DNA of 42,907 nucleotides from Bacilli bacterium (lineage in GTDB: Bacteria; Bacillota_I; Bacilli_A; RFN20; CAG-826). The stretch covers positions 1-42,907 of the forward strand of contig JAFSVB010000170.1 in assembly GCA_017450325.1 (NCBI GenBank), given 5' to 3'. Under the pieces are notes generated by a model. The model made no database searches, was not told the origin of the DNA, and saw nothing but the letters and a program-made list of their open reading frames with translations. Positions within the stretch are counted from its first letter, which is position 1; every line of letters starts with the position of its first letter. The translations under genes were made by a program, and so were the position numbers. Positions 1 to 42,907 of this stretch are shown here, in pieces.

Positions 1-900
1 ATTGAGGCGGCGCATCTTCCCGTGAAACTGCCCGAGCGCTGCAAGGACGGGTCTTATTTTTCGGCGGGAAGCGGTGGGATTCGACTTAGTTCCGATTTAT
101 TGGGGCTATCCGAGGAGATGTGTCCATCAAGTTGTGAAGAATGTGTCCTTTCTTCGGAGCTATACGAAGCTTGGGGCGAGCCAAAAGAGGTATACGTCTC
201 CGCCGAAATCAGCGCGGAAGAGGTTGGAGAATCCTATGTGCGGCATTTTGGATTGGCCAGCTTGAAAGTGACGGGGAGCAAGGACGCTCCCTATGACACG
301 CTGTTCGTCGGCGATGATTGGACGGTGGACTTTTATCTTGAAGCCCTCGGTATGTCAAGCTTTTACCTGGAGCCCTCCGGCGCCGTTTTCTCATTAAAGG
401 AAGGCGCGGATAGCGCTTTGGTCGTGGAACGGCTGGGGAAGGCATTCGGGGATTATTCCTTCTCAAACCCCGCGGAGGAGGTGGCGGCGTCCATCGCTTC
501 GACGCTTGGCTATGTCGGGACGATCCTTCGCGCTTTTTCCTTCTTGTCTTTGGCGATGTCCGCCTTGCTTTTTCTCATCGTCATGACCATCAGCGTCACC
601 GAGAACGCCGGGGAGACGAAAATGCTTTCCGTGCTAGGCATTAGTCAAAAAGACATTTTCCGAAGTTATGGGTCGATGGGGGCTATTTATGCATTTGGTG
701 CCCTCCTGTCGAGCCTTGGAATGATGGTCGCGGCGGAGCTACTAACCAAGTATTACATCGCATCCACCTTCCATGCAAAGCCTCGTCCGGGAATACCGTT
801 GCTGCCTCTTGGGGTCGTTTCCGTGGCCGCAATTGCATTCACAATTTTCGCAATGTTGGGGATTTATGCCAATCTTCATAGAAAAATGTCAAAAAAATAG
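1..900 (+). CDS. ABC transporter permease, FtsX-like domain (C-terminal part)
   Basis: The reading frame is open to the left edge, so the gene starts outside the window; 299 residues are visible. The visible part begins with a soluble, probably extracytoplasmic segment containing a Cys cluster (CPSSCEEC), followed by three hydrophobic helices near residues 165-200, 220-245 and 265-290. This helix-loop-helices ending, with a motif like TKMLSVLGIS after the first helix, is typical of the FtsX/MacB permease domain, which moves or mechanically signals across the membrane with a partner ATPase. The substrate cannot be told from this fragment. It ends with a short basic tail at TAG; the next gene starts 82 nt later and seems to have its own promoter. 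An FtsX cell-division protein proper is less likely because the soluble domain is long. Confidence 0.7.
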   Translation: MEAAHLPVKLPERCKDGSYFSAGSGGIRLSSDLLGLSEEMCPSSCEECVLSSELYEAWGEPKEVYVSAEISAEEVGESYVRHFGLASLKVTGSKDAPYDTLFVGDDWTVDFYLEALGMSSFYLEPSGAVFSLKEGADSALVVERLGKAFGDYSFSNPAEEVAASIASTLGYVGTILRAFSFLSLAMSALLFLIVMTISVTENAGETKMLSVLGISQKDIFRSYGSMGAIYAFGALLSSLGMMVAAELLTKYYIASTFHAKPRPGIPLLPLGVVSVAAIAFTIFAMLGIYANLHRKMSKK

Positions 901-982
901 GCAAAAACTAACTTCATCATAGATTTTTTCTTGTAACATATAGCCCGTCCTTAACGGGATTTCCAAAGAAAGGTGAACCTAC

Positions 983-1183
983 ATGAAGGGAACTGTCAAG
1001 ATGTTCGATAAGGAAAAAGGCTTTGGCTTTATCCATGGTGAAGACGGCAAAGACTACTTTTTCCATTATTCCTCAATCGTGATGGATGACTTCAAGACCG
1101 CCGAAAAGGGGGAACAGGTCGAGTTTGAGACCGAAGAATCCACCCGCGGGCCCAGGGCTTGCAAGGTCACGAAGATTGCTTAA
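983..1183 (+). CDS. csp: Cold shock protein (CspA/CspB family)
   Basis: A 66-residue single OB-fold protein, the standard size for the family. RNP1 (KGFGFI, residues 13-18) and RNP2-like (YFFHYSSI) nucleic-acid-binding motifs are both present. These proteins bind single-stranded RNA or DNA and melt mRNA structure in the cytoplasm. A Shine-Dalgarno sequence (AAAGGTG) lies 8 nt before ATG. The gene is monocistronic: a leader of about 40 nt with a small CCCGT/ACGGG hairpin (944-958) precedes it, and a terminator follows at 1220. A weak promoter may lie at 913-942 (TTCATC, CATATA, 18 nt apart). Family assignment is certain; whether it is cold-induced is not shown by the sequence. Confidence 0.95.
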   Translation: MKGTVKMFDKEKGFGFIHGEDGKDYFFHYSSIVMDDFKTAEKGEQVEFETEESTRGPRACKVTKIA

Positions 1184-1198
1184 TTCACGTGTTTAATT

Positions 1199-1247
1199 TC
1201 GCGACTGTGTTTCGCGACCAACCCCTGGCTTTTTAGCTGGGGGTTTT
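1199..1247 (+). terminator. Rho-independent terminator after csp
   Basis: The stem AACCCCTGGCT (1220-1230) pairs with AGCTGGGGGTT (1235-1245) around a TTTT loop with two G-U pairs, followed by a short T run. A smaller hairpin made by two TCGCGA copies (1199-1204 and 1212-1217) sits just before it. Confidence 0.75.
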
Positions 1248-1257
1248 CAAATTTGCT

Positions 1258-1285
1258 TTGCTATGCGTGCGCTTGAGCGTACAAT
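1258..1285 (+). promoter_or_regulatory. Sigma-A promoter of ychF
   Basis: TTGCTA (1258-1263) and TACAAT (1280-1285) are 16 nt apart. The predicted start near 1292 gives a short leader that just contains the AGGGAGG ribosome-binding site (1297-1303) of ychF. Confidence 0.6.
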
Positions 1286-1309
1286 GCATACGCCTAAGGG
1301 AGGTAACAC

Positions 1310-2419
1310 ATGCCTTTGAAAGCTGGAATCGTCGGGCTCCCCAATGTCGGGAAGTCCACATTGTTCAACGCGATTACGAATTCGCGCGTGGAGGCGGCGA
1401 ACTATCCATTCGCCACCATCAAGCCCAATACGGGTGTAGTCGTCGTTCCCGATGAACGTTTGGATTTCCTTTGCGAGAAGTTCGAACCGCTTCGGAAAGT
1501 CAACGCGACCTTCGAGTTCTACGATATCGCCGGGCTCGTCAAGGGAGCCAGCAAAGGCGAGGGCTTAGGAAACCAATTCCTCGCCGCCATCCGCGAATCC
1601 GATGCCATCGTGGAAGTGGTGCGCTGCTTTGAGTCGAGTGAAATCATTCACGTCGAGGACTCCGTCGACCCGCGCCGCGATGCCGAAATCATCGACCTCG
1701 AGCTTGCAATGGCCGACCTCGACACCGTCGAAAAACGCATTGGTAAAGTCGAGCAGAAGGCCCGCATGAGCAAGGACAAGACCGCCCTTTACGAGATGGC
1801 GATCCTCACGCCCTTGAAGGCTACGCTCTCCGATGGCAAGCCCGCGCGCCTATGCAAGGAGCTGAACGAAGAGCAACTCGAATACGCCCGGAAGAATTTC
1901 TTCCTGCTGACGCTTAAGCCGATTCTCTACGTGGCCAACGTTTCCGACTCCGACTACGCCGACCTCGATCATTGCGCCCATTATCAGACCCTCGCTGCCC
2001 TGGCAAAGGAGCAGGGGGCGGAATGCATTCCCGTCTCTTGCCAAATCGAGTACGAGCTCTCCCTCCTCGACAAAGAGGAGCGCAACGAATTCCTCGCCTC
2101 GCTTGGCGCGAGCGAATCGGGCCTCGACAAGCTCGTCAAGGCTTCCTATAAACTCCTGAATCTCGCTACCTTCTTCACGGCGGGTAAAGATGAATGCCGC
2201 GCCTGGACGTTCCAAAACGGATTCACTGCTCCCCAATGCGCCGGCATTATCCATAGCGACTTCGAGAAGGGGTTCATAAAATGCGAATGCTATGACTTCG
2301 ATGCCTTCGCTACCCTCGGCTCGGAGGCGGCTATTAAGGAAGCTGGCAAGCTGCGCATCGAAGGAAAGGACTATCGGATGAAAGACGGCGACGTCGTCTT
2401 CTTCCGCTTCCACGTATGA
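1310..2419 (+). CDS. ychF: Redox-regulated ATPase YchF (Obg-family, ribosome-binding)
   Basis: 369 residues, matching the 360-370 usual for YchF/Ola1. The P-loop GLPNVGKST is at residues 9-17. The family prefers ATP over GTP because the usual NKxD motif is altered; here the corresponding segment reads VANVSDSD. A helical insert follows the G domain and the C-terminal ~85 residues ([12 protein letters not shown] to FFRFHV) form the TGS domain. YchF binds the 70S ribosome and is linked to oxidative stress responses. ATG is preceded by AGGGAGG at 7 nt. It is the first gene of ychF-ispF-argS; its TGA overlaps the ATG of ispF by 4 nt, suggesting translational coupling. Confidence 0.97.
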
Positions 2420-2898
2420 TCCGCATCGGTTCTGGCGAGGATATCCACCTCCTCGTGCCGGGGCGCAAGTTGATTCTCGGCGGGGTTGAGATTCCCTACG
2501 AATGCGGGCTTCTCGGCCATAGCGACGCGGACGCATTGCTGCACGCGCTAAGCGACGCGCTCCTAGGCGCGATCGCCGCGGGCGACATCGGTCACCTCTT
2601 CCCCCCAAGCGATCCTTCCATCAAAGGCATCGATTCCAAAATCATCCTCAAGGAATGCCTGCGCTTGGTGAAGGAGAAGGGGTATCGCGTCATCAACGTC
2701 GACGCGAACGTCGTCACCGAAGCGCCAAAGCTCAAGCCTTATATCCTCCCGATACGTGAAAGCATCGCATCCCTCCTCGGTCTTGACGCGGATTGCGTAA
2801 GCGTCAAGGCGAAGACCAACGAAGGCTGTGACGCGGTCGGGGAAAAGAAAGCGATCCGCACCAACGCGGTCGTTCTGATACAAAAAGGAGACGAATAA
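2416..2898 (+). CDS. ispF: 2-C-methyl-D-erythritol 2,4-cyclodiphosphate synthase
   Basis: 160 residues, the normal IspF length. It makes the cyclodiphosphate ring in the MEP route to isoprenoid precursors, as a trimer with zinc at the active site. Visible signatures are GSGEDIH (residues 5-11, metal-binding D9 and H11), GHSDADALLHALSDALLGA, the GDIGHLFPPSD segment and KAKTNEGCD near the C-terminus. It overlaps ychF by ATGA and its TAA is immediately followed by the ATG of argS, whose Shine-Dalgarno sequence lies inside the ispF 3' end. It shows that the organism uses the MEP rather than only the mevalonate route; other MEP genes are not in this window. Confidence 0.97.
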   Translation: MIRIGSGEDIHLLVPGRKLILGGVEIPYECGLLGHSDADALLHALSDALLGAIAAGDIGHLFPPSDPSIKGIDSKIILKECLRLVKEKGYRVINVDANVVTEAPKLKPYILPIRESIASLLGLDADCVSVKAKTNEGCDAVGEKKAIRTNAVVLIQKGDE

Positions 2899-4521
2899 AT
2901 GGGCAACGAAGAAAAACTGAAAGAAATACTCATTGCCATCGGCAAAGAATACGGGCTGAACTTGACCCCGAACGATGTCGTCCTCGAGCGGAGCAAAGAT
3001 CCCTCCCATGGGGATTACGCGACCAACCTCGCGCTGCGCTTCGGGAAGTCTTTAGGAAAAAATCCGCGGGCTTTTGCGGCGGAATTCGCGGAAAAGATCT
3101 CGGATCCATCCATCGATAAAGTCGAAGTGGCAGGTCCTGGATTCATCAACTTCTTCCTCCATGCCGACGCGATGACGACCGTTCTATCCGAGGTGTTCCG
3201 CCTTGGCGAGAACTACGGCCGCCGCCCGAGCAAGGGCAAGAAGGTCAACGTCGAGTTCTTCTCCGCCAACCCCACGGGTGACATCCACCTCGGCCATACG
3301 CGCATCGGTGCCTTCGGCGACTCCCTCGCGGAGACGCTCATCTGGGCGGGCTATGACGTGACGCGCGAGTATTACGTCAACGACTGCGGCAACCAAGTGG
3401 AGCACCTCGGCAACTCCTTGCGTGCCCGCTACCACGAACTCTATGGTGAGCCGCTCGTCCTAGGCGATGACGATTACCATGGCGTCGACCTGATCGATAT
3501 CGCGAAGTCCATCCGCGAAGAATTCGGCGACAAATACCTTGTCGATAATCAAGAATCCCACGATTTCTTCATCCGTTATGGCATCGATGCCGAATTGAAG
3601 AAAATCAAATCCGAGCTCATCAACTTTCGCATCCATTTCGATAAATTCTCCTATGAATCGGAAATCCGCAAGGACAACCGTATTGAGAAAACCATCGAGG
3701 ATTTGCGGGAATATACGTATCAAAGCGAAGGCGCGACCTATCTCCGTACGACCGCCTTCCTCGACGATAAGGACCGTCCGATCGTCAAGAGCAATGGCCA
3801 ATACACCTATTTCATGCCTGACATCGCCTACCACTACGATAAGATGAGCCGTGGCTTCGACTTGCTCATCGACGTCCTTGGCGCCGATCACCATGGTTAC
3901 ATCAACCGCATGAAATCCGCCCTCGCCATGAAAGGCTATTCCCCGGATGCGCTCGAAGTGGATCTCGTGCAGATGGTCAAGACCTTCCGCGATGGCCAGG
4001 AAGTCAAGATGTCCAAACGTACTGGCAAGGCCATCTCGCACCATGAGCTTGTGGAGGAAGTCGGCGTCGACGCCGTGCGCTACCTCTTCGTGGAGTGTTC
4101 CCCCTCGACCCATCTGGACTTCGACTACAACCTCGCCTTGGAGCAAAGCAGCGCGAATCCCGTCTACTATGCTCAATATGCGCACGCACGTTGCTGCTCG
4201 CTTCTTGGACTCGGGGCGGACATCGGCATCGATGAGACCGGCGCGGAACTCTCCAACGAGTACGAGACCGCCATCCTCAAGCACATCGCCGACTTCGGCA
4301 ACGCGATTGAAGGCGCCGCCAGGGAGCGCGCGCCATACCGCATCAGCGCCTACATCCATACCTTGGCGGAACTCATCCATGATTTCTACGCCCATAACCG
4401 CGTCATCGACCGCGAGAACTTACCTCTCACGCGTTCTCGCTTGGCCCTCGTCAAAGCCGCGAAAATCACACTTCACAACGCTTTGGGAATCTTAGGGGTC
4501 TCCAGTCCCGAAAAGATGTGA
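2899..4521 (+). CDS. argS: Arginyl-tRNA synthetase
   Basis: 540 residues. Class I synthetase charging tRNA-Arg. The N-terminal ~110 residues are the Arg-N additional domain, the HIGH motif reads HLGH (residues 130-133, in NPTGDIHLGHTRIG), and the second ATP motif reads KMSKR (370-374). The C-terminal third is the DALR anticodon-binding domain (starting around SSANPVYYAQYAHAR). AAAGGAG inside the end of ispF serves as the ribosome-binding site. No T-box leader is present. The stop codon TGA is also the first part of a probable extended -10 element for rpoE. Confidence 0.97.
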   Translation: MGNEEKLKEILIAIGKEYGLNLTPNDVVLERSKDPSHGDYATNLALRFGKSLGKNPRAFAAEFAEKISDPSIDKVEVAGPGFINFFLHADAMTTVLSEVFRLGENYGRRPSKGKKVNVEFFSANPTGDIHLGHTRIGAFGDSLAETLIWAGYDVTREYYVNDCGNQVEHLGNSLRARYHELYGEPLVLGDDDYHGVDLIDIAKSIREEFGDKYLVDNQESHDFFIRYGIDAELKKIKSELINFRIHFDKFSYESEIRKDNRIEKTIEDLREYTYQSEGATYLRTTAFLDDKDRPIVKSNGQYTYFMPDIAYHYDKMSRGFDLLIDVLGADHHGYINRMKSALAMKGYSPDALEVDLVQMVKTFRDGQEVKMSKRTGKAISHHELVEEVGVDAVRYLFVECSPSTHLDFDYNLALEQSSANPVYYAQYAHARCCSLLGLGADIGIDETGAELSNEYETAILKHIADFGNAIEGAARERAPYRISAYIHTLAELIHDFYAHNRVIDRENLPLTRSRLALVKAAKITLHNALGILGVSSPEKM

Positions 4522-4527
4522 GATAAT
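4519..4527 (+). promoter_or_regulatory. Extended -10 promoter of rpoE, overlapping the argS stop codon
   Basis: TGA-GATAAT: the argS stop codon TGA (4519-4521) supplies the TGn of an extended -10 element with GATAAT at 4522-4527. No good -35 is visible 17 nt upstream. The predicted start near 4534 leaves about 20 nt of leader containing the AAAGGA site of rpoE. Confidence 0.5.
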
Positions 4528-4554
4528 ACGCACGCACAGAAAGGAAAACCACTC

Positions 4555-4992
4555 ATGAAAGAAGGATCCATGTTGGAAGCCGCCGAACGCGCACTCATCG
4601 CGGAAGGCAAAGAACTCAAATTCGCCGATCTTTGGGGAAAGGTCAAAGCCGACCTCGAAATCACCCCGGAAGAAGAGGAGCACCGCATCGGTAGGTTCTA
4701 TACCGACCTCTCGATGTCCGGACGCTTCGTCGTCCTCGGCGAGAATGTCTGGGATCTCCGCACCCGCCATACCTATGACAAAGTCCACATCGACGTCAAC
4801 GATGTCTACTCCGATGTCGACGAGCGCGACAATGACTCCGTCGAGGAAGCCGAAGAGAACGAATACAACGAATCTGTTCGCGGCTATGTCCCCGTCGATG
4901 ACGAGAACGCGAGCGACGATGACGAAGAAGGCGATTCGAAGCCCCGCGAGTCTGCCGCTGAGCTGCTCGGCATCCCCGGCGACAATTATTAA
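4555..4992 (+). CDS. rpoE: DNA-directed RNA polymerase delta subunit
   Basis: 145 residues. The N-terminal ~75 residues form the HARE-HTH winged-helix domain of the delta subunit, and the rest is a disordered tail very rich in Asp and Glu (for example DDDEEGDSK), the hallmark of the family. Delta occurs only in Bacillota, increases RNA polymerase recycling and makes transcription sensitive to the initiating nucleotide. A Shine-Dalgarno sequence AAAGGAAA is 8-10 nt before ATG. It appears to be transcribed from its own promoter overlapping argS, and a terminator follows. Confidence 0.92.
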   Translation: MKEGSMLEAAERALIAEGKELKFADLWGKVKADLEITPEEEEHRIGRFYTDLSMSGRFVVLGENVWDLRTRHTYDKVHIDVNDVYSDVDERDNDSVEEAEENEYNESVRGYVPVDDENASDDDEEGDSKPRESAAELLGIPGDNY

Positions 4993-5012
4993 TCTTTACG
5001 AAAATAGCCTCG

Positions 5013-5037
5013 AAAGCCTGTGCTGACGGGGCTTTTT
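5013..5037 (+). terminator. Terminator after rpoE
   Basis: AAAGCC (5013-5018) pairs with GGCTTT (5030-5035), extended by a T-G pair, and is followed by a run of T. Confidence 0.55.
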
Positions 5038-5125
5038 CTATGCTTTCCAACCGTATGGCCTTTTATTGGCGTTCTATTTTATTTGCGCATTTGCCGTTTC
5101 TCGCGTATTGTTATCCGTTACGAAT

Positions 5126-6094
5126 ATGGTGGACTACGGCGCATTGGTAAAACTGATTGAAGAAAGCGACATCATCACGATCTTTGGGCACGCATATCCC
5201 GATGGCGATTGCTATGGCTGCCAAATCGCTCTGCGCGAATTAATCCGCGATAATTTCCCTGGCAAGAAAGTCTATGCCGTCGGCACGGGCATTCCTGCCT
5301 TTTTTGAACGCATGTCCCCCATGGATGAAGTGGATGAGGAGACGATTGCCGCCTCAACGGCCATCCTCGTTGACGTTTCTTGCTTGCGTCGCGTTGAGGA
5401 TCCTCGCGTCTGCAAAGCGAAGCGCTTTGGCAAGGTGGACCATCATCAGCCGAGTGACTTAGAACCCTTCGAGGGCGTCGCCGTCGTGGAACCCAACCGC
5501 ATCGCGGCAGGGGAGATCATCGCGGAAATCGCCCTCGCCTATAAGTGGCGCATGTCCAAGCTTGCCGCCGAGGCGATTTACCTTGGCATTTGCACCGATT
5601 CCGGCCGCTTTGTCTATAATGGCACCACCGCGCGCACCTTAGAAATCGTCTCTATCTTGCGCAGACGTCATATTCAGATTCGCTCCATTCACCAAATCGC
5701 TTATTACGAGTCTCCCGAGAAAAAGAAGATGAAGACTGTAATCCGCCGCAAGGCGAAACGCTACGGCGAAGTCGTCTATGCCGTTCTGACCCAACCGATG
5801 TATGAGCGGTGCGGCATGACCGCCGACGAAGCCCTTCATCAGGTCAACGCGCTCGCCAAGGTCTACCGCGAGGCTCATTCCTATGCCTTGTTCGTCTACT
5901 TTAACGATGAACAAATTGATGTGGAACTTCGTTCAAATAACGGCTACCCCGTTCATGGCGTTGCCGTAAAATATGGGGGTGGCGGCCATCGTTACGCCTC
6001 AGGCTGCACCATTTACCGTAGTCAGACCGAAATTGAGGACGTGGTGCGCGACATGGACCTTGCCCAGAAGGGAGACGACAATGCTGGAGCATGA
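5126..6094 (+). CDS. nrnA: Bifunctional oligoribonuclease / pAp phosphatase NrnA (DHH family)
   Basis: 322 residues from MVDYGALVKL, the usual NrnA size; the frame is open further upstream but the start at 5126 fits the family and follows a TATTGT box at 5106-5111. It degrades 2-5 nt RNAs and removes the 3' phosphate of pAp. DHH-domain metal motifs are visible: GHAYPDGD, a D in VDVSC, and DHHQPSD; the DHHA1 domain ends in GGGGHRYASGC. No clear Shine-Dalgarno sequence precedes the ATG. Its end overlaps the start of cysQ by 14 nt, placing two enzymes that act on pAp in one unit. Confidence 0.92.
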   Translation: MVDYGALVKLIEESDIITIFGHAYPDGDCYGCQIALRELIRDNFPGKKVYAVGTGIPAFFERMSPMDEVDEETIAASTAILVDVSCLRRVEDPRVCKAKRFGKVDHHQPSDLEPFEGVAVVEPNRIAAGEIIAEIALAYKWRMSKLAAEAIYLGICTDSGRFVYNGTTARTLEIVSILRRRHIQIRSIHQIAYYESPEKKKMKTVIRRKAKRYGEVVYAVLTQPMYERCGMTADEALHQVNALAKVYREAHSYALFVYFNDEQIDVELRSNNGYPVHGVAVKYGGGGHRYASGCTIYRSQTEIEDVVRDMDLAQKGDDNAGA

Positions 6095-6869
6095 ATTAGA
6101 AACCGCCTTGCGCGCGGTCAAAGAAGCCGAAAAAGCGATTTTGGAGGTTTATGGAACCTCCTTTGATGTTGAGATCAAAGAAGATAACTCCCCCGTCACC
6201 ATGGCGGATAAGAAAGCGGATGACATCATCCGTCGCATCCTTTCCGAAGCGTTCCCCGAGGATGGATTCCTCACGGAGGAAAGCGTGGACACCATGGAAC
6301 GATTTAGCAAAAAGCGCATCTGGATCGTAGACCCCGTCGACGGCACGAAGGAATTCGTCTCCCGCAATGGGGAATTCACCACCAACGTCGCCTTATGCGA
6401 GGGACACGAAATTATCCTCGGCATCATCAACGCGCCCATTCTCAAGAAGACCTATTATGCCGTGAAAGGGCAGGGGTGCTTCCGCAAGGATGAGGATGGC
6501 GCCGTCACGAAGCTTCACGTCAGCGGCCGCGCAGATCATTTGCGCGCGATGCGCTCGATTTCCTTTTTCAAGCCGGAAGAAGCGGCGTTCATGGAAAAAA
6601 ACAAACGATATTTCGAGGGCGAGCCTACCCCGATTGGCGCCGCGCTGAAATTCTGCAGCCTCGCGGAGGGAAAGCACGACTTCCTCGTTCGCCTTGGCGG
6701 CAACACCAAAGAATGGGATGTCGCCGCGGGCGATATCATTGTCAAAGAAGCGGGCGGATTCGTTTGCGAGCCCACCGGCAAGGATTTCGTCTATAACCGC
6801 GTGGACGTCTATAACCGTCTTGGATACGCCATGGGCAATATCCGTCAAGATTGGATGCTTGATTTCTAG
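6081..6869 (+). CDS. cysQ: 3'(2'),5'-bisphosphate nucleotidase, CysQ-like (inositol monophosphatase fold)
   Basis: 262 residues. The family hydrolyses pAp or PAPS (or inositol phosphates) with two or three metal ions. Visible signatures: TMADKKAD, the EES metal ligand in FLTEESVD, DPVDGTKEF (the CysQ form of the IMPase motif), and WDVAAGDIIVKEAGG near the C-terminus. The start at 6081 is chosen because AGGGAG lies 8 nt upstream; it overlaps nrnA. The DPVDGTKEF form and the pairing with nrnA favour pAp over inositol phosphate as substrate; this is inference. Only a weak AGCG/CGCT hairpin follows. Confidence 0.85.
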   Translation: MLEHELETALRAVKEAEKAILEVYGTSFDVEIKEDNSPVTMADKKADDIIRRILSEAFPEDGFLTEESVDTMERFSKKRIWIVDPVDGTKEFVSRNGEFTTNVALCEGHEIILGIINAPILKKTYYAVKGQGCFRKDEDGAVTKLHVSGRADHLRAMRSISFFKPEEAAFMEKNKRYFEGEPTPIGAALKFCSLAEGKHDFLVRLGGNTKEWDVAAGDIIVKEAGGFVCEPTGKDFVYNRVDVYNRLGYAMGNIRQDWMLDF

Positions 6870-6957
6870 ATAGCGCTTTCATCGCTTTTTCGTATTCTGT
6901 CTATCGCGCGCCTGTGATTTGGGGTTATTATTTACTTACAAATAGGAGGAACGAACA

Positions 6958-7194
6958 ATGAAGGCTTTCTGCGATTGGATGGACGACCAGCCCAGAATCA
7001 TCAAGATTCTCTTCTGCTTGCCGATCATCGATATCCTTTGGGGAGTTTACCGTCTTGGTGGCGCTATCGCCAACAAGGATGTGGTCCACATTGTCCTCGC
7101 CGTACTCTGGATCATCTTTGCTGGATTCATCGGCTGGATTCTCGACCTCGTCTTCATCATCCTTACCGGACGTATCTGCTGGTTTAAGGAATAA
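6958..7194 (+). CDS. Small two-helix membrane protein of unknown function
   Basis: 78 residues with a strong AGGAGG site 8 nt before ATG, which supports a real gene. Two hydrophobic segments are seen at about residues 17-37 (IKILFCLPIIDILWGVYRL) and 45-70, separated by a short AIANKD turn, with a charged N-terminus and a FKE end. No catalytic motif is visible and I do not recognise a family with confidence; small proteins of this form are common in gut Bacillota. It has its own leader and is followed by a terminator, so it is probably monocistronic. Confidence 0.75.
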   Translation: MKAFCDWMDDQPRIIKILFCLPIIDILWGVYRLGGAIANKDVVHIVLAVLWIIFAGFIGWILDLVFIILTGRICWFKE

Positions 7195-7208
7195 CGCGAG
7201 CATCGATT

Positions 7209-7236
7209 AAAAGGGCCCCTTAACGGAGCCTTTTTT
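7209..7236 (+). terminator. Terminator after the small membrane protein
   Basis: AAAAGG and CCTTTT arms with an inner CC/GG pair and a small internal loop, followed by a T-rich tract. Confidence 0.6.
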
Positions 7237-7301
7237 CTTTTTCCTCCCGCGGCTATTGCTCAAAAATAAGCCGTTTTCTTTGCAAAAGCCCATTATTTCC
7301 G

Positions 7302-7328
7302 AAAACAAAACCCGGAGGGACCGGGCTT
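7302..7328 (-). terminator. Terminator of nfu (minus strand)
   Basis: On the minus strand AAGCCCGG pairs with CCGGGTTT around a TCCCT loop, then TTTTGTTTTC. It begins inside the nfu stop region. Confidence 0.75.
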
Positions 7329-7614
7329 ACATTTGAGCGATTTTGCGCTCCATGTATTCTTTCATCATGTCGTCGGGGACATCCTCCGTCCGCACGGCGA
7401 TGACGCCGGGGACTTCTTCCATTAGGATAATCTCCACGCCGGCGGAGATGTCGTCCTGGACGAAACTGCAGCCTTGGCAAGCCCCGACCATCGTCACGTA
7501 GACGACTCCGTCGCGGAATCCAATGAACTCGATGTCGCCGCCATCCCGCTTCAGGAAGGGGCGGATTTTATCTAGTGTCGCCTCGATTAGGCGAATGGTC
7601 TCATCTTCGGTCAT
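7327..7614 (-). CDS. nfu: NifU C-terminal-domain protein (Nfu-type Fe-S scaffold)
   Basis: 95 residues starting MTEDETIRLI. The sequence contains the Nfu core DGGDIEFIG and the cluster-binding GACQGC motif (CxxC). Stand-alone proteins of this kind carry or transfer [4Fe-4S] clusters to target proteins. The frame is open for about 50 residues upstream, but those codons lie over the promoter; the ATG at 7614 matches the family start and lies 7 nt after a TACAAT box, so the mRNA is probably leaderless. No Shine-Dalgarno sequence is present. It is transcribed away from the wHTH gene at 7708. Confidence 0.92.
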   Translation of the reverse strand: MTEDETIRLIEATLDKIRPFLKRDGGDIEFIGFRDGVVYVTMVGACQGCSFVQDDISAGVEIILMEEVPGVIAVRTEDVPDDMMKEYMERKIAQM

Positions 7615-7621
7615 GTGCGCT

Positions 7622-7650
7622 ATTGTAGGAGCCTCGCACAGCGAGTGCAA
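7622..7650 (-). promoter_or_regulatory. Promoter of nfu, predicted leaderless start
   Basis: On the minus strand TTGCAC (7650-7645) and TACAAT (7627-7622) are 17 nt apart. Seven nt separate the -10 box from the ATG, so transcription should begin at the A of the start codon. Confidence 0.65.
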
Positions 7651-7694
7651 CAAAAGTGATTCCCTTTTTTCTACGAATTGCTTTAGCGCGCCTA

Positions 7695-7700
7695 TATAAT
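7695..7700 (+). promoter_or_regulatory. -10 box of the wHTH gene, predicted leaderless start
   Basis: A perfect TATAAT ends 7 nt before the ATG at 7708. No convincing -35 element and no Shine-Dalgarno sequence are visible. Confidence 0.55.
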
Positions 7701-7707
7701 TAGGGCC

Positions 7708-8088
7708 ATGCGGAACAAAGGTAGCAAAGGACGCCTTCCAAGCAGGGAAGCTCGTGCCCTCGCCTGCATCCAAGAGCTCTCGAAGGAGGGCCTTGACCCA
7801 AGCGCCACGGCCGTGGCCTTGGTCTTGCGTGGCGATTATGGTGCGGAGCGGTTCTCATATCTGAAAACACATGGAACGCTGCGTTCGCTTTCCTTAAGGA
7901 AAATCAAGTCCATGCTCACGCTGCTCCGTAAGAAAGGGTACTTAAGCACCTATACGCCCCCTCCGTTTCTAGAGAGCTATCTCTATTTAACCGAAGCGGG
8001 AGCGGAGGAAGCCGCCACCTTCTTATCCAAAGCCCGGCTCAGCCCCAACAAAACGGCGCTGCCACCCTTATTCAATGAAAGGAAATGA
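7708..8088 (+). CDS. Winged-helix protein resembling the RQC domain of RecQ
   Basis: 126 residues. The central part (VALVLRGDYGAERFSYLKTH to LTEAGAEEA) follows the pattern of the RecQ C-terminal winged helix: an LRG turn, a TxGxL segment, a helix ending in GYL, and a final L-x-LT-x-G-x-E helix. No helicase domain is attached. Small stand-alone proteins with such a domain exist in Bacillota and are annotated as RQC-minor DNA-binding proteins; their function is not known to me. The gene overlaps an ATG of the following pepF gene (ATGA at 8085), so the two are probably co-transcribed. The start is fixed by a -10 box 7 nt upstream. Assignment rests on pattern only. Confidence 0.6.
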   Translation: MRNKGSKGRLPSREARALACIQELSKEGLDPSATAVALVLRGDYGAERFSYLKTHGTLRSLSLRKIKSMLTLLRKKGYLSTYTPPPFLESYLYLTEAGAEEAATFLSKARLSPNKTALPPLFNERK

Positions 8089-8090
8089 CG

Positions 8091-9797
8091 ATGCAGAACG
8101 AATTGCCATTATTCGAAACATGGCCCCTTCGCGTGCCAAATATCGCGAAAGAAGTCGAGAAGACCCGTGCGCTGACCGCGGAGATCCGCGCCGCCGCGAC
8201 CGATGAGGAAGCGCTGAAACTCGTGAAGAAGTATTTCCGTGCCTCGGATAAGCTCGCGGATCAAGTCACCTTGATCCAGGTCCGCTATAGCTGCGACACG
8301 ACGGACAAGAAGCTCGTCAAGGCCGTGAACATCCTCGACGAGCAGATCCCTTTGCTTCAGACCGCGGAAACGGAGCTTAGGAAGGCGTTGCTGGAATCTC
8401 CTCACCGCCCGTACTTGGAGAAGAAGCTCGGCACCCACCTTTTCACGATGTACGAGTTCGCCCTCCGCTCCTTCGACGAGCGCATCGTCGAGGAATCCAT
8501 CGAGGAAAACAAGCTTTCGACCGCCTATAGCACCCTCATCGCCGGTTGCAAAGTCGAATTCCGCGGCGAGACCTATAACCTCTCGCAGATGGGCAAGTTC
8601 ATGCAGGACCTCGACCGCGAGACCCGCAAGGAAGCGTCCAAGGCTTATTATGACTACCTCACTACCCGCGCGGACGAAATCGAAGAACTCTATGACAAGC
8701 TCGTTAAAGTCCGCGACAAGATGGCGAAGAAGCTCGGCTACGCGAATTATATTGAACTCGGCTATCTCCGCATGGGCCGCTATGACTATAACCAGGAAGA
8801 CGTCGCCTATTACCGCGACCAGATCGCGCGCTTTGTGACCCCGGTTGCGGGCAAGCTTACGAAAGCGCAGCTCTCCCGTACAGGTATTCGCGATCCGCAC
8901 CTTTATGACCTCGCCATCCAGTTCAAGGAGGGCAACCCGCTTCCCATCGGTACCACGGAAGAAAAGATCGAGCGCGCCAAAAAGATGTACGATCAGCTCT
9001 CTCCCGAGGCTTCGCAATACTTCCGCCTCATGGCCGATAAGCACCTCCTCGACCTAGAGACCCGTCCTGGCAAGCAAGGTGGCGGATACATGACCTATTT
9101 CCCGATTCGCCAGGTTCCGTTCATCTTCTCCAATTTCAACGGCACTCTTGGCGACGTGGATGTCTTGACCCATGAATTCGGCCACTCCTTCCAGGGCTTC
9201 ATGGGCAAGGATATCAAGGTGCCTGACTATCGCACCCCCACGATGGAAGGGGCGGAAATCGACTCGATGTCAATGGAATTCTTCGCCCATCCCTACATGG
9301 ATCTCTTCTTCGAGAATCCTGAACGCTACCGCTACGTGCACCTCGCGGACTCCATCTCCTTCTTGCCTTATGGCGTGACGGTGGACGAGTTCCAGCATTG
9401 GGTCTACCTCCATCCCGAGGCGACTCCCGATGAGCGCGATGCGGAATGGTCCCGTCTCGAGGAGAAGTACACGCCCTATAAGCGCGCATGCTATAAGGAC
9501 AACGCCTATATGTCCAAGGGACGTCGCTGGCTCACGCAAGGGCATATCTTCAATTCCCCGTTCTATTACATCGACTACACCCTTGCCCAAGTCATGGCCT
9601 TCCAGTTCTTCAACCTCGACCGCAAAGATCATGAGCTCGCCTGGAAGCGTTACCTGAAACTTTGCAAGATGGGTGGTAAGTATCCCTTCCGTACTCTCGT
9701 AACGAAGGATCACATGAAAGATCCGTTCGCTCCTGGCGTGATTGAGAAGACGGTGCGTCCGTTGCTCAAGGTGCTTCGCGAATACAACATCGACTAA
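8091..9797 (+). CDS. M3-family oligoendopeptidase (PepF type)
   Basis: 568 residues. Zinc metallopeptidase cutting short peptides in the cytoplasm. The HExxH motif reads HEFGH (residues 361-365, in DVLTHEFGHSFQGF), with the third ligand Glu in the EIDSMSMEFF helix about 25 residues later. Length fits the PepF/M3B group. Two start codons are possible: ATG at 8085 overlaps the previous stop, but the Shine-Dalgarno AAAGGA (8078-8083) leaves only 2 nt to it and 8 nt to the ATG at 8091, so 8091 is preferred (MQNELPLFETW). A bidirectional terminator-like hairpin follows. Confidence 0.93.
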   Translation: MQNELPLFETWPLRVPNIAKEVEKTRALTAEIRAAATDEEALKLVKKYFRASDKLADQVTLIQVRYSCDTTDKKLVKAVNILDEQIPLLQTAETELRKALLESPHRPYLEKKLGTHLFTMYEFALRSFDERIVEESIEENKLSTAYSTLIAGCKVEFRGETYNLSQMGKFMQDLDRETRKEASKAYYDYLTTRADEIEELYDKLVKVRDKMAKKLGYANYIELGYLRMGRYDYNQEDVAYYRDQIARFVTPVAGKLTKAQLSRTGIRDPHLYDLAIQFKEGNPLPIGTTEEKIERAKKMYDQLSPEASQYFRLMADKHLLDLETRPGKQGGGYMTYFPIRQVPFIFSNFNGTLGDVDVLTHEFGHSFQGFMGKDIKVPDYRTPTMEGAEIDSMSMEFFAHPYMDLFFENPERYRYVHLADSISFLPYGVTVDEFQHWVYLHPEATPDERDAEWSRLEEKYTPYKRACYKDNAYMSKGRRWLTQGHIFNSPFYYIDYTLAQVMAFQFFNLDRKDHELAWKRYLKLCKMGGKYPFRTLVTKDHMKDPFAPGVIEKTVRPLLKVLREYNID

Positions 9798-9800
9798 GAA

Positions 9801-9856
9801 AAAACAAAAAACAGAGGCCGTTTGTCACTCCAGACACTCACCTCTGCTTTTTGTTT
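9801..9856 (+). terminator. Terminator-like hairpin after pepF (works on both strands)
   Basis: A-rich AACAGAGG (9810-9817) pairs with CCTCTGC (9841-9847) followed by TTTTTGTTT; the mirror strand ends in CCTCTGTTTTTTG, so it could also stop minus-strand transcripts. The loop contains a second small TGTC/GACA pairing. Confidence 0.65.
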
Positions 9857-10159
9857 GGCGGGGCGGGTCAGGCCCCGCCAACGAGTTTTTATTGACTCCT
9901 CTCTTTGCTTGTTAGCTCGGACCCAACGATTAGGGCCGCAGGTCCTACGGCAATACACGCATTGAGAAGATTCAATGAGGACCTCGATGCAGGGAAAAGA
10001 TTAACGGAAAAAAACGCAATTGAAATAGGGGTAGGCGATTTTTTTGTTTTTTGATGCATTCTAAGCAATATTTACAATAAAAACTCAATTTCATTGTAAT
10101 TTTGTTTTTTGCATCCGAAAATAGGCCAAACTCTTCCGTTTTGGGCGGTTCATAGGTCG
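9856..10159. other. Gene-free stretch with several hairpins; possible structured RNA
   Basis: No credible protein gene. Visible structures: a perfect 9-bp stem TGGCGGGGC/GCCCCGCCA (9856-9864 with 9872-9880) followed by ACGAGTTTTT; an AGGTCCT/AGGACCT pair (9940-9946 with 9978-9984) enclosing a CATTGA/TCAATG hairpin (9960-9965 with 9972-9977); an AT-rich TTACAAT/ATTGTAA hairpin (10072-10078 with 10093-10099) leading to a T-rich run; and two TTTTGTTTTTTG copies about 58 nt apart. A TAGAAT box on the minus strand (10058-10063) could drive a transcript of about 250 nt ending at the 9801-9856 terminator. I could not match it to tmRNA, 4.5S, 6S or RNase P RNA. Whether it is transcribed is unknown. 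Confidence 0.3.
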
Positions 10160-10193
10160 AAAAAAACGGCATGCAACCGATGCTGCATGCCGT
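10160..10193 (-). terminator. Terminator of tRNA-Ser(GGA)
   Basis: On the minus strand ACGGCATGCA pairs perfectly with TGCATGCCGT around an 8-nt loop, followed by seven T. Confidence 0.9.
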
Positions 10194-10204
10194 CGTTTTC
10201 ATCG

Positions 10205-10295
10205 TGGCGGAGAAGCAGGGATTCGAACCCTGGCGCCCTGTTACAAGCCTACGAGCTTTCCAAGCCCGCCCCTTCGACCGCTTGGGTACTTCTCC
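10205..10295 (-). tRNA. tRNA-Ser (anticodon GGA)
   Basis: 91 nt including encoded CCA. Acceptor GGAGAAG pairs with CTTCTCC, anticodon stem CGGGC/GCTCG holds loop TTGGAAA, a long variable arm typical of class II tRNA-Ser is present, and the T arm reads CAGGG-TTCGAAT-CCCTG. It reads UCC and UCU codons. It has its own promoter and terminator. Confidence 0.97.
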
Positions 10296-10320
10296 ACGGA
10301 TGGCTATTTGGGCAAGTGAG

Positions 10321-10349
10321 ATTATAGTAGCATCGGTGGGGCGTGACAA
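10321..10349 (-). promoter_or_regulatory. Promoter of tRNA-Ser(GGA)
   Basis: On the minus strand TTGTCA (10349-10344) and TATAAT (10326-10321) are 17 nt apart: one of the best sigma-A promoters in the window. Confidence 0.85.
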
Positions 10350-10470
10350 TGGAAAAATTACGATATTGAGCAGACCTGGCCTTGTCGGGGTCTTTTAGGG
10401 CGGGCACGAGGGGCGAAAAAGGGTATCAAATTTATCCTTGAGCCGTTGTGGTATACTAGGGCGTCGCAAC

Positions 10471-11448
10471 ATGAAGGAAATCATCGTCAACAAACTCTCG
10501 TCGGGACAAAAAGCGGAGAAGTTCGTCCGCAAGTACCTTTCCGAAGCCCCGTTGGGGTTCATTTATAAGGCCTTCCGAAAGAAGGACGTTAAAGTGAATG
10601 GCCGATGGGTGGATAAAGACCATGTTCTTCAAGAAGGGGACGTCGTCCGCATATACGTGACCGATCAGCAACTCGATGATTTCAAGAAGCCGCGTCCCGT
10701 TACCAAGCAAGACCTACCATACCCGATCGCCTATGAAGACCGTGGCGTCCTCATCGTGGAGAAGCCGAAAGGGCTTTTGGTTTATGGCGACGCAACAGGC
10801 GTGCGAGAAACGCTTGGAAACGCGGTCTTGGACTATTTGTACCTCAAAGGAGAATACGACCCGGAGAACGCCGCTTTTACGCCTTCCCCAGCTCACCGGC
10901 TGGACCGCAATACGTCGGGACTAGTCGTCTATGGCAAGACCAACGAGGCATTACAGGAGCTGACGCTGCTATTTAAGGAACGCACCAAGCTTCATAAGCG
11001 TTACCTCGCGTTGACGGTGGGGGACATCACTACCGACGGCACCATCAACACTCCTCTTTGGAAAGACGCGAACAATGGTCGTGTCTATGTTCGGCCCATC
11101 GAACAAGGCGGAAAAGAAGCCATGACCAAGTACCATGTCGTTCGCCGCTATGGCGACTACACGCTCGTCGAAGTGGAGCTCATTACGGGCAGAACCCATC
11201 AAATCCGCGTCCATTTCGCCTCGATTGGCCATCCGCTCGTCGGCGACGAGAAATATGGCGATTTCGCTTCTTGTAGGCTCGTGAAGAAGCTTACGGGGCT
11301 CGAATCCCAGTTCCTTCACGCCTATAAACTCATTTTTGAGGATGTGGGCGGGGCCCTCTCTGAATTGCGAAATCGTGAAATCGTCTGTGCATTACCCGCA
11401 GACCTTCGAAAGGTCATTGAACAACTAACCGCCAAAGGCGCACAATAA
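10471..11448 (+). CDS. RluC/RluD-family pseudouridine synthase
   Basis: 325 residues from MKEIIVNKL; the frame is open slightly upstream but that part overlaps a TATACT box (10452-10457, preceded by TGG, an extended -10). An S4 RNA-binding domain (residues about 1-75) precedes the catalytic domain, which carries AHRLDRNTSGL with the catalytic Asp, and the later GRTHQIRVH motif. Enzymes of this family make pseudouridines in 23S rRNA or tRNA; which site is modified cannot be told. No Shine-Dalgarno sequence; leader predicted to be about 6-7 nt. It is followed 24 nt later by pgcA. Confidence 0.92.
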   Translation: MKEIIVNKLSSGQKAEKFVRKYLSEAPLGFIYKAFRKKDVKVNGRWVDKDHVLQEGDVVRIYVTDQQLDDFKKPRPVTKQDLPYPIAYEDRGVLIVEKPKGLLVYGDATGVRETLGNAVLDYLYLKGEYDPENAAFTPSPAHRLDRNTSGLVVYGKTNEALQELTLLFKERTKLHKRYLALTVGDITTDGTINTPLWKDANNGRVYVRPIEQGGKEAMTKYHVVRRYGDYTLVEVELITGRTHQIRVHFASIGHPLVGDEKYGDFASCRLVKKLTGLESQFLHAYKLIFEDVGGALSELRNREIVCALPADLRKVIEQLTAKGAQ

Positions 11449-11472
11449 AAAATAGGAGGCAAGTTTAACTTC

Positions 11473-13182
11473 ATGGACGTCAAAAAGAATTACGAACGCT
11501 GGCTGAATTCGCCACGCGTCAGCGAGGAAGATAAGAAGATCCTTCGCGAACTCTCTCAAGAACAAATCAACGACGCATTCTTTAAGAATGCCGAATTCGG
11601 GACCGGAGGCCTGCGCGGCGTCCTTGGCCCGGGCACCAACAGGGTCAATGTGCACACGGTCGGCCGCATCAGCGTCGGCTTCGCGCAATACCTCAAGAGT
11701 CGCTTCCCTGGCGGTAAGGCGGAGGCCATGGGCATCGCCATTTCCCACGATAACCGCTTCATGTCCCGCGAATTCACGTTACTCGCCGCGGATATCTTCA
11801 ATCGCATGGGCATCAAGGTCTATATCTTCGACGCTTTGCGCTCCACCCCAGAACTCTCCTTCGCCGTGCGCGACAAAGGATGCTGCGGTGGCATCATGAT
11901 CACCGCCTCCCACAACCCCAAGAACTATAACGGTTACAAGGTTTATGACGAAAAGGGCTGCCAGCTCATTCCTTCTCTCGTCGATAAGATGCTCAAGTTC
12001 ATCGACGCTTTGCCGGATGAGCTCTCCTACAAGGTCCCTGAGGCAAAGCAAAAAGGCGAACTCGTCACGCTTGGCCAAGAGACCGACGAGCGTTATTGGG
12101 AACTCGTGAAGAAAGTCCAGGTTCATCCCGAACTCGACAAGAAGGGCTTCAAGGTTATCTATAGTCCGCAGCACGGCGCTTCCTATGAAGGCGCGATGGC
12201 CGTGTTCTCTTCCCTCGGATACGAAATCATTCCGGTGAAGGAGCAGTGCGTCCATGATCCGAACTTCGGCGCGACCAAGTCCCCGAACCCTGAAGTCGCC
12301 CTCGCTTGGGAGCTCCCGCTTGCCTATGCGAGCAAGTACAATGCCCAACTCGTTGTCATGACCGATCCCGATGGCGACCGCTGCGGCCTCGCCTATCAAG
12401 GACACGATGGCCAATACCATCGCCTCACGGGCAACGAATCCGCCGCCTTGCTCATCGACTATATCCTCTCTGAAAAGAAAAAGGCGGGGGTTTTGCCTGC
12501 GAATTCCGTCATGTACGACACCATCGTTTCCTCGTCCTTAGGCAAGGAAGTTGCTCAGAGCTATGGCGTTTCCGTCGAATCCTTCCTTACGGGCTTCAAG
12601 TTCATCGGTTCCCGCATTGGCTACTACGAAGACGCGGGCAAGGGCCCGACCTTCGTCTTTGGCTATGAAGAATCCTATGGCTGCCTCGCCTCCGACTTCG
12701 TCCGCGACAAGGATGGCATCCAGGCGATTCTCCTTTACACCGAAATGGCTCTCTATTATTGCCGCAAGGGCATCGACCTCGGCGAAGCATATGAGGACCT
12801 ACAGAAGCGTTTTGGCTACCGCCTCGCGACGATGAAGGACATGTACTTCGAAGGCATGGAAGGCAACGCCAAGATGCAGCGTCTCATGAAGGATCTCCAC
12901 CGCAAACCCTGCAAGGAGATCAGCGGCATCAAAGTCGCCTCGGTCGAAGACTACCTCAGCGATGTGCGCACCTTCGAAAACGGCCGCACCGAAAAGATCG
13001 TCGGCCTCCCAGCCTCGGATGTCTTGAAATTCTTCCTCGCGGACGGTTCTACTCTTTGCATCCGTCCTTCTGGAACCGAACCGAAAGTGAAATACTACAT
13101 CGAGGTCAAGGGCAAGAAGGAAGAGCTAGAAGAAAAGGCCGAGCGCCTTTATGCCGACTTCGTCAAATCGCTTGGCATCTAA
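11473..13182 (+). CDS. pgcA: Phosphoglucomutase/phosphomannomutase (PgcA type)
   Basis: 569 residues, close to B. subtilis PgcA. It interconverts glucose 6-phosphate and glucose 1-phosphate. Motifs in order: TASHNPKNYNGYK (phosphoserine loop), DPDGDRCG (metal loop), a GYEESYGC sugar loop, and RPSGTEPKVKYY (phosphate-binding loop). An AGGAGG site is 13 nt before ATG, a rather long spacing, but no better start exists. It probably shares a transcript with the upstream pseudouridine synthase. Its TAA overlaps the stop of the convergent HAD gene by 4 nt, with no terminator between them. Confidence 0.95.
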   Translation: MDVKKNYERWLNSPRVSEEDKKILRELSQEQINDAFFKNAEFGTGGLRGVLGPGTNRVNVHTVGRISVGFAQYLKSRFPGGKAEAMGIAISHDNRFMSREFTLLAADIFNRMGIKVYIFDALRSTPELSFAVRDKGCCGGIMITASHNPKNYNGYKVYDEKGCQLIPSLVDKMLKFIDALPDELSYKVPEAKQKGELVTLGQETDERYWELVKKVQVHPELDKKGFKVIYSPQHGASYEGAMAVFSSLGYEIIPVKEQCVHDPNFGATKSPNPEVALAWELPLAYASKYNAQLVVMTDPDGDRCGLAYQGHDGQYHRLTGNESAALLIDYILSEKKKAGVLPANSVMYDTIVSSSLGKEVAQSYGVSVESFLTGFKFIGSRIGYYEDAGKGPTFVFGYEESYGCLASDFVRDKDGIQAILLYTEMALYYCRKGIDLGEAYEDLQKRFGYRLATMKDMYFEGMEGNAKMQRLMKDLHRKPCKEISGIKVASVEDYLSDVRTFENGRTEKIVGLPASDVLKFFLADGSTLCIRPSGTEPKVKYYIEVKGKKEELEEKAERLYADFVKSLGI

Positions 13183-13976
13183 TCCTTGAAAATCGATTGA
13201 AGCGTACGCAAGACTCCGTCTTCTTTGGCGGAGCCTTGCGTTTTTTCGAACATCGTCATCAAGTGGGGGACTTTGTTTTCCTCCATCGCATAGGGGTGCC
13301 CGGACTCTAACAGCATGCTGATATCGTTTTCGGCATCGCCAAAGGCGTAGACGTCTTCTTTGGGCACGCCGAGCTTTTGAATGATATAGGAAAGAGCGTG
13401 GCCTTTGTCCATGCCCGGGATGAAAAGCTCCGAATAATCGCAATTGCTCCAGGAGCGCCAGGCGATGCCATCCTCTTCTTCGCACGCGGTCTTTAAAGCG
13501 GCGTTATAGGGCTCTATGCAGTGAAATAGGGCCGTGTATACATCTTCCTTAAGAATGGAGGCGATATCGCCTTCCACGAGCTTCATGCCCTCAAAAGGAA
13601 AGTACTTTCCTAGCCATGGATCGTGCGGAGAGGAGTAAATGGTGTCCGCGCTTTCGAACATGTAGCTATCGACGTAGGTTTTGGTCTTTTCGTAAATGCG
13701 CAGGATGGCGCTTTTGGAGAAGGTGCGGTCGATGCGGGGGAAGCAGGGGTCTTTTGGGTTATAGACCAGCGTTCCGTTATAGGCGATGACGGGACCGTTG
13801 CAGCGGATGTCCTCGTAGATTGGCAAAAGCGAGCGGGGCGGACGTCCTGTGGCGAGGACGATGGTGAATCCCTCCTCGACTTTCTTGCGGAGATAGTCGC
13901 GTGTCGAAAGAGAATACTTGCCTTCCGCGTCAAGAAGCGTTCCGTCTAAATCGAGCGCGATGATGCCTTTAATCAT
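13179..13976 (-). CDS. Cof-type HAD-superfamily phosphatase
   Basis: 265 residues. Motif I DLDGTLLD (residues 9-16), motif II TGRPPRS, the Lys of motif III in DKGHALSYI, and motif IV GDAENDISML are all present, with the C2 cap between motifs II and III. Such enzymes hydrolyse sugar phosphates, nucleotides or flavin precursors; the substrate cannot be told. It overlaps the end of trpS by 8 nt and is presumably co-transcribed with it. Its stop codon overlaps the pgcA stop on the opposite strand. Confidence 0.9.
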   Translation of the reverse strand: MIKGIIALDLDGTLLDAEGKYSLSTRDYLRKKVEEGFTIVLATGRPPRSLLPIYEDIRCNGPVIAYNGTLVYNPKDPCFPRIDRTFSKSAILRIYEKTKTYVDSYMFESADTIYSSPHDPWLGKYFPFEGMKLVEGDIASILKEDVYTALFHCIEPYNAALKTACEEEDGIAWRSWSNCDYSELFIPGMDKGHALSYIIQKLGVPKEDVYAFGDAENDISMLLESGHPYAMEENKVPHLMTMFEKTQGSAKEDGVLRTLQSIFKD

Positions 13977-14964
13977 TATCGATGTCTAACAATCCGACCG
14001 CGTTTTGCACGCGTTTTAGGGTTTTTGAGGCGATGAGCTTCGCCCTTGCCGCGCCTTCGCGCAGGACGGGGAGGTATTCTTTGGAATCGATGATTTGCTG
14101 ATAACGCTGCTGGAAGAGCTCGAGCTCAGCGACCACGGCATCGGCGACTTCGCGCTTGAAATCGCCATAGCGGTATCCCACGAAATGGGCTTCGGCTTCT
14201 TCGATGCTGACTTCCTTGATGGAAGCGTAGATGGTGAGGAGGTTCGAGATGCCAGGCTTGTTCTCTTTGTCGTATTTCACTTCGCTGCCGAGGTCGGTAA
14301 CGGCGGACATGATTTTCTTGCGCACCGTCTTCATGTCGTCACGGAGGAAGATATCGCCCTTGGGGTCGGACTTAGACATCTTCACGGTCGGATCGGAAAG
14401 CGACATGATGCGCGCGCCGACCTTGTTGATTTTGTAGTTGGGGAGGACGAGGGTGTCCTTGCCATAGCGCTTGTTGATGCGGTTGACGACGTCACGGGTG
14501 ATTTCCACGTGCTGAATCTGGTCCTCGCCGACGGGGACGATGTCCGCGTCGTAAAGGACGATGTCGGCCGCCATGAGGACCGGGTAGGCGAACAAACCAA
14601 GGCCGATTGCGGAGTCCTTCATGTTCTTGGACTTTTCCTTGAACTGAGTCATCCGGGAAAGCTCGCCCATGTAAAGGTAGTTCTGCAAGATGGCGTTAAG
14701 CTCGGCATGCTCTGGAACGGAGGATTGGGTGAAGATGGTCGCTTTCTTCGGGTCGAGCCCTGACGCGAGGTAGAATGCGGCGAGATCGCGGATGTTGTTC
14801 CGCAAGAACTCGGGGTCGATCGGAAGGGTCAGGGCGTGAAGGTCGGCGATGAAGATATAGACCTCTCCAGAATCCTGGAAGTCCTTGAAATGCTTGAGAG
14901 CGCCGATGTAATTGCCAAGGGTAAGATTTCCCGTAGGCTTGATGCCGGATAGAATGCGTGCCAT
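13969..14964 (-). CDS. trpS: Tryptophanyl-tRNA synthetase
   Basis: 331 residues, normal bacterial TrpRS size. Class I signatures: PTGNLTLGNYIGA (HIGH equivalent TLGN) and KMSKS. It charges tRNA-Trp. On the minus strand an extended -10 TGATATGAT lies about 23 nt before ATG, giving a leader of roughly 16 nt with a weak GGCAGGT site. No T-box or trp-leader structure fits in so short a leader, which is unusual for Bacillota trpS. First gene of trpS-HAD. Confidence 0.96.
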   Translation of the reverse strand: MARILSGIKPTGNLTLGNYIGALKHFKDFQDSGEVYIFIADLHALTLPIDPEFLRNNIRDLAAFYLASGLDPKKATIFTQSSVPEHAELNAILQNYLYMGELSRMTQFKEKSKNMKDSAIGLGLFAYPVLMAADIVLYDADIVPVGEDQIQHVEITRDVVNRINKRYGKDTLVLPNYKINKVGARIMSLSDPTVKMSKSDPKGDIFLRDDMKTVRKKIMSAVTDLGSEVKYDKENKPGISNLLTIYASIKEVSIEEAEAHFVGYRYGDFKREVADAVVAELELFQQRYQQIIDSKEYLPVLREGAARAKLIASKTLKRVQNAVGLLDIDND

Positions 14965-15021
14965 AGTCGTGTACCTGCCTGTCGGTAATCATATCACCAC
15001 CCGTCCATGAATTCATCCATC

Positions 15022-15050
15022 TTAAAGATTCCTTTAAGAACGTGTACAAT
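15022..15050 (+). promoter_or_regulatory. Promoter of spx, predicted leaderless start
   Basis: TTAAAG (15022-15027) and TACAAT (15045-15050) are 17 nt apart; the ATG follows the -10 box after 6 nt. Confidence 0.6.
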
Positions 15051-15056
15051 ATCCAC

Positions 15057-15482
15057 ATGATTAAGATTCTGGTTTCTCCAAGTTGCGCAAGTTGCCGTAA
15101 GGTCCGTAAATGGTTCGACGATAACAAGATCCCCTACGAGGCGGTCAACATCTTTTCGGGCACGCTGACTGCGGATGACATCATGGAAGCCATCACCAAA
15201 AGCGAAAACGGCACGGACGACATCATCTCCCGCCGCTCGAAAGTCTTTCAGGACAGCAACATCGATTTCGATGAATTGACCGTTTCGGAACTCGTCCGCT
15301 TTGTTCTGGACAACCCCTCTGTCCTAAAGCGCCCCATCATCATCGACGACCATCGCTTACAGGTCGGCTATAACGCGGAGGAGATTCGAACCTTCATCCC
15401 TCGCGCCCGTCGTATCGCCGTACGCGCATGCTCGGAAGAATGCCCGCAATACAATAATTGCGACAATCATCTAAATGCCTAA
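15057..15482 (+). CDS. spx: Transcriptional regulator Spx (ArsC-like)
   Basis: 141 residues starting MIKILVSPSCASC. Spx binds the RNA polymerase alpha C-terminal domain and redirects transcription under thiol stress. The redox switch C10-A-S-C13, the alpha-contact Gly52 (in NGTDDIIS) and R92 (in KRPIIID) fall at the same numbers as in B. subtilis Spx. A GTG 15 nt upstream is in frame but lies within the -10 box, so the ATG is chosen. The last 17 residues add three cysteines (C125, C129, C135) not found in the textbook protein. It is divergent from trpS and followed by a two-way terminator. Confidence 0.92.
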   Translation: MIKILVSPSCASCRKVRKWFDDNKIPYEAVNIFSGTLTADDIMEAITKSENGTDDIISRRSKVFQDSNIDFDELTVSELVRFVLDNPSVLKRPIIIDDHRLQVGYNAEEIRTFIPRARRIAVRACSEECPQYNNCDNHLNA

Positions 15483-15483
15483 G

Positions 15484-15509
15484 AAAAAAGCTCCGTTTGG
15501 AGCGTTTTT
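15484..15509. terminator. Bidirectional terminator between spx and the CYTH gene
   Basis: AAAAAAGCTCC (15484-15494), GTTT loop, GGAGCGTTTTT. Both strands end the stem in a T run. Confidence 0.8.
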
Positions 15510-15524
15510 CTTCGTAAATCCCCC

Positions 15525-16100
15525 TTATTTTTTGGAAATGGCCGCCATGGCGCGCGCCGTTTTCCGCAAGGTGGAGAAGACGCAGGGGACATCGTTTTCG
15601 CGCAGGAATTCGCCTAGGATCGCCTCGGCGTCCTCCATATTGTTGTATTCGAACTCGATCTCGTAGTCGACCTGGCCTGAATAGGAATTGCGGTCGATGG
15701 AAAGCAAACCGCCTTTGTATTCAACATCGAGACGCTCGGTGGCGAGGGAGGTGAGGATCTTGAGGTCGCCGACTTCGAAGTCGAGCATCGTCAGGAAACG
15801 CTTGAGGTCGCATTTCGGGAATTCGTTAAAGTCGCGGTAGCTGCAGAACTCGTTGATGGTCAAGGGGACATTCTTTTCCAAGAGCCCTTGGCTAAGAGGT
15901 GTTTTCAAAGTCATCTCGAACTGGCCGTTCTTCTCGCGGATGCGCAGCGCGATGCCGCTTTTTGCGAGAACGCGTTCGGGGGAGTCGATGTAATAGTTCG
16001 TCTGCATGTAACGCGGGGCGTTCGGGAACAATTTGATGAGTTTACGGTAATCTTCTTGGCTAAGAAGGACCTTGGCCTCGATTTCAATGGCGTTGGACAT
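15525..16100 (-). CDS. CYTH-domain protein (YjbK-like triphosphate hydrolase)
   Basis: 191 residues. The CYTH signature ExExK is read in EIEAKVLL (residues 6-13) and alternating charged strands follow (ALRIREKNGQFEMTLKTP, EIEFEY). CYTH enzymes bind triphosphate groups inside a beta tunnel with metal ions and hydrolyse inorganic triphosphate, thiamine triphosphate or similar. The B. subtilis relative YjbK lies in the same wider chromosomal area as spx. AAAGAGG precedes the ATG at a normal distance, so this gene has a leader, unlike its divergent neighbour. The two genes share one AT-rich promoter core. Confidence 0.85.
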   Translation of the reverse strand: MSNAIEIEAKVLLSQEDYRKLIKLFPNAPRYMQTNYYIDSPERVLAKSGIALRIREKNGQFEMTLKTPLSQGLLEKNVPLTINEFCSYRDFNEFPKCDLKRFLTMLDFEVGDLKILTSLATERLDVEYKGGLLSIDRNSYSGQVDYEIEFEYNNMEDAEAILGEFLRENDVPCVFSTLRKTARAMAAISKK

Positions 16101-16122
16101 TTGAATGTACCTCTTTCGAGAG

Positions 16123-16131
16123 TATTATAAC
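16123..16131. promoter_or_regulatory. Overlapping divergent -10 boxes (CYTH gene / EIIB-like gene)
   Basis: TATTAT (16123-16128) on the plus strand and TATAAT (16129-16124) on the minus strand occupy the same bases. The plus box ends 8 nt before the ATG at 16137; the minus box is 23 nt from the CYTH start. Confidence 0.55.
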
Positions 16132-16136
16132 CGCGT

Positions 16137-16523
16137 ATGGTAAACGCAAGCCAAATAGATTTTAACCAGTTCCTCAAAGACAACGCCCTTTACCTCGCCT
16201 TAGGCGTAGCCGGGCTCATCCTCATCATTCTACTCATCGTCATTCTAAGAAGCGCCAAAAATCGAAAAGACGGCGATAAGGGCGGCAAGAAGAAGACCAA
16301 CGGTTCGGCCTATATCGAGGCGCTTGGAGGATCGGAGAACATCGTTTCTCATTCCTTGATGCGTTCGCGTATCGTCCTCACCTTGAAGAACTACGATATC
16401 GTCGATAAGGAAAAGCTAAAAGAAGCGGGCGTGGACAGCTTCATCATGATGTCGGATAAGCTAACCCTTGTCATCAAGGGCGATGCCGAGAAAGTCAACG
16501 CGGCGATTTTCCCTGAGCAATGA
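16137..16523 (+). CDS. Membrane-anchored PTS EIIB-like domain lacking the active cysteine
   Basis: 128 residues. A transmembrane helix at residues 17-38 (LYLALGVAGLILIILLIVIL) is followed by a basic Gly/Lys linker and, from about residue 55, a domain like the EIIB of the glucose PTS: YIEALGGSENIVS, an RSRIVLTL strand, VDKEKLKEAGVDSF, and a final strand-helix. In active EIIB domains the first strand follows a Cys that carries the phosphate (CITRLR); here the aligned segment reads SLMRSR with no Cys anywhere in the domain. It therefore should not transfer phosphate to sugar and may be a regulator or binding protein. It overlaps the end of maf by 29 nt on the opposite strand. Confidence 0.75.
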   Translation: MVNASQIDFNQFLKDNALYLALGVAGLILIILLIVILRSAKNRKDGDKGGKKKTNGSAYIEALGGSENIVSHSLMRSRIVLTLKNYDIVDKEKLKEAGVDSFIMMSDKLTLVIKGDAEKVNAAIFPEQ

Positions 16524-17052
16524 CGTGTAAGGCGATGTCTTCGGTGGGGAGCCCCATGACATTGTCGTAACTGCCTTCGATATGATGGATGAGCGGATAG
16601 CCATCCTGAATCCCATAGGCACCGGCCTTATCCAAAGGCCTTTTTTCTTCGACGTAACGGCGAATGAGTTCATCGCTAAGGTCGTTGAAATAAACATCCG
16701 TGGCGACCGTGCGCGTGATTTCGCGTCCTTTTCCGATATAGGTATATCCGGATAGGACGACTTGTTTTTGTCCAGATTCCGCCCGTAGCATCGCGATGGC
16801 GTCTTCTTCGTCTCGCGGTTTGCCTAGGACCTTTCCATGAAGCACGACGACGGTATCGCAGGCGAGGATCTCATCGTTCGGATGGGTCGCGGCGATGGCA
16901 TAGGCTTTAGCCTTGGATTCCTCAGCCGGTAGGTCTTTCGCATCGATATGCAAAAGCGATTCGTCGACGTTCGGGACGATGATTTCAAAATGGGGGACGA
17001 GTTTGGCGAGAAGCTCTTTGCGTCGCGGCGAGCCCGAGGCGAGGATGAACAT
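16495..17052 (-). CDS. maf: Maf-family nucleoside triphosphate pyrophosphatase
   Basis: 185 residues. Maf/YhdE enzymes hydrolyse dTTP, UTP or modified nucleotides to monophosphates. Visible motifs: SGSPRRKELL at the N-terminus, the ACDTVVVL strand, GKPRDEEDA, and PLDKAGAYGIQ. It begins 1 nt after the rnjA stop, with AAGGA in the rnjA end as ribosome-binding site, so the two are co-transcribed. The 3' end runs 29 nt into the convergent EIIB-like gene. Confidence 0.93.
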   Translation of the reverse strand: MFILASGSPRRKELLAKLVPHFEIIVPNVDESLLHIDAKDLPAEESKAKAYAIAATHPNDEILACDTVVVLHGKVLGKPRDEEDAIAMLRAESGQKQVVLSGYTYIGKGREITRTVATDVYFNDLSDELIRRYVEEKRPLDKAGAYGIQDGYPLIHHIEGSYDNVMGLPTEDIALHVIAQGKSPR

Positions 17053-17053
17053 A

Positions 17054-18736
17054 TCAATAATCCTTCACGGCGTTGAGAAGGAAGAGGATGAGCATCGGCT
17101 TCCTGCCCGTGCGGCGTTCGATGTATTTGGAGACGGCTGAGCGGATGGAGGCGCGCATTTCAGCAGGGTTGCGACGGCCGTTGCTCAGGCATTCCTGCAC
17201 GGCTTCATTGACGCGCATTTGCGAGTGGCGGACGACGTGGGCCTGCTCGGAAGAGGAGAAACCGCGGGTATAGACTACCGGCGGGGCGATCATCTTCGTG
17301 CCGGCGTTATTGAGGTTGACGACGATGGAGACCAGTCCGTCGGATTTCAGGATGAAGCGATCGTTCATCGCGGCCGAGGAAATGCCATCGAGGTCGTTTC
17401 CGTCGATATAGACATCATCCGCGGGAACATGACCGATGCGGGTGAGCTTGTGATCAAAGAGCTGCAGAGTGTCGCCGTTTTCGCAAACGAAGACATTCTC
17501 GGGCTTCATTCCGAGCTGAATCGCGATGTCGCCATGGAGCTTGAGCATGCGGTATTCGCCATGAACCGGCATGAAGAACCTCGGCTGGACGAGACGCTGC
17601 ATTAAGCGAAGCTCCTGCCTTGAGGGGTGGCCAGAGGAATGGAGCGAGAAAGCGAGCGAATTCTGCTTCACGTCCGCGCCCATTTTGACAAGCTTGTTGA
17701 CCAAGCGGTCGACCAAGGCACCATTGCCAGGAATGGGGTTCGAGGAGAAGATGACGGTGTCGCCCGGGTAGATGGTGGTGTTCTTATTGTCGCCCGAGAC
17801 GATGCGCGAAAGGGCGGCCATGGCCTCGCCTTGCGAACCCGTGCAGACGATGCAGATTTCCGACATGCGGTAGTTGCGGAGCATCGTTTCCTCGATGATC
17901 GATTGGTCATCGATATGGATGTAGCCGTATTCGCGGGCGATGCCGATGACGTTCTTCATCGAACGGCCCATGATGCAGATCTTGCGCTTATGCTTCAAGG
18001 CGACTTCGACGACTTGCTGGATACGGTTGATGTTGCTGGAGAAGGTGGAGACGATGATGCGCCCTGGGGCTTTTTCGAAAATTTCTTCGACGCCCGCGCG
18101 GACGTTGGTTTCCGAAGGAGTGTATCCCTCAATTTCGGCGTTGGTGGAATCCGCCATTAAGACGTCAACGCCCTCCGACCCGAGTTTGGCGAGCTTATCG
18201 AGTTCGAATTGCGGGCCAACGGGGGTGAGGTCGATCTTGAAGTCGCCCGTCTCGACGATGCGCCCTTGTTTGGTGTCGATGCAGACGCCGAAAGCATCGG
18301 GGATGGAGTGGGTGACGCGGAAGAAAGAGACAAGGAAGTCTTGCTCGATGGAAACGATCGTATCTGCCTCGTATTCGACGATTTTCACGGGGTCGCGGAA
18401 ACGGGCGTCCTCCAGCTTATGACGGATCAAGGCGGCCGCTAGACGCGGGGCGTAGATGACGGGGACGTGAATCGTGCGCAGCAAGAAAGGAATGCCACCG
18501 ATATGGTCTTCGTGGCCGTGGGTGATGAAAAGCGCCTTTACTTTCGCGCGGTTGTTCTTGAGATAGGTGTAGTCGGGAATGACGTAGTCGACGCCAGGCA
18601 GGGTCGCCTCTGGGAAACGGACGCCGGCATCGACAAGAATAATCGAGCGGTCCGTTTCAAAACAGTAGGTGTTTTTACCTACTTCGCCCAGTCCTCCGAG
18701 GGCGTAGATCTTAACAGGAGTATCACGTAGTACCAT
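17054..18736 (-). CDS. rnjA: Ribonuclease J
   Basis: 560 residues, the usual RNase J length. Metallo-beta-lactamase/beta-CASP endo- and 5'-3' exoribonuclease. The metal motif HGHEDHIGG is at about residues 75-83, further ligands occur in VTHSIPDA and ETGDFKID, and the beta-CASP part has STFSSN and HSSGHPSRQE; the C-terminal domain follows. The start MVLRDTPVKIYALGG matches relatives. On the minus strand TTGTTA and TATTTA (18769-18764 and 18746-18741, 17 nt apart) end 4 nt before ATG, with no Shine-Dalgarno sequence, so the mRNA is likely near-leaderless. It lies beside def, as in B. subtilis. Confidence 0.96.
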   Translation of the reverse strand: MVLRDTPVKIYALGGLGEVGKNTYCFETDRSIILVDAGVRFPEATLPGVDYVIPDYTYLKNNRAKVKALFITHGHEDHIGGIPFLLRTIHVPVIYAPRLAAALIRHKLEDARFRDPVKIVEYEADTIVSIEQDFLVSFFRVTHSIPDAFGVCIDTKQGRIVETGDFKIDLTPVGPQFELDKLAKLGSEGVDVLMADSTNAEIEGYTPSETNVRAGVEEIFEKAPGRIIVSTFSSNINRIQQVVEVALKHKRKICIMGRSMKNVIGIAREYGYIHIDDQSIIEETMLRNYRMSEICIVCTGSQGEAMAALSRIVSGDNKNTTIYPGDTVIFSSNPIPGNGALVDRLVNKLVKMGADVKQNSLAFSLHSSGHPSRQELRLMQRLVQPRFFMPVHGEYRMLKLHGDIAIQLGMKPENVFVCENGDTLQLFDHKLTRIGHVPADDVYIDGNDLDGISSAAMNDRFILKSDGLVSIVVNLNNAGTKMIAPPVVYTRGFSSSEQAHVVRHSQMRVNEAVQECLSNGRRNPAEMRASIRSAVSKYIERRTGRKPMLILFLLNAVKDY

Positions 18737-18795
18737 ACACTAAATAAAACGAAGGGGAGTCAATAACAAGTATGTCGTCCTTTGGCATTAATATA

Positions 18796-18841
18796 CGCAA
18801 AAAAAGCGTGCGTGTACACATGGGCGAGCGATTTTTTTGCG
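18796..18841. terminator. Terminator-like inverted repeat between def and rnjA
   Basis: CGCAAAAAAA (18796-18805) and TTTTTTTGCG (18832-18841) pair perfectly around 26 nt that itself contains the palindrome GTGTACAC. Most likely terminates def on the minus strand. Confidence 0.6.
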
Positions 18842-18868
18842 TTTTGGTAGCGCTTTTATGAATAAGGG

Positions 18869-19420
18869 CTAGATTTCAACCGCGCCGGGAATGTCCTTAT
18901 TGGGGTTGGATTTGTCAATGTGATCGTAGAAAAGGACGCCGTTTAGGTGGTCGATTTCATGCTGAAGGACGATCGCGTCATAGCCGCGGGCGGTGATGGT
19001 TACGTCTTCTTTTGCCTTTGCGTCATAGGCTTTTACGACGATCTTGTAGTCGCGGTAGACGCGTCCGCGGTGCTCGGCGTCGACGCTTAGGCAGCCCTCT
19101 CCGCCGCTAAGGAAGCATTTGCGGACGGAGTTGACCACGATGCGGGGGTTGGCGAGCTGGTGTTGGATGAGCGGGTTCTTCTCGTCGCCCGTCGCATAGG
19201 AAATGACGAGCATGCGGACGTTGTGGCCGACTTGCGGAGCGGCGAGGCCGACGCCTTCGCGACATTCCGGATGCTTTTGGCGGTATTTGGGATCCTGCGA
19301 AAGAAGGAGGTATTCCAACATTTCGTCGATAAGCGCCTGGTTTTCCTCGGAAAGGGGCGTTTCGACGGGAGCGCATTTCTGGCGCAGGGAGGGTTCAGAA
19401 TCTTTAACGATGTGCAACAT
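18869..19420 (-). CDS. def: Peptide deformylase
   Basis: 183 residues. Removes the formyl group from nascent proteins at the ribosome exit. All three signature motifs are present: GVGLAAPQVG, EGCLSV and QHEIDHLNGVLF (metal-binding HEIDH). The insertions and length fit the type 2 deformylases of Bacillota. An extended -10 (TGCTAGAAT) ends 7 nt before the ATG and there is no Shine-Dalgarno sequence, predicting a leaderless mRNA. Divergent from ylbF. Confidence 0.95.
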   Translation of the reverse strand: MLHIVKDSEPSLRQKCAPVETPLSEENQALIDEMLEYLLLSQDPKYRQKHPECREGVGLAAPQVGHNVRMLVISYATGDEKNPLIQHQLANPRIVVNSVRKCFLSGGEGCLSVDAEHRGRVYRDYKIVVKAYDAKAKEDVTITARGYDAIVLQHEIDHLNGVLFYDHIDKSNPNKDIPGAVEI

Positions 19421-19427
19421 ATCGTGT

Positions 19428-19460
19428 ATTCTAGCATTTGCGGGCTGCTTTGGCTAAAAT
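19428..19460. promoter_or_regulatory. Divergent promoters of def and ylbF
   Basis: Minus strand: TAGCCA (19456-19451) and TAGAAT (19433-19428), 17 nt apart, the latter preceded by TGC. Plus strand: TAAAAT (19455-19460), 4 nt before the first ylbF ATG and 10 nt before the second. The plus -10 overlaps the minus -35, so the two polymerases should exclude each other. Confidence 0.5.
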
Positions 19461-19464
19461 TTGC

Positions 19465-19836
19465 ATGATTATGGACCAAAAGACCTATCGCCACATCGAT
19501 GACCTGCGCCGCTGCATGGAAGAAGACCCCCGCACGAAGGCTTTCTCGGAGGCAAAGAAGCTTCTTGAGGAAGACGCCGTCGCCAGGACTCTTTATGAAG
19601 AGGCGGAAAAGGCGCGGGCGGATTATCTTTCCCTTCGGCTTGAACTTGGCGAATCCGATGAAGAGACGCTCGCCGCGATGAAAGTCTTCCACCAGAAGAA
19701 ACTCGCCCTCGACGAGCACCCCTCCGCAAGCGAATATCGACGCGTTAGCGCGGAACTAAATCTGCTCTACCGCGCCCTTGACGATATTCTTTTTGGCCCA
19801 TTCCAATCACATCCGGATTGTGGGGATTGCCGATGA
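19465..19836 (+). CDS. ylbF: YlbF-family RNase Y regulator
   Basis: 123 residues from the first ATG (MIMDQKTYRH); an ATG two codons later (19471) is equally possible and better placed for the -10 box. The sequence is almost all helix with many charged residues, as in the YlbF/YmcA family, and ends in HPDCGDCR, a CxxC like the Fe-S-binding cysteines of these proteins. YlbF, with YmcA and YaaT, guides RNase Y in mRNA maturation. The downstream order rsmD-coaD is the B. subtilis ylbF-ylbG-rsmD-coaD order without ylbG, which supports the name. The stop overlaps the rsmD start (ATGA). Confidence 0.82.
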   Translation: MIMDQKTYRHIDDLRRCMEEDPRTKAFSEAKKLLEEDAVARTLYEEAEKARADYLSLRLELGESDEETLAAMKVFHQKKLALDEHPSASEYRRVSAELNLLYRALDDILFGPFQSHPDCGDCR

Positions 19837-20363
19837 TCAAGATCACCTCTGGGAAATACCGGTCGCGCAATATCGAGACGCCGGAAGCAGGGACCATACC
19901 TACGAAAAACCGCGTTCGCGAAGCGATGATGTCCGCGGTTACGTCGGAGATTCCTCACGCACGTGTTCTCGATTTGTTTGCCGGAAGTGGCGCTTTGGGC
20001 ATTGAATCCCTTTCCCGCGGCGCTTCTTTCTGCGTCTTCGTCGATGCGTCCGCCGATGCCTGTCAAATCATCCGCGGCAACCTCAAGACCTTGCGGGAAG
20101 AAAACGCGGTTGTTCTAAACATGTCCTATGAGGCGGCAATCGAGCAATTGAAAGAACCCTTTAACCTCGTCTTCCTCGACCCGCCCTATGCCATGAAGGA
20201 TTCCTACCAGCGCTCCATTGACCTATTGCGCGCGCATGGTCTCCTTAAAGATGAATGCGCGATTGTCCTCGAATATGAAGGGGAGTTGCCTCTGAAGGCG
20301 GAGGGTTTTTCCTTCCGACGCGATTATACTTACGGTAAGACGAAAGTCCTTTTGTTGAGGTGA
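19833..20363 (+). CDS. rsmD: 16S rRNA (guanine966-N2)-methyltransferase RsmD
   Basis: 176 residues from MIKITSGKYRSRNIETP. SAM-dependent Rossmann methyltransferase: motif I VLDLFAGSGALGIESLSRG and the catalytic DPPY in NLVFLDPPYAM are clear. It methylates G966 of 16S rRNA in the 30S subunit. The ATG overlaps the ylbF TGA; an in-frame upstream start would lie inside ylbF and is not needed. Followed by coaD in the standard order. Confidence 0.95.
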   Translation: MIKITSGKYRSRNIETPEAGTIPTKNRVREAMMSAVTSEIPHARVLDLFAGSGALGIESLSRGASFCVFVDASADACQIIRGNLKTLREENAVVLNMSYEAAIEQLKEPFNLVFLDPPYAMKDSYQRSIDLLRAHGLLKDECAIVLEYEGELPLKAEGFSFRRDYTYGKTKVLLLR

Positions 20364-20368
20364 GAAAC

Positions 20369-20845
20369 ATGAAGAAAGCGATTTACCCAGGCTCTTTTGA
20401 CCCCTTTACCAACGGCCATCTGGATATCTTGAACCGCGCTTGCGCCGTCTTCGATGAAGTCATCGTGCTGGTCGCGGTGAATGCTTCCAAGAAGACGCTG
20501 TTCTCCTTACTGGAGCGCGTCGAGATTCTAAAGGCCGCCTTAGCGGGCAAAGAGAATGTCCGCATCGATTCTTATGAAGGACTGACCGTGGACTATGCGC
20601 GGCAAGTAGGCGCGCGCCATATCATCCGTGGGCTCCGTGCGGTGACGGACTTTGAATACGAGTTTCAGCTGGCTTCCGCCAACCGCTTCGCAAATCACGA
20701 TATCGACATGGTCTTCTTCATGGCGAGCTCTGATCATTCCTTTGTCTCTTCTTCGGTCGTCAAGGACCTTCGCGCCAATGGCGTAGACGTGTCCCCGCTA
20801 GTGCCACCAGCCGTTCTAAATGCCTTTACTAAGAAAGGACTATAA
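20369..20845 (+). CDS. coaD: Phosphopantetheine adenylyltransferase
   Basis: 158 residues from MKKAIYPGSFDPFTNGHLD. Fourth step of CoA synthesis: ATP plus 4'-phosphopantetheine to dephospho-CoA. The nucleotidyltransferase motif TNGH (HxGH type), RGLRAVTDFEYEFQLA and the SSSVVKDL loop are present. GTG at 20360 is in frame, but the GAGGTGAG Shine-Dalgarno sequence suits the ATG at 20369. Last gene of ylbF-rsmD-coaD, followed by a strong terminator. Confidence 0.97.
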   Translation: MKKAIYPGSFDPFTNGHLDILNRACAVFDEVIVLVAVNASKKTLFSLLERVEILKAALAGKENVRIDSYEGLTVDYARQVGARHIIRGLRAVTDFEYEFQLASANRFANHDIDMVFFMASSDHSFVSSSVVKDLRANGVDVSPLVPPAVLNAFTKKGL

Positions 20846-20856
20846 GAGAAGCGCAT

Positions 20857-20890
20857 AAAAAAAGTCTCGCGAAACTGCGGGACTTTTTTT
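20857..20890. terminator. Strong bidirectional terminator between coaD and the CxxC membrane protein
   Basis: AAAAAAAGTCTCGC (20857-20870), loop GAAACT, GCGGGACTTTTTTT (20877-20890): 14 pairs including one T-G, with T runs on both strands. Confidence 0.92.
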
Positions 20891-20897
20891 GATGGTC

Positions 20898-21791
20898 TTA
20901 CTTCTGGTATTCCGTGCGGAAGGGGTTCGCTTTGTCCTTGGCATCAGCCGTCTGCGGAACGTGGTTCCACATTTGCTGGAGCAAGGTGGCACGGTCGTAG
21001 TCGGACTTGTCGGAGGTGAACCCGAAGAGGACTTCACTGATGCCGAAGCGATCGTTTTCGAAGGCGGCTTTGGTCCAGTCGACGAGGTAGATGGTGGGGG
21101 TCTCCCAAGTCGCGGCATCCGCATTCTCGATGCTGGTATACTTCGATTCGGCGATGCTCATGTTGTCCTTGTAGGGGGAGTCGATGAGCTTACCGGCGGC
21201 CTGAGTCCAAAGGTCGTACTGGTCGTCGAACTTCTTGACATAGCGGTAGAAGGCTTTCTGGTCTTCCTCAAGATCGAAGGTGTTGTCGTTGGTCGAAATC
21301 TCGTCGGAATAGATGGAGTGGAGACGGAAGGAGCCGCCGTCCTCGATGCGGAAGGAGGAGTTGTTCCAGGAATCCTGAAGGACCTCGAACGCGGCCTGAG
21401 CCTTCTCACAGCCAGAGCAGTCGTTGCTGACGATGATGAGGAAGTACTTTTCGCCGAAATCGGAGATGACGTTGGCCTTGTCGAGCTCGGCTTTCGCCTC
21501 TTCATAGGTGGCGTAGTCCTCGAAGGAGAAATCGTGGATGGTCTTGGTGAGCTTGTCGGCTTGGGTTTCGATGCCGTCCGCGCCTTCGTTCTCGAGGGAG
21601 AGACGATAAGACGTGAAGTAACCCGTGCTGGTGCCCACCGCCATGGTGGAGAACCATTTGTTGAATTTGGAGATGGAGAAGATGATCGCAAAGATGCCGC
21701 CAACGATGAGCAAGGGCTGGACCCAAGCGGTTTCTTTGATCCAACGCCAGAACTTGCTGAAGGTGGCGTTTATTGACTTGAGGATGTTCAT
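20898..21791 (-). CDS. Membrane-anchored protein with a CxxC motif (possible thioredoxin-like)
   Basis: 297 residues from MNILKSINATF, chosen for the GGAGG site just upstream. One transmembrane helix lies at residues 23-41 (WVQPLLIVGGIFAIIFSIS), with the rest probably outside. Residues 115-128 read KYFLIIVSNDCSGC, a beta strand followed by C125-x-x-C128 and a helix, as in thioredoxin-like redox proteins; a later segment ETPTIYLVDW fits the strand after a cis-Pro. It could carry disulfide exchange outside the cell; I do not recognise the exact family. It is monocistronic, with a perfect palindrome over its -10 box, so it is probably controlled by a repressor. Confidence 0.65.
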   Translation of the reverse strand: MNILKSINATFSKFWRWIKETAWVQPLLIVGGIFAIIFSISKFNKWFSTMAVGTSTGYFTSYRLSLENEGADGIETQADKLTKTIHDFSFEDYATYEEAKAELDKANVISDFGEKYFLIIVSNDCSGCEKAQAAFEVLQDSWNNSSFRIEDGGSFRLHSIYSDEISTNDNTFDLEEDQKAFYRYVKKFDDQYDLWTQAAGKLIDSPYKDNMSIAESKYTSIENADAATWETPTIYLVDWTKAAFENDRFGISEVLFGFTSDKSDYDRATLLQQMWNHVPQTADAKDKANPFRTEYQK

Positions 21792-21810
21792 GGAAGTGCC
21801 TCCGGATGGC

Positions 21811-21842
21811 CTGTTTATTATAAACAGCGCGATAATGTTATC
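21811..21842. promoter_or_regulatory. Palindromic operator over the promoter of the CxxC protein
   Basis: CTGTTTATTATAAACAG (21811-21827) is a perfect inverted repeat with 8-nt arms and a single central base. The minus-strand TATAAT (21822-21817) lies at its centre, so a bound protein would block the promoter. A second, smaller repeat GATAATGTTATC (21831-21842) follows at once. Confidence 0.6.
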
Positions 21843-21947
21843 ACCTGCGTTTCTTAGTGACAACCACGAATCGAGTCCGCGAGCGCGCATAATGCACTAA
21901 GCGACGGATTTCCAGCAATCATGCTATTTAAATGCGGGGGACTAGGC

Positions 21948-21953
21948 TATAAT
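21948..21953 (+). promoter_or_regulatory. -10 box of the YitT-family gene
   Basis: Perfect TATAAT, 10 nt before the ATG at 21964; predicted leader about 4 nt, no Shine-Dalgarno sequence. A palindromic ATTTAAAT (21925-21932) lies about 15 nt upstream. Confidence 0.5.
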
Positions 21954-21963
21954 CATCGCGCTT

Positions 21964-23001
21964 ATGGGAAAGAAAAGGCCTTTACGAAAGAAAATCCAGG
22001 ATCATTTCTATGATCACCCCGTCCAGAAAAACGTCCTTTCCGGCGGTTGGGCGTTCTTGGTGACCGCCGTCTCTTCGTTCGTCTTTGCGTTCGGTTTCCG
22101 CGCTTTCATCGCGCCGAGCAATATGGACGTCCTTGGATCCATGCGACTTGTTTCAGGCGGCGTATCCGGCATCGCCCAGGTATTCATCGCGATCGTCGAG
22201 CTCGCCTTCGGGCACCCGATTGAGAATAACGGCATTTACGATATCGTCTACTCCGCTTTGTATTTCGGCATCAACGTTCCGGTGTTCATCATCTCCTGGC
22301 GCGGCATCGGGAAGCGGTTTGCCATTTTGACGTTCATCAACGTCCTTCTCGTCTCGCTATTCACCTCGTTGCTCCGCTATGCGGACGATTCTCTCTTCCA
22401 TCCGATTTCCACCTTCATCGAAGAAAACGGTGGATTGGCCACTAGGGCGTTGCTCGGAGGCATCTGCACGGGCATTTCCTCCGCGATTATGTTCAAGATC
22501 GACGCTTCGGCGGGTGGCATCGACGCCGTGGCGTACTACATCGCCTTGAAGAAATCGGTGCTCGTTGGCAAGTACTCCGTCTTCATCAACGCGACGACCA
22601 TCACCATTTATACCTTGCTTACCATCACCGATGTGGGCTGGGGGTCCACCGTGGCTGCCCGCGTCTTCGTGGCAACGCTGATGTCGATCCTCTACCTGTT
22701 CGTTTGTATGTTCGTGGTCGACTCGATCAACATTCGCAATAAGAAAGTGAAGATCGAGGCGATTTCAGAGATGGAAGACCTCGGTAAGATCCTCATCGGC
22801 AACCTTCCCCATGGTGCGACGATGGTCAAGGGCGTTGGGGCGTTCACCGGTCACGACAAATACATCTTTACAATGATTGTCTCTTCCTATGAAGTCCGCC
22901 AGACCGTTCAAGTCATACGCGAGGCCGACCCACATGCCTTCGTCGATGTCTGCGAATTGAAGCAGGTCATGGGGAGGTTCTTCCTCCCACCGATTCGTTA
23001 A
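21964..23001 (+). CDS. YitT-family membrane protein (DUF161 plus DUF2179)
   Basis: 345 residues. Five or six hydrophobic helices between about residues 25 and 260 with the family's glycine-rich SGGVSGIAQ and ASAGGIDAVAYY segments (repeated DUF161), followed by a soluble C-terminal DUF2179 domain (ATMVKGVGAFTGHDKYIFTMIV to KQVMGRFF). The family is widespread in Bacillota and its transport function is not established. The gene is monocistronic and followed by a perfect 12-bp terminator. Confidence 0.9.
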   Translation: MGKKRPLRKKIQDHFYDHPVQKNVLSGGWAFLVTAVSSFVFAFGFRAFIAPSNMDVLGSMRLVSGGVSGIAQVFIAIVELAFGHPIENNGIYDIVYSALYFGINVPVFIISWRGIGKRFAILTFINVLLVSLFTSLLRYADDSLFHPISTFIEENGGLATRALLGGICTGISSAIMFKIDASAGGIDAVAYYIALKKSVLVGKYSVFINATTITIYTLLTITDVGWGSTVAARVFVATLMSILYLFVCMFVVDSINIRNKKVKIEAISEMEDLGKILIGNLPHGATMVKGVGAFTGHDKYIFTMIVSSYEVRQTVQVIREADPHAFVDVCELKQVMGRFFLPPIR

Positions 23002-23038
23002 GGCTGAAAATCAGTCGTAAAACCCCGTTCTTTTTACG

Positions 23039-23066
23039 AAAACGCGTCGAGTGTTCGACGCGTTTT
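23039..23066 (+). terminator. Terminator after the YitT-family gene
   Basis: AAAACGCGTCGA pairs perfectly with TCGACGCGTTTT around GTGT. Confidence 0.9.
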
Positions 23067-23098
23067 AACAAAATAAAGGTCGCATTCCGCGACCTTTA
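23067..23098 (-). terminator. Terminator of tRNA-Ser(CGA)
   Basis: On the minus strand TAAAGGTCGC pairs with GCGACCTTTA around a 5-nt loop, followed by TTTTGTT. Confidence 0.85.
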
Positions 23099-23136
23099 CT
23101 TAGTGTGATCCCCATGCTTAGGGAACGATGTGCTTT

Positions 23137-23227
23137 TGGCGGAGAAACAGGGATTCGAACCCTGGCTGGACTTGCATCCACTAACGGTTTTCGAAACCGT
23201 CCCCTTCAACCGCTTGGGTATTTCTCC
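23137..23227 (-). tRNA. tRNA-Ser (anticodon CGA)
   Basis: 91 nt with encoded CCA. Acceptor GGAGAAA/TTTCTCC, anticodon stem ACGGT/ACCGT with loop TTCGAAA, long variable arm, T arm CAGGG-TTCGAAT-CCCTG identical to that of tRNA-Ser(GGA). It reads UCG codons. Own promoter and terminator. Confidence 0.97.
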
Positions 23228-23238
23228 GGGCGGCGCAA

Positions 23239-23267
23239 ATCATACCATGTCGATACGGCGCAGACAA
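23239..23267 (-). promoter_or_regulatory. Promoter of tRNA-Ser(CGA)
   Basis: On the minus strand TTGTCT (23267-23262) and TATGAT (23244-23239), 17 nt apart, the -10 preceded by TGG (extended). Confidence 0.82.
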
Positions 23268-23345
23268 TCGAAATCAGTTTGTTTTGGTTGCGACTTATCT
23301 TCAAAAGGGTGGATTCTCTTAGCCATCGAAGGCGAACGTGCTTTC

Positions 23346-23811
23346 TCAAGAGGCTTGAATTTGGTTGGATTCTTCTTTCTTGATGAGGGCTTGGCCCTCC
23401 CATTTTCCGCTTCGCCAGCGGGAGAACATAAACAAGGCACGCAAGCATTCGTCCGCCGTGAAGCCGATATTGGCCCCAAGGACCCCCCATGCCGAGGAGG
23501 TGAACCCAGCCGAACTTCCCATCGAAAAGAGAGCACAAGCGCTTAATGTCGCGTTCGAACTCGTCCAAAGGATAGTACGAATCCGGCTTGGCTAACGGGA
23601 CAAAATAGAAGCAACTCTTGCAGTTGAGGTTACAGTGGTCGTTTAGGTGAATTTCAAAATTAAAAGGGTTTCGCGGTGGCTTTTTCCCAAAAAAGAAGCC
23701 GAACACTTTCTCGCGGAACTGAAAAAAGTCATCGTTTCTTATACTGGAGCGCGGAAATGTGCGTAGTCCGTTCCGTAATTTTCTCACCCGTATGCGCCCA
23801 CAAACGCGCAT
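23346..23811 (-). pseudogene. Remnant of a radical SAM protein gene
   Basis: The minus strand encodes FEIHLNDHCNLNCKSCFYF, whose CxxxCxxC (codons at 23634-23611) binds the radical SAM Fe-S cluster, then DEFERDIKRLCSLFDGKFGWVHLLG. In intact relatives (often linked to surface-polysaccharide genes) HLLG is followed by GEPLL and about 200 more residues. Here it is followed by MGGPWG, after which the frame makes little sense and runs into the tRNA; a different frame gives a 45-residue tail ending at the TGA at 23348-23346. The simplest reading is an internal deletion with a frameshift near 23480-23490. It fills most of the 23228-23854 gap. Confidence 0.6.
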
Positions 23812-23836
23812 TCATCTCTCCGTTTTTGCGTCATTG

Positions 23837-23845
23837 TGATATTGT
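23837..23845 (+). promoter_or_regulatory. Extended -10 of the GGDEF-EAL gene
   Basis: TGA-TATTGT ends 9 nt before the ATG at 23855; predicted leader about 3 nt, no Shine-Dalgarno sequence. Confidence 0.5.
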
Positions 23846-23854
23846 TTAGAGGCT

Positions 23855-25597
23855 ATGAACTGCTCCGTCGTTTTAAGTTTGGCCGATTCATGGGGGTTCT
23901 ACGCGGCCCTGGCGTTGCTTTTCCTGTTGGTCGTGGCCATGATCGTGACCTTTGCGGTCACCGAGCGACGCACGAAGAATTACAAACGGATCCTCGAGGA
24001 GCAAAGCAATTCGGTGCGCGTCTTCATCCTGAACCTGCGCGAGGATGACGTGCAGTACTTCAACGTCACCTCCCTCCATACCGTCCATCATTGCAGCGTC
24101 TCGGAGTTCTATCAGAAATTCCCGTTCTCCGAGCAAAAGAAAGTCATCAACTGGATCAACGCCGTCATGGACCCGTCCACCCAGGCCCCGGAATACTTGG
24201 AGACGGACATCCAGGAGAACCGCACCCGCAGGCAGTATTTCTCCATGTTGCAAGTAGAGGCGGTGGACTTCGAGCATCAAATCCTTCACCTGCAATCCTA
24301 CCTGCTCAAATACATGGGTATTTCGAAGAACGATGGCCCGAACAACCACGGTTTATCCACGATGAAAGAGGTCGAGGAGGCCATCCTCGCCGGCGGTACA
24401 AGGCGCGGCTTGACGATGGCGTTCCGCTTCGTCTATAAACGCATCACCGACAAAGACAAGGAAATCGACCCGCTGGCCTTCAATCAGTTCAAGAACGCGC
24501 TGTTCCCGTTCTTGCAGGGCAAGCGCTATCTTTTGCAGGCGTCGGGAAATGAACTCGTCTTCTGTGACCTTCGTCTCGAGGAAAAGGCCAAAGGCGTCTA
24601 CCTCGTCCGTTCGTGTCTCAACGCGGTCAACCGTTACATGGTCCTTAACGGCGTCTCGTCCACCATCGATGTGCGCGTCGGGGTGGCGGAGCATCGTTTC
24701 TTCGCCAAAGAACCCGAAAAAATCGTCGAGACGGCCCGAAGGCTTGCGATGGAGGCCTTCGCGGACCGCGACCCCACCATCTGGTACGAACGTGGTCGCA
24801 AGTCCTATAACGCCACCGACGATAGCTCCTACCGCACCGAGGTCGAGCGCATCATCAACGAAAAGAAACTCCGCTATCGTTTCCGCCCAGTATTCTGGGT
24901 CACACAAGGACGCGTCATGGGCTACCTCACCAAGGCCGAGCCCGTGGAGACGTACTTCGATTCGATGGAGGACCTCAAGGATTACGCGATGCGTACCGAG
25001 GACGACCGAAGCCTCTTCCACACGGTCGCCAAGGAGACCATCCAGCGTTTCTTATCCGAGCGTCCAAGCGATCAGCAATGCCTCTTCTATTCCGTCCGTT
25101 TGACGGAGCGCGGATATATGCTGCTCACCTTCGCTCGCATCCCAGGAGCCCGTAACGCCCACTTGGTCCTGACATTCGACGAGGCCGATATCTCCTCCCA
25201 CCTCGACCACATGGACGACGATGGCATCATCCTGGATATGCGTGCCATTAAGGCCAAGGGCTACGAAGTGGCGCTCGTGCTCAACTCGAGCCAGCTCCAG
25301 CTTCCCGCGAAGGTCTATGGGGCGTTCGATTACTTCATCTGCTCCTTCGCGTTTGAAAACGCCGCTGTTGAAGGCTCCTCCACGCGCCTTCGCTCGCACT
25401 TGCATACGCTCGTGGAGAAACTGCTCAAATACAACAAGCCCATCATCGCCTCGGACTTCGATGGCTGGCCCGCCGTGGAACTCATGGTGCGCTCTGGGCT
25501 TGAATACATTTCCTCGGAAGCGTTCGCGCCATATGACGTGATGATGAATCCCATCAACCCGAAAATCGTGAAACGCGTTAAGGACATGAAGAACTAA
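23855..25597 (+). CDS. Membrane-anchored protein with degenerate GGDEF and EAL domains
   Basis: 580 residues. One transmembrane helix (about residues 13-36), a region of roughly 120 residues that may be a PAS-like sensor, then a GGDEF-like domain whose signature reads SGNEL (residues 230-234) and an EAL-like domain beginning RYRFRPVFWVTQGRVMGYLTKAEP, where the EAL position reads YLT (357-359). The later metal-binding motifs of active EAL phosphodiesterases are not recognisable (DDDGIILDM, FDYFICSF). It is probably unable to make or degrade c-di-GMP and may bind a nucleotide or act as a scaffold. Domain recognition is by pattern only. proS follows 42 nt downstream. Confidence 0.72.
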   Translation: MNCSVVLSLADSWGFYAALALLFLLVVAMIVTFAVTERRTKNYKRILEEQSNSVRVFILNLREDDVQYFNVTSLHTVHHCSVSEFYQKFPFSEQKKVINWINAVMDPSTQAPEYLETDIQENRTRRQYFSMLQVEAVDFEHQILHLQSYLLKYMGISKNDGPNNHGLSTMKEVEEAILAGGTRRGLTMAFRFVYKRITDKDKEIDPLAFNQFKNALFPFLQGKRYLLQASGNELVFCDLRLEEKAKGVYLVRSCLNAVNRYMVLNGVSSTIDVRVGVAEHRFFAKEPEKIVETARRLAMEAFADRDPTIWYERGRKSYNATDDSSYRTEVERIINEKKLRYRFRPVFWVTQGRVMGYLTKAEPVETYFDSMEDLKDYAMRTEDDRSLFHTVAKETIQRFLSERPSDQQCLFYSVRLTERGYMLLTFARIPGARNAHLVLTFDEADISSHLDHMDDDGIILDMRAIKAKGYEVALVLNSSQLQLPAKVYGAFDYFICSFAFENAAVEGSSTRLRSHLHTLVEKLLKYNKPIIASDFDGWPAVELMVRSGLEYISSEAFAPYDVMMNPINPKIVKRVKDMKN

Positions 25598-25639
25598 TGC
25601 GCGTATATTAATAGGCGCGCTGAAAGGATGGCTACGATT

Positions 25640-27079
25640 ATGGCTAAGATTCAAAACAAAAACGATGCGATTACCTCCCGCGACGAGGACTTCGCTCAAT
25701 GGTACACGGATGTCTGCCGCAAGGCGGAACTGATGGACTATTCGTCCGTTAAGGGGTTTATCGACTATCTCCCCTATGGATATGCGATCTGGGAACAGAT
25801 TCAGGCGCAACTCGACCGCCGTTTCAAGGACGTGGGAACCGAGAACGTCTATTTGCCGATGATCATCCCCACCTCTTTGTTCAATAAAGAGAAGGATCAC
25901 ATCGATGGTTTTGCCCCCGAGACGCTCGTGGCGACGATGGGCGGAGGAGAGCGTCTCTCCGACCCGCTGATCATCCGTCCGACCTCCGAGGTGCTTTTCT
26001 GCGACCTCTATAAGAAAATCGTCTCTTCGTATCGCGACTTGCCGAAAGTCTATAACCAATGGTGCTCGGTGGTTCGCTGGGAGAAGACGACTCGCCCGTT
26101 CCTCCGCGGCTCGGAATTCCTCTGGCAGGAAGGGCACTGCCTCTTTGAGACGGAAGAGGAGGCGCGCAATAACGCCCAGACCATGCTCGGGATCTATGAT
26201 GAGGTCGGCCGCGACGTTCTGGCCATTCCCTTTGTCAAAGGGCGCAAGACCGAACACGAAAAATTCGCCGGCGCTGTCGCGACCTATACCATTGAGGCCC
26301 TCATGCACGATGGCAAGGCCCTCCAAGCGGGCACGACCCATTACTTTGGGCAGGGCTTCGCGGACGCCTTTGGCATTCGCTTCCTCGGCCGTAACAACAA
26401 GCTTGAGGTTCCTCACCAGACTTCTTGGGGCGTTTCCACTCGCCTTATCGGCGCTGTGATTATGGTCCATGGCGATGACAACGGCCTTGTCTTGCCCCCT
26501 CAGATCGCCCCGATTCAAATCGTTATCGTCCCCGTCCGCCAAGAAACGGAGGGTGTCTTGGACAAATGCCGCGAGATGGCTGCGACCTACAAGAAAATGG
26601 GATATCGCGTCAAGCTCGATGACTCTGATCGCACCCCTGGCTGGAAGTTCGCGCAATGGGAGATGAAGGGCGTGCCTTTACGCATCGAGGTCGGACCCCG
26701 CGACCTCGCGGAAGGCAAGGCGGTGCTTACCAAGCGCGTCAACGGCGAGAAGATCTTCGTCCAAATCGATGAGCTCCCCGCGATGCTTCCGGATATCTTC
26801 GCCAAGATTCACGAGGATATGTACGCCAAAGCCAAAGACCAGCTCGACCATAGCGTCGTCGACGTCGATAACCTTGAGGAACTGAATGCCGCTTTAAGCA
26901 AAGGCGGCTACGCCCGCATGGCTTTCTGCGGCGAGGCGGAGTGCGAGCTCAAGATCAAAGAGGTCACTGGCGGTGGAACTGCGCGTGCCATTTACAAAGA
27001 AGAAGTTCCCGAGGGAACGATGTGCCCCGTATGCGGTAAAAAGGCTACGATGGTCGTCTATTTTGCAAAAGCTTATTAA
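25640..27079 (+). CDS. proS: Prolyl-tRNA synthetase, archaeal/eukaryotic type
   Basis: 479 residues from the ATG at 25640; an ATG at 25628 is in frame but the GAAAGGA sequence abuts it, leaving no room for ribosome binding. Class II synthetase of the form without the bacterial editing insert: IIRPTSEVLF, RWEKTTRPFLRGSEFLWQEGH, KGRKTEHEKFAGA, a HGDDNGLVLPP motif 3 region, an anticodon domain, and a C-terminal zinc domain (C-x4-C and CPVC) ending in the invariant terminal Tyr. Charges tRNA-Pro. A TATATT box is at 25604-25609, flanked by GCGCG/CGCGC repeats. Confidence 0.95.
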   Translation: MAKIQNKNDAITSRDEDFAQWYTDVCRKAELMDYSSVKGFIDYLPYGYAIWEQIQAQLDRRFKDVGTENVYLPMIIPTSLFNKEKDHIDGFAPETLVATMGGGERLSDPLIIRPTSEVLFCDLYKKIVSSYRDLPKVYNQWCSVVRWEKTTRPFLRGSEFLWQEGHCLFETEEEARNNAQTMLGIYDEVGRDVLAIPFVKGRKTEHEKFAGAVATYTIEALMHDGKALQAGTTHYFGQGFADAFGIRFLGRNNKLEVPHQTSWGVSTRLIGAVIMVHGDDNGLVLPPQIAPIQIVIVPVRQETEGVLDKCREMAATYKKMGYRVKLDDSDRTPGWKFAQWEMKGVPLRIEVGPRDLAEGKAVLTKRVNGEKIFVQIDELPAMLPDIFAKIHEDMYAKAKDQLDHSVVDVDNLEELNAALSKGGYARMAFCGEAECELKIKEVTGGGTARAIYKEEVPEGTMCPVCGKKATMVVYFAKAY

Positions 27080-27084
27080 AATGA

Positions 27085-27114
27085 TTGGATAACTGTCCGC
27101 CTTTGTTGTATATT
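27085..27114 (+). promoter_or_regulatory. Promoter of tRNA-Ser(GCT)
   Basis: TTGGAT (27085-27090) and TATATT (27109-27114), 18 nt apart, just after the proS stop. Confidence 0.65.
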
Positions 27115-27125
27115 TAGTGGCCGAC

Positions 27126-27216
27126 GGAGGCATACCCAAGAGGCCGAAGGGGACGGTTTGCTAAACCGTTAGTGGTCGCAAGGCCAGCGAGAGTTCAAAT
27201 CTCTCTGCCTCCGCCA
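27126..27216 (+). tRNA. tRNA-Ser (anticodon GCT)
   Basis: 91 nt with encoded CCA. Acceptor GGAGGCA/TGCCTCC, anticodon stem ACGGT/ACCGT with loop TTGCTAA, long variable arm, T arm GAGAG-TTCAAAT-CTCTC. It reads AGC and AGU codons. Confidence 0.97.
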
Positions 27217-27229
27217 TTCCTTAAAACAG

Positions 27230-27262
27230 AGGCTCCGATCCGATTAGGTCGAGGCCTTTTTT
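27230..27262 (+). terminator. Terminator of tRNA-Ser(GCT)
   Basis: AGGCTCCGA pairs with TCGAGGCCT (one mismatch, one G-U), followed by six T. The next 119 nt up to the cca stop hold nothing I recognise. Confidence 0.75.
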
Positions 27263-27381
27263 CATGTGCCGATTAGGAAACTCCAAAGAAAAAAGAAACG
27301 GCGATATCTAAGCCACTCAGATTATGAACATGCAATGAAATAAGATGGCGTTTTGCAGTGGATTTTTGAGTATTTCGATAT

Positions 27382-28701
27382 TTAGAAGGCGGCTCTAATT
27401 CGTTGCAGTAGGGCATCCTTTTCATTGGGCGATCGCTCGCTCATAACTTCTTCTAGAGCATAGTGGAGCGCGACGCCAATCGCCTTTCCTTGCAAGCCCA
27501 TCTTCATGAGGTCGTTGCCGTCGATCGCGAGGTCTTTCAAGGAAAAGGCCTCCTTGTTTTCAAGAATGTCTTTGGCGATGGAAAGGATTTCCTCCACGGG
27601 AATAGGAATGAGAATCGTGTGATCGGCGTGGTCGGCCTGTTGCAAGTCGAGGAGTTTCGATAAAAGCGTTAATGGGTCGATTCCAGAAATATCGGAGCAA
27701 TGGGCGAGGAAACGGCGGACGCTTTGCCGCGTCGCGACGATTTTCGAATCGTGGAATCGAATGAGGAAAAGAATCTGCGCGACTTCGACGCTTGGCAGGC
27801 GATATTGCTTGAGTATGGGTTCTGCGAGTTGGGCACTGACGAAGGGATGGGCGGGGAAGTGGTAGATGATTTCCGCGTCTTTCTTTTCGATGGAAACGGT
27901 ATGGACTTTGCCGTTATCGTGCAGCAACGCCGCAAGGCGAGTGATGAAATCCGGCTTTGTCTTTCCGACGACGTGAGCGATGTGGTCGTAAAGTTCGTGG
28001 GCGTGCCAATGGTTATGTTGGTCAAAGCCTATGGTATCCAGGAGGTCCGGGAATAAAGAGGCGAACAACGCGTCATAACGTAAAAGGACATCTGTGATAT
28101 CTTGGGCGAGGAGGACCTCGCGCAGCTCAGTGAGAACCCGCTCTTTGGCGACGTCCATGATCAAAGAGGCAAGATGTCGGATCTGCTCGCTTATGGATGG
28201 GTCGATGTCATACCCGTATTTTGCGTGAAAGCGCAGGATGCGTAGCATCCGTAGCGGATCCTCGCGGAATATTTTTTCGGGGTCCATCGGTGTCTTTAGC
28301 AGATGCGCATTGATGTCCGCTTGCCCGCCATAAGGATCCAAGAGCTTTTCGCCGTCATATGCCATGGCGTTGATGGTCAAGTCGCGGTGTGCGAGGTCTT
28401 CTTCGATAGTGGGGCGGCGCCCTTCCTCGAAACGATAGGTACTGATCTCCACATTGTGCTTATGGGTGCGAACGGTGACCGTGCCGTGTTTGCGTCCGTT
28501 GCTGTTAATCTTCTGAACGCCATCAAAAACAAACTCGATTTGGGGCACGGTCGCGTTCGTTGCGAGGTCGTAGTCTTTTGGCTCCTTACCTAGAAGCATA
28601 TCCCGCACGGCCCCGCCCACAAGAAAGCACTCGTAGCCATGCTTGCGGATTTCGTCGATGAGCTCCCATAGAAAAGGCGGAAGGTCGAAGTGAATGTCCA
28701 T
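27382..28701 (-). CDS. cca: CCA tRNA nucleotidyltransferase
   Basis: 439 residues from MDIHFDLPPFLW. It adds or repairs the 3' CCA of tRNAs. The nucleotidyltransferase motif FLVGGAVRDMLLG with DYDLATNA, the RRPTIEEDLAHRDLTINAMA segment, and EDPLRMLRILRFHAKYG are all typical of the class II enzyme; an HD-type segment (LLHDNGK) follows. The long open frame upstream overlaps the divergent promoter, so the ATG at 28701 is chosen. TTTCCA and TATCAT (17 nt apart) end 7 nt before it with no Shine-Dalgarno sequence. The tRNAs in this window already encode CCA, so repair is the likely main job. Confidence 0.94.
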   Translation of the reverse strand: MDIHFDLPPFLWELIDEIRKHGYECFLVGGAVRDMLLGKEPKDYDLATNATVPQIEFVFDGVQKINSNGRKHGTVTVRTHKHNVEISTYRFEEGRRPTIEEDLAHRDLTINAMAYDGEKLLDPYGGQADINAHLLKTPMDPEKIFREDPLRMLRILRFHAKYGYDIDPSISEQIRHLASLIMDVAKERVLTELREVLLAQDITDVLLRYDALFASLFPDLLDTIGFDQHNHWHAHELYDHIAHVVGKTKPDFITRLAALLHDNGKVHTVSIEKKDAEIIYHFPAHPFVSAQLAEPILKQYRLPSVEVAQILFLIRFHDSKIVATRQSVRRFLAHCSDISGIDPLTLLSKLLDLQQADHADHTILIPIPVEEILSIAKDILENKEAFSLKDLAIDGNDLMKMGLQGKAIGVALHYALEEVMSERSPNEKDALLQRIRAAF

Positions 28702-28708
28702 CTCAATA

Positions 28709-28737
28709 ATGATACTCGAAAAAGACTGCAATGGAAA
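28709..28737 (-). promoter_or_regulatory. Promoter of cca, predicted leaderless start
   Basis: On the minus strand TTTCCA (28737-28732) and TATCAT (28714-28709), 17 nt apart; 7 nt to the ATG. Confidence 0.6.
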
Positions 28738-28766
28738 AAAGTGCTTCCTCGCGCGAAGAAGAAGTA

Positions 28767-28772
28767 TATAAT
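28767..28772 (+). promoter_or_regulatory. -10 box of the 28781 membrane protein gene
   Basis: Perfect TATAAT, 8 nt before the ATG, no Shine-Dalgarno sequence. A weak TTCCTC lies 16 nt upstream. Confidence 0.55.
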
Positions 28773-28780
28773 TTCGCGGT

Positions 28781-29416
28781 ATGGAAAAAATCAAGACCAC
28801 TCCAAAGAATCCAGCAAATATCAATAGACGTGCGTTCATCGGTTTCACGATCTTCGACGCGATCCACATCATCTGCGCGGTTATCCTGATGATCCACGCT
28901 TATTCCTCGAACCCGATTAATTCGCTCTTAGCCGCGGAAAGTGGCGTTGAAATTGTTTTTTCCTTGCTCCTTGTCGTCTTTATCGCTTGCCTTGCGGAGC
29001 ATAATGAACACCATGAGTACTTCCACGCGATGTATACGTTCGCCTGGCTCGTCGCCATCGCGAGCTTGCTCATCCCATCGACCTTCTCCATACCGGAAAT
29101 CGTCGCTTTCGATTGGACAAACCATGACGAAAGCGTCCTGGTCACCATCGCCATTCTGGTCATTCTTTTGTATTTAGTTATCTTCGTATTGCTTGCCCTA
29201 ACGACGTTCACGTCGCGAAAAGCCCGCCGGTGGAATCGTCTCATCCACATTTCTTTGATTCTAATTCTGGTCACCGCCGTCTTTAAGATCACTTTTGAAA
29301 TCATCTTCCCGATCGATAATTTCGAGACCATCGTGACCATTATCAAAGATCTTGCGCCTGTCGCGCCCGTGGTGATTAGCTTCAGTCTTTGGAATAAGCG
29401 CGATTTCCAAGAATAA
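28781..29416 (+). CDS. Multi-pass membrane protein of unknown function
   Basis: 211 residues. Hydrophobic segments at about residues 18-42, 50-72, 82-103, 118-145, 155-178 and a weaker one near the C-terminus suggest five or six helices with a lysine-rich cytoplasmic N-terminus. A histidine-rich loop (EHNEHHEYFH, about residues 74-83) lies between the second and third helices. I do not recognise the family. Start fixed by a TATAAT 8 nt upstream; divergent from cca and convergent with plsX, 17 nt apart and without a clear terminator. Confidence 0.75.
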   Translation: MEKIKTTPKNPANINRRAFIGFTIFDAIHIICAVILMIHAYSSNPINSLLAAESGVEIVFSLLLVVFIACLAEHNEHHEYFHAMYTFAWLVAIASLLIPSTFSIPEIVAFDWTNHDESVLVTIAILVILLYLVIFVLLALTTFTSRKARRWNRLIHISLILILVTAVFKITFEIIFPIDNFETIVTIIKDLAPVAPVVISFSLWNKRDFQE

Positions 29417-29433
29417 GGCGGTTTTTGCGAAGA

Positions 29434-30450
29434 TTATTCAGGTTTTTCTTTCGTGTTTATGGAACTGATCGCTTCGGCGATCTTTTCTTGCAGTCCGAGT
29501 TTTGCAAGGCAATACCCCTCGAGTATGGTGGCCTCAAAGGTCTCTGCCTCCGACTTGCCATGGCACTTCAGAACGAGTTTCTTCGCGCCTAGAAGTGGGG
29601 CGCAGGCTTTCTTCGCATGGTTGAAGGGTTCCTTGACTTTCTTGAGGCCTTTTAACTGGAGCAAAGCGCCGAGCTTCGTGAAGATGTTCCTATAAAGGGC
29701 CGCTTTGAAGAGGTCGGAGATGAAATACGCGCCCTCTTCAAGGGACTTCAAGAAGATATTACCCGCGAAGCCATCGCAGACCACGATGTCCGCTTCGCCG
29801 CGGAGCACGTGGTCGCCCTCGATGTTGCCGATGAAATTCAAGGAGGTCTTCTTCAAGGCTTCGTAGGTTTCCTTGACGACCTCGTTGCCTTTCCCTTCTT
29901 CTTGACCGACGGATAGGGTCGCGATGCGCGGCGATTCCACGCCGAGCATGCGGAGGTAACTATCGGCCATGAAAGCGAACTGGACGAGATATTCGCTCTT
30001 GCAGTCCATGTTTGCGCCGGCGTCGAGGAGACGGACGAAACCGCCTTGCCGCGTCGGCAAGGTCGCAAGAAGGGCGGGGCGGCCAACACCTGGCAAGCGC
30101 CCGATGCGCAGGACCGTACCGGTTAAAAGGGCACCTGTTGGTCCGGCGGATACCATGCCGTCGATATCGTCCCGCTTGCGCAAAGCGTCAAAGCAAAGAG
30201 CGAGGGTGGAGTCTGGCTTTTGCTTGATGAACAAGGACGGGTGGTCTTCGTTGGTGACCGCGATTTCGCTATGGATGATTTCAACGCGCTTACGATCGAT
30301 TTGGCCTTTATCAAGCGTCGACTCGATCTCCTTTTGCGGGCCGACGAGGACTAATTCTAGGTCCGCCTCCTTCTGCAGTGCGGCGACCGCTCCTTCAAGT
30401 ACGGCCTTCGGGGCGTTATCTCCGCCCAGTACATCCACGAGAATTCTCAT
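29434..30450 (-). CDS. plsX: Phosphate acyltransferase PlsX
   Basis: 338 residues, normal PlsX length. Converts acyl-ACP to acyl phosphate, the acyl donor for PlsY, at the start of phospholipid synthesis. Typical segments: DVLGGDNAP at the N-terminus, VSAGPTGALLTG, LLDAGANMDCK, the IEGDHVLRGEADIVVCDGFAGNIFLK run and a C-terminal helix pair. AGGAGG lies 8 nt before ATG. Often it sits in an operon with fapR, acpP or rnc, but here it stands alone, divergent from the zinc-ribbon/Sel1 gene. Confidence 0.95.
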   Translation of the reverse strand: MRILVDVLGGDNAPKAVLEGAVAALQKEADLELVLVGPQKEIESTLDKGQIDRKRVEIIHSEIAVTNEDHPSLFIKQKPDSTLALCFDALRKRDDIDGMVSAGPTGALLTGTVLRIGRLPGVGRPALLATLPTRQGGFVRLLDAGANMDCKSEYLVQFAFMADSYLRMLGVESPRIATLSVGQEEGKGNEVVKETYEALKKTSLNFIGNIEGDHVLRGEADIVVCDGFAGNIFLKSLEEGAYFISDLFKAALYRNIFTKLGALLQLKGLKKVKEPFNHAKKACAPLLGAKKLVLKCHGKSEAETFEATILEGYCLAKLGLQEKIAEAISSINTKEKPE

Positions 30451-30523
30451 CGCGGTTTCCTCCTATGACAATCTTAGTGCTTCTCGCGCTCATAATGCGC
30501 GTCACTATGATAAGATAATGCCC

Positions 30524-31867
30524 ATGTCTGAAAAAGTCGAAAACAAAATCATTCAATATCAGTCCCATACTCGGGACAACGAATTGGACATCATGTCCTC
30601 CTCCCAGTGCGGGTGCATTTGCTGTGGCGAGGTGTTTTCCGCGCGCGATGTCCATCTATGGGTTGAAGAAGGAAACGTTCTTTCCGCCCGCTGTCCGCGA
30701 TGCGGATTGCCCTACGTCGTCAGTGATTCGTCGGGTCTTCCCCTAGACCAAAAAACCCTTTCTCAACTATCGGACTATTTGCTTGATAACAAAAAAGAAT
30801 CGGGGATTTACGATGAAATCTGCCGGTTTTGTGCCGATTACTACGCTGGAAAAATCGATAACAACGACATCGAGATGATCCGCCTTTACGAGCGTTATAT
30901 CCGCTTGCTTTATCGCGAATTCAAAGATCCGGCTGCCGCGTTTGCCTTAGGGCGTATCTATGCCGACGGCTCGCCGCTTACGGCCGTCGATCGCGATAAG
31001 GCCATCGCCTATTTTGAAGACGAGCTTCTTTGCCAAGACGGCCGTTCCTTCTATGAGGCGGGCTTGCTTTATTTGGCTCGCGGGGAACGCGGGGATAATC
31101 GCCGCGCTTTTGAGGCGTTCTCCAAATCTTCGGCCCTAGGCAGCCTAGAAGGGTCGATGTATATCGCGATTTTCTATCTCCATGGCAACTACGTGAAAGC
31201 GGATCAGGACTTCGCGGTCAACACTCTTTTATCCGTTTTTGGCGGTCTTTATTCCCGTGCGCTCGTGGAGAGGCAGGGCTATGTGGAACTCATCTTCTGT
31301 GCCTTTCATATCGGCTATTGCTTCTATGAGGGCTTAGGGTGCCCGCAATCGGAGTCCCGCGCGATCCGCTATTGGCTGATTACGCAGTACTTCCTCGACA
31401 ATGCGGTGAGCCGCATGAACGTAAAACTTCCTTGGATCGATGAATTCAAGAATCTGTTTTCCATGGCGATGGTGAACAAGAACCTAGCCAATGAGGGTCC
31501 TCTTTTCGACGAGGATACTTTCTATGATTCGTTCTTCGAGCAGCAAGAAGCGACTACGCCGAAGCTTCTAAAGTACATGGACTATGCCGAGGATACCGGC
31601 AGCGTTCGCTTTGGCATCTCCTCCAGCGTCCCGCTTCTTATCATCGATGCGGGCAATTTCTGCGTGACTCAGGCAAATGATTCCGATTGGGAAATGACGC
31701 TAGCCAAGTTCGTTCGCCTTAGCGATGAGAACACGTTCAATCGTTTTGAGTTCATCGGTCAGTACATGGTTCGCTTCGTCCTTGATGACCCCATCCGCGG
31801 TGCGGTCGCCATCGCCGAGCTTTCCTTTGAACCTCCCGTCGAAGAGGAGCAACCGAAAGAAGAATGA
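30524..31867 (+). CDS. Zinc-ribbon protein with Sel1/TPR-like repeats
   Basis: 447 residues from MSEKVENKII; the frame is open far upstream but antisense to plsX. Residues about 29-65 hold two pairs of cysteines (CICCGEVF and CPRCGLPY) like a zinc ribbon. The middle has helix pairs such as AAFALGRIYADGSPLTAVDRDKAIAYF and IGYCFYEGLGCPQSESRAIRYW that fit Sel1-type repeats, which bind proteins. The C-terminal ~100 residues are a separate acidic-ended domain. Function unknown. It overlaps the first ABC gene by 4 nt, so it may regulate or assist the exporter. A TATGAT (30506-30511) or GATAAT (30514-30519) box lies just upstream. Confidence 0.75.
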   Translation: MSEKVENKIIQYQSHTRDNELDIMSSSQCGCICCGEVFSARDVHLWVEEGNVLSARCPRCGLPYVVSDSSGLPLDQKTLSQLSDYLLDNKKESGIYDEICRFCADYYAGKIDNNDIEMIRLYERYIRLLYREFKDPAAAFALGRIYADGSPLTAVDRDKAIAYFEDELLCQDGRSFYEAGLLYLARGERGDNRRAFEAFSKSSALGSLEGSMYIAIFYLHGNYVKADQDFAVNTLLSVFGGLYSRALVERQGYVELIFCAFHIGYCFYEGLGCPQSESRAIRYWLITQYFLDNAVSRMNVKLPWIDEFKNLFSMAMVNKNLANEGPLFDEDTFYDSFFEQQEATTPKLLKYMDYAEDTGSVRFGISSSVPLLIIDAGNFCVTQANDSDWEMTLAKFVRLSDENTFNRFEFIGQYMVRFVLDDPIRGAVAIAELSFEPPVEEEQPKEE

Positions 31868-33591
31868 AAGCATTAACGCCTTTAAAAAAATATAGGCTGA
31901 GGGTTATCCTCGCGCCCGCTTTGAAGGCGGTGGAATGCCTTTGCGAGCTCATCATACCCTTTTTGGTCCGCGCGATTATCGACGAAGGCCTCAATGCGCA
32001 GGGAAGCCATTACCAAGACCATGGGTACGTGCTCGGTTTATGCGGCGTCGTCTTTGGCCTATCGCTTTTCGGCTTTGCCTGCACGATGGTGACGCAATAT
32101 GTCGCCTCGCGGGTATCCACATCATTCTCCCTAGAACTTAAGCACAACATTTACGAGCAAATCGGTCGCGTGAGCCCTCTTCAACTAGAACGCTATGGGA
32201 AATCCAAAGCCCTGAACCTCGTCACCGCGGCTTCCTCCTCTTTGCAAATGGGGGTGCAGATGTTTATGCGTCTGCTCGTCCGTGCGCCATTTCTCGTTTT
32301 CGGGGCTATCGTCGCGGCTTTCATCGTGAACGTTTACGCTGGGTTAGTGGTCTTAGGGGCATTGACGTTATGCGCGCTCGTGATTTTCATCGTCGTGAAG
32401 ACAACGCCACGCGAATACACGAAACTGATGAATGAACTCGATGCTATCTCCTGCCTCGGAGACGACTTAATCGTCGGTACCCGCGTCGTCCGCGCATTTA
32501 ATAAACAGGCGGAAGTATCGAATGCGTTTCACGATGAGTCGGAGCGTTATCGGAAACAAGCGCTACGTCTATCGCGCATCAACGCTTTCATCAACCCGCT
32601 GACGTTTGGCCTAGTGAACCTCGCCACGGTCCTCGTGCTCTATCTCGGCTCCTTTGCTTACGGCAATACCCTGATTTCCGTCGGCTCCATCGTCGCGCTT
32701 ATTTCTTTCTTGACGCAGGCGCTCAACGCCTTGATTCAGTTCACCAGGCTGGTTACCTCGCTCTCCAAGGCTTACGCCGATAAGAAACGAATTGATGCGT
32801 TCTTAGCGATAGAGCCGGAGATCGTCGATGGCCCTTTAACGCAGGAACCTCCCATTTCTTTAGGCGAAGACCTTTATGCCCTCAAGGACGTCGATGTGTC
32901 TTTCGGTGGCGAGAGTCTCGCCTTAGGGAACATCAATGTTCATATTGCGAAAGGCTCCAGCGTTGGCATCATCGGGGGCACGGGTTCAGGCAAGTCCACT
33001 CTCCTAAGCCTGCTCCTTCGCTTTATCGATCCGACTTCAGGCGTAGTGACCTTTCATGGCCACGACATTCGCGACAGCAAACTTCGCGCGGTGCGCGCGG
33101 AAGTGGCCATGGTCAGCCAAAAGCCGCAACTATTCAAAGGGACAATTCGCGAGAACATCACTTTGGGGGAAGAATACGACGCCAAAGAAATCGAAAATGC
33201 GCTTAAGGATGCGCTTGCCTTCGAGTTCGTCCAAGGCAAAGACAAAGGGTTAGACGCCGCGGTCGATGAAGGGGGCACGAACTTCTCGGGCGGACAAAAG
33301 CAACGCCTTCTTATCGCCCGTGCTCTTTTGTCCTCAAGGCCGGTTCTAGTCTTGGATGACGCGACGAGCGCCTTGGACTACAAAAGCGATCTCTATGTGC
33401 GACAACAAATCAAAAAACGGGCGGGTTTGACGACGATTTTCGTATCGCAACGCGCAACGTCTATCAAGGATTGCGACAACATTTACGTCTTGGACAAGGG
33501 CAGAATCGTGGGCGAGGGCAAGCATGAGGAATTGCTTAGGTCCTGCGACGTGTACCGCGAAATATATGAAGCGCAGGTGAATCAACGATGA
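31864..33591 (+). CDS. ABC exporter half-transporter with degenerate ATP site (TMD-NBD)
   Basis: 575 residues: six-helix transmembrane domain (about 1-315) then a nucleotide-binding domain. Walker A GGTGSGKST (371-379), intact signature FSGGQ (474-478), Walker B VLVLDD where the catalytic Glu is Asp (D499), and the H-loop His replaced by Gln (Q529 in FVSQR). These changes mark the non-hydrolysing site of a heterodimeric exporter like TM287/288 or BmrCD. Overlaps its partner by 4 nt. Substrate unknown: drugs, lipids and peptides are all exported by this group. Confidence 0.93.
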   Translation: MKALTPLKKYRLRVILAPALKAVECLCELIIPFLVRAIIDEGLNAQGSHYQDHGYVLGLCGVVFGLSLFGFACTMVTQYVASRVSTSFSLELKHNIYEQIGRVSPLQLERYGKSKALNLVTAASSSLQMGVQMFMRLLVRAPFLVFGAIVAAFIVNVYAGLVVLGALTLCALVIFIVVKTTPREYTKLMNELDAISCLGDDLIVGTRVVRAFNKQAEVSNAFHDESERYRKQALRLSRINAFINPLTFGLVNLATVLVLYLGSFAYGNTLISVGSIVALISFLTQALNALIQFTRLVTSLSKAYADKKRIDAFLAIEPEIVDGPLTQEPPISLGEDLYALKDVDVSFGGESLALGNINVHIAKGSSVGIIGGTGSGKSTLLSLLLRFIDPTSGVVTFHGHDIRDSKLRAVRAEVAMVSQKPQLFKGTIRENITLGEEYDAKEIENALKDALAFEFVQGKDKGLDAAVDEGGTNFSGGQKQRLLIARALLSSRPVLVLDDATSALDYKSDLYVRQQIKKRAGLTTIFVSQRATSIKDCDNIYVLDKGRIVGEGKHEELLRSCDVYREIYEAQVNQR

Positions 33592-35315
33592 AACGCTTTC
33601 GCATGCTTTTACCCTATTTGAAGGAATCGAAGGCGATGATCGCCCTCGCGTTCTTCTTCGCGGCCGTCTCGGTCTTCTTCAAGATGGCGATCCCGTTTAT
33701 CACGGGCCTCGCCATCGACAAGATTCGCCTTGGGGATATGGACATCTCCCTCCACCTCGTCTTGATGGGTGGGTGCTTGATTCTAGGGTCGGCTTTCCGA
33801 TATTTCTTCGATCTCTTTACGGCTTATGTCGCCCAAAAGGCCGTCCAGAAAATGCGCAACGACCTTTTCGATGCCCTGAATCAAATGCCGGTCTCCTATC
33901 TAGATTCCCATTATCACGGCGACTTGCTTAGCCGTCTCGTCGGCGATATTGAAAACGTTCAAACCGGTCTCATCACGGGTGCGGGCGCTTTGTTCGAAGG
34001 CGTGGTGCAGGCCTTGGTCACTTTGGCGTTCATGTTCGTCCTTAATTGGCTCCTCGCATTGACCGTTATCGTCTTGACCCCGATCTCCGTCATTGTCTCG
34101 CGCTTTATTTCCTCCAGGAATTCCAAATACTTCAAACGTCAGAGCGCGCGCCTTGGTGAATTGTCCAATCGTACCTTAGAGACGCTGGATACCATCGAGG
34201 CCGTCCACGCCTATGGGCTTTTTGAAAAGCAATCCGTTTATTTTGATGAGCGAAACGAGGAGTATCGAAGCGCTTCCTTTAAGGCGATGTTCGCGGCGAG
34301 TTGGATCAATCCCATGACCCGTTTGGTGAATAACTTCATCTATGCGGCGGTCATCATTTTCGGAGCATGCCTATTGCTCTTCCCGGATTCGTTCACCTTC
34401 ACCGGCGTCGCCTTCACCGTCGGCATGCTTTCTTCATTCCTCACGTATTCCTATCAATACATGACGCCTTTCAATGAAATCGCCGATGCGATGAGCGAGG
34501 TGCTCTTTGCCCTTGCTTCGCTAGGTCGCGTCCATGAAGTCATCCATGCTCCGCGCGACGTCGATGAGGGCGTGACGCCGCTAGGGAAGAGCATCGACCA
34601 GCTCGAAGCGAAAGAAATCGTCTTCTCCTACGATGGCAAAAGGACCATCATCGACGGCTTCGATCTGGATATCTACAAAGGCCATAAGATCGCGCTCGTC
34701 GGCACGACGGGTTGCGGAAAGACCACCATCATCAATCTCTTGATGCGCTTCTATGACCCTCAGCAGGGCGGTTTCTATTTCAATGGCGTGCTCGGGCAAG
34801 ACGCGGCGAAAAAAGAGATTCGTTCCCATGTGGGTATGGTGCTGCAGGACACGTGGCTTAGCCATGGCACGGTCCGGGATAACATCGCATATGGCAAAAA
34901 AGACGCGACGATGGAAGAAGTGGTGGCCGCTGCGAAAAAAGCGCATGCCGATGAGTTTATTCGGCGCATGGAGAACGGATACGATACGGTAATCTCTTCG
35001 AGTTCTGGCTTATCCATGGGCGAAAAACAGCTCTTATGCGTCGCGCGTATCATGCTTATCGAACCTGAAATCATTCTCTTGGATGAGGCGACGTCCAATA
35101 TTGACCTCCGCACGGAGCTCCAACTCGCGGATGCTTTCGACGAGCTGATGCGCGGCAAGACCTCTCTTGTGGTTGCCCATCGACTCTCCACCATCCGAAA
35201 CGCGGACCATATCCTTGTCATGGACAAAGGCAGAATCATCGAGCAGGGGAACTTCGCGGAACTCATGGCGAAAAACGGGTTCTTCGCGGAACTCTATAAC
35301 GCGCAGCTTGCGTGA
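33588..35315 (+). CDS. ABC exporter half-transporter with active ATP site (TMD-NBD)
   Basis: 575 residues, the same length as its partner. Transmembrane domain then Walker A GTTGCGKTT (372-380), a degenerate signature LSMGE (475-479), Walker B IILLDE with the catalytic Glu (E500) and the H-loop His in VVAHRLSTI. The pattern is the exact complement of the partner: this subunit supplies Walker motifs and partner supplies the good LSGGQ to form one active site, while its poor signature pairs with the partner's poor Walker B. The stop is followed directly by the stop of the convergent GNAT gene. Confidence 0.94.
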   Translation: MKRFRMLLPYLKESKAMIALAFFFAAVSVFFKMAIPFITGLAIDKIRLGDMDISLHLVLMGGCLILGSAFRYFFDLFTAYVAQKAVQKMRNDLFDALNQMPVSYLDSHYHGDLLSRLVGDIENVQTGLITGAGALFEGVVQALVTLAFMFVLNWLLALTVIVLTPISVIVSRFISSRNSKYFKRQSARLGELSNRTLETLDTIEAVHAYGLFEKQSVYFDERNEEYRSASFKAMFAASWINPMTRLVNNFIYAAVIIFGACLLLFPDSFTFTGVAFTVGMLSSFLTYSYQYMTPFNEIADAMSEVLFALASLGRVHEVIHAPRDVDEGVTPLGKSIDQLEAKEIVFSYDGKRTIIDGFDLDIYKGHKIALVGTTGCGKTTIINLLMRFYDPQQGGFYFNGVLGQDAAKKEIRSHVGMVLQDTWLSHGTVRDNIAYGKKDATMEEVVAAAKKAHADEFIRRMENGYDTVISSSSGLSMGEKQLLCVARIMLIEPEIILLDEATSNIDLRTELQLADAFDELMRGKTSLVVAHRLSTIRNADHILVMDKGRIIEQGNFAELMAKNGFFAELYNAQLA

Positions 35316-35888
35316 TTACCAATACGCCTCGCGGCATAGGCCCGTCGGGCGGTAACGCTTAGCGAGGATTGCCTTCTTTTTCTCGCCCCATTCCAAGCCG
35401 CCGGGGTTGCCGCAAGGAAAGAAGCCATGAGCCTTGAAGAATGCCATGGCGGACTGATTCTCCTCTTCTAGGAAGAGCAGCCAAGTCGCGCCTTTATAGG
35501 TGGCGAAAAGGCTTTTGAGCAACTCGTCTCCCAACCCTTGTCTTTGGTAGGCGGGGAGGACGAACAAGGCGCGCAGAATCAACAAGGGCTCGCCGCGATG
35601 ACCCGCGTCTTCTAGAATGTCGCTTGTCTTCCGATAACTGCGGGTCTTGGGAAAGAACTCATCTTCCATGGAACGAGCGATGATGGCAAAGCCTAGCACG
35701 GTTTTGCGTAGCTTGATGACGAGGACGTGGTGGTCCTTGATGTCTTCGCTTAGCCGTTGCAAAAGGTCGTCGGCGCGTTCTTCCTCCATGCGACTATTCG
35801 CGGGAAGGGCTTCACTGGATGAAGCAAAACACGAGACGACCTCCCGGTAGTCTTCCATAGTCGCAAGATGGATGCTCCACGAAATCAT
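35316..35888 (-). CDS. GNAT-family N-acetyltransferase
   Basis: 190 residues from MISWSIHLATMED. The acetyl-CoA-binding motif is in LRALFVLPAYQRQGLGDELLKSL (Q-x-x-G-L-G), with the FLEEENQSAMAFFKAHGFFPCG strand-helix typical of the fold's second half. The substrate is not evident. TATCAT ends 6 nt before the ATG and there is no Shine-Dalgarno sequence. No space separates its stop from that of the second ABC gene. Confidence 0.9.
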   Translation of the reverse strand: MISWSIHLATMEDYREVVSCFASSSEALPANSRMEEERADDLLQRLSEDIKDHHVLVIKLRKTVLGFAIIARSMEDEFFPKTRSYRKTSDILEDAGHRGEPLLILRALFVLPAYQRQGLGDELLKSLFATYKGATWLLFLEEENQSAMAFFKAHGFFPCGNPGGLEWGEKKKAILAKRYRPTGLCREAYW

Positions 35889-35894
35889 GAGGAC

Positions 35895-35900
35895 ATGATA
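35895..35900 (-). promoter_or_regulatory. -10 box of the GNAT gene, predicted leaderless start
   Basis: Minus-strand TATCAT, 6 nt before ATG. Confidence 0.5.
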
Positions 35901-36001
35901 ACCCAAAAAAGAAGGAAACTAGTCCAAAAATGTTTATTTGAGGCCATAGGCCTATGAAGTCGACGTTCTTTTCTATAAAATCTAGGGAAAAGGGGGAGAA
36001 T

Positions 36002-39000
36002 ATGGGCGCGTGCTACATTTATAAAAACGTGAATGCGTCCGCAGAGATGACTCTTTTCTCCGCCGAGGACCGTAACGCGGAGGACTATCGCGACCTCCTC
36101 GAGAAAATCGGCGCTTTTGAGATGCTCTACCTATCCCAAAAGCATCACGCTCACCCATTCGGCCATAAAGAAAGCAAAGCCGAGACCGAGGCTAGATTGC
36201 AGTTCAACGTTGAGAAATGGTATTTGGTGGCCGCCATCTTTGACCCCAATCACCGCGAAGGCTTTTCTTCCGCGCTTCTCGTGCATAAAGAATTGGAATC
36301 TTTTGCCATCGTCGTTGAGCTGACGGGCTTCCAAATCACCGATTCTATTTTTGGCGAGTGGGCAGTCGAGGATGAGTTCCACGAAATTGAACCGATGCAG
36401 GAGGTTCTGGATTTCTTCGGCATAAAGAAGCAGCCTGCCTCGCCTCAGCCCAAGGCGGTTGCCAGCAAAGAAGAGCCGACTATCATAACTCCTACCTTCG
36501 AGCCCGTTCGGAAGGGTGGCATTCAAAAGATCGTTCTTCAAGGAGATACGAAATCGCATGAAGGACAGACGTTCGATGACCAAGAGGATGCCTCGACCTA
36601 TGACGAAGAAGACACGCCCGTATCCATCCACGTTGAGACGCCTAGCTTCGTCGCGAACTCTTCCAAGAAGCCGCGGAATCTAGACGCGATAACGCCCGTA
36701 AAACCCTCTTCAATTTCAAAACGTAAGGATTTTTCTTCCGACCCATCTCCCGTCTTTTCCCCAAGCAGCAACAAGAAACCGCGAAACCTTGACGAGGATT
36801 TTCCTAAGAAACCACATCCAAAAAAGATCGATAGAATCGAGAAAAAAGAAGAAATCGCACAACCGATAGAAGATTTAGGCTCTGCCGAACCTGCCACGAT
36901 TGAATATCCGCAGTTCGTCGCGAATTCCTCAAAGAAGCCAAAGAATTTAGACGGAGTATCATCTGCAAAACCCCATCCAATTTCCAAACAAGAGGCAAAA
37001 GTCGAAAGTCCTTCGACCTCCTTTGCTCCAAGCAGCAACAAGAAGCCAAAGAACCTCGACCAGCCACAATCCCATTGGCAGGAGGTCGCCCTCATTCGTC
37101 TCCTTCCGGACCGAAAGTCACCAAACTGCAGGACCTTGGTCAATGACCACAAGGACGAACGCATTGTCGGTATCTTCGACTCTGCGCGACGGAAGCTTGA
37201 GACTTTGGACGCCCTCCAATTAACGAATACCTGCAGTTTTTCGCCAAGCCTTCCAGAGGGCTCTTTATGGAAAAGGGCTATAAAGCAATTTCGGGTCGAT
37301 CAGTGGAATATCCTTGCCTTGAATGTGGATGCGTACAACCGTCCAACGGCTTTTGTCCTTTCCGATGTTGCCCAGCCGGAGTTTTGCTTGATCGTCCTCC
37401 CGAATGGCCGCATCTTGTCCATCGGGTTCAATGGGGTTTGCGTCCATTCCCCTTACCATAGCTTTGAGGACCTTTTAAAAACCTTGGAGGAACCAGAGCA
37501 GGCTCTAGAACCTCCTTTTGAGCCTTCAAAGAAGGAGGAAGCGCCCGAAGAGCAACAAACGCTAGCGGAAATGGAAGCCGTGCCTGATGAAGACGAGGAA
37601 CGTCCTCTAATTGCGAGAAGACGCGTCTTCGTCACCAACGCTTTCCTAAAAGCCCAAGACCGTTTTGCGCGTAAATACCACATGGCCGCGGAGCGTGATT
37701 TCGAGGACGTCGTGAAGACGTTGATCGTATCCGATGACGATGAGCTCGCCGCCTTCTTAAAAGGGCATGACTCCAAGCCCATCCGCACGGAACATGATGT
37801 CACCATCCTCAAGATGCGCTTTGGTTCTTCCGCCGATTACGCCGCTTCGAGGCTCTTCTATTGCCGCGGCTATGACTTGCGGCGCAAGATGGATGCGAAC
37901 GACATCCTTTTGCTCGGCGTTTCCGACCAGGGGGAACACGAGGAACAAGGTGAGGTCAGCCGTCTTTTCGCCCGAATGTTCGAGCCAAAAAGGGATTTGC
38001 TGCTTTACCAGAAACTCCTCCCCATCCATAAAGATGCGGACCTTGATCAGCTCGCCTACATGTCCTCGAAGCAGTTCTCTTATCTCGATGACGCCCGCCA
38101 AGCGATGCCGATGGCGTTCCTAGGATCCGCGGGTACTGGAAAGACGCTGATATCGCTGCAGCATTATCTTTCCTTGCTCGAGGAAGGAAAGAAAGTCCTC
38201 TACCTGACCTATCAAAAGGCATTGTGCGACGAAGTGCGGAAAACACTAAAAGAACTGCGTGCGGACAACGTGGAGGCCATGACGTATCGTGATCTTTGCT
38301 TCTCTATCCTCGGCGAGGGGAGGGCGAGCGCCATGCGGACGAAAAAACGTTTTCGGCGTTGGTTTATCAACTATGCGAGCAAGACCGGTTCCGCCCAAGC
38401 GAAGCTGCGCGAGGTCGGCCCGACCATCGAAGACCAATTCATGATCTGCTATGTGTTCTATCGCGGCATCATCGACGGTTCGCGGAAAGAATACAAGACG
38501 CGGCGCGGGGCCATCTTATCCAAGGAACAGTTCCTCGCGGCGGTTCGCCAAGAGAAGGGCTTTTCTCAAAAAGCAAAAGAAGTGGTCTATGACGTCGCCC
38601 TTGCCTACGAGAAACATCTTGTGAATTATGCGGGCACCACCGATAACAAACTCGCCTATGAGATCCTTACGATGGGAAAGAAGGCTCAACGCTACGACGC
38701 CGTTGTCATCGATGAGTTTCAGGACCTTTCGGAAATCCAATTCATGGCCGTCGTCAGCCTGCTCAAGGTAAGCTATCCCTTACCGCTATTCATTTATGGC
38801 GACGAGAACCAGGCCATCAACCCGACCATCTTCAATTTCAAGAACACCCAGCAGATTCTATTCGAGATGTTCAAGAAGGACATCCGCTTTAAAGTGACGG
38901 AGTTGAACGACTCCTTCCGCTCTGGCCCGAACCTCGTCCACTATATCAATGACGTGAATAAGGTGAAGCGCCTCGCCATCGGCGCGCGCAGCCAACAAGA

Positions 39001-39919
39001 AGAACTTGAAGTCTCTCTGCGCGAAGACGAGGAGGACTTATTCGCCACCCTCGTCGAAGGCGAGGACAATCTCAAGGAACTTCTAAAAATCTGCAGCCGT
39101 TCCGAAAAGGACGTGGTGTTTATCTTCCCATCCGCAACAAGAAGAGAAAAGGCGGAAAAGCAATTTTCGTCTATCCTCGGGGAAGGCTTCGTCCATTCTT
39201 CTTTCCTCTCCGTCGAGGAGGCCAAAGGACGCGAGTGGGATTCCGTCGTCCTCGTCGATTTCTTCTCTTCTTCTAGAGAGCTTTTCGACGCGATGCTTGG
39301 CGAGGACCGCGCTGGGCACCATTCGACCATTCACCGCATGCTCTTCAATCGGTTCTATGTCGCGCTTACCAGGGCGCAAAACCGCATCGTCGTATATGAA
39401 TCGGATGCATCGGACCTGATACGCAAGAAGCTGTTGAAGGGGTTGCTGACCTTGCCTAGCCTCAAGCAGCTTGAGGATTATTTCCAAGGCGGCGCATCGG
39501 ATGAAGCATGGTCACAGTTTGGGGACAAACTCATGCATTCTCGGCGTTACTCCGCCGCTTATAAAGCCTTTTCACGAACCGAGGGCGAAGAAGCTAAGGA
39601 GAAAGCGGAACTATGCCTTCGCTACATCAAGGCGGAGCACGACGAACTATCCTACGAAGAGGCTCGAGACCTCTACCTGGAGCAATTGGATTATGAATAC
39701 CTTTCCGACCTATATGAGGAAATGGGATATCATGACCGCGCGACTTTCTTGGATATAGCGCGCGACCGCACGGACGCCGGCTACGTCTTAGAGGCTTATC
39801 ACGCGCTAGAAAAAGACTTGTCGCTTTTGGAGAAAAAAGTATTCTTCGCCCTATGCTGCCATAAATTGCAGCAACGGATAGAGGGACTTAGGAGTAAATT
39901 ATTCAGGAGGCCATCATGA
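36002..39919 (+). CDS. Large UvrD/Rep-type helicase with duplicated N-terminal domain and motif repeats
   Basis: 1305 residues; start chosen for the AGGGGGAG site just upstream, with TATAAA near 35974. From the N-terminus: domain A (about 1-145); a low-complexity linker with four FxxxSxKKPxNLD repeats (216-228, 252-264, 305-317, 341-353); domain B (about 357-500), which resembles domain A; an acidic segment; a region around 550-640 that may have a RelE-like fold (weak inference); the helicase core with Walker A GSAGTGKT (708-715), DEFQD (904-908), YGDENQ, SFRSGPNLV and VALTRA (1120-1125); and a helical, TPR-like C-terminal ~150 residues. Superfamily 1A motors move 3'-5' on single-stranded DNA. 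It overlaps the coiled-coil gene by 4 nt and so heads a three-gene unit. Confidence 0.85.
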   Translation: MGACYIYKNVNASAEMTLFSAEDRNAEDYRDLLEKIGAFEMLYLSQKHHAHPFGHKESKAETEARLQFNVEKWYLVAAIFDPNHREGFSSALLVHKELESFAIVVELTGFQITDSIFGEWAVEDEFHEIEPMQEVLDFFGIKKQPASPQPKAVASKEEPTIITPTFEPVRKGGIQKIVLQGDTKSHEGQTFDDQEDASTYDEEDTPVSIHVETPSFVANSSKKPRNLDAITPVKPSSISKRKDFSSDPSPVFSPSSNKKPRNLDEDFPKKPHPKKIDRIEKKEEIAQPIEDLGSAEPATIEYPQFVANSSKKPKNLDGVSSAKPHPISKQEAKVESPSTSFAPSSNKKPKNLDQPQSHWQEVALIRLLPDRKSPNCRTLVNDHKDERIVGIFDSARRKLETLDALQLTNTCSFSPSLPEGSLWKRAIKQFRVDQWNILALNVDAYNRPTAFVLSDVAQPEFCLIVLPNGRILSIGFNGVCVHSPYHSFEDLLKTLEEPEQALEPPFEPSKKEEAPEEQQTLAEMEAVPDEDEERPLIARRRVFVTNAFLKAQDRFARKYHMAAERDFEDVVKTLIVSDDDELAAFLKGHDSKPIRTEHDVTILKMRFGSSADYAASRLFYCRGYDLRRKMDANDILLLGVSDQGEHEEQGEVSRLFARMFEPKRDLLLYQKLLPIHKDADLDQLAYMSSKQFSYLDDARQAMPMAFLGSAGTGKTLISLQHYLSLLEEGKKVLYLTYQKALCDEVRKTLKELRADNVEAMTYRDLCFSILGEGRASAMRTKKRFRRWFINYASKTGSAQAKLREVGPTIEDQFMICYVFYRGIIDGSRKEYKTRRGAILSKEQFLAAVRQEKGFSQKAKEVVYDVALAYEKHLVNYAGTTDNKLAYEILTMGKKAQRYDAVVIDEFQDLSEIQFMAVVSLLKVSYPLPLFIYGDENQAINPTIFNFKNTQQILFEMFKKDIRFKVTELNDSFRSGPNLVHYINDVNKVKRLAIGARSQQEELEVSLREDEEDLFATLVEGEDNLKELLKICSRSEKDVVFIFPSATRREKAEKQFSSILGEGFVHSSFLSVEEAKGREWDSVVLVDFFSSSRELFDAMLGEDRAGHHSTIHRMLFNRFYVALTRAQNRIVVYESDASDLIRKKLLKGLLTLPSLKQLEDYFQGGASDEAWSQFGDKLMHSRRYSAAYKAFSRTEGEEAKEKAELCLRYIKAEHDELSYEEARDLYLEQLDYEYLSDLYEEMGYHDRATFLDIARDRTDAGYVLEAYHALEKDLSLLEKKVFFALCCHKLQQRIEGLRSKLFRRPS
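36647..37060 (+). repeat. Four coding repeats of a 13-residue KKP-NLD motif
   Basis: FVANSSKKPRNLD (36647-36685), FSPSSNKKPRNLD (36755-36793), FVANSSKKPKNLD (36914-36952) and FAPSSNKKPKNLD (37022-37060). Repeats 1 and 3, and 2 and 4, are each 89 codons apart, showing duplication of a two-motif unit; DNA has diverged mostly at synonymous positions. Confidence 0.92.
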
Positions 39920-40320
39920 TGGACAAATCAGACGAACTATTCACAAAGACGCTTGAAGAGCTATCCGCGATGTCCGCGCGGCTAGAGGAGATCTCGAAAG
40001 TGGAGGAGACCTTTCAAAGCCGCATGGACGAACTCACCGCCAAAGTGGAAATCCTTTACGGTAGACAAAAAGAAATCGTCGATGCATTCAACCTCCTGAA
40101 TTCGGGAATCAGCGATTTGGAAAAATGCTTATCTTCCGTTGATGTTCTTGAACAAAAAATAGGGGATTTGCGGGAGAATCTCGCAAAAATCGATGTCCAA
40201 GGCCTCAGTGAAAAACTGGATAATACCTCCGATGAAATCGGCCGTTCGTTCAGCAAACTCGTCGCGGCGGAGAAGCGTTCCAAAGAAGCGAAAGAGAAGA
40301 AAAACCTCGGCAAGAAATGA
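39916..40320 (+). CDS. Small coiled-coil protein between helicase and Vsr-Nudix genes
   Basis: 134 residues. AGGAGG is 5 nt before the ATG at 39916 and 8 nt before a second ATG at 39919; either may be used. Nearly the whole sequence has heptad-like spacing of Leu, Ile and Val with many Glu, Lys and Asp (LEELSAMSARLEEISKVEE, LEQKIGDLRENLAKIDV), predicting a long coiled coil, and a lysine-rich tail (KEAKEKKNLGKK). No cysteine-metal or catalytic motif. It overlaps both neighbours by ATGA, so the three proteins are made together; it is a candidate bridge between the two enzymes (inference). Confidence 0.8.
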   Translation: MMDKSDELFTKTLEELSAMSARLEEISKVEETFQSRMDELTAKVEILYGRQKEIVDAFNLLNSGISDLEKCLSSVDVLEQKIGDLRENLAKIDVQGLSEKLDNTSDEIGRSFSKLVAAEKRSKEAKEKKNLGKK

Positions 40321-41237
40321 AACGGGATCCTGCGATTATCCATAAGACGATGTCCGCTATCCGAGGAAAGGATACCGGCATCGAAAAGAAGCTGAGAAAG
40401 GCTTTGACGGAACAGGGCATTCGATATCGGCTCTATTCTAAATCCGTCATTGGCCATCCAGACCTTTTGCTGCCTTCTTTGAAGATTGCTATTTTTTGCG
40501 ACTCGGAGTTTTGGCACGGCTACCGCTTTGAGGAAAATGTCGCGCAGCTTGAAAAACTCGACGCGTATTGGCTGAAGAAGATTCGTCGGAACATCGCCCG
40601 CGACCAAGAAGTGAACAAGGCGCTCCAGGAGCAGGGTTATACCGTTCTTCGCTATTGGGGCTTCCAGATAAACAAAGAACTTCCTTCCGTCGTCGCAGAC
40701 ATCCTCTCGACGATTGAGCAGCGGAAACAGATCGAGGGTTGGCGCTCCTCCATCCAAGAACTTACGACCCTTACGTATATTGAAAAAGACGACTGTTATC
40801 TATTGCTTCATCGAGTGAAGGAGAAGTCGGATGTAAACGAGGGAAAATGGATTGGCGTCGGTGGCCATCTCGAGCCCGGCGAGACCCATGTCCAAGCCCT
40901 GAAACGGGAAGTGTTCGAAGAGACGGGGCTCACCGTTAAGAAATTCCATTATTTCGGCTATGTCGATTTCCTCAACGATCAATACCCGCCCGAACGCATG
41001 TATCTATCCAAAGTTACGGAGTTTGAGGGGGAACTTATCGACTGTAACGAAGGCGAATTGGCTTGGATTAAGAAAAGCGAGATGATGTCTCTTCCCATGT
41101 GGGAGGGCGATAAGCACTTCCTGCCTTTATTAGAGGACGCGAGCAAACCGCCTGTTCGCATGTCGGTCATTTATCGCGGTGGCGAACTCGCCGCGGTCGA
41201 AGGTCCATTTTACCCTGCGAAAAAGAGGAAGAAGTGA
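40317..41237 (+). CDS. Vsr-type DNA endonuclease fused to a Nudix hydrolase
   Basis: 306 residues in one continuous frame. Residues 1-140 match the very-short-patch-repair endonuclease: SAIRGKDTGIEKKLRKAL (Glu of the active site), GHPDLLL with D49 equivalent to the catalytic D51 of E. coli Vsr, FCDSEFWHGY with W66-H67 equivalent to W68-H69, then KKIRRNIARDQEVNKAL and VLRYWGFQI. The zinc ligands of E. coli Vsr are absent, as in other Bacillota relatives. From about residue 148 a Nudix domain follows, with a complete Gx5Ex7REUxEExGU box at 183-205, of the MutT/8-oxo-dGTPase style. The single chain would pair DNA nicking with nucleotide cleansing. Overlaps the coiled-coil gene; no DNA methylase is in the window. 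Confidence 0.85.
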   Translation: MKRDPAIIHKTMSAIRGKDTGIEKKLRKALTEQGIRYRLYSKSVIGHPDLLLPSLKIAIFCDSEFWHGYRFEENVAQLEKLDAYWLKKIRRNIARDQEVNKALQEQGYTVLRYWGFQINKELPSVVADILSTIEQRKQIEGWRSSIQELTTLTYIEKDDCYLLLHRVKEKSDVNEGKWIGVGGHLEPGETHVQALKREVFEETGLTVKKFHYFGYVDFLNDQYPPERMYLSKVTEFEGELIDCNEGELAWIKKSEMMSLPMWEGDKHFLPLLEDASKPPVRMSVIYRGGELAAVEGPFYPAKKRKK

Positions 41238-41243
41238 GATAAT
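41235..41243 (+). promoter_or_regulatory. Extended -10 made from the Vsr-Nudix stop codon
   Basis: TGA-GATAAT: the stop codon TGA (41235-41237) provides the TGn element before GATAAT (41238-41243). The identical 9-mer, in the same relation to a stop codon, precedes rpoE at 4519. The ATG at 41251 is 7 nt downstream. Confidence 0.5.
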
Positions 41244-41250
41244 GAACGCC

Positions 41251-41841
41251 ATGGACGAGAAAAAGCCGACCGTTGATATTGAACATTCGCAAATCTATGG
41301 ACTCGCAACGGTCTTGGGTTTGATGACAAAGGCGTTTGAAGATTGGGACGCATCCCTTTTCGTCGCGCCCCATGACCGGTCCGTTTCCGCTTTGCTTGTA
41401 TGCGTCTTTTTGCTCGACCGTTCCTTGCAGGGGGATTTGTTCCAATCTGCGACCGGAACGTTGTTCGACGTCGCGTCAAAGCGGGCCATTATGGTAAATA
41501 GTCCCAAAAAGGTGGAATGGCCCTTGTGGGATAACTCTACGCTGAAGCATCCTGAGCTCGCCCCCGTTTATGACCTTGGCATCGCTTTGGCCGCGTGGAA
41601 CCTCGCGGCGAAGCAAGACGAATTGCCCCCTGAGATGTTCCTCGGGCCGCTGTTCTCGCTTGCGGGAATCATCTCCGAAGGCGTGGACCATGGTTATTAC
41701 TTAGAAGACAAAACGACTCGCAAAGCCTATCAAGAGCAGCGGGAGCGCCTCGCACAAAGCCATGGCGGTGAAGAAGAGTTCAAGAAAGCCTTAAAAGCAC
41801 AGCTTGAATCGATCGCCAGCACTCTGGAAAGCATGAAATAA
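41251..41841 (+). CDS. Uncharacterised protein between the two Nudix genes
   Basis: 196 residues from MDEKKPTVDIEHSQ; an ATG at 41242 is in frame but would overlap the -10 box. The protein is probably soluble and largely helical (LATVLGLMTKAFEDWDASLF, YDLGIALAAWNLAAKQDELPPEMF, and a charged C-terminal helix), with no metal or nucleotide motif that I can see and no transmembrane helix of clear strength. I do not recognise the family. It may be transcribed from its own leaderless promoter as well as from the helicase unit. Its position suggests, but does not show, a link to the Vsr-Nudix enzyme. Confidence 0.7.
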   Translation: MDEKKPTVDIEHSQIYGLATVLGLMTKAFEDWDASLFVAPHDRSVSALLVCVFLLDRSLQGDLFQSATGTLFDVASKRAIMVNSPKKVEWPLWDNSTLKHPELAPVYDLGIALAAWNLAAKQDELPPEMFLGPLFSLAGIISEGVDHGYYLEDKTTRKAYQEQRERLAQSHGGEEEFKKALKAQLESIASTLESMK

Positions 41842-41868
41842 CTTCGCAAAAATCGGACGAATTTGAAT

Positions 41869-42474
41869 ATGAAATGGCTATTAAAAGACATTAGAAAAGA
41901 GACGGACCACCGGTTCCTGAACTTCTTTACATTCACCTATTCAGTGGAAAAGGATGGTGAGGAATCGCTCTATCCGTATTTCCTGGCTTCGCGCCACGAA
42001 CAGGAATCGCTCGTTGCACGTACCGCGAACTTCCGTCGCCCTGACGGTGTCTTAATGGCTGTTATTCAAGAAGAGCCCGTGCCCTCTATCTTGCTCATTG
42101 AGCAGTTCCGCCCCCCGCTGAATGCGCGGGTCATCGAGTTCCCAGCTGGGCTGCTCGAAGATAGCGACTCAAATGAGATTGAGGCCGCCAAGCGAGAATG
42201 CGTGGAAGAGGCGGGGGTCGTCATTGATGACGTGCGCCTGCTTTGTCCTGCTTCGCCGACATCGTCCGGACTAAGCGACGAAATGGTTTCCATCGTCGAA
42301 GGTAGGGTGGCCCATTTAACCCAACGCCACCTTGAACGGTTCGAGGACATCCAAGCGCGGTTTATTCCGCTGACGGAAATCCCTGCGATGCTCGATGATC
42401 CGAACCTGCTCATTGCCGTCAATGTGCGGCTCACGCTTCTTTATCTATTGGAGCGCTACCGCAAAGAGGACTGA
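41869..42474 (+). CDS. Nudix hydrolase, ADP-ribose pyrophosphatase-like
   Basis: 201 residues from MKWLLKDIRK; a TTG two codons earlier is also in frame. The order of segments fits ADP-ribose pyrophosphatases: SILLIEQFRPPLNARVIEFPAGLLED, then AAKRECVEEAGV (the REUxEExGU half of the Nudix box) and SPTSSGLSDEMVSIVEG, the usual post-box motif. The spacer between the first Gly and the first Glu of the Nudix box is longer than normal by about four residues. It cleaves ADP-ribose or a related dinucleotide to AMP plus a phosphate. It ends 2 nt before the next gene. Confidence 0.88.
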   Translation: MKWLLKDIRKETDHRFLNFFTFTYSVEKDGEESLYPYFLASRHEQESLVARTANFRRPDGVLMAVIQEEPVPSILLIEQFRPPLNARVIEFPAGLLEDSDSNEIEAAKRECVEEAGVVIDDVRLLCPASPTSSGLSDEMVSIVEGRVAHLTQRHLERFEDIQARFIPLTEIPAMLDDPNLLIAVNVRLTLLYLLERYRKED

Positions 42475-42476
42475 AC

Positions 42477-42907
42477 ATGGACGAGAAGAAAATGAAGCGG
42501 GCGCAGTTCCTCCCTCTCTTGTTTGTCATCGTTCCCATCTTTTTACTTATCGTCCCGGCTTTCGCTTGTTTCAAAGATGGCGAATATACCTATGTCTATG
42601 CCGCGGGAGGTCAGGGTATCTCCGCAGCAGCCGTATCGATGTATGCCTCCTATTCCTATGTGGGGGGATTTGCCAACGTTTGTTTCTACATTGCTTTAGT
42701 CATAGCGGTTGCGGCATCTATATATGGCGCGATGCCCGCGTTCATGCCACGGATCCTATCGACAAAAGTCTATCGTCCCCTCGTCTTGGGTGCTTTTGCG
42801 CTGTCGTCGATATTCATGATTCTAGCGTTTGTATTCCTGGCCCTCGGGGTTGAACGAGCAAGCGCGGCGTACTTCGAGTCCGTGGGGAGAAACGTCGAAA
42901 AGACTTC
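42477..42907 (+). CDS. Membrane protein, truncated by the window edge
   Basis: 143 complete codons are visible from MDEKKMKRAQFLPLL; the frame is open at the right edge. Hydrophobic segments at about residues 10-30 (FLPLLFVIVPIFLLIVPAFACF), 65-90 and 105-127 suggest at least three helices, the loop between the first two being Gly/Ala/Ser/Tyr-rich. No Shine-Dalgarno sequence is clear; the start is 2 nt after the Nudix stop, so it is probably co-transcribed. Family not recognised. Confidence 0.75.
   Translation, partial: MDEKKMKRAQFLPLLFVIVPIFLLIVPAFACFKDGEYTYVYAAGGQGISAAAVSMYASYSYVGGFANVCFYIALVIAVAASIYGAMPAFMPRILSTKVYRPLVLGAFALSSIFMILAFVFLALGVERASAAYFESVGRNVEKT

Follow-up and report, generated by a model that had tools for sequence, protein, structure and literature searches.

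A Vsr-type endonuclease joined to an MTH1/MutT-like Nudix domain is encoded by a core gene of Candidatus Alloenteromonas, a genus apparently devoid of MutS1 and MutL

The window (the whole stretch of DNA analysed, 42,907 nucleotides) belongs to a 2.38-Mb assembly of 232 contigs (95.8% complete), placed by named contigs in Candidatus Alloenteromonas (g1), a genus of uncultured gut Bacilli that our search of open-access texts found mentioned in only one paper. It carries, at positions 40317–41237 of the plus strand, a gene for a protein of 306 aa (plus stop), identified by its reading frame and by profile searches. The sequence-only reading of this DNA had described one uninterrupted frame of 306 codons with a Vsr part and a Nudix part, and such a frame, running unbroken from ATG to TGA, is indeed present. 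The protein consists of (i) a zinc-less Vsr domain (residues ~1–135; 40317–40721, plus strand), with Asp (D62) at the position of E. coli His64, (ii) a joining helix, whose end corresponds to positions 40722–40757 (plus strand), and (iii) an MTH1/MutT-like Nudix domain (residues ~148–300; 40758–41216, plus strand).

Both assignments come from profile searches and from a structure model. Residues 4–71 matched the Pfam Vsr family PF03852 (E 4e-21) and residues 3–115 the NCBIfam model TIGR00632 (113.1 bits against a cut-off of 97.85), while residues 161–271 matched the Pfam NUDIX family PF00293 (E 9e-17). The AlphaFold2 model, built from an alignment of 46 sequences, had a pLDDT of 92.5 and a pTM of 0.85. 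According to DSSP, a single long helix (residues 122–144) leads from the Vsr into the Nudix domain, and pLDDT is 96–98 at the end of this helix. Model residues 1–137 resemble DNA-bound E. coli Vsr (1cw0; Z 15.9, rmsd 2.9 over 135 residues, 32% identity), and residues 144–301 resemble human MTH1 (Z 21.0, 1.8–2.0 Å over ~150 residues) and Bacillus halodurans MutT (3fk9; Z 20.8). The best 50 Foldseek matches of the whole model were MTH1-like Nudix proteins only, because the Nudix domain fills this list; the Vsr match was obtained in a second comparison.

The fusion gene is preceded on the plus strand by genes for a UvrD/SF1-type helicase of 1321 aa (35954–39919; PF00580, E 1.5e-13) and for a coiled-coil-like protein of 134 aa (39916–40320). 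The helicase gene overlaps the coiled-coil gene by 4 bases (39916–39919), and the stop codon of the latter overlaps the fusion start, also by 4 bases (ATGA, 40317–40320). Loci L184, L194, L196, L197, L198 and L200 show this gene order too, including the 4-base overlap at which the fusion gene begins; at other loci of the genus, both upstream genes are replaced or missing. The helicase likely shares an operon with the fusion gene in the window species and in about half of the genus. This enzyme is GajB/AbiO-like and resembles the GajB, AbiO and Nhi helicases. Its N-terminal part bears repeats of the type F..SS.KKP.NLD, and in other species proteins of 430–520 aa with the same repeats, lacking the helicase, occupy its place (loci L181, L186, L188, L190 and L192).

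Further to the left lie an ABC transporter gene (33588–35315, plus strand), a conserved neighbour by which the locus can be recognised in both the genus and its sister genus, and a GNAT acetyltransferase gene (35316–35906, minus strand), which is conserved in the genus and also present at a Vsr-only locus (L038). Downstream of the fusion gene there is a conserved gene of unknown family (41242–41841, plus strand), whose homologues are found downstream at L184–L187, L197, L198 and L200, and for which Pfam, NCBIfam and PADLOC searches gave no match. Two genes downstream of the fusion (41863–42474, plus strand) we found a second, unrelated Nudix gene, similar to those of ADP-sugar pyrophosphatases, which stays near the fusion in several species.

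The same fusion is encoded in 23 of 25 congeneric genomes and in a further 6 genomes of the genus found in a separate search (29 in total, mostly incomplete metagenome-assembled genomes), in most cases at the same locus, and it also occurs in separately assembled named contigs. These occurrences rule out a frameshift or an assembly error, which had been named as a way in which the architecture might prove spurious. The two congeners without it are G004 (92% complete) and G018 (59% complete); in one genome (G012) the gene is broken off by the contig end. Twenty-two aligned fusion proteins, including that of the window, showed 49–80% identity to the window protein, and both halves are under purifying selection (pN 0.12–0.30 versus pS 0.69–0.86). 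The full-length fusion was not found in 50,697 phage records, and the plasmid records contained no clear full-length copy: a single record, from a Marinobacter plasmid, covers 80% of the query at 26.5% identity; that plasmid is annotated with separate genes for vsr and a type II restriction enzyme, and we took the match as a chance extension. The fusion gene is a vertically inherited core gene of the genus at a fixed locus, which argues against defence, and the suggestion of the sequence-only reading that its nuclease may act on foreign DNA found no support.

Alignment with E. coli Vsr confirmed the catalytic set proposed from the window alone: E23 (of GIEKK), D49, W66 and H67 correspond to E25, D51, W68 and H69 of the E. 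coli enzyme, and D96 is the equivalent of D97. The active-site residues E23, H67 and D96 are invariant across the genus, as are M12, F65 and W66, the counterparts of the wedge residues M14, F67 and W68. Within the 22 aligned fusion proteins the invariant positions comprise E23, F65-W66-H67, N92 and D96, and D49 (codon 40461–40463, plus strand; equivalent of the active-site Asp D51) is kept in 21 of 22, being replaced by Asn only in L016. In other respects the domain departs from the E. coli enzyme. The residues C66, H71, H73 and C117, the zinc ligands of the E. coli Vsr structure, are replaced by E64, Y69, F71 and F116, respectively, and the replacement of these ligands and of H64 (D62 in the window protein) extends throughout the genus. 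The fusion thus shares with Vsr enzymes (TIGR00632/PF03852; structures 1cw0 and 1vsr; variants of the V.NgoAXIII type) the fold, the equivalents of E25, D51, H69 and D97 and the M14/F67/W68 wedge, but differs from E. coli Vsr in lacking the zinc site, in having Asp for H64 and in bearing a Nudix domain.

The zinc-less type is common: it accounts for most of the close Vsr relatives found in Bacilli and on viral contigs. Among 26 such genes on viral contigs (L232–L257), a motif search revealed 11 that have a C5 methyltransferase no more than ~3 kb away. V.NgoAXIII of Neisseria, which has Asp at the His64 position, has been reported to cut T:G in any sequence context (PMC6116569), and its H64-to-D exchange is given in a published comparison of residues (PMC12907096); the kinship of the fusion Vsr to V.NgoAXIII rests on this reported exchange. 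The wedge residues of the T:G-specific Vsr are kept, and the proposal that the nuclease acts on mismatches caused by oxidised bases found no support.

The Nudix box (residues 183–205; 40863–40931, plus strand) is complete, as had been noticed in the window: it fits the full GX5EX7REUXEEXGU pattern, and its catalytic positions G183, E189, R197, E198, E201 and E202 are invariant in the 22 fusion proteins. The earlier label "MutT-like" could be made more precise. By fold the domain is MTH1-like (including the C-terminal strands), and W117 and D120 of MTH1 are matched by the invariant W262 and D265; in contrast, N33 and D119 are replaced by I179 and G264, and the MutT equivalog cut-offs were missed (TIGR00586, 33.7 of 97.9 bits). 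In MTH1 these four residues (N33, W117, D119, D120) contact the base. With Ile and Gly at the N33 and D119 positions, the nucleotide substrate may differ from that of MTH1, and 8-oxo-dGTP as the substrate is a guess.

The Nudix half, which unlike MTH1 sits behind a Vsr domain, belongs to a subfamily of ~150 aa that is widespread in Clostridia as a stand-alone gene, with ~50% identity to it among the matches listed; members of this subfamily are annotated as 8-oxo-dGTP diphosphatase, including in plasmid records. Clostridial members of this subfamily occur as fusions as well, with Maf (L039, L040, L049), TrmB (L056), UDPGP (L095) or a second Nudix domain (L045, L047, L074). The Maf-Nudix, TrmB-Nudix and double-Nudix proteins resemble the Vsr-Nudix protein in their Nudix partner, but they have no DNA-nicking domain. 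Clostridia were covered by a contig scan (at least 80 loci, mostly Nudix-only), in which a Clostridial fusion of low identity could have been missed.

In textbook accounts Vsr is linked to 5-methylcytosine and to MutL and MutS, MutL being a known stimulator of Vsr. The genus departs from this setting. MutS1 (TIGR01070) exceeded the cut-off in none of the 25 g1 genomes, in which only partial, MutS2-like matches were seen, whereas elsewhere in the order it did so in 14 of the 16 genomes searched; the same figures (0/25 versus 14/16) were obtained for MutL. Among 245 genomes of the order 70 have MutS1, and no Vsr-bearing genome of g1 or of the sister genus g23 is one of them. Judging from these profile searches, MutS1 and MutL seem to be missing entirely from Candidatus Alloenteromonas, which has only MutS2. 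The loss extends beyond the fusion carriers: g23 for the most part has a lone Vsr, neither Vsr nor MutS1 occurs in several genera of the family, and in g51, a genus from a different family within the order, Vsr and MutS1 occur together. The missing MutS and MutL hence form the background of the fusion rather than a proof of its role.

As regards methylation, the absence of a methylase from the vicinity of the gene, pointed out from the window, could be extended to the whole genome, in which (at 95.8% completeness) no PF00145 match was found. PF00145 matches were present in 9 of the 25 g1 genomes and absent from 16, the latter including six fusion carriers that are at least 90% complete, the window's genome among them. 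No C5 methyltransferase was found at 20 fusion loci with ~8 kb flanks. The fusion therefore differs from E. coli Vsr and its Dcm-type very-short-patch (VSP) repair not only in the zinc site and H64, but also in the missing linked methyltransferase and in a genome without MutS1 and MutL. A contrasting arrangement was observed in the same family at L179, where a canonical zinc-type Vsr (6103–6513) and a C5 methyltransferase (11108–12313) are part of a McrBC-like defence island. MutY was near or over the cut-off in 14 of 25 g1 genomes, including that of the window, and part of the oxidised-guanine pathway is thus separately present.

In g1 and g23 the locus has a common order, i.e. w32 gene – ABC – ABC – [GNAT] – [variable genes] – Vsr. 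Most g23 genomes carry Vsr alone at this place (e.g. L038), and a fusion was found in two, G163 and G157; the 123-aa N-terminal extensions of the Vsr proteins in L163 and L164 probably represent read-through of a non-coding frame before the real start, and these proteins were counted as Vsr alone. In quick trees based on few columns, all g1 fusions grouped together by their Vsr part (support 96), and the Vsr parts of G163 and G157 fell among the Vsr-only proteins of g23, while their Nudix parts fell among the fused Nudix domains of g1. This pattern fits an old resident Vsr that would have acquired a Nudix domain, followed by recombination or repeated loss. For G163 and G157 the trees allow both a gain of the Nudix domain by recombination and an older fusion that was repeatedly lost.

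A second linkage of Nudix and Vsr was detected in g51. In all seven Vsr-carrying genomes of this genus, Vsr is immediately preceded by a Nudix of another type (PKGHIE...GE), as overlapping genes in six and as an N-terminal, Nudix-first fusion in one (G090, L165). These arrangements were located at L165 (6847–7698), L166 (~6647–7078), L169 (6866–7294), L170 (6314–6733) and L284–L286. The long frame in L166 was rejected as a fusion, its Nudix gene overlapping in another frame. The g51 pair shares with the g1 fusion the coupling of a zinc-less Vsr to Nudix, but differs in the type of Nudix, in the order of the two parts, in the presence of MutS1 in the same genomes and in the position of its Vsr proteins, which form their own branch in the Vsr tree. 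Most genomes of g51 and g5 have a Nudix of this type, whether or not they carry Vsr, so that in g51 it was Vsr that was added to the Nudix, opposite to what happened in g1. The g51 linkage is apparently independent, and, being differently built, it offers an independent comparison for the g1 fusion.

The reading that we tentatively prefer, and to which we assign slightly less than an even chance, is that the protein is a mutation-avoidance enzyme working in two steps, nicking at T:G mispairs and clearing of damaged purine dNTPs, and that it does so where MutS and MutL are absent and 5-methylcytosine methyltransferases mostly so. The Vsr domain would bind duplex DNA at T:G mispairs, probably largely irrespective of sequence context, and would nick beside the T; resynthesis of a short patch would then follow, as it does in VSP repair. 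The Nudix domain would act before incorporation, hydrolysing damaged purine dNTPs (8-oxo-dGTP or a related nucleotide) to monophosphates. Together, the two would guard the genome against mispairs with no need for the usual partners of Vsr. We infer the two activities, their substrates and a joint purpose of the joining from the retained catalytic residues, the folds and the genomic setting.

The main rival holds that the joining has no mechanism behind it: two active and independent housekeeping enzymes, with nothing handed from one to the other, would have been fused because this Nudix subfamily is prone to fusion or because it is convenient to express them together. The subfamily does fuse readily, as its Clostridial Maf, TrmB, UDPGP and double-Nudix proteins demonstrate, so that the joining may carry no mechanism, and most genomes of the sister genus manage with Vsr alone at the same locus. 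Against this, the fusion has remained unsplit in almost every species of the genus despite deep divergence, the only two examined congeners without it including one that is 59% complete, and Nudix and Vsr have been linked a second time outside the family, there with a Nudix of another type and in the opposite order. We regard this rival as a serious possibility, if on balance a doubtful one.

Two other explanations fit less well than the preferred reading and a fusion without mechanism. Since MutS and MutL are absent and methylases are absent from 16 of 25 genomes, classical Dcm-type VSP repair seems unlikely to be the main job of the protein. Such repair would act on T:G mispairs arising by deamination of 5-methylcytosine made by an unlinked or horizontally passing methyltransferase, the Nudix domain being incidental. 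It would be in line with the PF00145 matches in 9 of 25 genomes, with the methyltransferases that often adjoin related zinc-less Vsr genes and with Caulobacter VsrA, which works with an unlinked methyltransferase (PMC12907096). Nevertheless, the fusion is near-universal in a genus in which the window's genome and five other carriers of at least 90% completeness have no PF00145 match, a methyltransferase was found near none of 20 fusion loci, and MutL, the stimulator, is missing; we consider this explanation improbable. Even less credit is given to a defence module, in which the helicase, the coiled-coil protein and the endonuclease-Nudix protein would act jointly against phage or modified foreign DNA. 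The kinship of the helicase to GajB, AbiO and Nhi, the listing of Vsr and Nudix models by PADLOC and the operon-like 4-base overlaps of the three genes in several species point in this direction, but the fusion belongs to the genus core and keeps its chromosomal locus, whereas its helicase and coiled-coil neighbours are present in some species and not in others, and the phage and plasmid records yielded no full-length copy and no clear full-length copy, respectively.

Both domains belong to known families, and what appears to be new is their combination and its genomic setting. Our search of open-access texts, in which absence is weak evidence, turned up no description of a Vsr-Nudix protein, in agreement with the earlier remark that the combination was undescribed. 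A more far-reaching version of the preferred reading, which we hold to be rather unlikely, is that the protein is a compact mismatch-avoidance enzyme independent of MutS, MutL and methylation, whose halves would share one problem, i.e. mispairs of damaged or misincorporated bases, in the nucleotide pool and in DNA. Such an enzyme might have helped the lineage to live without canonical repair, and the same need might have led Nudix and Vsr to become coupled on more than one occasion.

In the case described here, Vsr is a core gene of a genus in which MutL and MutS are missing and methylases mostly missing, and it is joined to a predicted nucleotide sanitiser. The fusion therefore allows a direct test of whether Vsr-type nucleases can act as general mismatch repair in bacteria without MutS and MutL.
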